Virus record (IMG/VR): IMGVR_UViG_3300042876_000983
Location: 1 to 43,167 of that record
Reading direction: 5' to 3' (one strand)
DNA length: 43,167 nucleotides
Source of the DNA: a virus
The position numbers and the translations under genes are program-made. The notes under the pieces were generated by a model that made no database searches, had not been told where the DNA came from, and saw nothing but the letters and a program-made list of their open reading frames with translations. This document shows positions 1 to 43,167 of the stretch, piece after piece; within the stretch, counting starts at the first letter, position 1, and each line of letters begins with the position of its first letter.

Positions 1-1
1 G

Positions 2-727
2 TCGCTTCCGGATCAGGACCCGGCAAACTGCATCAACTTCGATCAGTCCCGTTCGGCCTGTCTCGCTGCCGGCCCCGGCTTTCACCTGATGACTAACTGG
101 GAATGGGCAGCCGTTGCTCTTATGTGTATGAAAAACGGTTCCGGAGATCTGCGCGGGAACAACAACAGGGGCAAATCATATGAGGAGCCATCCGAGACCG
201 GCAAGGGGACCAAATACGGCAGAACCGCGACCGGCAGCGGCCCGGACACATGGCGGCATGATGGCACCTCCCATGGCATAGCGGATCTGGTCGGTAACGT
301 ATGGGAATGGAATGATGGACTGAAGCTGGTTGCCGGCAAGATCATTATGCCGGCGGATAATGCTTTTCTCCTTCCCGAGTCCGAATGGCCGGATACCGGC
401 GCTGTTATCGATCTACCGGGAAGCGATATTCAGATATCAAATGAAATTTCCCAGCGCGATTACGATGGCAGCCGCTTTAGCGATGCAACAGTGAAAAATA
501 ACTACGATCCACCCCTTGAACTCAAGCAGGCTCTCCTGCAGCCCCTAGCAGAAACTACCCTTACCGGCTATTTCTGGGCCGACAATACCGAAGATTTTGA
601 AGCCCTGCCGCTCCGTGGCGGCTCCTACGTCAACGATGACTACGCCGGTCTGGCCGCCCTGAACTTGTACGTTGAGCGCGGCAGCGGGAGCTTCACTGTC
701 GGGTTCCGGCCCGCTTTTATTGATTAA
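2..727 (+). CDS. DGR-type variable protein (C-type lectin / FGE-like fold), 3' part
   Basis: This is the continuation of the gene that starts at 42760; joined across the 163-base overlap it encodes about 323 residues. The family (formylglycine-generating-enzyme-like C-type lectin fold) is the usual target of diversity-generating retroelements and normally displays a ligand-binding surface. Visible family features are GFHLMTNWEWAAVA near residue 108, GIADLVGNVWEWN in the middle, and the C-terminal LRGGS...GFRPAFID. The last 34 or so residues (nt 611-712) form the variable region. Its codons there are strikingly NNY (TCC, TAC, GTC, AAC, GAT, GAC, TAC, then TAC, GTT, AGC, TTC, ACT, GTC), as expected where AAY template codons were mutagenised at adenines. 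A hairpin (765-783) and an Avd remnant (801-992) follow. The ligand is unknown. The fold and DGR origin are family knowledge; past diversification is inferred from the codon pattern. Confidence 0.85.
   Translation, partial: SLPDQDPANCINFDQSRSACLAAGPGFHLMTNWEWAAVALMCMKNGSGDLRGNNNRGKSYEEPSETGKGTKYGRTATGSGPDTWRHDGTSHGIADLVGNVWEWNDGLKLVAGKIIMPADNAFLLPESEWPDTGAVIDLPGSDIQISNEISQRDYDGSRFSDATVKNNYDPPLELKQALLQPLAETTLTGYFWADNTEDFEALPLRGGSYVNDDYAGLAALNLYVERGSGSFTVGFRPAFID
611..712 (+). other. DGR variable region (VR)
   Basis: The stretch encodes LRGGS to GFRP at the C-terminus of the lectin-fold protein. It has the typical VR architecture: conserved framework codons (CTC CGT GGC GGC; GCC GGT CTG GCC GCC CTG AAC TTG; GGG TTC CGG CCC) separate runs of NNY codons where DGR variable proteins usually carry template Asn codons. 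The G/C-rich 3' end, at about 700-712, matches where an initiation-of-mutagenic-homing segment would lie. No second, adenine-rich copy (template repeat) was found in the window, so the variable positions are inferred from codon pattern and family resemblance rather than from a VR/TR alignment. Confidence 0.75.
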
Positions 728-764
728 TCTGGCCTCTGGGCCTCTGATTATCTGAATGGGTCTG

Positions 765-783
765 CAGGGGCGAAGAGCCCCTG
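765..783 (+). promoter_or_regulatory. Hairpin downstream of the variable region (DGR target-site-like)
   Basis: A perfect 7-bp stem, CAGGGGC/GCCCCTG, closes a 5-base loop, GAAGA. It lies 38 bases after the stop codon of the variable protein. Short GC-rich hairpin/cruciform structures with small GA-type loops just 3' of the VR are known to help target recognition in DGRs such as the Bordetella phage one. There is no T tract, so it is not a convincing intrinsic terminator. Confidence 0.65.
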
Positions 784-800
784 TCACCCGCAGGGTGTGT

Positions 801-992
801 ATGGAAAACCTGAAGATCAAACAGCGAACTGAAGACATGATCAAGTATGGCTATATCGCCCTGCGCCAGTTCCCGAAGAGCGAGAATTGCAATGGCAAGA
901 AGACCATCGAATCTTTCCTGACCGGGATTATGGCCGCAGCTCCCCAGCCGGCACTTAACTTCAACGATCAAAAGGTATTACGTGCCAGCTGA
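801..992 (+). pseudogene. avd: Truncated DGR accessory protein Avd (four-helix bundle), N-terminal remnant
   Basis: The frame starts at ATG 801, seven bases after an AGGG, and encodes 63 residues. The first 27 or so (MENLKIKQRTEDMIKYGYIA, then LRQFPKS) match the N-terminal helix of the Avd-like four-helix-bundle proteins that sit between variable protein and reverse transcriptase in many DGRs. After FPKSE the family similarity stops and an unrelated 35-residue tail follows (NCNGKKTIESFLTGIMAAAP...), ending 11 bases inside the primase gene. Full-length Avd is about 110-130 residues, so roughly helices 2-4 are missing. The simplest reading is a deletion from about position 880 that removed the rest of avd, the template repeat and the RT. 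Whether the stub is translated is unknown. Confidence 0.7.
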
Positions 993-3285
993 CACACCGG
1001 AAAAACTGATCAACCCCAAAAAGCTGGCGATGCTGCCGAAGCTCCCCGAGGCATGGGTTGAGCGCATGGCTACGGAGCGCGGCTGGACTCCGGAGGCAAT
1101 TACCGAAGCCGGTCTGCGGCTATTCACCCACGGCAACGGGACGGAGCGGATTGCCTTTCCTATTTTTGACGGCGAAGGAAATCTGCCCAACATCCGTTTG
1201 TATCTGCCGAAAGCCAAAGGCAAGCAGCTGAAGATGATCAACTGGTTCGAGGGGACCGGTCCCAACAAAGTCACCTATGGCGGCGATCGTCTCTGGCCGC
1301 ATCCGTCGACATGGGTTGAGGGTCCGGTATGGCTGGTGGAGGGCGAGCCGGATCGCGTGGCCGGGCTGTCTCATAAGATGCCGGGCAATGTGGTAACCAG
1401 GACGGGCGGAGCTAGGTCCTGGAAGGATGAATGGACGGAATGTTTCCGAGACCGAGAGGTTATTCTCTGTCTTGACGCCGACAAGGTCGGTCTGGCCGGT
1501 GTGGAGCGCGTTGCCGGCGAGCTGCTCGGCGTTGCCAGCAAAATTCACGCGGTGATCTGGCCGGAGTTCATGTGGAAAGAGACTCCGCACCCGCTGTTTG
1601 ATGAGAATAAGTCACTGGAGGATTATTCGGAGTTCATCCGGGAGTTCGGCGCCGAATATCCGGCCAACCATGGCGAAGATTTGACTGACTTTTTCCATAA
1701 GCACGGCTGTTCCCTAGACGACCTTATCAATCATATTGCTGCTGGTGGATGCATTGAATACGAGCCGGAGGCGACTCCGGATCTGCCGACAGAAGACCTT
1801 CCGGATGAACCGCCAACAGAGGATGACAACCCGTCCTTGAGCGCTATCCGTCGCCGCTTTTTCGTCTGGCAGAGCGGCTGGAAATTCAAGCCGCCACTAT
1901 TGCGCGATGAAATCCTGGCGGCCCGAAAGTTCGTAGCCGATCCGCTTACCAAGCAGCTTTACGAATACGAAAGCCGCTACTGGAAGATGTCGTCTGTGGA
2001 GTTTGTGGAGGCCCTTGCTGCGGATATGATGGGGATCGAGGCGGAAACTGCCCGTGTGGCCAATGCTGCCAGGCTGGTTTATTTACGCTCACTCCTTCCT
2101 GAAGACAGGTCCCTGAATGATCATCACCATTTGATCTGCTTTGAAAACGGTATGCTCGATATTTCGGAAGGGCCGGACGCCGGCACGTTCTACCCCCACT
2201 CCCCCGACTATCTAGCTACGCAGATGCTGCCGTATCGCTTCGATGAGGCGGCTGACTGTCCACTTTGGAAGGCTACCCTTGAAGATTATCACCTGTCCAA
2301 GTCTGCCCAACTGCAGCTACAGCAGTTCTTCGGCTACTGCCTGACGCGAGAAACTAAATATGCCAAAGCTCTGCTTTTAAAAGGAGATGGCGCGGATGGC
2401 AAGTCAGTAATCCTGAATATTCTTCGTGCGATTATCGGCGAAGAAAACTGTAGCGCCGTACAAATGAGCCGGCTTGAAGATCCATTTGAGAGGGCCACCC
2501 TTTATGGCAAATTATTAAACATCTCTACCGAAGAAAACAAAGGCATTTTCGGCAGCGCTATTTTTAAGTCCGCGGTGTCTGGCGACCTAATGAATGCCAG
2601 CTTCAAGCATAAAGACTTTTTCCAGTTCCGCCCTTATGCAAAACACGCCTTCGCATCTAATTTTTTTCCGAACGTGTCAGACACCTCAGACGGGTTTTAC
2701 CGTCGTCTCCTGGCAATTAAATTTACAAGACAATTTGCCGAACATGAACAAGATAAAAACCTTGAAAAGAAGTTATTAAACGAGCGGTCTGGGATATGTA
2801 ATTGGGCAATAGCCGGGCTGATCTCTCTTAGGGAAATGGACGGTTTTGCCAAGTCCGAAGAGTCGCTGGAGTTCCTGGGCGAATACCGCCGCCACAATAA
2901 CCCGGTGCTGTCATTCACGCAGGAATGGTGCAAAACCCCGGCAGAGGGTGAAGACCTGCGCGTGTCGGTTGATGAGCTGTATGAGGCATACTGTATCTTT
3001 TGCACTAAGGATGGTTACAAGAAGATGCAGAAGAACAACTTCGGTGAGACTTTGCGGCAGGTCGCGAAGGTGAAGTCCGTGCGCTTGCTTTCTGATCCGG
3101 CGGCCTCCGATATTTCGAAGACACGTCCGCGCGGCTATGGCGGTATCGATCTCACCCAGGAAGCTCGCACAGCAGTGGCCGCTCGCACTCAGAGGTCTTC
3201 AGCCGGAGGTTCGGCCGCGCCCCCCGCCGCCCCCGATGCCGCAGGCAGGCAAGCCAATAGTAGTTGGGCGGGCGATGCTTGGTGA
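982..3285 (+). CDS. Toprim-domain primase / P4-type superfamily 3 helicase
   Basis: This is a large phage replication protein of 767 residues. The N-terminal part carries a Toprim-like primase module, with VEGEPD at 119-124 and the acidic LDADKVG at 164-170. A linker (about 260-290, Pro/Asp/Glu-rich) leads to the D5/P4 helicase part, with FENGMLDI near 388. Walker A GDGADGKS is at 468-475, a Walker B-like LLNISTEE is at 511-518, and a sensor-like ASNFFPNVSDTS follows. The start is taken as GTG 982 with AAAGG six bases upstream; the next ATG (1030) would cost 16 residues. There is no zinc finger here: a CHC2 zinc finger is a separate protein at 42367-42744. The two are separated only by the variable protein and Avd stub, so they probably act together at the origin. 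Confidence 0.88.
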   Translation: MPADTPEKLINPKKLAMLPKLPEAWVERMATERGWTPEAITEAGLRLFTHGNGTERIAFPIFDGEGNLPNIRLYLPKAKGKQLKMINWFEGTGPNKVTYGGDRLWPHPSTWVEGPVWLVEGEPDRVAGLSHKMPGNVVTRTGGARSWKDEWTECFRDREVILCLDADKVGLAGVERVAGELLGVASKIHAVIWPEFMWKETPHPLFDENKSLEDYSEFIREFGAEYPANHGEDLTDFFHKHGCSLDDLINHIAAGGCIEYEPEATPDLPTEDLPDEPPTEDDNPSLSAIRRRFFVWQSGWKFKPPLLRDEILAARKFVADPLTKQLYEYESRYWKMSSVEFVEALAADMMGIEAETARVANAARLVYLRSLLPEDRSLNDHHHLICFENGMLDISEGPDAGTFYPHSPDYLATQMLPYRFDEAADCPLWKATLEDYHLSKSAQLQLQQFFGYCLTRETKYAKALLLKGDGADGKSVILNILRAIIGEENCSAVQMSRLEDPFERATLYGKLLNISTEENKGIFGSAIFKSAVSGDLMNASFKHKDFFQFRPYAKHAFASNFFPNVSDTSDGFYRRLLAIKFTRQFAEHEQDKNLEKKLLNERSGICNWAIAGLISLREMDGFAKSEESLEFLGEYRRHNNPVLSFTQEWCKTPAEGEDLRVSVDELYEAYCIFCTKDGYKKMQKNNFGETLRQVAKVKSVRLLSDPAASDISKTRPRGYGGIDLTQEARTAVAARTQRSSAGGSAAPPAAPDAAGRQANSSWAGDAW

Positions 3286-3736
3286 GTTTCAATAACTGGC
3301 CCGCTGGGGCTAAGCCGGGGGGCGGGGGTTGTTTGTCCGGTCATATTTCCGGGCAATGTCCGCATAGAACGGACGCAAAAAGCGGAGCAATTCAAGTTAG
3401 TTAATAGGTTTGTCCGCGTTGTCCATTCTGGTTTCAAAGTAATGCATGTGCGTGCGCGTATGCGCGAGAACTTCATAAAGGTATCAGTATGAGTAACTTT
3501 CACTTTCTATTTATTTCTTTTCCAAAAAAGAACGGACAGGCCGGACAAGGTTTATAACATATGAAAATAATTAATAGAAACTGTATCCGCTTTATCAAAA
3601 ACAGAACGGACAAGACCGGACACAGGCCGGACAAGCCACACATTAAAATCATGGGTCCTTCTGACCATCATTAAGAGTGTGGGTAATTCGACCCGCCACT
3701 TTTGCGTATAATCTAAAATTTTTTAAAGGTGCAAAA
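3286..3736. other. Non-coding region with hexamer iterons; candidate replication origin / partition site
   Basis: No credible gene is seen in this 450-base gap. It holds eight exact TGTCCG/CGGACA hexamers. Three are written TGTCCG, at 3334, 3357 and 3411. Five are written CGGACA, at 3533, 3542, 3607, 3617 and 3628. Near matches lie at 3370 (CGGACG) and 3420 (TGTCCA). The left group is in one orientation and the right group in the other, with the right-hand copies 9-11 bases apart, about one helical turn. AT-rich stretches lie at 3498-3530 and 3550-3600. The region lies between the primase/helicase and the ParB operon, which fits an origin with iterons and an unwinding element, or a centromere-like ParB site. 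Function is inferred. Confidence 0.55.
3533..3633 (+). repeat. CGGACA iteron cluster
   Basis: Five direct copies of CGGACA (3533, 3542, 3607, 3617, 3628) are embedded in a longer, looser pattern of the form aaCGGACAagacCGGACA. Spacings of 9, 10 and 11 bases place neighbouring copies on the same helix face. Inverted copies lie at 3334, 3357 and 3411. Chance would give well under one copy of either hexamer orientation in about 310 bases. Confidence 0.65.
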
Positions 3737-4180
3737 ATGCAACAGCCCGCAACGTCAGCAAAAAAGAAAGTCAATGGGCACATCCGGTCATTCTCTCCGG
3801 CTTTAGTTCTCGATTGGTTTTCTGCCGACCGTTTGGAGCTGAAAGAGTCGGCCCGCTTTCTTGCCAAACTTCTGCATCCAGCTGATTTAAATCCAGCCGG
3901 CCCGCACTGTCGTAAATGTGGTGAGCTTTTCACTAATCAGCGCCGTATCGAGCGTTTCTATCGCTTCGAGCGGATTCAGTGTCCGAAATGTAGAACCTTT
4001 TCCACCGCGGCCACCGGTACCATTATACACAAGAGCGAATTTGAGCCGCGTGAGATCATCCTGCTCGCTGTCGGCTTTGAGCTCAAGCTGTCTGATAAAC
4101 AAATTGCCAAACTGCTCGCCTGCAGCACAGAGACCGTTCGCACCTGGCGTCTGAAATTCAAAGCCTTGAACGATAAATAA
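3737..4180 (+). CDS. Zinc-ribbon/HTH DNA-binding protein, transposase-like
   Basis: The start is ATG 3737, with AAAGG seven bases upstream; an upstream GTG at 3677 has no good ribosome site. The 147-residue product has a four-Cys zinc ribbon (CRKCGELF...IQCPKCRTF, residues about 58-92). A helix-turn-helix-like C-terminus follows (LSDKQIAKLLACSTETVRTW, about 120-140). This order, ribbon then HTH, resembles the N-terminus of IS1/IS1595-type transposases, but there is no catalytic domain. It is therefore probably a DNA-binding regulator of the PRTRC operon, or a binder of the adjacent hexamers. It ends 12 bases before parB and is likely co-transcribed with it. The exact role is unknown. Confidence 0.6.
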   Translation: MQQPATSAKKKVNGHIRSFSPALVLDWFSADRLELKESARFLAKLLHPADLNPAGPHCRKCGELFTNQRRIERFYRFERIQCPKCRTFSTAATGTIIHKSEFEPREIILLAVGFELKLSDKQIAKLLACSTETVRTWRLKFKALNDK

Positions 4181-4192
4181 AGGAGCCTAAAC

Positions 4193-5962
4193 ATGAAAAC
4201 AGCAATTTTCCAGACAATCCCGCTCGATAAACTTGTCCCGAACGATTATAACTCCCGTCGTTTCTCCGAAATGACCGCACGGCGCCGGGCTAGATTCGAA
4301 GAACTGGTCGATTCCATCCATCATAAAGGGATACTCGAACCGCTCCTAGTCCGGCCGATCGATGGCGACTGCTACGAAGTCATTGCTGGCGAGCGCCGGT
4401 ACCGTGCCGCCCTCCAGGTTGTCACCAAAAACGAGCTCAGTCCGGAAGCATACCTGGTCCCCTGCATGGTCCACGATATCGACGCCGACTCCGCCTTCGA
4501 CATGATGGTTATCGAGAACCTGCAGCGCGAAGATCTGACTGCCTTCGAACTCGCCAGCAGCTTCCAGGATTATCTCCAGCGCCACGGCAACACCGCCGAG
4601 GCCGTCAACGAACTATCCTTCCGCACCGGGATCCCTGCCCATGGTATCCGTCGTCAGGTCCGCCTCCTCAATCTCCCGCCCGAAGTCCTGGCGGCCTGGA
4701 AAGAAGGCACCATCACCCAGTCCCATGCAGAACTCTTCACCCGCGTCGCCGATCGTGATCAGACTATCGAGCTGCTTATCGCCTGCCAGCGCAACAAACT
4801 CAGCACCCGCGAGCTCGCCGAAAGGATCGGCGCCGCCGCTCCCGATCTCGAACGCGGCTTCTTCGACAAAACCGAATGCCAGACCTGCCACTTCAACACC
4901 ACTGTACAGTCTGGGCTCTTTACCGATCTTACCCCGGCCGGCAAATGCGGCAACAGCGCCTGCTTCGAAGAAAAACAGGGACAATTCCTCACGGAAAACT
5001 GGAGCAAGAGCAAGCCCGCCGTCCAGTTCGGCACCCGCGGATTCATCTTCGGCCACCTCCCCAACGCCCGGCATGAATCACTGGGAAGTAACGACACCGC
5101 CGATCGCTGCCTAGGCTGCGACGCCTTTGTCTCCATGCTTCGCCTGACCGGCGCCGTCGTTTCCATGTACGAACGCACCTGCACCGGCCCGCGCAAATGC
5201 TATGACGAACTCTATCGCGATCAGCCGGCCGAGCTTCCCGCCTCGGAGCAAGTCGAAAAACAAGAAGAGGCCCAGCAGCCAGCACAACAGGAAGAAAAAA
5301 CGCAACAGTCCCCGGCCGCCCTGCCTGCAGCCAATAAAAAGAAAAAACCGGCCAGCCCTACCGAAGAAACCGGACCCGTATGGAATCCGGCCCGTGGCGC
5401 CCGCTTCCGTGAGATATTCTATCGTTCCGCCATCCCCGCAGCGGTCCAGGAAACCGCCGCCGATCAGCTCCCCAACCTGCGCCTTAGCCTTTTGGCTCTC
5501 GGCCTTGCCAGTTCCGCCGCAAAAGCCCATATCATTGCCGGACTCGGCCTGCAAAAAGATGCCATAAACAAGGAAATAGCCCGGCTCATCTGCCAGATAC
5601 CCCTCACAGACCTGCCCGGATGGATAACAGGAGCAGCTCTTGCCCAGATCCTTGCCCCTGAAATAGGCGCAGATGTCCGTCATCTGGTCGGTAAAAACTT
5701 CGGTATCGATGTAAACGAAGACTGGATTCTCACCGAAGAGTATCTCCAAAGCCTCACCCCATCCGAAATAGTCCGCGTAGGGGAAGAAGACGGCATGGAC
5801 CTCTTTAATATTTCCCATATCAAGGAATATCGAGAGAAACACTTCAAAGGCAAAGCCCTCCGATCCCTCAAAAAACAGGATCTAATTGACATGATCATAA
5901 AAAGCGGCCCCGAACTCGCCGGCTACGTTCCTGCCGAGATCATCTATAAGGCAGAGGCATAA
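4193..5962 (+). CDS. PRTRC system ParB family protein
   Basis: This is a ParB/Spo0J-like nuclease/CTPase-fold protein of 589 residues. The N-terminus has IPLDKLVPNDYNSR (9-22), the ParB box GERRYRAA (66-73) and ENLQREDL (108-115), followed by an HTH domain at about 140-190. A cysteine cluster follows (CQTC...CGNSAC, about residues 228-260), then CLGC near 305. A Gln/Pro/Lys-rich hinge lies at about 345-385 and a PRTRC-specific C-terminal half comes after it. ATG 4193 is preceded by AAGGAG at good spacing. ParB in PRTRC cassettes (ParB-related, ThiF-related cassette) is always linked to F, B, ThiF and C, exactly as here. A role in DNA binding or partition of a circular prophage is plausible; the hexamer array upstream is a candidate target. 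Confidence 0.88.
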   Translation: MKTAIFQTIPLDKLVPNDYNSRRFSEMTARRRARFEELVDSIHHKGILEPLLVRPIDGDCYEVIAGERRYRAALQVVTKNELSPEAYLVPCMVHDIDADSAFDMMVIENLQREDLTAFELASSFQDYLQRHGNTAEAVNELSFRTGIPAHGIRRQVRLLNLPPEVLAAWKEGTITQSHAELFTRVADRDQTIELLIACQRNKLSTRELAERIGAAAPDLERGFFDKTECQTCHFNTTVQSGLFTDLTPAGKCGNSACFEEKQGQFLTENWSKSKPAVQFGTRGFIFGHLPNARHESLGSNDTADRCLGCDAFVSMLRLTGAVVSMYERTCTGPRKCYDELYRDQPAELPASEQVEKQEEAQQPAQQEEKTQQSPAALPAANKKKKPASPTEETGPVWNPARGARFREIFYRSAIPAAVQETAADQLPNLRLSLLALGLASSAAKAHIIAGLGLQKDAINKEIARLICQIPLTDLPGWITGAALAQILAPEIGADVRHLVGKNFGIDVNEDWILTEEYLQSLTPSEIVRVGEEDGMDLFNISHIKEYREKHFKGKALRSLKKQDLIDMIIKSGPELAGYVPAEIIYKAEA

Positions 5963-5965
5963 CCA

Positions 5966-7042
5966 GTGAACCTTGCCACCCTCACAGAGCGGATCAGAGA
6001 GGCCATCACCACCGGCAGCATGCCGGCGCAGCTATCTCTGGGATACGCGGCAGTCGACTTCACCATCGGTGATCTGCTCCGGCCGTGGGGGAAACTGTAT
6101 CCGGGAGTGCCCGAAGCACTGGCCAGCGCGGAAACACCGCAACCCTTCGATTACCGGTCGCCCTTGCGCCGACCGACCCTTAACCCATCGCCTCGGCGCA
6201 GTCCCCGCATGCTGCAGCCGCCGCGCCGCATACCGGCATCACCCCGGATGATTCAGAAAAGTCTACTGTCCAGCATGTCCGGCATATGGGATTACTATAA
6301 ACACCATGGCCTCGCAGACAGACGGATTCTGCGCAACATGCTGACAGCAGAAAGCCTGGAGCAATTCCTTGACCCACTGCAAAACATCGCCAGCAACTAC
6401 AGTCCTATGGAAATGGATCTCGAAAACATCAACTACAGCGATATTATCGGTCTAACCGGATTCAACCTGTTCATCCCCTGCGAAACCTACGAAGACGAAG
6501 GCGCCGGAGTAATACAGGGCTTTCTCGAAGGGGTCAGCGGCGTCCGCTGGCTACTGGAAAACTACTTTGAAAGCTCAGAAAACGGTGAAGACCTGCCGAA
6601 ACAGGACAAGAAACTCATCGCAGAAGTCGGCTTCGAAGCCATCCTCACCGCCTACGCCGCCGCACCTAGCCCCAAAATGGCCGACCTGGAGAAACTTGGC
6701 GACTTCTCGAAAACCTACTTCGGCCAGGTCGAAAAAGACTACCCAGAGCACTACAGCACAGACTTCGACATCATCAGCGGCGACGGCGGCAGCAACAACT
6801 CCCTCACCATCACCAGCCGGCAGGATATCGAATTTGCCCTTGCCTACGCCGAAGCCTACTTCGACATGATGGGCGACATCCCCACCCCCTGGCAGTTCAC
6901 CGAAAACCACGAAGGCGTTTTCGACACCTTTGTCCACGAAATATGCGAGGCCTGGCGCAAGGCCAACGGCAAGCGGGCCGTCAAGTGGACCAGTCCGCAG
7001 CAGAAGACCCTTGCCGTCAGATTCAGAACAGGTGACCTATGA
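5966..7042 (+). CDS. PRTRC system protein F
   Basis: The 358-residue protein starts at GTG 5966, three bases after the parB stop, with no clear ribosome site, which suggests translational coupling. Assignment rests on the order (ParB, F, B, ThiF), the length and general resemblance to the PRTRC F family. The N-terminus is basic and Pro/Arg-rich (about 50-95) and the remainder is acidic, globular and aromatic-rich. It has no obvious catalytic motif, signal peptide or membrane segment. Function is unknown for the family. Its stop overlaps the start of protein B by four bases (ATGA). Confidence 0.78.
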   Translation: MNLATLTERIREAITTGSMPAQLSLGYAAVDFTIGDLLRPWGKLYPGVPEALASAETPQPFDYRSPLRRPTLNPSPRRSPRMLQPPRRIPASPRMIQKSLLSSMSGIWDYYKHHGLADRRILRNMLTAESLEQFLDPLQNIASNYSPMEMDLENINYSDIIGLTGFNLFIPCETYEDEGAGVIQGFLEGVSGVRWLLENYFESSENGEDLPKQDKKLIAEVGFEAILTAYAAAPSPKMADLEKLGDFSKTYFGQVEKDYPEHYSTDFDIISGDGGSNNSLTITSRQDIEFALAYAEAYFDMMGDIPTPWQFTENHEGVFDTFVHEICEAWRKANGKRAVKWTSPQQKTLAVRFRTGDL

Positions 7043-7689
7043 ACGAGACCCAGAAACAGCTCTACGGCATCGCCATCTTCGAAGACGAAATTGTCCTCAG
7101 CGACTACACCGGCCCGGGCGAACGGAGCTATATCGTCACCCCCGCCCAACTGGCCGGCTTCGTTCGCAGCTCCACCACCGTTCACGCCTATCCCGGCCTC
7201 GTCTGGATCAAGAACGACGGCCAGAGCGAATCACACCTCTTCACCCTGCCGGCTGCCACCCGCACTATCCTTTACCGGCCGCTCCGCAAGGGGAAGAAAG
7301 AAGGCAAGGGCCGCCTGCAGGAGCACCGTCTCCAGCTGCCGGCCCTGGTTGTCAGGGCGAGCATCAACAGCGGCAAGATCAACAGCATCTGTCTCTGGGG
7401 CATGAACACCGCCGTACTCAAACCGGATACCCGGCTCTACGAGCTTCCCCTTCCCAACCTCAACGGCTCGTCCCTCTGCCTCGGCAGCACCGAAAGGGCC
7501 AAGGGCGCCGACGTGCGCGCAGCAGTCGAGCGTACCGTCTTCGACACCCCCTTCAATCACCACAACAACACCGTCGGCAGCGAGAAGATCCTCTTTCCAG
7601 ACTACGTCCGTCTCTACAAGGGAAAGGCTCCCCTGCGGACACTCAAGCCCCTCGGACTCGGCCGCACCCTTCTGGAGGGCAGACAATGA
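7039..7689 (+). CDS. PRTRC system protein B (E2-like fold)
   Basis: This is a 216-residue protein of the PRTRC B family, which domain surveys class with prokaryotic E2-like (ubiquitin-conjugating-like) proteins. The diagnostic stretch LPLPNLNGSSLCLGST puts a cysteine at residue 147 in the position of the putative thioester cysteine. A histidine-containing FNHHNN follows near residue 172. ATG 7039 overlaps the preceding stop, and its own stop overlaps the thiF start, so the three proteins should be made in step. Family membership is fairly clear; E2 activity is a prediction for the whole family and has not been demonstrated here. Confidence 0.8.
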   Translation: MNETQKQLYGIAIFEDEIVLSDYTGPGERSYIVTPAQLAGFVRSSTTVHAYPGLVWIKNDGQSESHLFTLPAATRTILYRPLRKGKKEGKGRLQEHRLQLPALVVRASINSGKINSICLWGMNTAVLKPDTRLYELPLPNLNGSSLCLGSTERAKGADVRAAVERTVFDTPFNHHNNTVGSEKILFPDYVRLYKGKAPLRTLKPLGLGRTLLEGRQ

Positions 7690-8480
7690 ACAGGAAAACC
7701 AGTATCGCCCCGCGGATCAGCGACATCGTCGTCGTCGGGATCGGCGGCACCGGCAGCTACTTCGCCCAGGGACTCGCCAAACTCGTCGCCGGCTATCAGC
7801 TCCAGGTCAACGTCGTCCTGGTCGACCCGGACACAATTGAAGAGAAAAACTGCAGCCGGCAGAACTTCCACCACTGCGAGATCGGCCAGAACAAAGCTCA
7901 GGCATTAGCCTACCGCCTCAACCAACAATACGGCCTCGCCTTCGCTGCTGCCGCCGAAAAAGGGGAACTCTTCGTCAAACAGCCGCTCAAGGGCTACCGC
8001 GCCTGCAGCTCCGCCGACTTCCTCGACGGGAACAACTCCAGCGACTACAGCCGCCTCATCGTCACCTGCGTCGACAGCGTCGCCTCGCGCAAACACTACC
8101 GGAACCTCGGCCCCTGGCTCGACCTCGGCAACGGCGAGACTACCGGCCAGGCTCTCTACGGCACCGCCCACGACGCCAAGCAGCTGGCCAGGGATATCGA
8201 GAACTGGGACAAGACCCCCACCGTCGGCCACCTCCCCAACGCCTGGCTTGCCTTCAACCTGGAGCAACACAAAGAACCGAAAAGAAAAGCCCCCGGCTGC
8301 GCCGACCAGCCCTTTGCCGAACAGGGCATCTTCGCCAACGAATGGGCTGCCGCTGCCGGCCTCGCCATTCTCCACCAGCTGCTCATCAAGGGCGAGCTCA
8401 CTACCCCGGCAATATACTTCGACACCCGCGGCCGCATGTCGCCTGAATACATCACCAGAGAATATCTCGGAGGGAAATAA
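7686..8480 (+). CDS. PRTRC system ThiF family protein (E1-like adenylating enzyme)
   Basis: This is a compact 264-residue E1/ThiF/MoeB-fold protein. The nucleotide-binding loop GIGGTGS is at 18-24. The E1 signature VDPDTIEEKNCSRQNF at 46-61 includes the Arg-Gln-Asn that contact ATP. TCVDSVASRK is at 127-136. C205, in GCADQPFAEQGIFAN, sits where PRTRC ThiF proteins carry a conserved cysteine, a candidate thioester site. The CxxC zinc pairs of MoeB are absent. The expected chemistry is ATP-dependent adenylation of the C-terminal glycine of a Ub-like partner; the nearby protein C, which ends in Gly, is the natural candidate. The start is ATG 7686, overlapping the B stop; a longer upstream extension of the frame lies over protein B and is not used. 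Confidence 0.85.
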   Translation: MNRKTSIAPRISDIVVVGIGGTGSYFAQGLAKLVAGYQLQVNVVLVDPDTIEEKNCSRQNFHHCEIGQNKAQALAYRLNQQYGLAFAAAAEKGELFVKQPLKGYRACSSADFLDGNNSSDYSRLIVTCVDSVASRKHYRNLGPWLDLGNGETTGQALYGTAHDAKQLARDIENWDKTPTVGHLPNAWLAFNLEQHKEPKRKAPGCADQPFAEQGIFANEWAAAAGLAILHQLLIKGELTTPAIYFDTRGRMSPEYITREYLGGK

Positions 8481-8869
8481 TGAACGATCGTTGCAAGAAT
8501 TGCGGGGCACGCCTCGATACTCATATGGAAGATCATCTCTGCCGGATGCACTACGATGATGAAACAAATACTTGCACGGTTTGTGGCCGTGTCAGGCCCG
8601 CCTTCACCTTCCCACCGCTGACCTGTGGGGGTGGCCGGCCCGTTACCTGGCACTATCAGCTGGATACTATTAAGGGCCAAGATCTCCCGACAAACTCGGT
8701 CACCATCTATTCCAGGCCGTTCATGGAAATTGACGAATCAGGAGAACACGAGTTTGAGAAATTTAACACTGTAACCCTGACTCGGGCAGAAGTCAGGGCC
8801 ATTCTGGATAGGCTTGAAGAAGATATTGCCGAAATGCGTTACCACTGCCCCAATCACAAATTCATTTAA
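8480..8869 (+). CDS. Small zinc-ribbon protein inserted in the PRTRC cassette
   Basis: The protein is 129 residues long. Its N-terminus has two cysteine pairs (CKNCGARLDTH and, further on, CTVCGRV) that look like paired zinc knuckles. The middle is hydrophilic and the C-terminus includes LTRAEVRAILDRLEEDIAEM, a likely amphipathic helix. It begins on the last base of the ThiF stop (TAATG). Its base composition is noticeably less GC-rich than the flanking PRTRC genes, consistent with later insertion. It does not resemble PRTRC A, D or E as far as I can tell. A regulatory or nucleic-acid-binding role is possible but unproven. Confidence 0.6.
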   Translation: MNDRCKNCGARLDTHMEDHLCRMHYDDETNTCTVCGRVRPAFTFPPLTCGGGRPVTWHYQLDTIKGQDLPTNSVTIYSRPFMEIDESGEHEFEKFNTVTLTRAEVRAILDRLEEDIAEMRYHCPNHKFI

Positions 8870-8883
8870 ACAAGGAGACCACC

Positions 8884-9168
8884 ATGGAAATCAGAGTACA
8901 GATAGCGCATCACTTCAAGATCGACCCGGCCAAACTGGCCCCGGGTCTCGTAAGGCTGCCCGAACAGATCACCCGCACCGTCAGCGTCGGCGAAGAGTTC
9001 AACACCGAAAAAGTCAGCATCGACTGCCTGTCCGCTGCCGATCGCGCCACCCTCGTTGCCGAGCTGGAAAAACAGACCCGCGAAGCCACCCGTACCGCCC
9101 GCCCGGCCGGATCAGCGCCGCTGCCCGAAGCAGCCGCGGAAAGCGAAGACGAACTCAGCGCCTTTTAG
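8884..9168 (+). CDS. Hypothetical acidic protein in PRTRC cassette
   Basis: The 94-residue product starts at ATG 8884 behind an excellent AAGGAG. The N-terminal half looks globular (MEIRVQIAHHFKIDPAKLAP). Residues 58-94 are rich in Ala, Glu and Pro and end in an acidic tail (ESEDELSAF), as often seen in small nucleic-acid-associated proteins. It occupies the slot between ThiF and protein C where other cassettes carry different proteins, but I do not recognise it as PRTRC E. No cysteines point to metal binding other than a lone Cys. Confidence 0.6.
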   Translation: MEIRVQIAHHFKIDPAKLAPGLVRLPEQITRTVSVGEEFNTEKVSIDCLSAADRATLVAELEKQTREATRTARPAGSAPLPEAAAESEDELSAF

Positions 9169-9189
9169 CGCTCAAGCACAAAAGTTCAG

Positions 9190-9207
9190 TTTGCGAAATT
9201 GCGCAAA
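9190..9207. promoter_or_regulatory. Small inverted repeat before the Ub-like gene
   Basis: TTTGCG (9190-9195) and CGCAAA (9202-9207) form a 6-bp inverted repeat around six bases. It lies 17 bases upstream of ATG 9225, close to the AAGGAG ribosome site. It could be an operator half-site pair or a weak hairpin controlling translation of protein C. Support is only the symmetry. Confidence 0.3.
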
Positions 9208-9224
9208 TTCACAAGGAGACCGCA

Positions 9225-9410
9225 ATGGCAGAAAAAACCGACATCACAGTCAAATTCGAAGGCAAGGAATACAGCGTTCCCATCGGCTTCACCGCTGAAG
9301 AGTTCGTTGACTCACTGGCCGCCACCAACCCGAAAGCCGCCACGGCCAAACTTATCAAGGACGGCCCCGGAGTCTACACCTTGAAGCCGGAATACAAGGA
9401 CAAGGGGTGA
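9225..9410 (+). CDS. PRTRC system protein C (prokaryotic ubiquitin-like, beta-grasp)
   Basis: This is a 61-residue protein of the PRTRC C / Prok_Ub type. It starts ITVKFEGKEYSVPIGFTAEE, giving two strands and then a helix (EFVDSLAATNP, 26-36), and ends with GVYTLKPEYKDKG. The predicted beta-grasp layout and the terminal glycine fit a substrate for the E1-like ThiF (7686) and E2-like B (7039). There is a single Gly rather than Gly-Gly, and no residues follow it, so no maturation protease would be needed. None with a JAB signature is seen nearby. ATG 9225 has AAGGAG six bases upstream; its stop overlaps the next start. Conjugation versus another PRTRC role is unresolved. Confidence 0.75.
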   Translation: MAEKTDITVKFEGKEYSVPIGFTAEEFVDSLAATNPKAATAKLIKDGPGVYTLKPEYKDKG

Positions 9411-9574
9411 TGACCATGGAAAAAAAATGCAATCACATATGGGTATCTAACAGCGGTGCCGGTGGAAAGCCAATTTATACCGTCAACCGGCAAATGAGCT
9501 CAAAACCGGTAATGCACGTCAAGTGCTCCAAGTGCGGTGCCCGCACATGGGCAACCAAAGATCAGTGGGAGTAA
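9410..9574 (+). CDS. Small CxxC zinc-ribbon-like protein
   Basis: The frame has 54 residues and starts at ATG 9410, overlapping the protein C stop (TGATG); an in-frame ATG at 9416 is an alternative. Key residues are C7-H9 near the start and CSKCGAR at about 39-45, giving a possible CxH...CxxC zinc site. No function is recognised. It belongs to a run of three overlapping genes. Confidence 0.55.
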   Translation: MTMEKKCNHIWVSNSGAGGKPIYTVNRQMSSKPVMHVKCSKCGARTWATKDQWE

Positions 9575-9580
9575 CCAATC

Positions 9581-9721
9581 ATGCAGCCCGGACTGTTCGA
9601 AGCAGCAGACTGCGACCATTTACCAGTCGGGCAGCGTCATTTCATCGGCGACTGGCTGGTTTGCGGACGCTGCGGCAAGAAACTGAGAATGAAGAATTAT
9701 AAAGGTGAAAATCATGGCTGA
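9581..9721 (+). CDS. Small Cys-rich protein
   Basis: This 46-residue frame starts at ATG 9581. It carries CDH near residue 11 and CGRCGKKL at 28-35, again a potential single zinc knuckle, and ends in a basic tail. Its stop overlaps the following ATG (9714) by eight bases, a sign of translational coupling. There is no good Shine-Dalgarno sequence, so expression probably depends on the upstream gene. The function is unknown. Confidence 0.5.
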   Translation: MQPGLFEAADCDHLPVGQRHFIGDWLVCGRCGKKLRMKNYKGENHG

Positions 9722-10769
9722 TTCAAAAATCGAATGGACGGACCGGGTTTGGAATCCTACCACCGGCTGCAGTTTTGCCTGCAACTACTGTTATGCCGAG
9801 AAGATGGCGCGTCGGCTGAAAGCAATGGGGCAGACGAAATACCGCAAAGGATTTGCCCCGGCCTGCCACCCCGACGACCTGGCGAAGCCGCTGCACTGGC
9901 GCGGCCCGGTCAAGGTATTCGTTAACAGTATGGGGGACCTGTTCGACCCGAACATTCCCGACTATTTCATCCGCTGCGTGCTGGGGGTTATCGCCTCCAC
10001 CCCTCATCTGACTTACCAGATTCTGACAAAGAACCCGGCCCGGATGAAAGAGGTCATTGCCAACACCAGCCACGGCGAATGCGTTGCCGAACTGATTGCA
10101 CATAATGGCGCCGGGGATATCTTCACGGGAAAATCACGAATGAGCCGCGCCACTCTGAACAGGATCGGTCCCGGCTGGCCCTGGCCCCTCCAGAATCTCT
10201 GGCTGGGAGTCACAATCACGAACCAGGATAGCCTTCACCGCTGGTGGGATCTCTACTACACCAACGCCGCCTTGCGCTTCATCAGTTTCGAACCGCTGAC
10301 CGGTCCGATCCGCTTCGACTGCATCCACTGCCACGGCAAAGGGTATTACGATGATAATTCCAAAACAGTCTGCCCGGTTTGCCAGGGCTCGGGCCAGACC
10401 CTCGACCAGCTCGACTGGGTAATTGCCGGCGGTATGTCCGGTCACGATGCGCAACCAACGCACCCGGATTGGGTCCGGTCGTTGCGGGATCAGTGCCAGG
10501 CCGCCGCCGTCCCCTTCTTTTTCAAGCAGTGGGGCGAGTGGGCTCCATATAGCGGATCAAGCCCGGATGTCAATGATAATCCCGAGCAGACCAGATTCAG
10601 GCACATGGAATGGGAAGATGGTGTCTGGAGGGATGTTGGTTATCCGTTATGGTGCGATTTTGAAGACAGTATCGATGTCGAGCAGTGTGCGGCGCGTGTC
10701 GGCAAAAAAGCCGCCGGAGCCATAATTGACGGCAAAGAATGGAAGCAATTCCCGGAAGTGACGCCGTGA
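9714..10769 (+). CDS. Phage Gp37/Gp68 family protein (DUF5131, radical-SAM-like)
   Basis: The 351-residue protein belongs to the family found in many phages and mobile elements. Visible are the N-terminal SKIEWTDRVWNPTTGC and the CSFACNYC cysteine triad (CxxxCxxC, about residues 20-27) typical of a radical-SAM-like iron-sulfur site. Near the C-terminus are WVIAGGMSGHDAQP and FFFKQWGEW, both family hallmarks. Inserted at about 205-232 are CIHCHGKG and CPVCQGSG, two perfect DnaJ-type CxxCxGxG zinc motifs, an unusual addition. The start is ATG 9714 (MADSKIEW), preceded by AAAGGTG; the upstream ATG at 9705 is less likely. The substrate is unknown. Confidence 0.82.
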   Translation: MADSKIEWTDRVWNPTTGCSFACNYCYAEKMARRLKAMGQTKYRKGFAPACHPDDLAKPLHWRGPVKVFVNSMGDLFDPNIPDYFIRCVLGVIASTPHLTYQILTKNPARMKEVIANTSHGECVAELIAHNGAGDIFTGKSRMSRATLNRIGPGWPWPLQNLWLGVTITNQDSLHRWWDLYYTNAALRFISFEPLTGPIRFDCIHCHGKGYYDDNSKTVCPVCQGSGQTLDQLDWVIAGGMSGHDAQPTHPDWVRSLRDQCQAAAVPFFFKQWGEWAPYSGSSPDVNDNPEQTRFRHMEWEDGVWRDVGYPLWCDFEDSIDVEQCAARVGKKAAGAIIDGKEWKQFPEVTP

Positions 10770-10909
10770 CCGTCCGCTTCTTCCCCACACTCCTGATCGT
10801 GCTCGATGTCTTCGCTGCCATCGGCTACGCCACCCACGGCTTTACCGAATGGCGCAAAGTCGTTTACTGGCTGGCAGCTGCCGTTCTGGCTTTCGTGGTG
10901 ACCTACTGA
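10766..10909 (+). CDS. Small membrane protein
   Basis: The product has 47 residues, starting at GTG 10766 and overlapping the preceding stop (GTGA). Two hydrophobic segments (about residues 5-20, PTLLIVLDVFAAIGYA, and 31-46, VVYWLAAAVLAFVVTY) flank a short charged turn, predicting a hairpin membrane protein. It lies just upstream of the terminase genes. Its role is not recognised; a holin-like role is conceivable but the lysis genes are elsewhere. Confidence 0.5.
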   Translation: MTVRFFPTLLIVLDVFAAIGYATHGFTEWRKVVYWLAAAVLAFVVTY

Positions 10910-10911
10910 CC

Positions 10912-11703
10912 ATGACCAAAGCCGCCCCAGCCATAACGCTCCAGCAGGAAATCGAGGCGACTCTTACGGCAGCCGTGCGTAAAAACCTGGCCGCCGTCAA
11001 GAAATCAGCCACTATCGAGAACCTGAAAAAACTCACGGCCTCCGAAGAGAAGCTCAAGGAATTTCAGGCGCAGCAGGCCGCCCAGGATCGCCCCGCAGAG
11101 CGGCCGCTGAAAAATCTGACGGAAGTCGCGGCCTATCTGTCCGAAGAGCGCGGCTTCAAAGTCAGCGAACGAAAGGTTTATGCCGACAAGCGCCTCATCA
11201 CCTGCCAGACGGACGGCTCATATCTGGTCCGCGATGCCGAAGCGTATGCCGCGCAGTTCCTGCAGAAGAAAGATGGCAGCGATGACGAAGTAGACAGCGG
11301 CCTCTCCCGGGTCAAAATACAGAAGGAAATAGAGCTGCAGGAAGAAAAGATCAGCCGCGAACGGCGCCGCAATTTGATCGAGACCGGCAAATACATCCTC
11401 CGGAGCAAAGTCGATCAGCAGCTCGCGGCCCGCGCCGCCTATCTTATCTCCGATCTGGAGGCCTTTGCCCACGGCAAACTCCCGGAAGTCGCCGAACAGG
11501 CGCTTGACAGCACTTCCGCCCCCGTAGAAGTGGCCGACTATCTGGCCGAACTCCGCGCCAAGATAGCTCCCGAGCTCTGCACCGTGTTTTTGAGCGAAAT
11601 GCGCAAATGGCTTGACCGATACTCCCAGCCGCTGCAGTTCCAGGCGCCCATGGTCGGCGATATCGATCTGGATGACGAAGATTTCGAAGAGAGTGACGCC
11701 TGA
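10912..11703 (+). CDS. Terminase small subunit-like protein
   Basis: This is a 263-residue protein directly upstream of, and overlapping, the large terminase. The N-terminal part is helical and Lys/Glu-rich. The middle (about 80-120) reads NLTEVAAYLSEERGFKVSERKVYADKR, a Nu1/DNA-packaging-type winged-helix pattern, and YLVRDAEAYAAQFL follows. A coiled-coil stretch lies at about 140-165 and the C-terminus is acidic (DDEDFEESDA). It should bind the packaging site and load GpA. ATG 10912 follows the previous stop by two bases; the open frame extends upstream but without a supported start. Confidence 0.72.
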   Translation: MTKAAPAITLQQEIEATLTAAVRKNLAAVKKSATIENLKKLTASEEKLKEFQAQQAAQDRPAERPLKNLTEVAAYLSEERGFKVSERKVYADKRLITCQTDGSYLVRDAEAYAAQFLQKKDGSDDEVDSGLSRVKIQKEIELQEEKISRERRRNLIETGKYILRSKVDQQLAARAAYLISDLEAFAHGKLPEVAEQALDSTSAPVEVADYLAELRAKIAPELCTVFLSEMRKWLDRYSQPLQFQAPMVGDIDLDDEDFEESDA

Positions 11704-13631
11704 TGCCAGCCACGGCCCAACACATACCCGCCCAGCCGGCGCTTTTCTTCCCTTTCCGTTGGACATCTGCCGAGCGGGCCGTCTGGAAGGCAAAAGAAGA
11801 TCTAAAGATCTCCGAATTTGCCGAAAAGCATATCCATGTTCCCCGCGGGGCGCATGTCGGCCCATACCGCAACGAGCTCAACCCCTGGGGCGTCGATATT
11901 ATGGACACCTGGCAACTGCCCCACGTCCGGGAAGTCAACGTTTGTGCTCCGCCCCAGGCGACCAAAACCATCACCGGTCACTGCTGCATCGGGCAAACCG
12001 TAGTTTACGACCCCTGCGAAATGATGCTCATCATGCCCAGCCGCGATGACGCCCGCGAGGAAATGGACGATCGCATCATCCCCATGCTCCAGCAATCTCC
12101 GGAACTGGCCAAGCATCTCAGCGACAACCCTGACGACACCTCCAAATACCACGTTAAATTTAACAACGGCGCCATCATCTACACAGCCTGGGCAAACAGC
12201 CCCAGCAAACTGGCCCGGAAAGCCATCAAGAAGCTATTTTTCGATGAAATCGACAAATATCCCGACTTTGTCGGCAAAGAGACCAATCCCTTCAACCTTG
12301 GCGAAAAACGGAAGCGAACCTTCAAACACACCTACAAAATCTACCGCTCCAGTACCCCGACGCTCGAAACCGGCCCGATCTGGCGCTTTCTGAACGGCTC
12401 CGACGTTATAAAAGCCTGGCTGGTATATTGTCCCGACTGCGGCGGCGCCCAGATCATGCATCGCAAGAAGGGGCTGCGCTATCCAGCGGACAAGACTCCC
12501 GAAGAGATCCTGCAGGGCAAGCTCGGCCGCTACGAATGCGAGCACTGCCATAGTCTCTGGACCGACACCAAGCGGGATTTTGCCACCCGCTGCGGCCAAT
12601 ATGTCATCACCAAGGGCGAAAAAGTTCTCTATCCCCGCTCAGTTGGCTACCATCTAAACGGCTGCGCCATCACCGACATCTCCCTCTCCGAGATCGCCGC
12701 CAAAGAGATCCAGGCCAAAACCGACCCGGCCGCCGCCATCGACCTGGCCAACGATTACGACTCCGAGCCGTACATTGCCGACAAGAGCGACCGCAAGGAA
12801 GATGCTATCCTGCGGCTTATCGATCCCCACATGCCCCGCGGGATCGTGCCGCGGGGCATCAACTCCATCCTCATCTTTGCCGATGCCCAGAAAATCGGGG
12901 CGCACTACGAGGTTGTCGCTTTCGGTTGGGGTCGCGAACAGGAAACCTGGATAATTGAGCACGGCTATGTCGAGCACGAGAATCATCTCAATCTGATTGC
13001 CGATCGCGACTGGTTCGACGCCGACGGCACTCGCTATCGTGCCCGCGTCGGCTTCATCGATTCAGGGGGCGGCACGGATCCGCATCACCCGAAGCATTCG
13101 CGCACTCGGGAAATTTACGATTTCTGCATCGACAACCCTTTCTGGCACCCACTGAAAGGCAAGCAGCGCCAGACCATTCCGATCAATTGGACCCGGCTGG
13201 ATTTCTTTCCCGGCAAGGAAGGCAAGAAAGTCGCCATCCCTGGCGGGCTTTTGCTCTACACCCTCGACACCACCTACTACAAAAACACCCTCGCCCGCAA
13301 ATTGCAGATAGACCCCGGCAATCCCGGCGCCTGTCATCTGCATTGCGGCCTGACAACAGCAGAACTGGAATCCTGGTCCGGTCCGCATTCGGCGCTGGAA
13401 GAAGGCCTCAAGCGCTGGAACGACTACGCCAAGCAGATGTGTGTCGAAGTGCAAAACGAGCGCGGTTTCTGGGAAAACCCAAAAAAACTGCCGAATCATC
13501 ACTGGGACCTGGGGGTCTACCGCTACGCCGCGGCCGATCTCCTCTATATCGGCGATGAAAAACAGGAAGAACCGCCGCCGCCAGAAACTAAAAAACAGGA
13601 AGCCAATCAACATAAATCCCGGAGGTGGTAG
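11703..13631 (+). CDS. Phage terminase large subunit, GpA family
   Basis: The 642-residue packaging ATPase/nuclease is of the lambda GpA type. The N-terminal region has FAEKHIHVPRG...GPYRNELNPW (about 40-65), then APPQATKT as the Walker A-like loop (about 82-89) and MLIMPSRDDAREEMDDRI. Walker B-like LFFDEIDKYPDF is near 178-190. A zinc-like group CPDCGGAQ...CEHCHSLW lies at about 243-285. The C-terminal nuclease half begins near IADAQK and includes the GFIDSGGG motif. The start overlaps the small subunit stop (TGATG). GpA terminases generally cut cohesive ends, so the particle DNA is probably cos-ended and circularises after infection; the cos site was not located. Confidence 0.9.
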   Translation: MPATAQHIPAQPALFFPFRWTSAERAVWKAKEDLKISEFAEKHIHVPRGAHVGPYRNELNPWGVDIMDTWQLPHVREVNVCAPPQATKTITGHCCIGQTVVYDPCEMMLIMPSRDDAREEMDDRIIPMLQQSPELAKHLSDNPDDTSKYHVKFNNGAIIYTAWANSPSKLARKAIKKLFFDEIDKYPDFVGKETNPFNLGEKRKRTFKHTYKIYRSSTPTLETGPIWRFLNGSDVIKAWLVYCPDCGGAQIMHRKKGLRYPADKTPEEILQGKLGRYECEHCHSLWTDTKRDFATRCGQYVITKGEKVLYPRSVGYHLNGCAITDISLSEIAAKEIQAKTDPAAAIDLANDYDSEPYIADKSDRKEDAILRLIDPHMPRGIVPRGINSILIFADAQKIGAHYEVVAFGWGREQETWIIEHGYVEHENHLNLIADRDWFDADGTRYRARVGFIDSGGGTDPHHPKHSRTREIYDFCIDNPFWHPLKGKQRQTIPINWTRLDFFPGKEGKKVAIPGGLLLYTLDTTYYKNTLARKLQIDPGNPGACHLHCGLTTAELESWSGPHSALEEGLKRWNDYAKQMCVEVQNERGFWENPKKLPNHHWDLGVYRYAAADLLYIGDEKQEEPPPPETKKQEANQHKSRRW

Positions 13632-13841
13632 ATGGTCGTAAAATCTGAAAATGTACTGCATGGAATGAGCTCGATATGTCAATACTACGGCCGCAGCGAA
13701 CCAACTGTTCTGAAGCTGCATAAGGAATATGGCTTTCCTATCAGAAAAGACGCCGGGGGCTGGTCAGGAGACCGCAATTTAATCGATGACTGGCATAAGG
13801 ATTATGTGGCTGGTCGTACTGAACGCTGGCTCGCAAGATAG
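13632..13841 (+). CDS. Small HTH DNA-binding protein
   Basis: The frame encodes 69 residues starting at ATG 13632, immediately after the terminase stop and behind GGAGGTGGTAG. The region MSSICQYYGRSEPTVLKLHKEY resembles a MerR/excisionase-like winged helix. GFPIRKDAGGWSGDRNLIDDWHKDY is typical of small phage proteins that read DNA with a wing and recognition helix. It may aid packaging-site recognition or late regulation. Its position between terminase and connector is unusual for a regulator. Confidence 0.6.
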   Translation: MVVKSENVLHGMSSICQYYGRSEPTVLKLHKEYGFPIRKDAGGWSGDRNLIDDWHKDYVAGRTERWLAR

Positions 13842-13933
13842 CCCAAAAAAAACAGGTCAACCGAAATAACGGCGCAAATCTCCTAAAGCGCGGCATAAAT
13901 TCCCGATTATTTCCAATTATTCCCAAAGCGCCA

Positions 13934-13982
13934 AAAAACCGCCCCTATACTTTCGGCTATACGCGAAAAAAGGGCGGTTTTT
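13934..13982 (+). terminator. Intrinsic terminator-like hairpin before the gpW-like gene
   Basis: AAAAACCGCCC (13934-13944) pairs with GGGCGGTTTTT (13972-13982), a stem of about 11 bp with an A tract on one side and a T tract on the other. A smaller TATAC...GCTATA pairing sits inside the loop. The T tract runs straight into ATG 13983. It would terminate most transcripts from the terminase side, or occlude the gpW start, and so could set the ratio of terminase to structural proteins. Confidence 0.6.
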
Positions 13983-14237
13983 ATGGCGGCAGTAGTCTTC
14001 ACAACCTGGACGGATCTTCACGTAGCGCTCCTCAACGCCTACGCCGACTTCATCGCCAACCGCATCCAGCTCACCGAATTTACCCTCAACACCGGCAGCA
14101 CCACCCGCACCTTCAAATACCAGGATCCAGACAAGCTTCTCAACGCCATCAAGGAAGTTAAAACGCTGGCCGACATGGAAAGCGGCGCCGCTGTCGGGCG
14201 CACCTATGCCGCCAATGGCGGGGGGCGCTGGCAATGA
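13983..14237 (+). CDS. gpW-like head-tail connector protein
   Basis: This is an 84-residue protein in the canonical place between large terminase and portal. The N-terminal helix (TDLHVALLNAYADFIANRI), a beta hairpin centred on TLNTGSTTRTFKYQDPDKLL and a second helix (NAIKEVKTLADME) fit the gpW fold, which docks under the portal. No strong Shine-Dalgarno is present; GGGCGG of the preceding hairpin is the only purine-rich stretch, so translation may be modulated by that structure. Its stop overlaps the portal start (ATGA). Confidence 0.75.
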   Translation: MAAVVFTTWTDLHVALLNAYADFIANRIQLTEFTLNTGSTTRTFKYQDPDKLLNAIKEVKTLADMESGAAVGRTYAANGGGRWQ

Positions 14238-15913
14238 ACCCTTTCAACTGCGTCATCGGCCGGCAGACTCCGGCCTCTGTCCACGGTTCCCGCATCGTTA
14301 TCCAGCCGCGCCAGTACGCCGCCGCCAAAACCACCCGCCTGACCGGCGACTGGATGCCTGCCGTTCAGGACGTAAACTCCGTGATCCGCTCATCTGCCGG
14401 CGTAATCCGTTCCCGCCTGCGCCAGCTGGTGCGGGACTTTCCCTATTTCGTCAAGGCAAAAAAGAACCTGGTCAACTACACCGTCGGCGCCGACGGCATC
14501 AGCTTCCAGAGCCGCGTCCTCGACACCGCCAACCTCCGCAAAGATGGCCGGCCGACTATCAACAAGGTCCTCAGCCAGCAGATCGAAGACGCCGTCAAGT
14601 GGGGCATGGATGAAATCGACGCCCGCTGGTATCCCGGCAGCTCCGAAGCGCAGTTCTTCGGCGAGTTCGAACGGCTGGTCAAGAGCGAAGATGTCGAAGC
14701 CGGTGAATCCCTGCTGGTCAAAACCTTCATCAAAGATCCGCAGCGCTATTTGCCATACAGCCTGATGGCCTACGAATCGGAATGGCTCACCTCTCTTTAT
14801 GCCGATGTTGCCAAAGGGATGGTGGTTGATCAGGGCAAAGAGTTCGACCCGAAAACCGGCCGGACCGTCGCCTATCACTTCGCCGTCCCCTCCGGCTATG
14901 GCGCGTACAACATCAGCGCCACCACCAAGCCGGTGCGCATCCCGGCCGAGTATGTGCTGCACGGCTTTGAAACCCTTCGCCCCGGTCAACTCCGCGGCGT
15001 CTCGCCGTTTGTAACCGCCATCCTCCTTGCCCATGACCTGTCCGACTACATGGACGCCACCATCGATGTCGCCAAAATGGCGGCCCGCTACCTGGGCATC
15101 ATCGAAAGCGCCGACATCGCCGGTTTCCAGCGCAGCCGGACCGTTGATGGCCAGGGCGCCGATCAGGGGAAAAAGCTCGAAAACATTGAAGGGGCCATCT
15201 TCGAATATCTTCGCCCTGGCGAGAAAATGACCTTTGCTCCCCAGAACATCCCCGGCGACCAGGTCGGCCCCTTTTCCATGCTCATCACCCGCATGCTGGC
15301 CATTGCCACCGATACCACCTACGAGCTGCTTTCCGGCGATTATGCCGGGCTGAACTTCTCCAACCTGAAAGGGATCCGCAATGACTTTGCCGTCATGATG
15401 CGGCCGCACCAGGCCCGGCACGTCAACCACTGCACCCGCCCCGTGGTTAATGACCTCATTGAAACCGCTGTCCTGACCGGCAAGCTGAAGCTCCCCGGCT
15501 ACTGGGACAATCCCCGCATTTACCAGCGCGCCCTTTACCTGCCGCCCGGGATGGAATCAGTTGACATGCTCCGCGATACCAAGGCGCTGCTCGACCAGAT
15601 GAAATCCGGCCTGCGGGATCCGCAGGAGATAGCCGCTGCCCGCGGCAAAGATCTGGATGACATCCTCGACAATATCCAGGAATTCGCCGAAGACCTGAAA
15701 GCCCGCGGGCTCGATTTCATCCTGGACAACGTCAGCGGCCTGTCAACCGCCGTTGCCAACAACCCGGCCGCTGTTGACCCAGATACCGACGACAGTGCCG
15801 AAACAGCCGACAATGGCGACAAGGGTAAGAAGAAACGAGCCCTTAATCTGACCCGCGTCATCAAGGATGCCGTGGAAGAGGCCTTTCTACTGGCCGAAAG
15901 CGAGGAAAAATAA
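14234..15913 (+). CDS. Portal protein, lambda family
   Basis: This 559-residue protein forms the dodecameric DNA gate of the head. Family features are VNSVIRSSAGVIRSRLRQLVRD (about 44-66), FVKAKKNLVNYTVG (about 75-88) and VEAGESLLVKTF near 155. AEYVLHGFETLRPGQLRGVSP is near 240, and TTYELLSGDYAGLNFSNLK near 360, a lambda-portal signature. The C-terminus is acidic then basic. Translation is coupled to the gpW-like gene by a 4-base overlap, and the stop overlaps the capsid fusion start (TAATG). Confidence 0.9.
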   Translation: MNPFNCVIGRQTPASVHGSRIVIQPRQYAAAKTTRLTGDWMPAVQDVNSVIRSSAGVIRSRLRQLVRDFPYFVKAKKNLVNYTVGADGISFQSRVLDTANLRKDGRPTINKVLSQQIEDAVKWGMDEIDARWYPGSSEAQFFGEFERLVKSEDVEAGESLLVKTFIKDPQRYLPYSLMAYESEWLTSLYADVAKGMVVDQGKEFDPKTGRTVAYHFAVPSGYGAYNISATTKPVRIPAEYVLHGFETLRPGQLRGVSPFVTAILLAHDLSDYMDATIDVAKMAARYLGIIESADIAGFQRSRTVDGQGADQGKKLENIEGAIFEYLRPGEKMTFAPQNIPGDQVGPFSMLITRMLAIATDTTYELLSGDYAGLNFSNLKGIRNDFAVMMRPHQARHVNHCTRPVVNDLIETAVLTGKLKLPGYWDNPRIYQRALYLPPGMESVDMLRDTKALLDQMKSGLRDPQEIAAARGKDLDDILDNIQEFAEDLKARGLDFILDNVSGLSTAVANNPAAVDPDTDDSAETADNGDKGKKKRALNLTRVIKDAVEEAFLLAESEEK

Positions 15914-17961
15914 TGCCCGGACAAAAGAAAAAAACCGTCCACGACGGAATAGACACCTCACTCAATTATCGTTCCATGTCGCTCTGCCTGCGGGCAGCAG
16001 ACGGCACGCCCGCCTCGCTCGATGAAACCACCCGCTCGGTGGAGATGATCGGCGCCACCGAAAGCCCGGTGCTGGAAATTGATTGGGACCGCTGGGAACT
16101 GGTCCCCACTGTGCTGCGGATGGATGGCTGCCAGTTGCCCGCAAACAACCAGCTGCCGTTGCTCGACACCCATACCCGCTACAACACCTCCTGCCTGATC
16201 GGCAGCTACCGCGACATGCGGATTTCCGGCGCAAACCTGCTGGGACGGGCGCATTTTTCCAGCGCTCCGGAGGCGGAAGGCCCCTATCTGAAAACCAAGG
16301 AAGGACACCTGACCGATTGCTCCGTGGCGCGCAAAGACGTGGCCAGCACCTATATACCCGAGGGACAGAAACAGACCGTTGGCGGCATCGAGTACGAAGG
16401 GCCGCTGAGGGTAGTAACCAAGTGGATACCGAAAGAGATGAGCATGTGCCCGATCGGTGCAGACGATATGGCAAAAGTACGGGCGGCCACACCGACCGTT
16501 ACACCCCAACCCAAGAAGGAGGACGAAATGGATCCCAAAGTACGGGCATTTCTGGTAACGCGTGGCCTCTCCGAGACCGCGACCGAAGCGGAGGCATATG
16601 CCTTCATGGAAACACTCAACGTGCGCAGCGAGGCAACACCTCCGGCAGCGCCTAACCTGGAAGCCATAACCGAGCAGGTTCGGCAGACAGTCCTCGCTGA
16701 GCAGACCCGCTGCAGCGAGATTCGCAGCATCTGCGTCCGCGCCGGTTTCGACGAAGCGAAAATCACCGGCTACCTCACGGCCGGAACTTCCGTTGACGCC
16801 GTTCGCTCGGCTGCCTTCGAGCAGCTGATCACCAACGGACCCACTGCTGGCGGCACCGGCTTCCGCGGCACCATCGAAATGGGCGCCGACTCCCGCGACA
16901 AGTTCCGTTCCGCAGCCGAAGGCTCTATCCTGCTCCGCTCCGGCCGCACCATTGGCGAAGACCTGATCAAACTCGGCGCCCGCGACCTGGCCGGCTTCAC
17001 CCTGGTAGAGCTCGCCCGCGAATCGCTCCGCATGGCTGGCCAGCCCATCTACGGCAATGCTCTGGAAATGGTCGGCCGCTCCTTTACCACCTCCGACTTC
17101 CCCTTGCTGCTGGCCAACGTCGCCAACAAGAGCCTGCTGGAAGGGTGGGAAACCCAGGAAGAAACCTGGCAGCAGTGGGTTGCCGAGGGGAGCGTCTCCG
17201 ACTTCAAGACCCATACAGCCGTCCGCGCCGGCGAAGTAGACAGCCTTGATGAAATCGGCGAAGACGACGAATACAAGTACGGCACCCGCACCGAGCAGGC
17301 TGAATCGTACAAAATCGCCACCTTCGGCAAGCTCTTCAAAATGTCCCGCCAGACCATCATCAACGACGATCTGGGCGCGCTCACCGACATCCCTCGGGAA
17401 CATGGCGAGGCAGCCACCCGCACCGTCGGCGATGTTGTCTATGCCGTACTGACTGCCAACGCTGCCATGGGCGATGGCGTCGCCCTGTTCAATACCGCCA
17501 CCCACAAGAACCTGGCCTCCTCCGGAGCAGTAGTCGACGTTACCTCCCTCGGCGCAGCCGAAGTCGCCATGGGTCTGCAAAAGGACATCGGCGGCAAGCG
17601 GCGGCTCAACATCAAGCCGGTCTTTTTCCTCTGCCCGCTCACCAAGAAGGTGGCGGCCGAGACTTTCTTCACTTCCACCAGCATCGGCACCCAGGCCAGC
17701 CCCAACGTGCAGAACATCTACAGCGGCGCTTTCTTCACCCGTATTTACGAGCCGCGCCTCGATGACAACTCCACCACCGCCTGGTACCTGCTTGCCCGCA
17801 AAGGCAAAACCGTCAAAGTCTTCTTCCTCAACGGCAACAAGACCCCTTTCCTCGATACCAAGCAGGGCTGGGGCGTGGATGGCGTAGAGTTCAAGGTCCG
17901 CATCGACTGCGGCGCCAAAGCGATGAGCTGGAAAGGGCTCTACAAGAACCCGGGCGCGTAA
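15913..17961 (+). CDS. Prohead protease / major capsid protein fusion
   Basis: The protein is 682 residues long. Residues 1-185 or so look like a prohead protease: DTHTRYNTSCLIGS puts H87 in context and LTDCSVARKDV gives S137, the likely His/Ser pair. A hydrophilic linker and scaffold-like, helix-rich segment (about 200-290) lead to an HK97/Mu-type capsid. That part includes FTTSDFPLLLANVANKSLLEG, FGKLFKMSRQTIINDDLGA and a C-terminal GKTVKVFFLNG...GVDGVEF. Fused protease-capsid genes are known in related phages. An internal start at 16528 probably produces capsid without protease. The assembled head would self-process by removing the N-terminal parts. Confidence 0.88.
   Translation: MPGQKKKTVHDGIDTSLNYRSMSLCLRAADGTPASLDETTRSVEMIGATESPVLEIDWDRWELVPTVLRMDGCQLPANNQLPLLDTHTRYNTSCLIGSYRDMRISGANLLGRAHFSSAPEAEGPYLKTKEGHLTDCSVARKDVASTYIPEGQKQTVGGIEYEGPLRVVTKWIPKEMSMCPIGADDMAKVRAATPTVTPQPKKEDEMDPKVRAFLVTRGLSETATEAEAYAFMETLNVRSEATPPAAPNLEAITEQVRQTVLAEQTRCSEIRSICVRAGFDEAKITGYLTAGTSVDAVRSAAFEQLITNGPTAGGTGFRGTIEMGADSRDKFRSAAEGSILLRSGRTIGEDLIKLGARDLAGFTLVELARESLRMAGQPIYGNALEMVGRSFTTSDFPLLLANVANKSLLEGWETQEETWQQWVAEGSVSDFKTHTAVRAGEVDSLDEIGEDDEYKYGTRTEQAESYKIATFGKLFKMSRQTIINDDLGALTDIPREHGEAATRTVGDVVYAVLTANAAMGDGVALFNTATHKNLASSGAVVDVTSLGAAEVAMGLQKDIGGKRRLNIKPVFFLCPLTKKVAAETFFTSTSIGTQASPNVQNIYSGAFFTRIYEPRLDDNSTTAWYLLARKGKTVKVFFLNGNKTPFLDTKQGWGVDGVEFKVRIDCGAKAMSWKGLYKNPGA
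16516..17961 (+). CDS. Internal in-frame translation start: scaffold + capsid without protease
   Basis: Within the fusion gene, a perfect AAGGAGG (16516-16522) lies five bases upstream of an in-frame ATG (16528, residue Met206). Translation there gives a 477-residue product beginning MDPKVRAFLVTRGLSE, which contains scaffold-like and capsid parts but not the protease. The arrangement is analogous to nested lambda C/Nu3 and lets the phage make many capsid subunits per protease. Visible evidence is the ribosome site and position exactly at the domain border. Coordinates include the ribosome site; coding starts at 16528. Confidence 0.7.
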   Translation, partial: KEDEMDPKVRAFLVTRGLSETATEAEAYAFMETLNVRSEATPPAAPNLEAITEQVRQTVLAEQTRCSEIRSICVRAGFDEAKITGYLTAGTSVDAVRSAAFEQLITNGPTAGGTGFRGTIEMGADSRDKFRSAAEGSILLRSGRTIGEDLIKLGARDLAGFTLVELARESLRMAGQPIYGNALEMVGRSFTTSDFPLLLANVANKSLLEGWETQEETWQQWVAEGSVSDFKTHTAVRAGEVDSLDEIGEDDEYKYGTRTEQAESYKIATFGKLFKMSRQTIINDDLGALTDIPREHGEAATRTVGDVVYAVLTANAAMGDGVALFNTATHKNLASSGAVVDVTSLGAAEVAMGLQKDIGGKRRLNIKPVFFLCPLTKKVAAETFFTSTSIGTQASPNVQNIYSGAFFTRIYEPRLDDNSTTAWYLLARKGKTVKVFFLNGNKTPFLDTKQGWGVDGVEFKVRIDCGAKAMSWKGLYKNPGA

Positions 17962-17983
17962 CCCTGGCTGAAAAGTGAACCAC

Positions 17984-18009
17984 AGGGGCTGCCGCGAGCG
18001 GCTGCCCCT
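17984..18009 (+). terminator. Strong hairpin after the capsid gene
   Basis: AGGGGCTGCCG (17984-17994) pairs with CGGCTGCCCCT (17999-18009) around a CGAG loop. Ten of eleven positions pair; the exception is one T-T mismatch. It lies 23 bases after the capsid stop. No T tract follows, so it may be an mRNA 3'-end stabiliser or processing site that keeps capsid mRNA abundant, rather than a true terminator. Confidence 0.5.
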
Positions 18010-18048
18010 CTCCCTATAAACCAAACCAATCAGATGGAGGACATAGAG

Positions 18049-18672
18049 ATGAAAAACTTGATTCAGGATGGCACTCGAATCACCTGGACCAACGGCACCG
18101 GCACGGCGGTTGCGGCCGGCTCCCCGGTTATCGTCAGCGGCCGCGCCGCTGTAGCCAGCGTCGATATCGCCGATGGCGCCAGCGGCGCTCTTGCCACTTG
18201 CGGCGTTTTCCAGTTTGCCAAGGAAACCGGCAAAACCTTTGCCCAGTTTGCCGATGTCTACTGGGACGCAGTCGCATCCAAAGTCACCAGTGACGCCGAT
18301 CCGGGCGCAGCTGTTGGTGCTGCCGTCGCCGGCAACACCGGCAGCAGCGGCGCCATTACCGCAGCTCCCGCAGTCGGCGCAACGGCCAAGGTCGGTGTTT
18401 ACCGGGCTGTCTGTGTCGAGCCTGCTACCAACGCGGGCACGTTCCTGGTAACCGACCCCGACGGAATCACCGTCGGCGTCGCCACCGTTGCGGTCGAGTT
18501 TGTCGGCGGCGGGCTTACCTTCACTATCGCTGATGCCACCGATTTCGTTGCCGGAGATTCATTCACCATTACCGTTGCGGCTGGCAACAGCAAGCTCGGT
18601 TATGCCCACAAGGCAGCCGCCTCCGGCGACACCACGGCCAATATTTACGTTTGCACCGCAGTGAAACTGTAA
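18049..18672 (+). CDS. Capsid decoration / cement protein (DUF2190-like)
   Basis: The 207-residue product starts at ATG 18049, eight bases after GGAGG; the ATG at 18034 overlaps that ribosome site and is less likely. It opens MKNLIQDGTRITWTNGTGTA, a pattern typical of DUF2190 capsid-cement proteins. The remainder is Ala/Gly/Val-rich with many beta-prone repeats of the GAAVGAAVAG kind. Its location directly after the capsid gene supports a role as an external head-stabilising protein. Confidence 0.75.
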   Translation: MKNLIQDGTRITWTNGTGTAVAAGSPVIVSGRAAVASVDIADGASGALATCGVFQFAKETGKTFAQFADVYWDAVASKVTSDADPGAAVGAAVAGNTGSSGAITAAPAVGATAKVGVYRAVCVEPATNAGTFLVTDPDGITVGVATVAVEFVGGGLTFTIADATDFVAGDSFTITVAAGNSKLGYAHKAAASGDTTANIYVCTAVKL

Positions 18673-18696
18673 GGCCCCGGGTTGGCGAGGATTGCA

Positions 18697-18999
18697 ATGG
18701 ACTTAGCCGCAGATCAACAATTCGCGCTGAACGAAGCCGGCCAGCCCGCCACCTTCTCACTGGATGGCGTGACGGTGAAAACCGTCACCGCCATCTTTGA
18801 TCAGTCGGTCGAAATTTATTCCCCCGGCCAGGCCGATACGACCGAATTCAAGCCGGCCATAACCGTGGCCAGCTCCGACATGGATGGCATCAGTAAAACG
18901 CACACCGTAACCATCAGTGGCAAGGAATACAAAATCTACCTGGAGCCGGAGCCCGACGGCCACGGCCTGACCCGCATCGTACTGGTGGCCAAGAAATGA
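18697..18999 (+). CDS. Head-tail joining protein, gpFII-like
   Basis: This is a 100-residue protein (start ATG 18697, preceded by GAGG at six bases; a TTG at 18682 is less likely). Order, size and beta-rich sequence (FSLDGVTVKTVTAIFDQS...VEIYS, then SGKEYKIYLEPEPDG) fit lambda gpFII, the last head protein to which the tail attaches. The stop overlaps the next start (ATGA). Assignment relies mostly on context. Confidence 0.6.
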   Translation: MDLAADQQFALNEAGQPATFSLDGVTVKTVTAIFDQSVEIYSPGQADTTEFKPAITVASSDMDGISKTHTVTISGKEYKIYLEPEPDGHGLTRIVLVAKK

Positions 19000-19454
19000 C
19001 CATAGAAGAGCAGATCATAGCGCTACTCATCACCCGGCTGAAAACGATCCTGATCGCCAACGGCTATCTCACATCCGCCGGAACCAGGGTCTTTCGCAAC
19101 CTGCAATACACCCTGGAAGAGCAGGAGCGGCCGTCGCTGTATCTTTTCCCTGGCGACAACACCGCGTCCTATGGCGGCAACACTCCGCCCTGCCTGGGCG
19201 AGCAGAACCATTTCCTGCAGATCAAAATCGAAGGCTTCATCGATGACGACGAGCTCGGCACAGCCGGCCGCAATCTCTGCGCCGATCTGTCCAAGCTCCT
19301 CTGGGGCGACGAATATTACACCGGGCTGGCCGAAGGCTACGAAGGTGATGTGAAAATAAACAGCACCGTAAGCAACAGCGGCGAAGACGGCTTCATCAGT
19401 TTCGTGGAAGCAGAGTTCATCATCTTCTATGTCACCGCCACGGGGGAAATGTGA
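18996..19454 (+). CDS. Tail terminator/completion protein (gpU/gpZ-position)
   Basis: The 152-residue protein begins MTIEEQIIALLITRLKTI, an amphipathic first helix seen in tail-completion proteins. It continues with beta-rich segments (ERPSLYLFPGDNTAS, NHFLQIKIEGFIDD) and ends with VEAEFIIFYVTATGEM, a strand pattern common to minor tail proteins that close the tail tube. Its place between gpFII-like and the lysis genes supports a neck/tail-terminator function. It is not identified to family level. Confidence 0.6.
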   Translation: MTIEEQIIALLITRLKTILIANGYLTSAGTRVFRNLQYTLEEQERPSLYLFPGDNTASYGGNTPPCLGEQNHFLQIKIEGFIDDDELGTAGRNLCADLSKLLWGDEYYTGLAEGYEGDVKINSTVSNSGEDGFISFVEAEFIIFYVTATGEM

Positions 19455-19455
19455 A

Positions 19456-19917
19456 ATGAGTGTGCTCGACGACAGGCTATATTTCAAAAAAGGCTACAAA
19501 TACCAACTTGCTCAAGACTTTATGGGTCAGACCAAAATATTTCCGCCTGAACCGATTGACCATGAGTTTATTTATCTCACTACCAACGGCGTGTTGATAC
19601 TGAAGAAAGGCTATGCATGGGACGGCTGCAGTGGCCCAACTATAGATGACAATACAAACATGATTGCCGGCGCGAAGCATGACGCCTGCTACCAGCTGAT
19701 GCGTGCCGGCCTTCTTGACCTCAAATGGAAAGATCCGAGCGACGATCAATTTGAAGAGGATATTCATCGGGACAGCGGCAGGGTAAAGCGCCCCTGGTAT
19801 CTCAGGTGGTGGAAAACTGTTGACAACTTCCGCGCCGAATACTTTGAGAAGGGCGTCGAATACTTCGGTATGAGCTCGGCAAAACCTCAGAAAGAGGAAA
19901 TATTTGTAGCGCCATAA
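19456..19917 (+). CDS. DUF1353 family phage protein
   Basis: This is a 153-residue protein. The centre reads LTTNGVLILKKGYAWDGCSGPT, then AGAKHDACYQLMRAG, the hallmark of DUF1353, a family of phage proteins of unknown biochemical role often found near lysis or tail genes. H76 and D77 within KHDACYQL are the best-conserved polar residues. The start is ATG 19456, with the preceding stop at 19452-19454. It has no signal peptide. A role in lysis or DNA injection would be guesswork. Confidence 0.75.
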   Translation: MSVLDDRLYFKKGYKYQLAQDFMGQTKIFPPEPIDHEFIYLTTNGVLILKKGYAWDGCSGPTIDDNTNMIAGAKHDACYQLMRAGLLDLKWKDPSDDQFEEDIHRDSGRVKRPWYLRWWKTVDNFRAEYFEKGVEYFGMSSAKPQKEEIFVAP

Positions 19918-19928
19918 AGGGGGCAGTT

Positions 19929-20084
19929 ATGGAATTCATCAGGCAGAATCCGGAGATAGCAATGCTGGCAGCAGGATGGTTGTTTGACAACATCCTGGCT
20001 CATTGCCCGTCTGTCAAAAGCAACAGCACATTTCAACTGGTTTGCAACCTTATCGACAAAGCAGTGGCAGCCGCAAAAAAATAA
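19929..20084 (+). CDS. Small hypothetical protein in lysis cluster
   Basis: The 51-residue frame starts at ATG 19929 behind GGGGGCAG. MEFIRQNPEIAMLAAGWLFDNILAHCPSV suggests a short, moderately hydrophobic helix followed by an amphipathic C-terminus rich in Lys and Ala. Neighbours are DUF1353 and the holin/spanin-like gene. It may be a small lysis accessory protein; nothing more can be said from the sequence. Confidence 0.5.
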   Translation: MEFIRQNPEIAMLAAGWLFDNILAHCPSVKSNSTFQLVCNLIDKAVAAAKK

Positions 20085-20113
20085 AATCTCAACCACTTCA
20101 GGAGGAGGTTGCT

Positions 20114-20431
20114 ATGAAATATGAGGGCGTTGAACGGCGATCAGAGGAGTGTGGCTTTTGCAGTGAACATTCCGACCGGGATGAGACATTGACCAGCCAC
20201 GATCAGTCTATTGTCAGCATGAGGACTGAACGCAAGGTGATTGCCGCCGTGGCGCTCTCTTTCGCCCTGCTGGTCGCTTATGTCTACAACACCAATTCCA
20301 GCAGCATATCAAACGACCTCAAAGACATTAAGGCTTTTATGGTGGCGAGTCGTGACAACGATGCCGAGATAAAAGGCCGGCTGTCAAATCTTGAATGGCG
20401 GATCAAGACCATCGAAGGGGAGAAAAAATGA
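20114..20431 (+). CDS. Membrane protein with coiled coil (holin/spanin-like)
   Basis: This is a 105-residue protein starting at ATG 20114 after a strong AGGAGGAGG. The hydrophilic N-terminus (MKYEGVERRSEECGFCSEH) has a CxxC. One membrane segment spans about 45-65 (KVIAAVALSFALLVAYVYN), and the remainder is a charged coiled-coil-like segment (ISNDLKDIKAFMVASRDNDA). It overlaps the endolysin gene by four bases, so it is the best holin or inner-membrane spanin candidate. The topology (short cytoplasmic N-terminus, periplasmic coiled coil) is more spanin-like than a classical holin. Confidence 0.6.
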   Translation: MKYEGVERRSEECGFCSEHSDRDETLTSHDQSIVSMRTERKVIAAVALSFALLVAYVYNTNSSSISNDLKDIKAFMVASRDNDAEIKGRLSNLEWRIKTIEGEKK

Positions 20432-21087
20432 AGCGTTTCATTTTACTGGCAGCGGCTGTCTGTATATTTTTTAGCCCAACAATGCCTCCCCCATCTTTGC
20501 CGGGGACCAGCTTTACCACCGCTGCTTTCGCAGCCGACATCAAACCTGCTCTTATCCACACTTTCGGCAACGAGGGGGGCTATCAGGCCGACCCTCACGA
20601 CTCCGGCAATTATGCGTGCGGCGTGCTGAAGGGGACGAAGTTCGGCATTGCCGCGGCCAGTTATCCGCATGAGGATATCAAGAACCTCACCCTGGAGCGA
20701 GCCGGGGCGATATACGCCCGCGATTTCTGGGGCGCATCCCGCTGCGGCGAATGGAAGAGCCAGATCATTGCCAACGAGTATTTTGATTATGCGGTCAATC
20801 TCGGCCAGGGCACTGCCGCCCGGATCATCCAGCGCGCCATCAATTATGCCGGATGGCCCCTGGCGCCGATACCGGTTGACGGCAAGATCGGACCGGCAAC
20901 CGTTGCCCGGCTGAATGCGGTTGACCAGGATCTGCTGTATGTGAACCTGATCGGGCTTACTCACAATCGCTATGTGCAGGTTGTGGACGCCAACCCCGCC
21001 AAGGCCAGGTACATGAAAACCTGGACGCGACGGATCAAGAGCAATGTTCTCCGGTCGGTTCATGAATACGAAGCGCGGCGAAAATGA
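20428..21087 (+). CDS. Secreted endolysin, GH108-type N-acetylmuramidase with PG-binding domain
   Basis: The 219-residue protein degrades host peptidoglycan. A Sec signal peptide (MKRFILLAAAVCIFF..., probable cleavage after AFA near residue 36) precedes the catalytic domain. FGNEGGY gives the family catalytic Glu at 49, followed by GTKFGIAAASYPHEDIKNLT and RCGEWKSQIIANEYFDYAVNLG. A C-terminal domain (IPVDGKIGPATVARLNA onward) is the predicted peptidoglycan-binding domain. Export by Sec would make lysis less dependent on a large-hole holin. The start overlaps the upstream membrane protein by four bases. Confidence 0.85.
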   Translation: MKRFILLAAAVCIFFSPTMPPPSLPGTSFTTAAFAADIKPALIHTFGNEGGYQADPHDSGNYACGVLKGTKFGIAAASYPHEDIKNLTLERAGAIYARDFWGASRCGEWKSQIIANEYFDYAVNLGQGTAARIIQRAINYAGWPLAPIPVDGKIGPATVARLNAVDQDLLYVNLIGLTHNRYVQVVDANPAKARYMKTWTRRIKSNVLRSVHEYEARRK

Positions 21088-21212
21088 ACTGTCCCTGTTG
21101 CCAGGATGTCATGGAAAAATCGGGCAGAGCACATAAGTGCAGCCACTGCAATATTACCATGACTACCGGCGACTGTAACAGCTGCGGCAACTGCCGAGAG
21201 GTAAGGCCATGA
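21084..21212 (+). CDS. Tiny Cys-rich protein 1
   Basis: The 42-residue frame starts at ATG 21084, overlapping the endolysin stop. It has eight cysteines (CPCC, CSHC, then CNSCGNC) that could form zinc-ribbon knuckles. It overlaps the next gene by four bases. Too short for the usual gene finders; support is ATGA coupling and Cys patterning. Confidence 0.5.
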   Translation: MNCPCCQDVMEKSGRAHKCSHCNITMTTGDCNSCGNCREVRP

Positions 21213-21310
21213 AGAAAGACTGCCAGAAATTCAGGGACGGCACTTGTGACAAGAAGTGTCGCAAACATGCCGAATGCTTTCCCGAGCTTGTTTCAGAGGA
21301 GACCGCCTGA
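21209..21310 (+). CDS. Tiny Cys-rich protein 2
   Basis: The frame encodes 33 residues and starts at ATG 21209, coupled to the previous stop; AGAGGTAAGG upstream offers a ribosome site. Four cysteines (DCQKF, TCDKKC, ECF) lie in a Lys-rich context. The function is unknown; it may be one of three duplicated or co-evolved knuckle peptides. Confidence 0.45.
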   Translation: MKKDCQKFRDGTCDKKCRKHAECFPELVSEETA

Positions 21311-21414
21311 TGTGCTTCTTTTGCCGGATCAGTAATTCCCGCCAGTGCGGTCCGTCCTGCGGTCTATGTGGAAGCAGCAGCCCCGGATACGTTCCGGATG
21401 AGGGGAACAAATAA
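21310..21414 (+). CDS. Tiny Cys-rich protein 3
   Basis: The frame encodes 34 residues, with ATG at 21310 sharing its A with the previous stop (TGATG). MCFFCRISNSRQCGPSCGLC has five cysteines in CxxC and CxxxC spacing, followed by an acidic end. The frame stops just before ATG 21415 of the next gene. Confidence 0.45.
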   Translation: MCFFCRISNSRQCGPSCGLCGSSSPGYVPDEGNK

Positions 21415-21735
21415 ATGGCCAAGCTTGCTCTTATAGCCGGGGATACTGCCCCGACGCGCTTGATTTACAAAGATGCCAAAACCGGCGCGGCAATCGACAT
21501 CAGTGGTTATACGATCACATTGACTATCGGTTACAAAACCGGGGGACTCAGCAAAACTGCTGCGCTTGTTGCCGATGTTGCCGGTGCTTTTGAATTTGAG
21601 TGGGCTGAAGGAGACCTGGTGGTAGGCACCTACCCGGCGGAAATCATCGTCACTGATGGCGATGGCAAAATCAAAACGCACCCGATCGGCGAGATTATCA
21701 TCGGCGCCCGTATTCCTGTGGCGGCAGCGCCATGA
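21415..21735 (+). CDS. Beta-rich structural protein, possible baseplate/fibre-associated
   Basis: This 106-residue, beta-rich protein has alternating hydrophobic residues: APTRLIYKDAKTGAAIDISG, then YTITLTIGYKTGG, EFEWAEGDLVVGTYPAEIIV and TDGDGKIKTHPIGEIIIG. The pattern resembles the N-terminal Ig/BppU-like domain of baseplate upper proteins. It overlaps the next gene by four bases. The placement among lysis and tail genes supports a virion role, but this is weak. Confidence 0.5.
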   Translation: MAKLALIAGDTAPTRLIYKDAKTGAAIDISGYTITLTIGYKTGGLSKTAALVADVAGAFEFEWAEGDLVVGTYPAEIIVTDGDGKIKTHPIGEIIIGARIPVAAAP

Positions 21736-21968
21736 TTCATCCGTCCGCATATATCGAGTTTCCGACAGGTAACCGGATTGACCTGGTAACCCCTCCGGAA
21801 ATCCGTTTTGATGCTGCCGGATTACTTAACCAGCTAGAGATTATGGCCGCGCCGTTGCTCCAGTTTATTCTCGATCCGTTTGCCCTGATCAGCACAGTGC
21901 CGCCGCCGCAGATACTGACCAGCGACGGCCAGACACTCACCTCCGACGGAGTGGAACTGCAATGGTAA
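21732..21968 (+). CDS. Hypothetical protein
   Basis: The 78-residue product is coupled to its neighbours at both ends by short overlaps. It contains IEFPTGNRIDLVTPPEIRFD and, at the end, ILTSDGQTLTSDGVELQW, a duplicated TSDGxxL unit often seen at junctions of phage structural modules. There is no membrane segment or signal peptide. The function is not recognised. Confidence 0.5.
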   Translation: MIHPSAYIEFPTGNRIDLVTPPEIRFDAAGLLNQLEIMAAPLLQFILDPFALISTVPPPQILTSDGQTLTSDGVELQW

Positions 21969-23296
21969 ACATCAAGCACCTGCTCATAGCCTTGACCATC
22001 ACCCTGATCTTTTGCGCCCCCATGCTGGCAAAAGAGTTCTACCAGTTCCCGCAGGTCACGGACAGCCAGCTGCGCGATCTATTCCTGGTCCGCCGCCCGG
22101 CAGCTGCCGGATACAATAATAACACCGGCACGCGCAACATCTCAGCCAGCACGCTGTTCGGACAATTCAACAACTTCACCGGCAGCGCTCGCAGAGAACT
22201 TCGCCAAAAGCTGGGGGCAGACAAGTTCAGCCAGTTCAGTTCCTGGGCAGCGTCCGAGCTGGCCAAAAAGCACACCATTAGCGCCCACCAGGCCTATTCA
22301 ACTGCCGTGGCGCTGCAGCTGGCTGCCAAGGTATCGACCAACGACCCGCGTCTCTCCGACGCCCGCACGCCGCTGGCACACAGCCAGTCAGCGTCCACCA
22401 TCACCGGCCTGGCTACCGTGGCGACAACCGGCAGCTACCCGGATCTGTCAAACAAGCCGACCATACCAGTGGCCTGCGGCAGCGATCCTGCCACGGCCAT
22501 CTTCGACGGTGTGCCAGGAACGCCGGGAGCTCCAGGAGCACCGGGTGCAACAGGAGAGCGCGGCCATGCCGGCATCTCCATCTTCTGCAACATCTCCGGC
22601 CCGGTGCGCGCCTTTAGTTACGACACCGGCGGGCTCAATCCCTTCCCGCCGCTGCAGGCATTCGGCGCGCAGCTCTGGGAGGGTGCCACCCGGCTGGTGA
22701 TCCAGGCGTATGAATGGTGGACCGGCGGGCCCGGCAACACCGTTTCAGGATCCGGTACGGCTGCCACCTTTACCCCGTCGGTCAAGTCGGTCTTCAAGAA
22801 CCGCTCGACTAACAACTACGTAGCCGTCCAGGTCCGCTACTCCACGGCTCTCGGCGGTGGCAGGTACTGCCGCACCGGGATACCGATCAGCGTAACCCAG
22901 CCCGGCGCAAAAGGGGAGAAAGGTGATTCGGGCGTTGCCGTGGTGACCAAGTCGTCGGTTACCGACCAGTTCACCGCCCTGACGGCAGGCGGCAGCCCCA
23001 TGTATTTTTTCCCGGGAGACGGTCAGACCGATGCCACCCTGCAGATCGGCGTAGGCGACCTGCTGAAGAATCTCCGGCTGAAGATCCTCCCCAGCGGCAT
23101 GATCCTGATCATCCGGCCCGATGGGAAGTATGACTTCATGTATGACACCACCAGCCGCAAGCTGCGCCTCGGCAACTACTCTACGGCCTCAAGCCGGTCA
23201 AACGTGGTCATTGATAACACCGGCATGATCACCGGGTACAAGCGCAACGGCACAGTTGTAGCCTACACCCTGCACAGCTCGCTGGTGATCCGATGA
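21962..23296 (+). CDS. Exported collagen-like tail-fibre-type protein
   Basis: This 444-residue protein starts with a clear signal peptide (MVNIKHLLIALTITLIFCAP, cleavage near MLA/KEF), unusual for a virion fibre. A helical, Gln/Ser-rich region follows. Fibre-like TDPRLSDARTP-type text appears at about 127-165 (LSDARTPLAHSQ, YPDLSNKPTIP). A short collagen-like Gly-X-Y run then follows (GVPGTPGAPGAPGATGERG, about residues 183-201), with a second Gly-rich unit near 315. The C-terminus is beta-rich. It could be a trimeric fibre displayed on the lysogen surface or an unusual tail accessory. It is coupled to the next exported gene. Confidence 0.6.
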   Translation: MVNIKHLLIALTITLIFCAPMLAKEFYQFPQVTDSQLRDLFLVRRPAAAGYNNNTGTRNISASTLFGQFNNFTGSARRELRQKLGADKFSQFSSWAASELAKKHTISAHQAYSTAVALQLAAKVSTNDPRLSDARTPLAHSQSASTITGLATVATTGSYPDLSNKPTIPVACGSDPATAIFDGVPGTPGAPGAPGATGERGHAGISIFCNISGPVRAFSYDTGGLNPFPPLQAFGAQLWEGATRLVIQAYEWWTGGPGNTVSGSGTAATFTPSVKSVFKNRSTNNYVAVQVRYSTALGGGRYCRTGIPISVTQPGAKGEKGDSGVAVVTKSSVTDQFTALTAGGSPMYFFPGDGQTDATLQIGVGDLLKNLRLKILPSGMILIIRPDGKYDFMYDTTSRKLRLGNYSTASSRSNVVIDNTGMITGYKRNGTVVAYTLHSSLVIR

Positions 23297-23484
23297 AAGA
23301 GAACATCTTCATCGCCGCGGCGCTATTGTTCCTGTTCGTCCTGTTCGTCCTGGGCATCCTGTTTTCCGCCCGTCAGCTGGCCGAAGCACGGGAACCCTGC
23401 TACCGGCCGCCAACCGGCGAGTTTATCCGCAACACCTGCACCCGGGTACCGACGATTGAAAAGCCGTACTGCCCGATGCCATGA
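23293..23484 (+). CDS. Small single-pass membrane protein
   Basis: The protein is 63 residues long. A hydrophobic segment (IAAALLFLFVLFVLGILFSA, about 6-25) is followed by a Pro/Cys-rich extracytoplasmic tail with three cysteines. It overlaps the collagen-like gene by four bases and is followed by another exported protein, so the three may form an envelope unit. It could also be a late lysis (spanin-like) protein. The function is unknown. Confidence 0.55.
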   Translation: MKENIFIAAALLFLFVLFVLGILFSARQLAEAREPCYRPPTGEFIRNTCTRVPTIEKPYCPMP

Positions 23485-23502
23485 AAAAAGGAGAGTCGAA
23501 CC

Positions 23503-24177
23503 ATGAAAACCTTGCTGCTTTCCCTGCTCTGCCTGATCTGCATTACCACTGCTGCCGAAGCCAATTACAAACTCTGGGTACAGCCCCAGATCATCCCGGC
23601 CACCGTGCTGCGCGATTACGGCGACGGCCTGGTCTCCATCCCCAACCCGGAAGGGCGACTGCCGATCCCGGCCAATACCGTCTACAAGCCGGTCAACTAT
23701 GACCCTTATGCCGAGGCAGCCGACCGCCGCACCGTCATTTACGAGACTACGGAAGAGGGCAACACCGATGCCGAGATGTTCGCCGCCTGCCCCGGTCTCC
23801 GCGAGTACCGGGAAAAAGTCATCCGCTATGACGGGCAGTTGCAGATCAGCAAGCTGGACGGTGTCTATCAGTCCGGAGAGAAAGCCACCTGGCCGCAGCA
23901 GCGGGAAGAGGCCATGCGCTACGGCAATGACGGTTTTCAGAATACTCCCTACTGCGACAAGATCGCGCTGGCAGCAGGCATGGACCGGATCGAATACATA
24001 CTCTCGGTAAAGGCGAACATCGGCCCCTATGACGACAGCATCACCGCCATCCTCGGCACGCAGGTCGCGCTGATCCGCGCCATCTACGAGGCCCAGACCA
24101 TCGGCGGACTGCTCGCCATCCGCTGGCCCGAATCGGCCATGTCACCCAGCGGCATCTGGTCACCGGTTTCCCCGTAG
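23503..24177 (+). CDS. Exported hypothetical protein
   Basis: The 224-residue protein has a signal peptide (MKTLLLSLLCLICITTAAEA, cleavage after A20). ANYKLWVQPQIIPA follows, then DYGDGLVSIPNPEG. A helical second half contains paired cysteines (ACPGLREYR and YCDKIALAAG) and ends in WPESAMSPSGIWSPVSP. ATG 23503 has AAGGAG upstream. Proteins of similar layout occur next to fibre genes in other phages, but no function is assigned. A disulfide between the two Cys would fit periplasmic location. Confidence 0.6.
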   Translation: MKTLLLSLLCLICITTAAEANYKLWVQPQIIPATVLRDYGDGLVSIPNPEGRLPIPANTVYKPVNYDPYAEAADRRTVIYETTEEGNTDAEMFAACPGLREYREKVIRYDGQLQISKLDGVYQSGEKATWPQQREEAMRYGNDGFQNTPYCDKIALAAGMDRIEYILSVKANIGPYDDSITAILGTQVALIRAIYEAQTIGGLLAIRWPESAMSPSGIWSPVSP

Positions 24178-24270
24178 CACCCGCACCGCTCCGAGGCCCG
24201 CGGCTGTAGAGGCCTCCCACCGTGAAACCGCCACAGAGTGCTGCGGGGAACATATTTACAGGAGGGGCAT
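24178..24270. other. Short intergenic gap before the tail genes
   Basis: These 93 bases are GC-rich and hold no gene. CGAGGCCCGCGGCTGTAGAG and GGCCTCCC could form weak GC-rich pairings (GAGGCC/GGCCTC at 24196 and 24212). No T tract follows. A ribosome site, ACAGGAGGGG, precedes ATG 24271. Confidence 0.35.
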
Positions 24271-24426
24271 ATGAAAGTCATTGCAACCGAAAACGCCGGC
24301 TACTCGCAGCAGTTCCGCGCGGAGATCATCAAGGGGGAGGAGTACGACATCCCGGAAATGAAAACCTTGCCGACGTTTTTCAAGAAAGCGCGTGAAGACA
24401 AAAAACATACAGGAGGTGGAGAATAA
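24271..24426 (+). CDS. Small hypothetical protein upstream of the tail tube
   Basis: The frame encodes 51 residues; its ATG 24271 is preceded by AGGAGGGG. MKVIATENAGYSQQFRAEII and KGEEYDIPEMKTLPTFFKKA suggest a small, mixed alpha/beta, basic protein. It ends in HTGGGE exactly where the next gene's ribosome site (AGGAGGTGGAG) lies. Such small proteins are common before major tail proteins; no name can be given. Confidence 0.55.
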   Translation: MKVIATENAGYSQQFRAEIIKGEEYDIPEMKTLPTFFKKAREDKKHTGGGE

Positions 24427-25505
24427 TGCCCGGATCAGGATCTGAAGAGCTCGTCTATGGATACAAGAAAGGAGTCGCGTGGGGCACGGCTGTTGCCCTT
24501 GGCGTGCTCAACGGCTATCGCGGCCTGCCTGCCGTCATCAAGAGCACGCCGGGCAAGAATGTCGATGCTTCGGTCGGCCAGGTGTTCATGGTCGATGCTA
24601 CCCCGGGCGAGATCGTCACCACGGTTGATCTGCCTGCCTATGGCCGCTACGAGGACCCTGTCCGGTTTCTGCAGCTGGCCCAGTTTTTCGGCACGGCCGG
24701 AGTTCCGGCTACCCATGCCGCCGGCACTACCTCAAAAGACCATACCCTGAAGATGGCGAGCAACATCAACGGCAAGTTCGGCACTTTCGGCGCGAAATCG
24801 GGCCTGGGTGTGCAGGAGGTCCCCTCGTTCAAGCCGGACAAGGTCGTGTTCAAGTGGGAGACCGGCAAGCCGCTGGAGATCACCATTTCCGGCGTCGGTA
24901 TCGATGAAGTTACCACCTCGACCACCAACGACGGCACCACCTTTGCCAGCGTCACCGTGCCGACTGCCGCCATGAACAAGCGGATATACTCCGCCCAGAC
25001 GCAGCTCTGGATGAACGCACAGAGCGGCGGCGCCCTGGCCATCGGCGACAAGAAAGGTTATGCCTCCATTGAGTTGACCCTGGAGCGCAAGCTGAAGGGC
25101 TTTACCGGCTCCATCGTTTCGGCGGACACCAACCCGCGCGATCTGATCGATGAGCCGACCAACGATGCCGGGGAAGAGGGATGCATCACCGGCAGCCTGA
25201 AGATTACCTTCAACCGCGCTACCGACTTTGCCGGGTGGGCGGATGTCCGCGCCCTTACCCCCCAGAAAGCGGAAATCATCTGCACTGGCCCGATCATCGA
25301 AGGGTCTATCCCGTACCTGTTCAAGCTGCAGCTGCCGCACCTTTCGCCCAAAACCAGCGAGACTCCGCACGCCCGCGGCATCATGAATAACACCAGGGAG
25401 TACGATGTCTATGGCGCCCTGGCTGCACCAACCGGCATGCCGCTCAATACCGATCCGTGCTGGCTGTTCATGACCAATACCATAGCCACGGACTTGCTTG
25501 CTTAA
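24426..25505 (+). CDS. Major tail tube protein
   Basis: The 359-residue structural protein precedes the frameshifted tail chaperone and tape measure, the standard place for the tube subunit. It is rich in beta-prone segments (GFTGSIVSADTNPRDLID, CITGSLKITFNRATDFAG), with few cysteines and no membrane segment. It starts with MPGSGSEELVYGYKKGVAWG, typical of lambda/T5-type tube proteins of about this size. Its ribosome site is strong and the gene is followed by a GC-rich repeat that may end or stabilise its mRNA. Confidence 0.78.
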   Translation: MPGSGSEELVYGYKKGVAWGTAVALGVLNGYRGLPAVIKSTPGKNVDASVGQVFMVDATPGEIVTTVDLPAYGRYEDPVRFLQLAQFFGTAGVPATHAAGTTSKDHTLKMASNINGKFGTFGAKSGLGVQEVPSFKPDKVVFKWETGKPLEITISGVGIDEVTTSTTNDGTTFASVTVPTAAMNKRIYSAQTQLWMNAQSGGALAIGDKKGYASIELTLERKLKGFTGSIVSADTNPRDLIDEPTNDAGEEGCITGSLKITFNRATDFAGWADVRALTPQKAEIICTGPIIEGSIPYLFKLQLPHLSPKTSETPHARGIMNNTREYDVYGALAAPTGMPLNTDPCWLFMTNTIATDLLA

Positions 25506-25511
25506 GAACCG

Positions 25512-25565
25512 CTGGGGGCTCAGGGTTCGGGGTTCAGGCTTTTGCCCCTAGCCCCCAGCCCCCAG
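25512..25565 (+). repeat. GC-rich inverted repeat (CTGGGGGCT / AGCCCCCAG)
   Basis: CTGGGGGCT (25512-25520) is complementary to AGCCCCCAG, which occurs twice on the right (25550-25558 and 25557-25565). A long hairpin can form, with T-rich text (GGCTTTTGCCCC) in the loop. It sits between the tail tube and the tail chaperone. The reiterated GGGGCT/AGCCCC units resemble dispersed intergenic repeats of high-GC bacterial genomes. It could act as an attenuator lowering transcription after the tube gene. Confidence 0.55.
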
Positions 25566-25597
25566 CCCCGAGCGATTCACCATAAAGGAGTTTCACA

Positions 25598-25999
25598 ATG
25601 GATGTATCACGTTTGCGCAAGGGCGAAATCAAAGCCTGGGTCCCGGTAGACGACGAGGTGAAGATCTTCTGCCGCTTCATCGATCAGACCGAATGGGAAG
25701 AGCTGCAAAAGGAGGCGGCCACCACGGAGGTCGTCGATATCAAAACCGTCGAGACCAAAGCCACCCCTGACCAGCTGGAGTTCCGCCACCTGCTCGGCCG
25801 CCGGGTTGTGCTCGATATACAAGGCCTGACCGATGGCGTGGACGGTGAAGGTGAGCCGCTGCCGCTGGCGATCACCCCGGAAAACATCGACATGCTTATG
25901 GACGGCTGGACCGAGTTCCGCTTGGCCGTCATGGGAACGCCGCTCATGCTGAAGAGGATGGTGCAGCTGCAGGCGGAGCAGGAAACAAAAAACTCTTAG
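25598..25999 (+). CDS. Tail assembly chaperone, short form (gpG-like)
   Basis: This is a 133-residue protein beginning MDVSRLRKGEIKAWVPVDDE, directly before the overlapping second frame and the tape measure. Size, acidic/helical character and the slippery site near its 3' end identify it as the zero-frame tail chaperone (lambda gpG analogue) that coats the tape measure during assembly. ATG 25598 has AAAGGAG upstream. The frame ends at TAG 25997-25999, six bases after the slippery heptamer's first codon. Confidence 0.8.
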   Translation: MDVSRLRKGEIKAWVPVDDEVKIFCRFIDQTEWEELQKEAATTEVVDIKTVETKATPDQLEFRHLLGRRVVLDIQGLTDGVDGEGEPLPLAITPENIDMLMDGWTEFRLAVMGTPLMLKRMVQLQAEQETKNS

Positions 26000-26313
26000 C
26001 GCACGTTGCCGCGGCTGCCGTCTATACGGCGGTCAGCTGCGAAGCGTGCGCGGATGCGGAAGAGCAGGACGGCATCATTCCGCCATGCAAGACCGATACC
26101 GGATGCTGGATCCCGCCGGTCTCCGGCAAGGGCCGCCGGATACTGATCCTGCGCAGTATGCGGGTAAGGCTCGAAGGGCTGATCGATCCGGCTACGGTCT
26201 GCCGGACTTTCGAAGCGGAGCACGGCAGCCTTTCCTGGCACGACCTGGAACTGCTGGCAACGGTTGAAGAGTACCTGAAGGAAAACGGACCGGGAGAAGA
26301 GAGCGATGGCTAA
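25598..26313 (+). CDS. Tail assembly chaperone, -1 frameshift product (gpGT-like)
   Basis: At 25987-25993 the zero frame reads ACA AAA AAC, that is the heptamer A AAA AAC, a classic -1 slippery site, six bases before the zero-frame stop. After slipping, the frame continues LLAHVAAAAVYTAVSCEACA..., is open for about 105 codons and ends GEESDG at TAA 26311-26313, overlapping the tape-measure start (ATG 26306). The extension has no start or ribosome site of its own. This is the lambda G/GT arrangement: the long form links chaperone, tape measure and tube. The extension carries four Cys and a basic RILILRSMRVRLEGL segment. Confidence 0.82.
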
Positions 26314-28843
26314 GGATGTCAAGTTCGTCATATCCGCCTCGGCGGCCAGCGCCGAAGCAGAGCTGCGCAAGCTACAGGCCACCGGCAAGACGGTTAGCGA
26401 TCGCCTGACGGGCGATTTCCAGCAGCTCGGCATCAAGTCCACCATGGCCATTGAGCAGGAACGAACGGCCGTGGTCAACGCCTTCAACCGGATCAAGGCT
26501 TCCGGCGTCGCCTCGTTCCAGGAGATCAAGCAGGCCGAGGCGGCCATGCAGGCCAAGCTGCTGGAGCTCTCCGGAGACGCCCGCAAAGTCGGCCGCGATG
26601 TCGACGGCATCGGCAACAGCTTTGCCGACCTGAAGGGGATCATTGCCACAGTCGGTATCGGCCTGATGGTGCGCGATATCGTGCAGGCCCGGGCCGAGCT
26701 GGACAAGATGACTAGCGCTCTGAATGTTTCAACCGGCAATAAGCTTCAGGGTGCCGACAGTCTTCGTTTTATTCGAGAAGAAGCCGATAGGCTTGGGTTG
26801 AGCTTGCAAACATCAGCTACTGATTTCGGTAAACTTGCATCATCAGTAAAAGGTACCGTTGTGGAGGGTAATGGTGCCAGAGAAATGTTTACTGGTATTA
26901 CTGAAGGGTTAAGCGCCTTGCAGTTGACAGCTGACCAGCAAAGTTCAGTATGGGCACAGATAACACAAGGAATAAACAAAGGGAATCTGGAGTTAGAAGA
27001 TTTAAAGATCATTGCTGAAGCGGGTATCCCCGTATTTAGGATGTTGGCTGAGTCTATGGGGAGAACGCAACCTGAAATCATGAAAATGATCAGCAATGGC
27101 GAACTTCTGGCTACAAACGTTTATCCAAAATTAGCAGCATCGATGCATAAAGCATATGGCAAAGAAGCCGAGTTAGCTGCAAAAGACACTCGATCAGAAC
27201 TTAATAAACTGGAAACAGCCATATTTAATCTGAAGAGCCAGGCAAGCAGCGGCGATACAATCCCAAAGATGATCAGGAAGGCTACTGCGGCTACCGAAGA
27301 GCTGAGCAAAAACCTGGACGTGGCAGCAGCCGGACTTGCCGTCTTGACCGGAGCCGCGGCTCTCAGCGGCATCCAGGCGCTGGTTGCCAATATGTCCCGA
27401 CTAGCCGCGCTCTCCTCGGTAGGTACGGCCGGGCTTTTCGGCGCGGCAGCAGCAGGCGGTTATGCCGTCGGCAAATACATCGACCACAAGTGGAATATTT
27501 CCGGAATCGTGGACTACGAGAAGGAGATGAAGCGGGCTGAAGAAGCGGACCGCAACCTGGCGGCCGCCATGGAGAGAAAGACCGCTGCTGCCAACAAGGT
27601 GAAGGCTTCGCAGGAGATCAACATCAAGCAGCAGCAGAAGCTGACTGCCGCCCTGCAGGAATACGAGAAAACCATTGCCTCGGTCGGCAAGGCCGAGATG
27701 GAAATGGCCAAGGCGGGCTTTACCGCCGACCTGGCGAAACAGACCGGCGGTATGTCCAACCTGGGCGGGCCGATCCAGTCTTACCTGGCAGTGGTCAACG
27801 AGGCCTATGCCAAGCAGCTGGAGCTGGAAAAGGCCATCGGCCAGGCGCTGTTCCGGATCGGGGCAGAGCAGAAGATCATTGCCCAGCAGAACGTGCAGAC
27901 CGCGCAGGTGGAAAAGGCTGCGGCCGCTTCCCGGCTCGACGCCTGGCAGCAGTATTACGACAGCCTCAAGACCATGCACTCTGCCACCATGCAGACCATG
28001 CAGAAGCAGCAGGCCGATCTGTTTCAGATCCGGATGACTACTGCCGATCTGGCCTCGCAGGTCAAGGCAAAGCTGCTCTCTCCCATGGAGAAGTATTACG
28101 CCGACATGGCGGCACTGGATCAGAAACAGAAGCTGGCTGCATCGCTCGGCACGGAAGAGAAGATCAGTATGCTGCAGTCGGTGCAACAGGCCTGGTCGAA
28201 CCTGACCAACGAGATCAAGGACGGCGACAATACCGTGGTCAGCCAGGCCCAGGCCGTGGCCACTGCACTCGGCAAGATCAAGAGCGTAGGGGCAGAGTTG
28301 GAGGCGGAAAAGGCCAACCAGATTGCCACCAGCGCCGCCAACCTGGGCAACATCACCACTGCCATGAAGGCCGCAGCCGACCAGGTTGACGAGCATCGCC
28401 GCAAAGTGATGGAGCTGGACAACACCATCGCCAACCTGAACCGTACTTTTGCCCTGAACATGGATGACAAGGCCTCCCCGGTGATAGACCGGATCAAGGC
28501 GGCGCTGGACGGCATCAGGGACAAGACCGTCACCATCACCACCAACTACGTCTCCAGCTATGGCGGAGCATCTGGATATGCCGATATCCCTTCCTACGAT
28601 GTCGGCACGCCGTTCGTGCCGAAAACCGGTCCGGCGCTGGTCCACTTCGGAGAGCGGATCACCACCGCGAAAGATAATGCCAGTGGTAACTTTGGCGGTG
28701 GTAATACCATCAACGTCGGCGGAGTGAACTTCAATATCCCCAACGTCACCAACCAGAGCACGGCAGACGACCTGGTCAATGCCGCTTTTCCTAAACTGGC
28801 TGCCAAGCTGGACGATTACCAGCGCCGCAAGCGTGCGGCATGA
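26306..28843 (+). CDS. Tape measure protein
   Basis: The 845-residue protein sets tail length and is ejected with DNA. The N-terminus is helical (VKFVISASAASAEAELRKLQ). A TMP-specific domain lies at about 125-260 (SALNVSTGNKLQGADSLRFI; ITQGINKGNLELEDLKIIAE). A hydrophobic stretch at about 340-385 could cross the membrane, followed by long coiled coils rich in Gln/Ala/Lys. It ends with a glycine-rich tail (GGGNTINVGGVNFNIPNV). Bases from about 26725 to 27290 are distinctly AT-richer than the flanks, pointing to recombination within the gene. Its start overlaps the frameshift product and its stop overlaps the next gene. Confidence 0.88.
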   Translation: MAKDVKFVISASAASAEAELRKLQATGKTVSDRLTGDFQQLGIKSTMAIEQERTAVVNAFNRIKASGVASFQEIKQAEAAMQAKLLELSGDARKVGRDVDGIGNSFADLKGIIATVGIGLMVRDIVQARAELDKMTSALNVSTGNKLQGADSLRFIREEADRLGLSLQTSATDFGKLASSVKGTVVEGNGAREMFTGITEGLSALQLTADQQSSVWAQITQGINKGNLELEDLKIIAEAGIPVFRMLAESMGRTQPEIMKMISNGELLATNVYPKLAASMHKAYGKEAELAAKDTRSELNKLETAIFNLKSQASSGDTIPKMIRKATAATEELSKNLDVAAAGLAVLTGAAALSGIQALVANMSRLAALSSVGTAGLFGAAAAGGYAVGKYIDHKWNISGIVDYEKEMKRAEEADRNLAAAMERKTAAANKVKASQEINIKQQQKLTAALQEYEKTIASVGKAEMEMAKAGFTADLAKQTGGMSNLGGPIQSYLAVVNEAYAKQLELEKAIGQALFRIGAEQKIIAQQNVQTAQVEKAAAASRLDAWQQYYDSLKTMHSATMQTMQKQQADLFQIRMTTADLASQVKAKLLSPMEKYYADMAALDQKQKLAASLGTEEKISMLQSVQQAWSNLTNEIKDGDNTVVSQAQAVATALGKIKSVGAELEAEKANQIATSAANLGNITTAMKAAADQVDEHRRKVMELDNTIANLNRTFALNMDDKASPVIDRIKAALDGIRDKTVTITTNYVSSYGGASGYADIPSYDVGTPFVPKTGPALVHFGERITTAKDNASGNFGGGNTINVGGVNFNIPNVTNQSTADDLVNAAFPKLAAKLDDYQRRKRAA

Positions 28844-29688
28844 GCGAGTTCGACACCCTCGATATCCTCGGCCTCTATGCCGAGGACTACACCGAGCCGG
28901 AGACGCTCCCTGCCGCTCACCTGGTCTGCGGCGAGACCAGCGTTACCTTTTCGCGCCAGCCAGGCTATGGCGAGTTCGAGTTGATCTTCCACGGGGCGGT
29001 TGAAAAGGCCGGAGGCGGCACGCTGGTTGCCTATCCGCCTATCATTCAGGAGATGATCCTGCGCCAGCCGCTCCGGATCAACGGCGCGAGCAAAACCGAC
29101 CTGGAGTCGTTTTTCAATGTCACCGTGCGGGGCATTGCCGAAACCTTTACTTACAACAACGCCAATATCGGCCCGGCTCTCACGGTCCGCTTTGCCGAGC
29201 CGACCCTGCCCGCCTTCGAGGAGGTCGGCTTCGACCAGTACGCGGCTGAGCTGGCGCTGCGCATTGCCGTTAATTACCCCCAGCTCGACCCCTCTACCTA
29301 TCCCGGCACGGCCTACAGCGGCAACCGCTTTACCCTCGGCACGGCGGAGATCCGCATGCCGCTTCCACTGCGTAGCGGCAGCGGCCATGAAACCGAGCGC
29401 CGCCAGAGCCTGCAGCGTGACAGCGCCGCCGGACATATCGCCTACGAGCGCAGCCGCACCTATCAGAAAAAACACCAGTACCCGGTCATTCTCACCGCCG
29501 CCCAGTTCGTCGATCTGCAGGCGTTCTTCTTCACCTTCGTTCATGGCCGCCATCGCCAGTTCACCTGGACCGACGAAAACGCCACAGCCAGAACCATGCG
29601 GCTCGGGGCAGACCGGATCAAGGTCAAGCAGCTCGGCATAAACCGCTTCAGCACCGATCTGCCGCTACTTGAGGAGGTGGCCGTATGA
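28840..29688 (+). CDS. Distal tail protein-like minor tail protein
   Basis: The 282-residue beta-rich protein directly follows the tape measure, where distal-tail (Dit-like) or lambda gpM/L-like proteins lie. The sequence has no cysteines apart from one near residue 30 and contains RRQSLQRDSAAGHIAYERSR. Its end (PVILTAAQFVDLQAFFFTFV, then HGRHRQFTWTDENATARTMR) looks like the C-terminal strands of tail-tip hub proteins. It is coupled at both ends by 4-base overlaps. Confidence 0.6.
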   Translation: MSEFDTLDILGLYAEDYTEPETLPAAHLVCGETSVTFSRQPGYGEFELIFHGAVEKAGGGTLVAYPPIIQEMILRQPLRINGASKTDLESFFNVTVRGIAETFTYNNANIGPALTVRFAEPTLPAFEEVGFDQYAAELALRIAVNYPQLDPSTYPGTAYSGNRFTLGTAEIRMPLPLRSGSGHETERRQSLQRDSAAGHIAYERSRTYQKKHQYPVILTAAQFVDLQAFFFTFVHGRHRQFTWTDENATARTMRLGADRIKVKQLGINRFSTDLPLLEEVAV

Positions 29689-31835
29689 AGGATTTCCCCG
29701 CCTCCTATGAGACTGAAAAGAACCGCCCCGACGGTGCCTCGCCCATATTGATGCTCAAGACAACCATTAACGGCGTTGACCGCGTGCTGTCCGACGTGGC
29801 TGTTACCGTGCCGGGCTGGTGGATTACATGCGCCTGGGTCAAGAGCTGGGGCAACCTGACGCAAGGGGTCACCGGCGCTCTGGACGAGTTCCGCATCTCC
29901 GATTTCTCCGCCACCTGCATTGCCGATCCGGACGTCTCGCCGAATATTGTCGATCTGGCGCTAGTCTACAACCTGGAAAAAGTGGTCTGCATCCTCTATC
30001 TCTGGTTTGCGGGCTCCAGCGACGGCCCGCAGGAGATCTTCCGCGGCTATATCCGCGACTACCCCATCAGCGACGGCGATACGATCTGCACCCTCAAGCT
30101 GCAGGATGAGACGGTCAAGTGGCAGGAAACCTATGTCGGCCGCAAGCTCACCCTGGAGGATTACCCCAACGCCGATCCGGACGATGTCGGCAAGGTCATC
30201 CCGATTCCGTTTGGCACGGTAAAGGAGGTCCCGGCGCTCTGCATTGAGGCAGGGATTATCACCTCCCTAACTGCCGACATAACCGCGGCAGCCACCTCCA
30301 TAACCCTCGGCTACACCACCGGCCTGACCGGCAAGCACATCACCATCGGCGACGAGATCCTGCACGTCTCCTCGGTCTCGGGACTCACCGCCACCGTGAT
30401 CCGCGGCCACGAAAGCACTACCGCTGCCCCGCATAAAAAAGGGGCGCAGGTCATGGAAAAGAAGAGCACCCCGCTGGTCTACATCTCCTCGGACGTGCCG
30501 ATCGATTCTTTCGGCCGGGTCAATGTGCTGATCAGCGAACGTTTGATCGATATTACCGATTCCTGCACCCTCTACACCGGCCAGACCGGGAGCGAGCATG
30601 CGACCTACACAGGCAAGGCAATCATTACCCTGCCAGATTTCGTCAAGATCGAGCAGGGGGGCGGACTGGGCGAGTTGACGGTGGATGAGGGGAGCCATGC
30701 GCACCCCACCACATCTACATTCAGCGAGGTTTGCACTGCATCTTTGCCGGTGGACACTAATCCTGTCGGCACAGATACAAAATACTACTACCTCAACTTT
30801 CCGGCCAGCGCCGGCACGCGCACAGAGGTGATTTACGAAATAACGATCAACTGCATTTACATGAACACCCTCGCCATGACGGTTGAAGATTATGGATCTG
30901 TCTGGTCATACTCCAGTGTTGGCACCCGCAGCATCAGTATAATAGTGGCAATGGGGAGCCGGGCCAAGACCGGCAACCAGGTGATGCTGACTATAGTAGG
31001 GCTGAACGGCATCGGCCAACAGGCAACAATAATGTCGGCGAAGCGGACCATCACGATTAACACCAACACCACCTCCGGCCCGGCCAGCGGCGTTACCGTC
31101 TCGGGCAACAGCATTGCCGACACAGTGGTCGGTTCATCCCTCTATGTGGACATGACCCGCGCTTTTGCCGCTCCGGCCGATGTGTTTGCCGAGTTGCTCG
31201 ACACCTGGGGAGGAGTGGCGACCTTCAGCCAGGTGGGGACGCTGCCCGCCAGCTACGCCTTGAATTTCGTTATCAACGAGTACCGCCGCCTGCCCGACTG
31301 GCTGCACGATCTGGCCTGGCAGTGCCGCGGCTGGCTGCGCCATTCATGCGGCGCTGCAAGCCTCACCATCCGCGACACTGCTCCGGAGAGCGTCAAGACC
31401 CTGGCGCATTGCGCCATCGAGTCCGGCAAGCTGCTCCACAGCCGCGACAAGACCCCCTACAGCGAGATCATCAACGACATAGTGCTGCTCTTTAACCGCG
31501 ACTGGAAGCAGAGCCGCTCCGACAAGGCCTACCGCGACAGCGTCTCAGATTCGTCTGCCACCTCCATTACCGATTTCGGTAAACAGCAGCGGCCGGAGCT
31601 GTTCCTGATGGATGCGGTCACGGATCCGGACATGGCTGCCGACCTGCTCGCCTTTTATCTGGCCTGGTATAGCGTGCGCCACTGGCTGCACGACGTGCAG
31701 ACCGACTACCGCGATTGCGAGCTGGAGTTTACCGATCCGGTAACTATCGGCTTTGCGGCGAACGTTGCGGCAATTGTGCTCAATGCCGACATGCAGCCGA
31801 ACAGCGACATCATCAAACTGATCTTGATTCAATAG
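29685..31835 (+). CDS. Baseplate hub / tail tip protein
   Basis: This is a 716-residue structural protein. The N-terminal part (about 1-170) is a beta-rich hub-like region. A TITLGYTTGLTGKHITIGDE-type module at about 195-250 resembles the small beta domain found in many tail proteins. A variable serine/threonine-rich region lies at about 330-480. Conserved C-terminal segments are SYALNFVINEYRRLPDWLHD and CRGWLRHSCGAASLTIRD, then ILHSRDKTPYSEIINDI. The function is deduced from order: it is followed by the fibre, so it probably forms the tip or hub to which the fibre attaches. Confidence 0.65.
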   Translation: MKDFPASYETEKNRPDGASPILMLKTTINGVDRVLSDVAVTVPGWWITCAWVKSWGNLTQGVTGALDEFRISDFSATCIADPDVSPNIVDLALVYNLEKVVCILYLWFAGSSDGPQEIFRGYIRDYPISDGDTICTLKLQDETVKWQETYVGRKLTLEDYPNADPDDVGKVIPIPFGTVKEVPALCIEAGIITSLTADITAAATSITLGYTTGLTGKHITIGDEILHVSSVSGLTATVIRGHESTTAAPHKKGAQVMEKKSTPLVYISSDVPIDSFGRVNVLISERLIDITDSCTLYTGQTGSEHATYTGKAIITLPDFVKIEQGGGLGELTVDEGSHAHPTTSTFSEVCTASLPVDTNPVGTDTKYYYLNFPASAGTRTEVIYEITINCIYMNTLAMTVEDYGSVWSYSSVGTRSISIIVAMGSRAKTGNQVMLTIVGLNGIGQQATIMSAKRTITINTNTTSGPASGVTVSGNSIADTVVGSSLYVDMTRAFAAPADVFAELLDTWGGVATFSQVGTLPASYALNFVINEYRRLPDWLHDLAWQCRGWLRHSCGAASLTIRDTAPESVKTLAHCAIESGKLLHSRDKTPYSEIINDIVLLFNRDWKQSRSDKAYRDSVSDSSATSITDFGKQQRPELFLMDAVTDPDMAADLLAFYLAWYSVRHWLHDVQTDYRDCELEFTDPVTIGFAANVAAIVLNADMQPNSDIIKLILIQ

Positions 31836-31844
31836 GAGCTTTCC

Positions 31845-34703
31845 ATGGCACTCGGACTCACTTTTTTCCGCACCGTTTTGCGCCGCCTCTCACCGGCTGA
31901 GGTGGACAACAACTTCCAGACCCTGCTGGAGATGTTCACCGGCTCGGGCGGCATGATCGGCAAGCGGACGCAGGCCGATCTGTACGCCGATCTGGCGCAT
32001 GCCGACAACACCCCGGCCATTGTGGTGCTCGATACCGATGTCACCAAGAACGGCATCTATATCAAGAACGGGGCGAGCGGCGCCGGCAGCTGGGATTTCG
32101 CGGTGGACTGGGTTACGGCCAAGGATACGACCGGCCCGCTGGCAATCGCCATGTCTGACGTGTCGATCACCATCGACATGACGGCCAAGACCATTGTCGG
32201 CGGCAGCGGCGTCATCACCCACAAGCGCGGGATTGTCTCTCTGGATGCCGCCCAGAATGTCGCGTTCGACTACACCTCCGCGACCAGTCTCATGTATCTC
32301 TACACGACCCTGACCGGCGAGCTGGCCATCTCCGTCTACCCGGCCGTGCCTCCGGCCGGGTCAGTGGTTATCGGCTACCTCTATGCCCAGAAGTTCTACG
32401 GCAACGACCCGGCAGGCAAGATCCGCGTCATCCCCACGGCCTATAACGTGGCGGGCGGCTATACCGATCGCTGGTGGACCTATATCGGCGGGCTGATAAC
32501 CGTCAACCAGGCTACCTATACCATCTCCACCGCTGCCGCAGGCGGCGTGCTGTTCAGTAAGACCGGCCTGGTCACCATTCCGGGCAATCAGGCGGTGTCG
32601 TACAGTTTCACCAACGTCGGCCAGGTCGGCTACCTGTTTGCCCATCCGACTACCGGCGCGCTCATGATGACGGATCTTGCGGCCTTGCCGCCGGTCGGAT
32701 TTCCGATTATCGGCGCGGTTTACAACCAGAAGTTCTACAGCATCACCCCGGCCGATTTCATCGCCTATGTAGCCAGCAGCGGCATCGGAGTGCGCAATTA
32801 CGGCCTGGTGCAGGACCTGGAGCCAATGGCTACCGTGCTTGATGAGGGGGCCATTGCCGTCAATCTGTCGGCCAAGACCCTTACCACTACCGGTGCCGGG
32901 CTGATCGTGCATCGTGGCGGTTATACGAGCATCGGTACCGGTCAGAATGTCTCGTTTACCCTGGCCAGCCCGGACCTGCTGCTGTACGTTTATGCCGACA
33001 AGACCAGCGGCGTGCTGGCGGCCGTGACCGCGCCCGGCCAGCCTCCGGCGAACTCCGCCCCTATCGCCTACATCTACAAGCAAAAGCTCTATGCCCGCGA
33101 CATTTTCGGCAAGATCTCCCTGGTCAACGGCAGCGGCGCCCCGGTGTATGCTGCCGATCCGCTCACACTGGCGCAGCTCACGGAAGATTGCGCCATTGCC
33201 ATCGACCTTACGGCCAAGACGATCGTTACCTCTGCAACCGGTCTGGTATTGCACCGGGACGGTTATCTGACCATCCCCAACAGCCAGAATGTTTCGTTTG
33301 TCATGGCCAGCCCGGATCTGTTGCTGTTCGTCTATGCCGACAAGACCAGCGGCGTGCTGGCAGCCGTGGCGGCGCCGTCGCTTCCGCCTGCGCACACCGT
33401 GCCGATTGCCTACATCTACCGCCAGAAGATCTACGCCGCTGATCCGCACAATCGCATTACCCTGTATAATGCCCTGGGGACTCGTATCTATGCCGGTACG
33501 ATCTTTGACGAACTGCGCCAGCGGTTCATCCTGCCGGATGACTTCTATTTCCTCCCGGCTACCCCCTTGACCATCTACAAGGCGCCCTGCTTTGCCGATT
33601 ACCGGATCCAGATCATGAAGCAGCTCAACCTCTGGCTCGATACCAAAGGGAGCTCCATTGCCGACCGCTTTCAGCCGGTAAATGAAAGTCTGAAGATTGA
33701 CCCGGCCCAGCTCGGCAGCAGCTGCGAGCTGGTGTTCCGCCATGACGATAATCCGGATGTGCGCTACATCAAGCCGATTACCAAGCATGTGGCCGGGGCA
33801 AGCGCACTGGACAGCCGGGCGCTGAATATGCTGGTCATGGGGGATTCGCTGACAGAGGGGGGGATGGCTACGGCGTTCAAGACCAACCTGGAAGCCCAGG
33901 GTGCAACCATTACGCCGGTCGGTACCTATTTTTCATCCCTTACCAACAATCTGCGCGGCGAGGGGCGCGGCTACTGGACCTATCGCAGTTTTGTCGGCAA
34001 GGACAACTATTCAGTCGGCATCGGTGCGCATACCCGTAGCAGCGGCGGTAAGACCGACACCACGAAATTCGAGAACCCGTTTCTGAAACTGGCCGACGCC
34101 ACCGACAAGGCCAACCATCCGACTTGGTGTTTCCGCTTCACCGGGGTTGATCGGGAGCTGAGTTACCAGGACGATGCCGACAAGACCGGCAATTTCTATA
34201 TTTTCGATTTCGCCTGGTACCTGGCACAGCACAGCGTAGCGAATCCGGATTTCATCACCATCGCCCTCTCTACCAACGACATCAACCTGGACCGCACGGA
34301 ATACAGCCAGGCGGAGCGGCTGCAGTTTGCCCGGCTGGCGCTGGAAATCATGGTCACCCAGATCAAGGCTGCGCTGCCTGACGTGGTGATCGGCATCATC
34401 CCCGCTCCGGCCTGGTCGAGCACCGCGACCGGAGATCCCCGCTGGGCAGACGAAACTGCCGCATGGGTGGAAAACTGCATGACAGACGTGGCAACGCTCC
34501 AGGGCACCTACACAGACCTGTACATAGTGCCGGTCTGGCCGTTCATGAACGAGGATTGCGCCTATGCCTACGCCAGCGCCACGGACCTCTCCGCAATCAA
34601 CAACACCCAGAAAAAAACCATCACCGACTGGGTGCACTTCGATGCGACCGGCAGGCTGCAGTATGCCGAGGTGGTCGGTAACTGGGCGGCTTGTGTGGTG
34701 TAG
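31845..34703 (+). CDS. Tail fibre/receptor-binding protein with C-terminal SGNH hydrolase
   Basis: The 952-residue protein begins MALGLTFFRTVLRRLSPAEV, a common virion attachment N-terminus. Four related units of about 85-125 residues follow (about 90-540), each with an AKTIVT-like start, a central NVSF, then YAD/PTTG and IAYIYxQKxYA. Units 3 and 4 are almost identical in DNA over tens of bases. Residues 655-952 form an SGNH esterase: MGDSLTEGG carries the Ser, STNDINLDR carries the block III Asn, and DWVHFDATG gives the Asp-His pair. It probably deacylates surface polysaccharide on binding. ATG 31845 has AGGAG at good spacing. Confidence 0.8.
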   Translation: MALGLTFFRTVLRRLSPAEVDNNFQTLLEMFTGSGGMIGKRTQADLYADLAHADNTPAIVVLDTDVTKNGIYIKNGASGAGSWDFAVDWVTAKDTTGPLAIAMSDVSITIDMTAKTIVGGSGVITHKRGIVSLDAAQNVAFDYTSATSLMYLYTTLTGELAISVYPAVPPAGSVVIGYLYAQKFYGNDPAGKIRVIPTAYNVAGGYTDRWWTYIGGLITVNQATYTISTAAAGGVLFSKTGLVTIPGNQAVSYSFTNVGQVGYLFAHPTTGALMMTDLAALPPVGFPIIGAVYNQKFYSITPADFIAYVASSGIGVRNYGLVQDLEPMATVLDEGAIAVNLSAKTLTTTGAGLIVHRGGYTSIGTGQNVSFTLASPDLLLYVYADKTSGVLAAVTAPGQPPANSAPIAYIYKQKLYARDIFGKISLVNGSGAPVYAADPLTLAQLTEDCAIAIDLTAKTIVTSATGLVLHRDGYLTIPNSQNVSFVMASPDLLLFVYADKTSGVLAAVAAPSLPPAHTVPIAYIYRQKIYAADPHNRITLYNALGTRIYAGTIFDELRQRFILPDDFYFLPATPLTIYKAPCFADYRIQIMKQLNLWLDTKGSSIADRFQPVNESLKIDPAQLGSSCELVFRHDDNPDVRYIKPITKHVAGASALDSRALNMLVMGDSLTEGGMATAFKTNLEAQGATITPVGTYFSSLTNNLRGEGRGYWTYRSFVGKDNYSVGIGAHTRSSGGKTDTTKFENPFLKLADATDKANHPTWCFRFTGVDRELSYQDDADKTGNFYIFDFAWYLAQHSVANPDFITIALSTNDINLDRTEYSQAERLQFARLALEIMVTQIKAALPDVVIGIIPAPAWSSTATGDPRWADETAAWVENCMTDVATLQGTYTDLYIVPVWPFMNEDCAYAYASATDLSAINNTQKKTITDWVHFDATGRLQYAEVVGNWAACVV

Positions 34704-34776
34704 GTGGGAGCGGAGATGACTTATTTGTTGACATGTACGCATTCTCAATGCTATATAGATTTTCGCTCTTCGGAGC

Positions 34777-34810
34777 CCTGAGGACTTAACGCCCCTCGGG
34801 AGTAGTTTTT
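34777..34810 (+). terminator. Weak intrinsic terminator after the fibre gene
   Basis: CCTGAGG (34777-34783) pairs with CCTCGGG (34794-34800), seven bp with one G-T, around a ten-base loop. AGTAG and five T follow. It ends the tail operon or thins read-through before the stronger terminator at 34863-34893. Confidence 0.45.
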
Positions 34811-34861
34811 CCGTTCCCCGTTAGCTCAGTCGGTAGAACGGGTGAAATAAAAGAACGGAAA
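34808..34861. other. tRNA D-arm-like fragment within nested inverted repeats; candidate attP
   Basis: The core CCCCGTTAGCTCAGTCGGTA, followed by GAACGGG, reproduces the 5' end and D-arm of a bacterial tRNA (GCTC-AGTCGGTA-GA.C). No anticodon arm or T-arm follows, so it is not a tRNA gene. It is framed by CCCGTT/AACGGG (34817-34822, 34837-34842) and outer TTTCCGTTC/GAACGGAAA (34808-34816, 34853-34861). It lies immediately 3' of the serine integrase gene, where a phage attachment site would be plausible. If so, attB overlaps a host tRNA gene, which is unusual for large serine recombinases. Confidence 0.5.
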
Positions 34862-34862
34862 G

Positions 34863-34893
34863 CGCCATCTATTTCAACTAGGTGGCGTTTTTT
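34863..34893. terminator. Bidirectional intrinsic terminator between fibre and integrase genes
   Basis: CGCCATCT (34863-34870) pairs with AGGTGGCG (34880-34887), eight bp with one G-T, around a nine-base loop and is followed by six T (34888-34893). Read on the minus strand, the stem is followed by the T-rich complement of GAACGGAAAG. It separates two converging operons. Confidence 0.75.
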
Positions 34894-36334
34894 GTTTCGG
34901 AAGTTCTATTGATCTACTGCGGGCGCCGTTGCTGGCGATGGGGAAGTGGAAGGTTATTTCTATCCGGTGATGATAAAGCCTGATTCTTTTTATGGCGAGC
35001 TGCAGGATGGCTCTTTGTTCAATCACGGTTAAGCTGTTGAACTCTTCCCGGGTCATCTGCAGTTCTTCCCAGGCTGGAGTCATTTCGTTCATCATTAATT
35101 CTTGTCGCTGTTTCTGCAACGTTTCTATCCTGCCGGTTATTTCCGTTATCTGTTTGCGAGCATCGGCAAAATCAATAATGCCTTCAGCGATGGCATTTAC
35201 CAGCCGTTTTTTTCTGGCTTCATCGGCCTGCAGTCTTGTCAATACATCTTCCAGTTCCCCGCCCTTGTCGGAGTTTTCCCGTTCGTTGCGCCATAATTCC
35301 TGGATAGTTTCCATGTTTTCCATGGTGTCACAAAAGACCTCTATGACGATCGGATCAGCTACGTCCTGCCGGATCAGTCTTGACTGGGGGCACTTGTCCC
35401 GGGTGCCGCGGCTGCGACAGCCGTAATAATCGATTCTGCTGCCGTCTGCCCTGGTTTTGCTGTTGTGCCAGACTTTGGCGGTAAAATCACAGTGGCCGCA
35501 GTAAAGGATTTGCATGGCGGAGAGCAGTCCGCCGAAAGCGGCTTTGCTGTCGGGCGGTTTTCGACTCCGTCGCCCGGATCTGATCCGCAGTGCCTGCTCG
35601 GCATTTATGCACGGATCCCAATCGCAAATAATTATTTCGCCAGTTGCCGGGTCTTTTCGTTTTGCCTGGTAGAATTCAAGCCGTTCATCTGCCAAGGCCC
35701 GGCGCACGGCTATTTCGGGCATTCCAAGCGTTTCTGCAATTTTCTTGGCGCTGGTGGTTTCGGCCATCTGCCATAGTTTGCGCATTCTCGATAGTTGCCT
35801 GGGATCGATGACCGGCCGGCCGGCGGCATGGTCGTATATGTATGGCGGTGGCGGAGTGCCACCCATGAATTTTCCGGCCCGCCATGCCTGGTCGTGCCCT
35901 TCTTTCATGCGGCCCTTCAGGACTTTCATTTCGACTGAGGAGAAGCCCCCTTCCATGAGCAGCAGCATCCAGTCCGAGTGTTGCGAAGGGTCCAGGCTCC
36001 TGGAGAGTGTGGCGAGTTTGACGCCGCGCTCGGCACAGAGATGCAGCCAGGCGACATAATCCTGGAGGGAGTCGTCACGGGAGAGCCGGGAGAGTTCGAT
36101 GCAGATGATGCGCTCGATCGTGCCGGCATGGATGTCAGCTTCGAGTCGGGAGCGCTCTTTCAGGTCGTCGGTTTTGCCCCTGGCGGCCGAGGCATGGCCG
36201 TCGTCATAGATGGTGTAAAGCCACCCTTGCGCCGTGGCATAGGCGGGCAGCTGCTCACGCTGTACGATTAATCTGTGGGAGGGTTTGTCTTTGTCTTCAC
36301 GGGATTTGCGGATGTAGATGGCGGTGTGTTTCAT
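34874..36334 (-). CDS. int: Large serine recombinase (phage integrase)
   Basis: The 486-residue site-specific recombinase integrates and excises the phage. The resolvase domain (1-150) has the catalytic Ser11 in YIRKSRED, and LSRLSRDD (81-88) with the conserved Arg residues. A recombinase domain (about 160-260) and a zinc ribbon with C279, C282, C306 and C315 follow. A coiled coil lies at about 335-440, used in synapsis control. Its start overlaps the HNH gene stop by four bases (ATGA), so it is the last gene of a four-gene lysogeny operon and ends in the terminator at 34863-34893. No recombination directionality factor is recognised; the small HTH genes are candidates. Confidence 0.93.
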   Translation of the reverse strand: MKHTAIYIRKSREDKDKPSHRLIVQREQLPAYATAQGWLYTIYDDGHASAARGKTDDLKERSRLEADIHAGTIERIICIELSRLSRDDSLQDYVAWLHLCAERGVKLATLSRSLDPSQHSDWMLLLMEGGFSSVEMKVLKGRMKEGHDQAWRAGKFMGGTPPPPYIYDHAAGRPVIDPRQLSRMRKLWQMAETTSAKKIAETLGMPEIAVRRALADERLEFYQAKRKDPATGEIIICDWDPCINAEQALRIRSGRRSRKPPDSKAAFGGLLSAMQILYCGHCDFTAKVWHNSKTRADGSRIDYYGCRSRGTRDKCPQSRLIRQDVADPIVIEVFCDTMENMETIQELWRNERENSDKGGELEDVLTRLQADEARKKRLVNAIAEGIIDFADARKQITEITGRIETLQKQRQELMMNEMTPAWEELQMTREEFNSLTVIEQRAILQLAIKRIRLYHHRIEITFHFPIASNGARSRSIELPKQKTPPS

Positions 36335-36648
36335 GGCGATTTTTTCGGCCTGCCGTTTTTGGTTCGATGTTCAGACGTAAGTACCCAGCGCATGTTTGAA
36401 GGTGTATCTGTTCCCCCCTGCGTCAAGGGTTTGATGTGATCGACATCGTAGGCCTGGCCGTCATCCGGTTTAGGATGAGTTCGCTTGAATTCTCTGACAG
36501 CGGCGTAATCCCGGTAGATCTTGCCGGTTTTCTGGACCCTTCGGACGCCGTTGGCGTCGATGTAGGTAGGGAGCCGGTGCCGGGCCTCGGCAGTATTTGC
36601 TACCAAGATGACGATCAGGGTAAGCATAAAAAACCGCTGGAGGTTCAT
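36331..36648 (-). CDS. Exported HNH endonuclease-like protein
   Basis: This is a 105-residue protein with a good Sec signal peptide (MNLQRFFMLTLIVILVANTA, cleavage after TAEA near 22). A compact HNH core follows: DVDHIKPLTQGG, then SNMRWVL and SEHRTKNG, giving the His-Asn-His triad. A nuclease in the periplasm could cut incoming DNA, which suggests superinfection exclusion. It overlaps the integrase start and the upstream membrane gene stop by four bases each, so it is expressed with the lysogeny operon. Activity and target are not shown by sequence. Confidence 0.75.
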   Translation of the reverse strand: MNLQRFFMLTLIVILVANTAEARHRLPTYIDANGVRRVQKTGKIYRDYAAVREFKRTHPKPDDGQAYDVDHIKPLTQGGTDTPSNMRWVLTSEHRTKNGRPKKSP

Positions 36649-37022
36649 TGTGGCGGTCTGACCGGACCTGTGATTTTGCCTATAGATGGAAAAACCAGAT
36701 AGGCAGTTTCAACCATATTCCTGCCCTTGCAGTATACAAAGAACTCGCTTTGCCCTTCTTTCCGTTGTTTATATCTGAACTCTGCACAATCGCTTACATA
36801 GTTTTTGGAAAGGGTTTTTGCTATGCCGGGATTGAAATCTTCATGCCAAGCGTCTTCGTATTCATAGAAAGGGTTTTCCAAAGACTTTTTGCCGTGACGC
36901 CAGGTTGCAAAACAGAGCACGGCGACCAGGATCAAACCGCCAATAATGATGGCGAGTGCAAAGTCGTTGTCTACTTCCCAAAAGCTATTTTTGCCTTTGT
37001 ATTCCTTAACAGATTTAGCCAT
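36645..37022 (-). CDS. Single-pass membrane protein of the lysogeny operon
   Basis: The 125-residue protein has a Lys-rich N-terminus (MAKSVKEYKGKNSFWEVDND), one membrane helix (FALAIIIGGLILVAVLCFAT, about 21-40) and a hydrophilic C-terminal domain with two Cys. Positive-inside predicts... the short N-terminus and the region after the helix are both charged, so topology is uncertain. It is coupled to the HNH gene by a 4-base overlap. No family is recognised; as a lysogenic conversion gene it may act with the two exported neighbours. Confidence 0.65.
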   Translation of the reverse strand: MAKSVKEYKGKNSFWEVDNDFALAIIIGGLILVAVLCFATWRHGKKSLENPFYEYEDAWHEDFNPGIAKTLSKNYVSDCAEFRYKQRKEGQSEFFVYCKGRNMVETAYLVFPSIGKITGPVRPPQ

Positions 37023-37043
37023 TTTGAGTAATTTTCTGCCAAA

Positions 37044-37394
37044 CTAATTTTCGTAGACCTTTATTTCACATATTTCCCATTGGCGTATTTTGTCGGCAAT
37101 GGAAGCTTTTATGAAGGCAGTATTAGTCAGTTTTTTTGTGTCGTATTTTTGAAAAGTCTCGCCAAACTGTATCGTGTGCAGTTCAAAATTGTTAGAGTCT
37201 ACTGCTCGGACCTTGATAAAAACTTTTGCTGCCGGGCCATAATTCATGGCTTCCAGTTTGATGCTGATTGTTGTATATCCGCCGGACTTGCTGATTATAG
37301 AGGTTTCAATGTTTTTAGTGAGAATGTCGTCTTTGCCTGCCAGTGATAAGGAAGTTGTCAGGAAGATGATGCCGATGATGATAAATATTTTCAT
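37044..37394 (-). CDS. Periplasmic protein of the lysogeny operon
   Basis: This is a 116-residue protein with a signal peptide (MKIFIIIGIIFLTTSLSLAG, cleavage near residue 19). The mature part is beta-rich and has no cysteine until one near the end. It reads SKSGGYTTISIKLEAMNYGP, then AAKVFIKVRAVDSNNFELHT, which looks like an Ig-like/FxLYD-type fold of small periplasmic proteins. ATG 37394 has TGGAG seven bases upstream. It is the first gene of the minus-strand operon that ends with the integrase. The function is unknown. Confidence 0.65.
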   Translation of the reverse strand: MKIFIIIGIIFLTTSLSLAGKDDILTKNIETSIISKSGGYTTISIKLEAMNYGPAAKVFIKVRAVDSNNFELHTIQFGETFQKYDTKKLTNTAFIKASIADKIRQWEICEIKVYEN

Positions 37395-37534
37395 GTAATA
37401 ACTCCAGTGATACAGCTGTTATTTATCTACCTCTTTTTTCGATATTATTAATTTATCTTATTTACTTTTGCTAAACATTATATTTTAATGTTTCCCGCCT
37501 TACCGGCGATCATCAAAAACTGTGGAGGTAAGTG
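37395..37534. promoter_or_regulatory. AT-rich divergent promoter region
   Basis: This 140-base, very AT-rich gap separates the minus lysogeny operon from the + strand small gene at 37535. Candidate -35/-10-like text on the + strand is TTTACT, 17 bases, TTTAAT (around 37460-37490). Other AT-rich -10-like stretches could serve the minus strand. The exact promoters cannot be fixed. Confidence 0.4.
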
Positions 37535-37684
37535 ATGCAAGATTATGCGATGTTATTTGAAAAGAAGTATCTTAAAATGACCGATGCCGAGCGTCTGGAG
37601 GAAATGAAGAGGGTCACGCGTAAGCGGATCAGCCCCATGGCCATGCTCGTTACTCTGCTTCTTATTATTCAGTCTCGCCATTAA
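37535..37684 (+). CDS. Small membrane-anchored peptide
   Basis: The 49-residue frame starts at ATG 37535, seven bases after a perfect GGAGG. It reads MQDYAMLFEKKYLKMTDAER, then a basic stretch, ending with MAMLVTLLLIIQSRH, a short hydrophobic C-terminal segment (tail-anchor-like). It converges on the repressor gene, overlapping its stop by a few bases. The good ribosome site and codon coherence support it; the function is unknown. Confidence 0.5.
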   Translation: MQDYAMLFEKKYLKMTDAERLEEMKRVTRKRISPMAMLVTLLLIIQSRH

Positions 37685-38001
37685 TCCCCTTGTTCCCTGC
37701 CTTTTTCAAGGAGCTGGTGAAGCAATTTCGCCAGCTCCGCCCTCGGCAATTTATTCAGTTCATCTTCCAGTGCAACTCGTAAGGGATCGCCGTATGTTGT
37801 CGACGGTTCGGAAACGACTTCTGGCCTCATCCCTAATGCAGTGTGTATCTTCTGAATCAACTCCATATCAAGACGTTTTGTGTCTCCACGCAGTAGCCTG
37901 TTCATCGTTTTTTGATGAACTCCCGCCTTTTCAGCAAGTTTAGTCTCACTAAGTCCTTGTTTTTGCGCCTCTTTCTTTATCTCTAAAATTATTTTATCCA
38001 T
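37681..38001 (-). CDS. Xre/HTH-type lysogeny repressor
   Basis: This is a 106-residue protein starting at ATG 38001 (GAGAAAAG upstream); the frame can extend to TTG 38025. The HTH (KEAQKQGLSETKLAEKAGVH, then QKTMNRLLRGDTKRLDMELI) is a canonical lambda-repressor-type fold. A helical C-terminus (LEDELNKLPRAELAKLLHQL) could mediate dimerisation. There is no LexA-type peptidase domain, so induction is not by autocleavage. It lies next to a divergent + promoter carrying a palindrome (38024-38040), the expected operator. Confidence 0.8.
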   Translation of the reverse strand: MDKIILEIKKEAQKQGLSETKLAEKAGVHQKTMNRLLRGDTKRLDMELIQKIHTALGMRPEVVSEPSTTYGDPLRVALEDELNKLPRAELAKLLHQLLEKGREQGD

Positions 38002-38016
38002 TAGACATCTTTTCTC

Positions 38017-38045
38017 TTGACGCAAGACACTTTCTGTCTTATATC
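38017..38045 (+). promoter_or_regulatory. Sigma-70-like promoter with palindromic operator
   Basis: TTGACG (38017-38022), 17 bases, and TATATC (38040-38045) form a good -35/-10 pair firing rightward from the repressor gene's start. AAGACA-N5-TGTCTT (38024-38029, 38035-38040) lies between them, so a bound dimer would block RNA polymerase. A related half-site AGACA lies at 38003-38007, over the repressor start, offering autoregulation. Confidence 0.65.
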
Positions 38046-38095
38046 TTTAGTTAACGATTAACACTTAAACGATACTTATAAAGGACCGGAGCCAA

Positions 38096-38233
38096 ATGAC
38101 TGTTGAGCAATTCAAAGTTTTGATTTCCGATGCTGGTCTTACTGTTAAGGAAGCCTTGTTGCTTGCTCAGGCTGCTGTACTTGAAGCGCGCGTTACTTCT
38201 GGTCAGTCAAAGTCTGGAGCCGATCAATGCTGA
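38096..38233 (+). CDS. Small early peptide
   Basis: The 45-residue frame (MTVEQFKVLISDAGLTVKEA..., ending GADQC) has ATG 38096 eight bases after CCGGAG and lies directly downstream of the 38017 promoter. It looks alpha-helical and soluble. Beyond it the minus-strand genes converge. It could be a short early regulator such as an anti-repressor, but this is only position-based. An overlapping frame from 38227 is not favoured. Confidence 0.5.
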   Translation: MTVEQFKVLISDAGLTVKEALLLAQAAVLEARVTSGQSKSGADQC

Positions 38234-38260
38234 TCTCGGCCAGTGAATCTATTGACGGTG

Positions 38261-38440
38261 TTAAGGTTTCGATTTCTTTAGAGCTGCCTTCTGCATCTTT
38301 TCTACGTGAACCAGAAGCCTCAATATCCGTGTACGAAGATTCGCAACTTCAAGCGTTAGCTGTTCACGCGGCATCAAGACTGCCTGCTCTGCTTGATTCA
38401 GTAATGTTATCAGTTTCTGAAAGTCTGGCTGCTGCATTAA
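38261..38440 (-). CDS. Small coiled-coil protein
   Basis: The 59-residue product has ATG at 38440 preceded at seven bases by a perfect AGGAGG, which decides the start. MQQPDFQKLITLLNQAEQAV and the Leu/Arg-rich remainder (LEVANLRTRILRLLVHVEKM) suggest a coiled coil with a Lys tail. It follows the zinc-ribbon gene on the same strand and is probably co-transcribed. The function is unknown. The opposite-strand frame at 38227-38451 lacks such a ribosome site. Confidence 0.55.
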   Translation of the reverse strand, partial: LMQQPDFQKLITLLNQAEQAVLMPREQLTLEVANLRTRILRLLVHVEKMQKAALKKSKP

Positions 38441-38538
38441 AGACCTCCTGAAGTAGAAAGGATCAGACCATGGCACCTCATAAAATAACAATCAAGGCCG
38501 AGATACATCGCGATCTGCAGGCGCTTATCGACCGCGTT

Positions 38539-38754
38539 TCACAGATTGATTTTGATGCTACCCCCCAGGCTAGAGAGCTGTTTTTGAAGTTTGTTGGTGA
38601 CCCTTCTAACCTGATCTGTGTTGACAGTGATTGCGGCCCGGCACTTGGGACAGGTGATGTTCTTATTGTTTGCAAGCCGTCCCAGGCGTTCCTTGATTTT
38701 ATGGCCGCAGTTGCAGGGTAGTTCTATTTCATGATTATCGATGATGCTTTTCAT
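38539..38754 (-). CDS. Small zinc-ribbon protein
   Basis: The 71-residue protein begins MKSIIDNHEIELPCNCGHKI. The pairs CNCGHK and CPKCRAA, 21 residues apart, make a zinc ribbon, and a helical tail (VRRVTNKLQKQLSSLGGSI) follows. Proteins of this shape are common in phages and plasmids. It is divergent from the Cro-like gene at 38814; the direct repeats between them may control both. A possible overlapping frame on the + strand (38470-38721) is less convincing. Confidence 0.65.
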   Translation of the reverse strand: MKSIIDNHEIELPCNCGHKIKERLGRLANNKNITCPKCRAAITVNTDQVRRVTNKLQKQLSSLGGSIKINL

Positions 38755-38765
38755 TTTTAGCTTCC

Positions 38766-38789
38766 CCGGAACTTATTAGCCGGAACTTA
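38766..38789. promoter_or_regulatory. Direct repeats CCGGAACTTA in divergent regulatory gap
   Basis: CCGGAACTTA occurs at 38766-38775 and 38780-38789, 14 bases apart, in the 59-base gap between the minus zinc-ribbon gene and the + HTH gene. They are likely operators for the HTH protein at 38814 or the repressor. No perfect promoter is seen. Confidence 0.5.
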
Positions 38790-38813
38790 ACACAAAACTA
38801 CAGGATTTAACAA

Positions 38814-39041
38814 ATGCAAACTAACAATCACTTGAAAATTGACCATGCGGCAACGGTTGAACGCTGCAAGTTGATCAACCGCAATGAGGTTGCCAGGCAG
38901 TGCGGTGTTTCTGCTCCGGTCGTGCTCCATGTGCTGCGCGGCGACTACCCTTATCCTGATTCTGAGGCTGCCCAGCGGATTATTGCCAAGATCAGGGAGC
39001 TGGGTCTGCTGGTTGAGGTTGATGTGAACAAGGCCGCTTAG
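38814..39041 (+). CDS. Cro-like HTH DNA-binding protein
   Basis: This is a 75-residue regulator. INRNEVARQCGVSAPVVLHV (about 21-40) is a clear helix-turn-helix, and YPDSEAAQRIIAKIRELGLL forms the C-terminal helices. It begins the early + strand operon and is divergent from the minus-strand cluster, as Cro is from cI. ATG 38814 has AGGA ten bases upstream. It probably binds the direct repeats just upstream and represses the lysogeny side. Confidence 0.7.
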   Translation: MQTNNHLKIDHAATVERCKLINRNEVARQCGVSAPVVLHVLRGDYPYPDSEAAQRIIAKIRELGLLVEVDVNKAA

Positions 39042-39092
39042 AGTGTATCGCGCTGGTTGCTGCCGTCAATTATAGGTTTACGAGGTTCTATC

Positions 39093-39527
39093 ATGAGAAG
39101 TTACGAGGCTATTGGTTTGTGCATAGGGCGGGATGCGGATCTGATGGCGGACGTTTTGGGCCGCAAGGCTATTACGTTGCGCCGCTGGAAACAGGACCCG
39201 CTGCAGTCTGGCGCGACCAATCCGGTTGACAGTCTGGAAAAGCTGATGCAGACGGCGCTTGATGTTGGGCGGCCCAGGTCTGAGGCGCTTGCCCCTCTGG
39301 CTTATCTGGAGCGGCTTTTCAGCGGGCCGAGGGTCGAGACTAATGCCAGTGTGCATTCATCTTTTGCCGATCTGCAGCGGGAGACTTCGCACTTGACGGC
39401 TGAGTATTCGGCTGCTGTGCGGGATGGTTTTATCTCACCGGATGAGGCGCGGCGAATGCGGCGACAAGTTGCGCACCTTGAGGATTCGATTGAGGAATTG
39501 AAGCTTGTGTTGGGTAAGGCGGCCTGA
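39093..39527 (+). CDS. CII-like phage regulatory protein
   Basis: The 144-residue protein starts at ATG 39093 with ACGAGG upstream (the TTG/ATG-extended frame from 39057 is less likely). The N-terminal part (LCIGRDADLMADVLGRKAIT, then LRRWKQDP) is an HTH of the phage CII/Cp76 or Mu-type regulatory kind. The C-terminus is helical and charged (EARRMRRQVAHLEDSIEELK), fitting tetramerisation. It is probably an activator of lysogeny genes or an early regulator. Its stop overlaps the next small gene (TGATG). Confidence 0.65.
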   Translation: MRSYEAIGLCIGRDADLMADVLGRKAITLRRWKQDPLQSGATNPVDSLEKLMQTALDVGRPRSEALAPLAYLERLFSGPRVETNASVHSSFADLQRETSHLTAEYSAAVRDGFISPDEARRMRRQVAHLEDSIEELKLVLGKAA

Positions 39528-39661
39528 TGGACTGGTCTGTTAAGAAGCGTCTCCCTCTGGCGGAGCAGCATTGCAAGAATTGTAAAGCCTTGCCGGAGGG
39601 CTCGCCGCTCTGTCCGGTTCACAACTGTATGCTGATCGGCTGGTGTCTGGAATGGAGATGA
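39527..39661 (+). CDS. Small Cys-rich protein
   Basis: The frame encodes 44 residues starting at the A of the previous stop (39527). Five Cys, including CKNC and, later, CPVHNC and WCLEW, suggest a zinc-binding knuckle. It overlaps the following start (ATGA, 39658). The function is unknown; translational coupling through the whole cluster supports it. Confidence 0.5.
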   Translation: MDWSVKKRLPLAEQHCKNCKALPEGSPLCPVHNCMLIGWCLEWR

Positions 39662-39792
39662 CCATGAACAGTAAAGGCCCGACAAGGGAGCAGTTCACGG
39701 ATAAGGAATGGCAGGCAGTCGGCAATCTATTTACCTATCTCAGCCAACTGCGCAAGGAAGGCAAGATCGGCAGGAAGGGAGCTGCTGCATGA
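39658..39792 (+). CDS. Small hypothetical protein
   Basis: The frame encodes 44 residues with ATG 39658 (alternative 39664) behind GGAATGGAG. MTMNSKGPTREQFTDKEWQA leads into a helix (VGNLFTYLSQLRKEGKI) and a basic tail. It overlaps the next gene's start (39789). No family is recognised. Confidence 0.5.
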   Translation: MTMNSKGPTREQFTDKEWQAVGNLFTYLSQLRKEGKIGRKGAAA

Positions 39793-39959
39793 TGATCCAT
39801 TCTCTGGCTGCTCGTGCCCTGCTCATGATGGCGGATTTTCAGTGCAACTCTACCGAGGCGGTTTTGTGGGTCTGCCGGCGGCTGCCGCCGACGATGCTGG
39901 CCTATTACCACCGCAACGTTGTGCGGCTGATTGCTGTTGAATGCGGAGGTATGGCGTGA
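39789..39959 (+). CDS. Small hypothetical protein
   Basis: The frame encodes 56 residues from ATG 39789, coupled to the preceding stop. MMIHSLAARALLMMADFQCN followed by STEAVLWVCRRLPPTMLAYY suggests a compact helical protein with two Cys. It overlaps the next frame by four bases (GTGA). The function is unknown. Confidence 0.5.
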   Translation: MMIHSLAARALLMMADFQCNSTEAVLWVCRRLPPTMLAYYHRNVVRLIAVECGGMA

Positions 39960-40108
39960 AGAAGATCCCGCTGACCGAGCAGTGCTGTGCCGTCTGTATT
40001 TTCTGGGGTCCACTGTCTCCCGTGAAGGGTCGCTGCGGCAAGCTGGCCAAGATCACGTTCAGTTGTGCCTGGTGCGTAAAATACCGTCAGTCAAGGGGGC
40101 TTAAATGA
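39956..40108 (+). CDS. Small Cys-rich protein
   Basis: The frame encodes 50 residues from GTG 39956. CCAVCIFWGP and CAWCVKYR, with another Cys between, give a zinc-ribbon-like CxxC...C...CxxC arrangement. It overlaps the next ATG (40105) by four bases. Similar small Cys proteins occur elsewhere in this genome (9410, 9581, 21084). Confidence 0.5.
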   Translation: MKKIPLTEQCCAVCIFWGPLSPVKGRCGKLAKITFSCAWCVKYRQSRGLK

Positions 40109-40251
40109 CACGCGCACGTTTGACCCTGTGGCAGATCATTGCCCTTTTGGTGCTACTGCTGGCCACTATGCTTGTTCCGGACAGGTCTGATCCTTCCGAG
40201 CTGACTGCCGGAGTCGATCGGAAGGAGGTTGTCTCCAGGTGGGGCAAGTAG
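40105..40251 (+). CDS. Small single-pass membrane protein
   Basis: The frame encodes 48 residues from ATG 40105, coupled to the previous stop. One membrane helix (LWQIIALLVLLLATMLV, about 8-24) precedes a hydrophilic C-terminus. AAGGGGGCTTAA upstream gives a ribosome site. The function is unknown. Confidence 0.5.
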   Translation: MTRARLTLWQIIALLVLLLATMLVPDRSDPSELTAGVDRKEVVSRWGK

Positions 40252-40403
40252 CCGTGTACTGCCTGTGCAACGATTGCCGCAGGCGGGGACGCTGCCGGAA
40301 TGAGGCGGTGGTCAGAAGGGAGACGCTGTTTGCCATGGCCGATGGCCGGGCAGTTGATTGTGGTGAAATCCTGCCGACCTGGCAGGCGAGGCTGGCAGCA
40401 TGA
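40239..40403 (+). CDS. Small Cys/Arg-rich protein
   Basis: The frame encodes 54 residues from GTG 40239, which overlaps the previous gene by 13 bases. It begins MGQVAVYCLCNDCRRRGRCR, with four Cys and many Arg, then a mixed C-terminus. GGAAGGAGG lies about 15 bases upstream. The stop overlaps the next ATG (40400). It may bind nucleic acid. Confidence 0.45.
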   Translation: MGQVAVYCLCNDCRRRGRCRNEAVVRRETLFAMADGRAVDCGEILPTWQARLAA

Positions 40404-40975
40404 CCGAGATAGAGGAGTTTCTGGCATCACGGCAAATGATTCACTGCGCGAAGATGTCAGCCGACATTACGCAGGAGAAGTGCCGGGAATTAAAAGAGTC
40501 GGGTCGTTACAGTTTTCACTGTGACGCCTGCAACGGGGGTGAGGAGATGGGGACCAAGGGCAAGGCATGCAGTGTCGAGGGGTGCAACACCCAGTCATGG
40601 AAGGGCGGTTTCTGCTGGAAGCACGAACCGGGTAATGTGGCTGCCCGCACAAAAGCCGCAAAGGAGAAACCCGTAAATGCCGCTACTGAAGGCAAAGAAC
40701 GGCCCGCGCCTGCTCCCCCGGCCACCCCCCCCCATGTCACAGAGAAAGCCCCGCCTGCAGTAAATCCGCTCTCCAGTCTTATTCCGTGCGTCAGTCCAGA
40801 TACAGGCGCAAAGATGATTATAAACCTACCGTCTCGGGTTGCCGGTTTGTGCATCGAGCACAACATCACTCCCGAGGTCGTCGCGGACCTGATCATCTGG
40901 ACGCTCAACGGCGAAATGGAGCGCCATCCGTACCGGTCCACCGGGCTTGTGGAGGTGCATGATGGATCTCTTTAG
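40400..40975 (+). CDS. Hypothetical protein with two Cys clusters and Pro-rich linker
   Basis: The 191-residue protein has an N-terminal cysteine group (HCAKMSADITQEKCRE, then HCDACNGG, about 15-46). A second group follows (ACSVEGCNTQSWKGGFCWKH, about 57-76), likely separate zinc sites. An Ala/Pro/Lys-rich linker (85-120) leads to a helical C-terminal domain (NITPEVVADLIIWTLNGEME). It lies between regulators and the gpZ-like gene. No function is recognised; a DNA-linked early protein is possible. Confidence 0.6.
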   Translation: MTEIEEFLASRQMIHCAKMSADITQEKCRELKESGRYSFHCDACNGGEEMGTKGKACSVEGCNTQSWKGGFCWKHEPGNVAARTKAAKEKPVNAATEGKERPAPAPPATPPHVTEKAPPAVNPLSSLIPCVSPDTGAKMIINLPSRVAGLCIEHNITPEVVADLIIWTLNGEMERHPYRSTGLVEVHDGSL

Positions 40976-41186
40976 CGAGCTGGATAAACTCACATCTCCG
41001 CAGTTTGCCGCTTCTCCGGTCAAAATGCTCTCCCGGGAAGAGATCGAACAGCTGCGCACAACCGGACAAGTTACCCCTCCGGAGCAGATCCCCGAGTATC
41101 ACATGCCCCGCAGAGTAAGCATGCCGCCGGCCTCACGGCATTCGTCTTTCGGCCGCACCCTGCAGAGTTGCCGGAGGTTCATGTGA
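40962..41186 (+). CDS. Small hypothetical protein
   Basis: The 74-residue product starts at ATG 40962 (GGAGG just upstream; 40959 is alternative), overlapping the preceding gene by 14 bases. MDLFSELDKLTSPQFAASPV reads as an amphipathic start, and LSREEIEQLRTTGQVTPPEQ follows. A Pro/Arg-rich C-terminus overlaps the ribosome site of the next gene. The function is unknown. Confidence 0.55.
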   Translation: MDLFSELDKLTSPQFAASPVKMLSREEIEQLRTTGQVTPPEQIPEYHMPRRVSMPPASRHSSFGRTLQSCRRFM

Positions 41187-42001
41187 TTACGATCAAGGTC
41201 GACGGTCTCGATGAGCTGCTCTCCAGCCTGAAAGGGATGGAGCGCCAGATCCCTTATGCCATTGCCAATGGAATCAATGCTGTTGCCCGTCTGGTGAAGG
41301 AAGCCGAGCGCCAGGAAATGATTTCCGTATTCAAGTCGCCTACACCCTACACCCTTAACAGCCTGCGACTAACGCCGGCCAAAGCGCCACGCTCCATCGT
41401 TGCCACCGTTTTTTTCAAGGACCCTCCGAACCTGTCACAAAAGGGCCATTACCTGTTGCCGCAGGTTGAAGGTGGGGCCAGGCCGTTAAAGCCGTACGAG
41501 ATGGGACTGGGCGGGAAGTTTACCACGCCGGGCAAAGGTTTGAAGCTTGACCAGTACGGCAACCTGGGCCGCGGGCAGCTCACCAAGATCATGTCGCAGT
41601 CCGGCAGCTTCCGTGAGTCGGGCAACAAGATGAACCGCACCCGCAAGGGGGGCAAGGTCGGCGATATGTTCATGTTGAAAGAGCGGCGCGGCAAACTGCT
41701 ACCCGGCATTTACGAGCGCACCATGGGAAGCGATACAGGCGCCCGCATAGGTCGTTATCTCTTGGCCCGCAGCCTGGGTGCAAAGAAGAGCGAACTGAAT
41801 AAGGCGACCAAAGCGCTCGTTCCCCGCGGCATCAAGCCGGTCCTGATTTTTCCGGACAGCGCACCGAGTTACACCAAGCGCTTTGACTTCTACGGCATTG
41901 CGCAAAAGGTGGTTGATGCGAACCTTCAGCCGGAAATGATCAAGTCGATCGATGCGGAAATCCAGCGCGAACTGGCCTACCGCGCCAGCAAGGGGCGGTG
42001 A
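41183..42001 (+). CDS. Minor tail protein Z-like (lambda gpZ/HK97 gp10 type)
   Basis: The 272-residue protein starts at GTG 41183 (MITIKVDG), six bases after GGAGG and overlapping the preceding stop (ATGTGA). A TTG at 41168 lacks support. The beginning (GLDELLSSLKGMERQIPYAI, ANGINAVARLVKEAERQEMI) matches the N-terminal helices of lambda gpZ-type proteins. A basic, Gly-rich middle (KTRKGGKVG-like) and a C-terminal amphipathic helix follow. Such proteins normally sit beside head-tail genes; here it is in the early region, about 12 kb from the other tail genes on the circle. It may be displaced or have another role. Confidence 0.5.
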   Translation: MITIKVDGLDELLSSLKGMERQIPYAIANGINAVARLVKEAERQEMISVFKSPTPYTLNSLRLTPAKAPRSIVATVFFKDPPNLSQKGHYLLPQVEGGARPLKPYEMGLGGKFTTPGKGLKLDQYGNLGRGQLTKIMSQSGSFRESGNKMNRTRKGGKVGDMFMLKERRGKLLPGIYERTMGSDTGARIGRYLLARSLGAKKSELNKATKALVPRGIKPVLIFPDSAPSYTKRFDFYGIAQKVVDANLQPEMIKSIDAEIQRELAYRASKGR

Positions 42002-42004
42002 TCA

Positions 42005-42367
42005 ATGGCCCTTGGCGATCGCTTGAAGTGTTTATCTCAACACAAGATTGAAGTGCCCCCGCCAGATCCGGAGCCGGTTGTTTCTTTTGACCAGGCCGCG
42101 GCTGACGAGCTGCTGCACAAGATTAACGACGAGCTGGGCTGTTCGTATCCTCCCGGGTGTCTACAGTGGATCATTGCCAACCGGAAGGATATCTGGACGG
42201 CTCTCTGCTCGGGTGAGAACGTTGTCGATCTGGCTTATCTGAATGGCGACATGCCGGGCTTTGTGAAAGCGCTTGACCTGTTGAAGCGGATGTATTGCAA
42301 AGCTTACGAGGTGTTCAATACTCGCCCGCCGGTTATTGAAGTGCAGGCGGATTTGGGGCTGGGCTAA
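42005..42367 (+). CDS. Hypothetical protein upstream of primase zinc finger
   Basis: The 120-residue product starts at ATG 42005, three bases after the previous stop. It is acidic and helical: FDQAAADELLHKINDELGCS, then CLQWIIANRKDIWTALCSGE and NVVDLAYLNGDMPGFVKALDL. It has four cysteines but no obvious zinc pattern. The stop overlaps the next start (TAATGG). It may be a replication accessory protein, inferred from its partner genes only. Confidence 0.55.
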   Translation: MALGDRLKCLSQHKIEVPPPDPEPVVSFDQAAADELLHKINDELGCSYPPGCLQWIIANRKDIWTALCSGENVVDLAYLNGDMPGFVKALDLLKRMYCKAYEVFNTRPPVIEVQADLGLG

Positions 42368-42744
42368 TGGGTTTTGCTCTCGACAACCTGGGCGAGGATG
42401 AGTGCCGACGGATCGCCGCCGAACTATTTACGGTTACCGATGCCAAGGCGAAGCTGAACGGCATGTGCCCGTTCCATGGCGACAAGAAAACCCCTTCTTT
42501 TTACTACAACCCGGCCAAGGACAGTTGTGGCTGCAGCAGCTGCGGAGTTTATGGTGACCTGATCAAGTTATGGAGCCATGTTTTCGGCCTGGACAGCAAG
42601 ACGGACGGATTCAAGGCCTTTTGTCGGGAATTTGGTATTACCGGTAAAGGTAAAGATGGCACTCCCAAGAAGAGAGAGAGACCCCCACCTCCCCCGCCGA
42701 AACCGAAAGGGGCATGGAAAAGGCGATCTGATGAAGGATCATAA
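42367..42744 (+). CDS. CHC2-type primase zinc-finger protein
   Basis: The 125-residue protein is a stand-alone DnaG-type zinc finger. CPFHGDKKTPSFYYNPAKDS followed by CGCSSCGVYGDLIKLW (about 34-70) is the classical CHC2 template-binding domain. A short tail and a Pro-rich linker (PPPPPPKPKG) end the protein. Full-length phage primases carry this domain at the N-terminus of the Toprim-helicase protein. Here the rest is at 982-3285, with the DGR-type gene in between. It probably still works with that protein in trans. Confidence 0.85.
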   Translation: MGFALDNLGEDECRRIAAELFTVTDAKAKLNGMCPFHGDKKTPSFYYNPAKDSCGCSSCGVYGDLIKLWSHVFGLDSKTDGFKAFCREFGITGKGKDGTPKKRERPPPPPPKPKGAWKRRSDEGS

Positions 42745-42759
42745 ACAAAAGGAGGAAGT

Positions 42760-43167
42760 ATGTCGGCAATCATCAAACATGAACTCGCAGCAGCGGTAGA
42801 GGAAGCATCAGGGGGCAAGCAGACCGTTCTCTGTACGGCGAAGGGGCAACCAACCTACATGAATATTGTTCCGGCTTTCAGGCTCGAAGAGATCAGCCCT
42901 GAGCTTGGCACCGGGCTTCATCCGGCTTTTATTGTCGGGGGTGTCGAGAAATCGGAGATCTACATCGGCACATATCAGGCTGTCATCCGTGACGGCGAAG
43001 CGTTGTCGCTTCCGGATCAGGACCCGGCAAACTGCATCAACTTCGATCAGTCCCGTTCGGCCTGTCTCGCTGCCGGCCCCGGCTTTCACCTGATGACTAA
43101 CTGGGAATGGGCAGCCGTTGCTCTTATGTGCATGAAAAACGGTTCCGGAAATCTGCGCGGGAACAAC
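42760..43167 (+). CDS. DGR-type variable protein, 5' part (continues at position 1)
   Basis: This is the first 136 residues of the C-type-lectin-fold variable protein, cut by the window end. ATG 42760 is preceded by a perfect AAAGGAGG, six bases away. The N-terminus (MSAIIKHELAAAVEEASGGK) is followed by PTYMNIVPAFRLEEISPEL and VEKSEIYIGTYQAVIRDGEA, the entry to the FGE-like fold, and the family text MTNWEWAAVA. The last 163 bases are repeated at 1-163; the two mismatches give one silent and one Asn-to-Asp difference. Joined, the gene is 972 bases. Confidence 0.85.
   Translation, partial: MSAIIKHELAAAVEEASGGKQTVLCTAKGQPTYMNIVPAFRLEEISPELGTGLHPAFIVGGVEKSEIYIGTYQAVIRDGEALSLPDQDPANCINFDQSRSACLAAGPGFHLMTNWEWAAVALMCMKNGSGNLRGNN
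43005..43167 (+). repeat. Terminal direct repeat (identical to 1-163 except two bases)
   Basis: Bases 43005-43167 match 1-163 with C versus T at 43131/127 and A versus G at 43150/146. Both copies are in the same reading frame of the same gene, which is only complete when the ends are joined. It marks the closing overlap of a circular or permuted molecule of about 43,004 bases, with minor sequence variation. Confidence 0.85.

Follow-up and report, generated by a model that had tools for sequence, protein, structure and literature searches.

We identify in IMGVR_UViG_3300042876_000983 a locus that is most probably a degenerate diversity-generating retroelement (DGR), in which a formerly complete cassette lying in the linker of a primase gene has lost its core through one in-frame deletion; we put the probability of this reading at about 80%. 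The sequence analysed, referred to here as the window, is the entire 43,167-base (~43.2 kb) IMG/VR virus record. An initial annotation had described a DGR remnant consisting of a lectin-fold variable protein (VP), a hairpin and an Avd stub, and all three are confirmed, as a TaqVP-type VP, a 7-bp hairpin at 765–783, and Avd residues 1–28. To these the comparison adds an RT tail past the Avd break, a VP start at the opposite contig end and the position of the relic within a primase gene. The features of the locus are as follows.

42367..42744, + strand: primase, CHC2 zinc-finger part (phrog_47, E 1.6e-11; dnaG domain, E 1.5e-9)
42760..43004, + strand: VP gene, 5′ part, with the ribosome-binding site AAAGGAGG immediately upstream; the gene resumes at window nt 1, past the contig joint
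1..727, + strand: VP gene, 3′ part, TaqVP-type C-type lectin fold (phrog_2889, E 5e-70; Pfam FGE-sulfatase, weak; PDB 5vf4 profile, E 1e-94)
605..719, + strand: variable region (VR) with an invariant, IMH-like 3′ end; differences from the L212 template repeat (TR) are concentrated at A sites
765–783, + strand: target hairpin CAGGGGC-GAAGA-GCCCCTG with a 7-bp stem; identical stem at the same position in relatives
801..886, + strand: Avd relic, codons 1–28 plus 2 nt, with profile matches; DNA homology with L212 stops at nt 886
887..992, + strand: C-terminal tail of a DGR reverse transcriptase (RT), fused in frame to Avd, matched by the RT-tail profile and by L212 tail DNA; stop codon TGA at 990–992
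982..3285, + strand: primase, Toprim and P4/D5-type helicase part; its GTG start gives an 11-nt overlap with the relic

Probable closure of the circle

End-to-end comparison of the record shows a terminal overlap in which 43005–43167 corresponds to 1–163 at 161/163 identity with two mismatches, and closing the record at this overlap gives a circle of 43,004 bp. The partial frames at the two contig ends then merge into a single 323-codon VP gene (42760..43004 plus 1..727). Direct end joining also yields an integrase–...–CHC2–Toprim–...–terminase order as in locus L139, an order that L141 and L142 share over the extent of their loci, and closure of the circle is thus supported. The overlap mismatches lie at 43131 and 43150 versus 127 and 146; one is silent and the other is an N/D change in VP, and they could stem from variation between strains or from another copy of VP. 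The deletion reading is based on one assembled genome, taken without reads, and the contig joint inside VP is its main caveat.

The variable protein, variable region and target hairpin

The joined VP frame encodes 323 aa of the phrog_2889 family and aligns end to end with the VP of locus L212 at an identity of about 71–72%; with the PDB 5vf4 match, TaqVP-type homology extends over the C-type-lectin-fold protein. PDB 5vf4 is the Thermus aquaticus DGR variable protein, which by profile (E 1e-94) belongs to the same family as the window VP and comes from a different host. Coding ends at nt 727 with the C-terminus LRGGSYVNDDYAGLAALNLYVERGSGSFTVGFRPAFID. The tail-protein family phrog_5302 gives only a weak match, and VP is presumably displayed on the virion.

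The VR lies at the 3′ end of the target gene and differs from the L212 TR in an A-specific manner: 16/29 A sites differ, compared with 11/76 other sites (OR 7.3, p 5e-5), and in the converse comparison the 13 A's of the window VR are all matched in that TR. The TRs of six other relatives show an A-site bias in the same direction, and outside the VR there is no clear A bias in VP, at most a slight one (OR 1.27, p 0.08). The pattern marks this, as judged from sequence, as a genuine VR that has been diversified in the past.

The hairpin that follows the VR recurs with the same stem at the matching place in L007, L008–L012, L017, L019 and L094, and it is not an intrinsic terminator, as no T-run follows it. 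Bordetella phage BPP-1 likewise has a GC-rich hairpin after its VR, and there this element is required for retrohoming and target recognition (PMC3240598). The two differ in that the window hairpin has a GAAGA loop, as in the intact relative L017, rather than a 4-nt GRNA loop, and in that BPP-1 has a TR, Avd and RT.

Absence of the TR and RT

The initial annotation reported that neither a TR nor an RT is present, and independent searches bear this out. There is no RVT_1 match in the record at E<=10, whereas positive-control genomes gave matches, and tblastn with the RTs of four relatives found nothing convincing in the record, although the same search readily detects the RT fragment of L103. 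All that remains of a DGR-type RT gene is its last ~35 residues, described below. An A-tolerant scan of both strands of the circularised record for a TR that agrees with the VR outside A sites left no fewer than 25–27 non-A mismatches per 90 nt, whereas a comparable scan mostly gives 0–2 in intact relatives. No intact avd-TR-RT cassette was found elsewhere on the molecule.

A search among relatives for a TR corresponding to this VR, as had been proposed, also came up empty, both among 212 loci and in two DNA-pattern scans of IMG/VR. The best foreign TR is that of L212, with 11/105 non-A mismatches, and L212 has a VR of its own.

An in-frame fusion of Avd and RT

The N-terminal segment encoded by 801–884 matches phrog_3206 (E 1.4e-7), Pfam bAvd (E 5e-5) and NCBIfam DivGenRetAVD (E 2e-5), so that the frame at 801 is Avd by profile search, as had been supposed. 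Its residues equal 27 of the first 28 of the intact L007 Avd, and 28 of ~112 residues are left.

The break was mapped against L212 (IMGVR_UViG_3300021176_000040), the closest intact cassette, which was uncovered by a DNA scan with the VR 3′ end and has the following components in order.

VP
1498–1836: Avd
near 1848–1960: TR
2122–3168: RT

L212 resembles the window in its VP (71% identical), in the same Avd start and VR 3′ end, and in the same type of hairpin, and differs in having a complete Avd, TR and RT. Its cassette adjoins a DUF5131 gene upstream of the terminase, whereas the window relic is inside a primase gene. DNA homology between the two begins at VP and ends inside avd at window nt 886, within the interval of about 880–975 where the initial annotation had suggested that alignment to an intact relative might place a breakpoint. 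Past the break, the residues CNGKKTIESFLTG align with the tail at the C-terminus of DGR RTs, which reads KHCNGALTVESVLAG in L212 and HCDGKRSVESVLDR in L019. Measured on L212, the lost segment is 1,512 nt (~1.51 kb) long, a multiple of three, and Avd and RT are therefore fused in frame. The deletion of the mutagenic core that had been postulated is thus supported by both the end of the homology and the RT tail that follows it.

A profile built from 21 RT tails, with the residues before the break left out, ranks the Avd-fused ORF first of 1375 six-frame segments of the circularised record (E 0.017, next 0.9), and when the L212 RT tail is compared with each of the record's 42,965 + strand positions, no other scores as high as the 39 nt past the break. 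The match is short, and at a record-wide E of 0.017 its strength comes mainly from position and frame. At the DNA level 885–981 has no match to Avd, the record itself or the relatives; the RT-tail match emerges only in translated searches against L212, and it replaces a reading of this stretch as sequence of unknown origin. The exact Avd-RT junction sequence is carried by no other contig.

Over 27 codons the Avd relic and L212 are separated by 11 synonymous changes and 1 nonsynonymous change, which argues for protein-level constraint on the relic until recently. These substitutions suggest that the loss of the DGR core may be recent.

An interrupted primase gene

The CHC2 part of the primase directly precedes VP, and the Toprim/helicase part follows the relic. 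Among 63 viral loci that encode a related primase, 52 have both parts, and in 51/52 these form a single open frame with a linker; none of the 63 has a VP, Avd or RT at this position. Since CHC2 and Toprim are in one frame in almost all of these relatives and are separated here, the DGR relic interrupts the primase linker. No flanking repeats were found around the insert, and an intron or retron was dropped as a candidate for it, there being no Rfam match at E<=1.

Proposed history and alternatives

According to the preferred reading, a complete cassette (VP, Avd, TR, RT) would once have sat between the CHC2 and Toprim domains of the primase, its arrival presumably preceding the deletion. A single in-frame event of ~1.5 kb would then have taken the TR together with the remainder of avd and all but the end of the RT, joining Avd residues 1–28 to the last ~35 RT residues and sparing VP, VR and hairpin. 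Because the TR and RT are absent, the phage is unable to diversify VP alone, and VP would now be a fixed receptor-type protein unless another element supplies the machinery. The order of events could have been otherwise, with the deletion occurring first, in another phage, and VP and the scar alone being transferred to the primase gene afterwards. The primase site is empty in the relatives seen and the neighbours of VP vary widely among phages, both of which accord with such a transfer; it requires the same deletion plus a transfer, though, and no flanking repeats were found, so that we consider it possible but rather unlikely. Entry of the cassette followed by deletion, and transfer of a deleted cassette, look alike from one genome.

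The initial annotation left two fates for VP, frozen or served in trans; the loss of the core that underlies the former is upheld, and the latter gained no direct support, no matching TR having been found. In its general form, service in trans means that VP is a satellite target, diversified by the RT and TR of a separate replicon, be it the host, a prophage or a co-infecting phage; we regard it as unlikely. The VR, its 3′ end and the hairpin are intact, which favours it, but an intact target is equally well explained by recent loss. In genomes G009 (L012, L017) and G008 (L010) there is a second VP that is separated by >50 kb from the TR and RT of the same contig and differs from that TR mainly at A sites. 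The target hairpin is conserved at these remote VPs, which together with the A-site differences shows diversification at a distance within one genome in this clade; all of these cases, however, are within one genome, and no TR with few non-A mismatches to the window VR was found, that of L212 being the closest. Slightly less probable still is a receive-only target, in which VP, VR and hairpin would be under selection and mutated by a DGR on another replicon; if true, DGR machinery would be shared between genomes.

An assembly gap, in which the contig is broken by two near-identical copies of VP and more VPs or the DGR core lie between its ends, is equally improbable in our estimation. The contig does end in VP with the near-perfect overlap noted above, and tandem VPs are known in L013, L015 and L094; given the position of the ends and the two mismatches, the joint could conceivably conceal another VP, or even a cassette flanked by VP copies. 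Against this, direct end joining restores the L139 gene order (and that of L141 and L142 within the span of their loci), the tandem VPs of L013 and L015 are merely 63–70% identical in DNA, and the Avd-RT fusion is inside the contig, where no gap can account for it.

Related loci and core loss

Of 70 VP loci that extend far enough downstream, both Avd and RT are present in 43 and both are missing from 19; another 6 are partial, and an RT unaccompanied by a recognised Avd occurs in 2. An independent relic is present in L103 (7080–7570; Deltaproteobacteria MAG JAKAKP010000059.1), where a frameshifted Avd start continues as RT C-terminal sequence. It shares with the window the order VP, Avd start and RT C-terminus, the last two being joined, and differs in its breakpoints, in a longer, frameshifted Avd part, and in being outside a primase gene as far as examined. 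A deletion hotspot shared by the two was considered and dropped, as the L103 Avd continues past PKSE with a frameshift.

A different outcome is seen in L039, which is 91–96% identical to L057, L058 and L072 around the cassette and has lost the segment from mid-avd to near the RT end, TR included. In place of this segment there are ~700 nt of other sequence (L039:7159–7854), encoding on the minus strand a protein that we take to be HNH endonuclease-like. The window and L103, with their parallel Avd-RT scars, and L039, with its replaced core, together indicate that loss of the core recurs in this clade and spares VP.

Two further loci are related to the phage in other ways. L002 (100–1260) encodes a capsid protein 76% identical to that of the window and carries a different DGR with another TR type (YSNNAWNINFNNGNQNNNN) and its own RT; it was rejected as the source of the missing core because, close as it is by its capsid genes, its DGR has this other TR type. 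L021 (4330–5313) has a VP of the same family between a 280-aa gene and the terminase, in a phage with 40% identity in its primase; neither Avd nor a TR was found near this VP. Alignment of the MCP against GTDB genomes returned nothing.

Remote targets, and a decayed RT beside distal targets, have been described previously (PMC8144416, PMC3521204). Pseudogulbenkiania NH8B resembles the window in having a decayed DGR with target genes left without a working local RT, and differs in that its genome retains a working RT (PMC3521204), none being found in the window record. A degenerate DGR is thus an already known kind of locus, of which the window is a well-resolved new example: a single in-frame deletion with both breakpoints set by an intact relative, in a relic within a replication gene whose primase is split into two frames. 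It provides a cleanly resolved route by which a phage would lose targeted hypermutation and keep the diversified protein.
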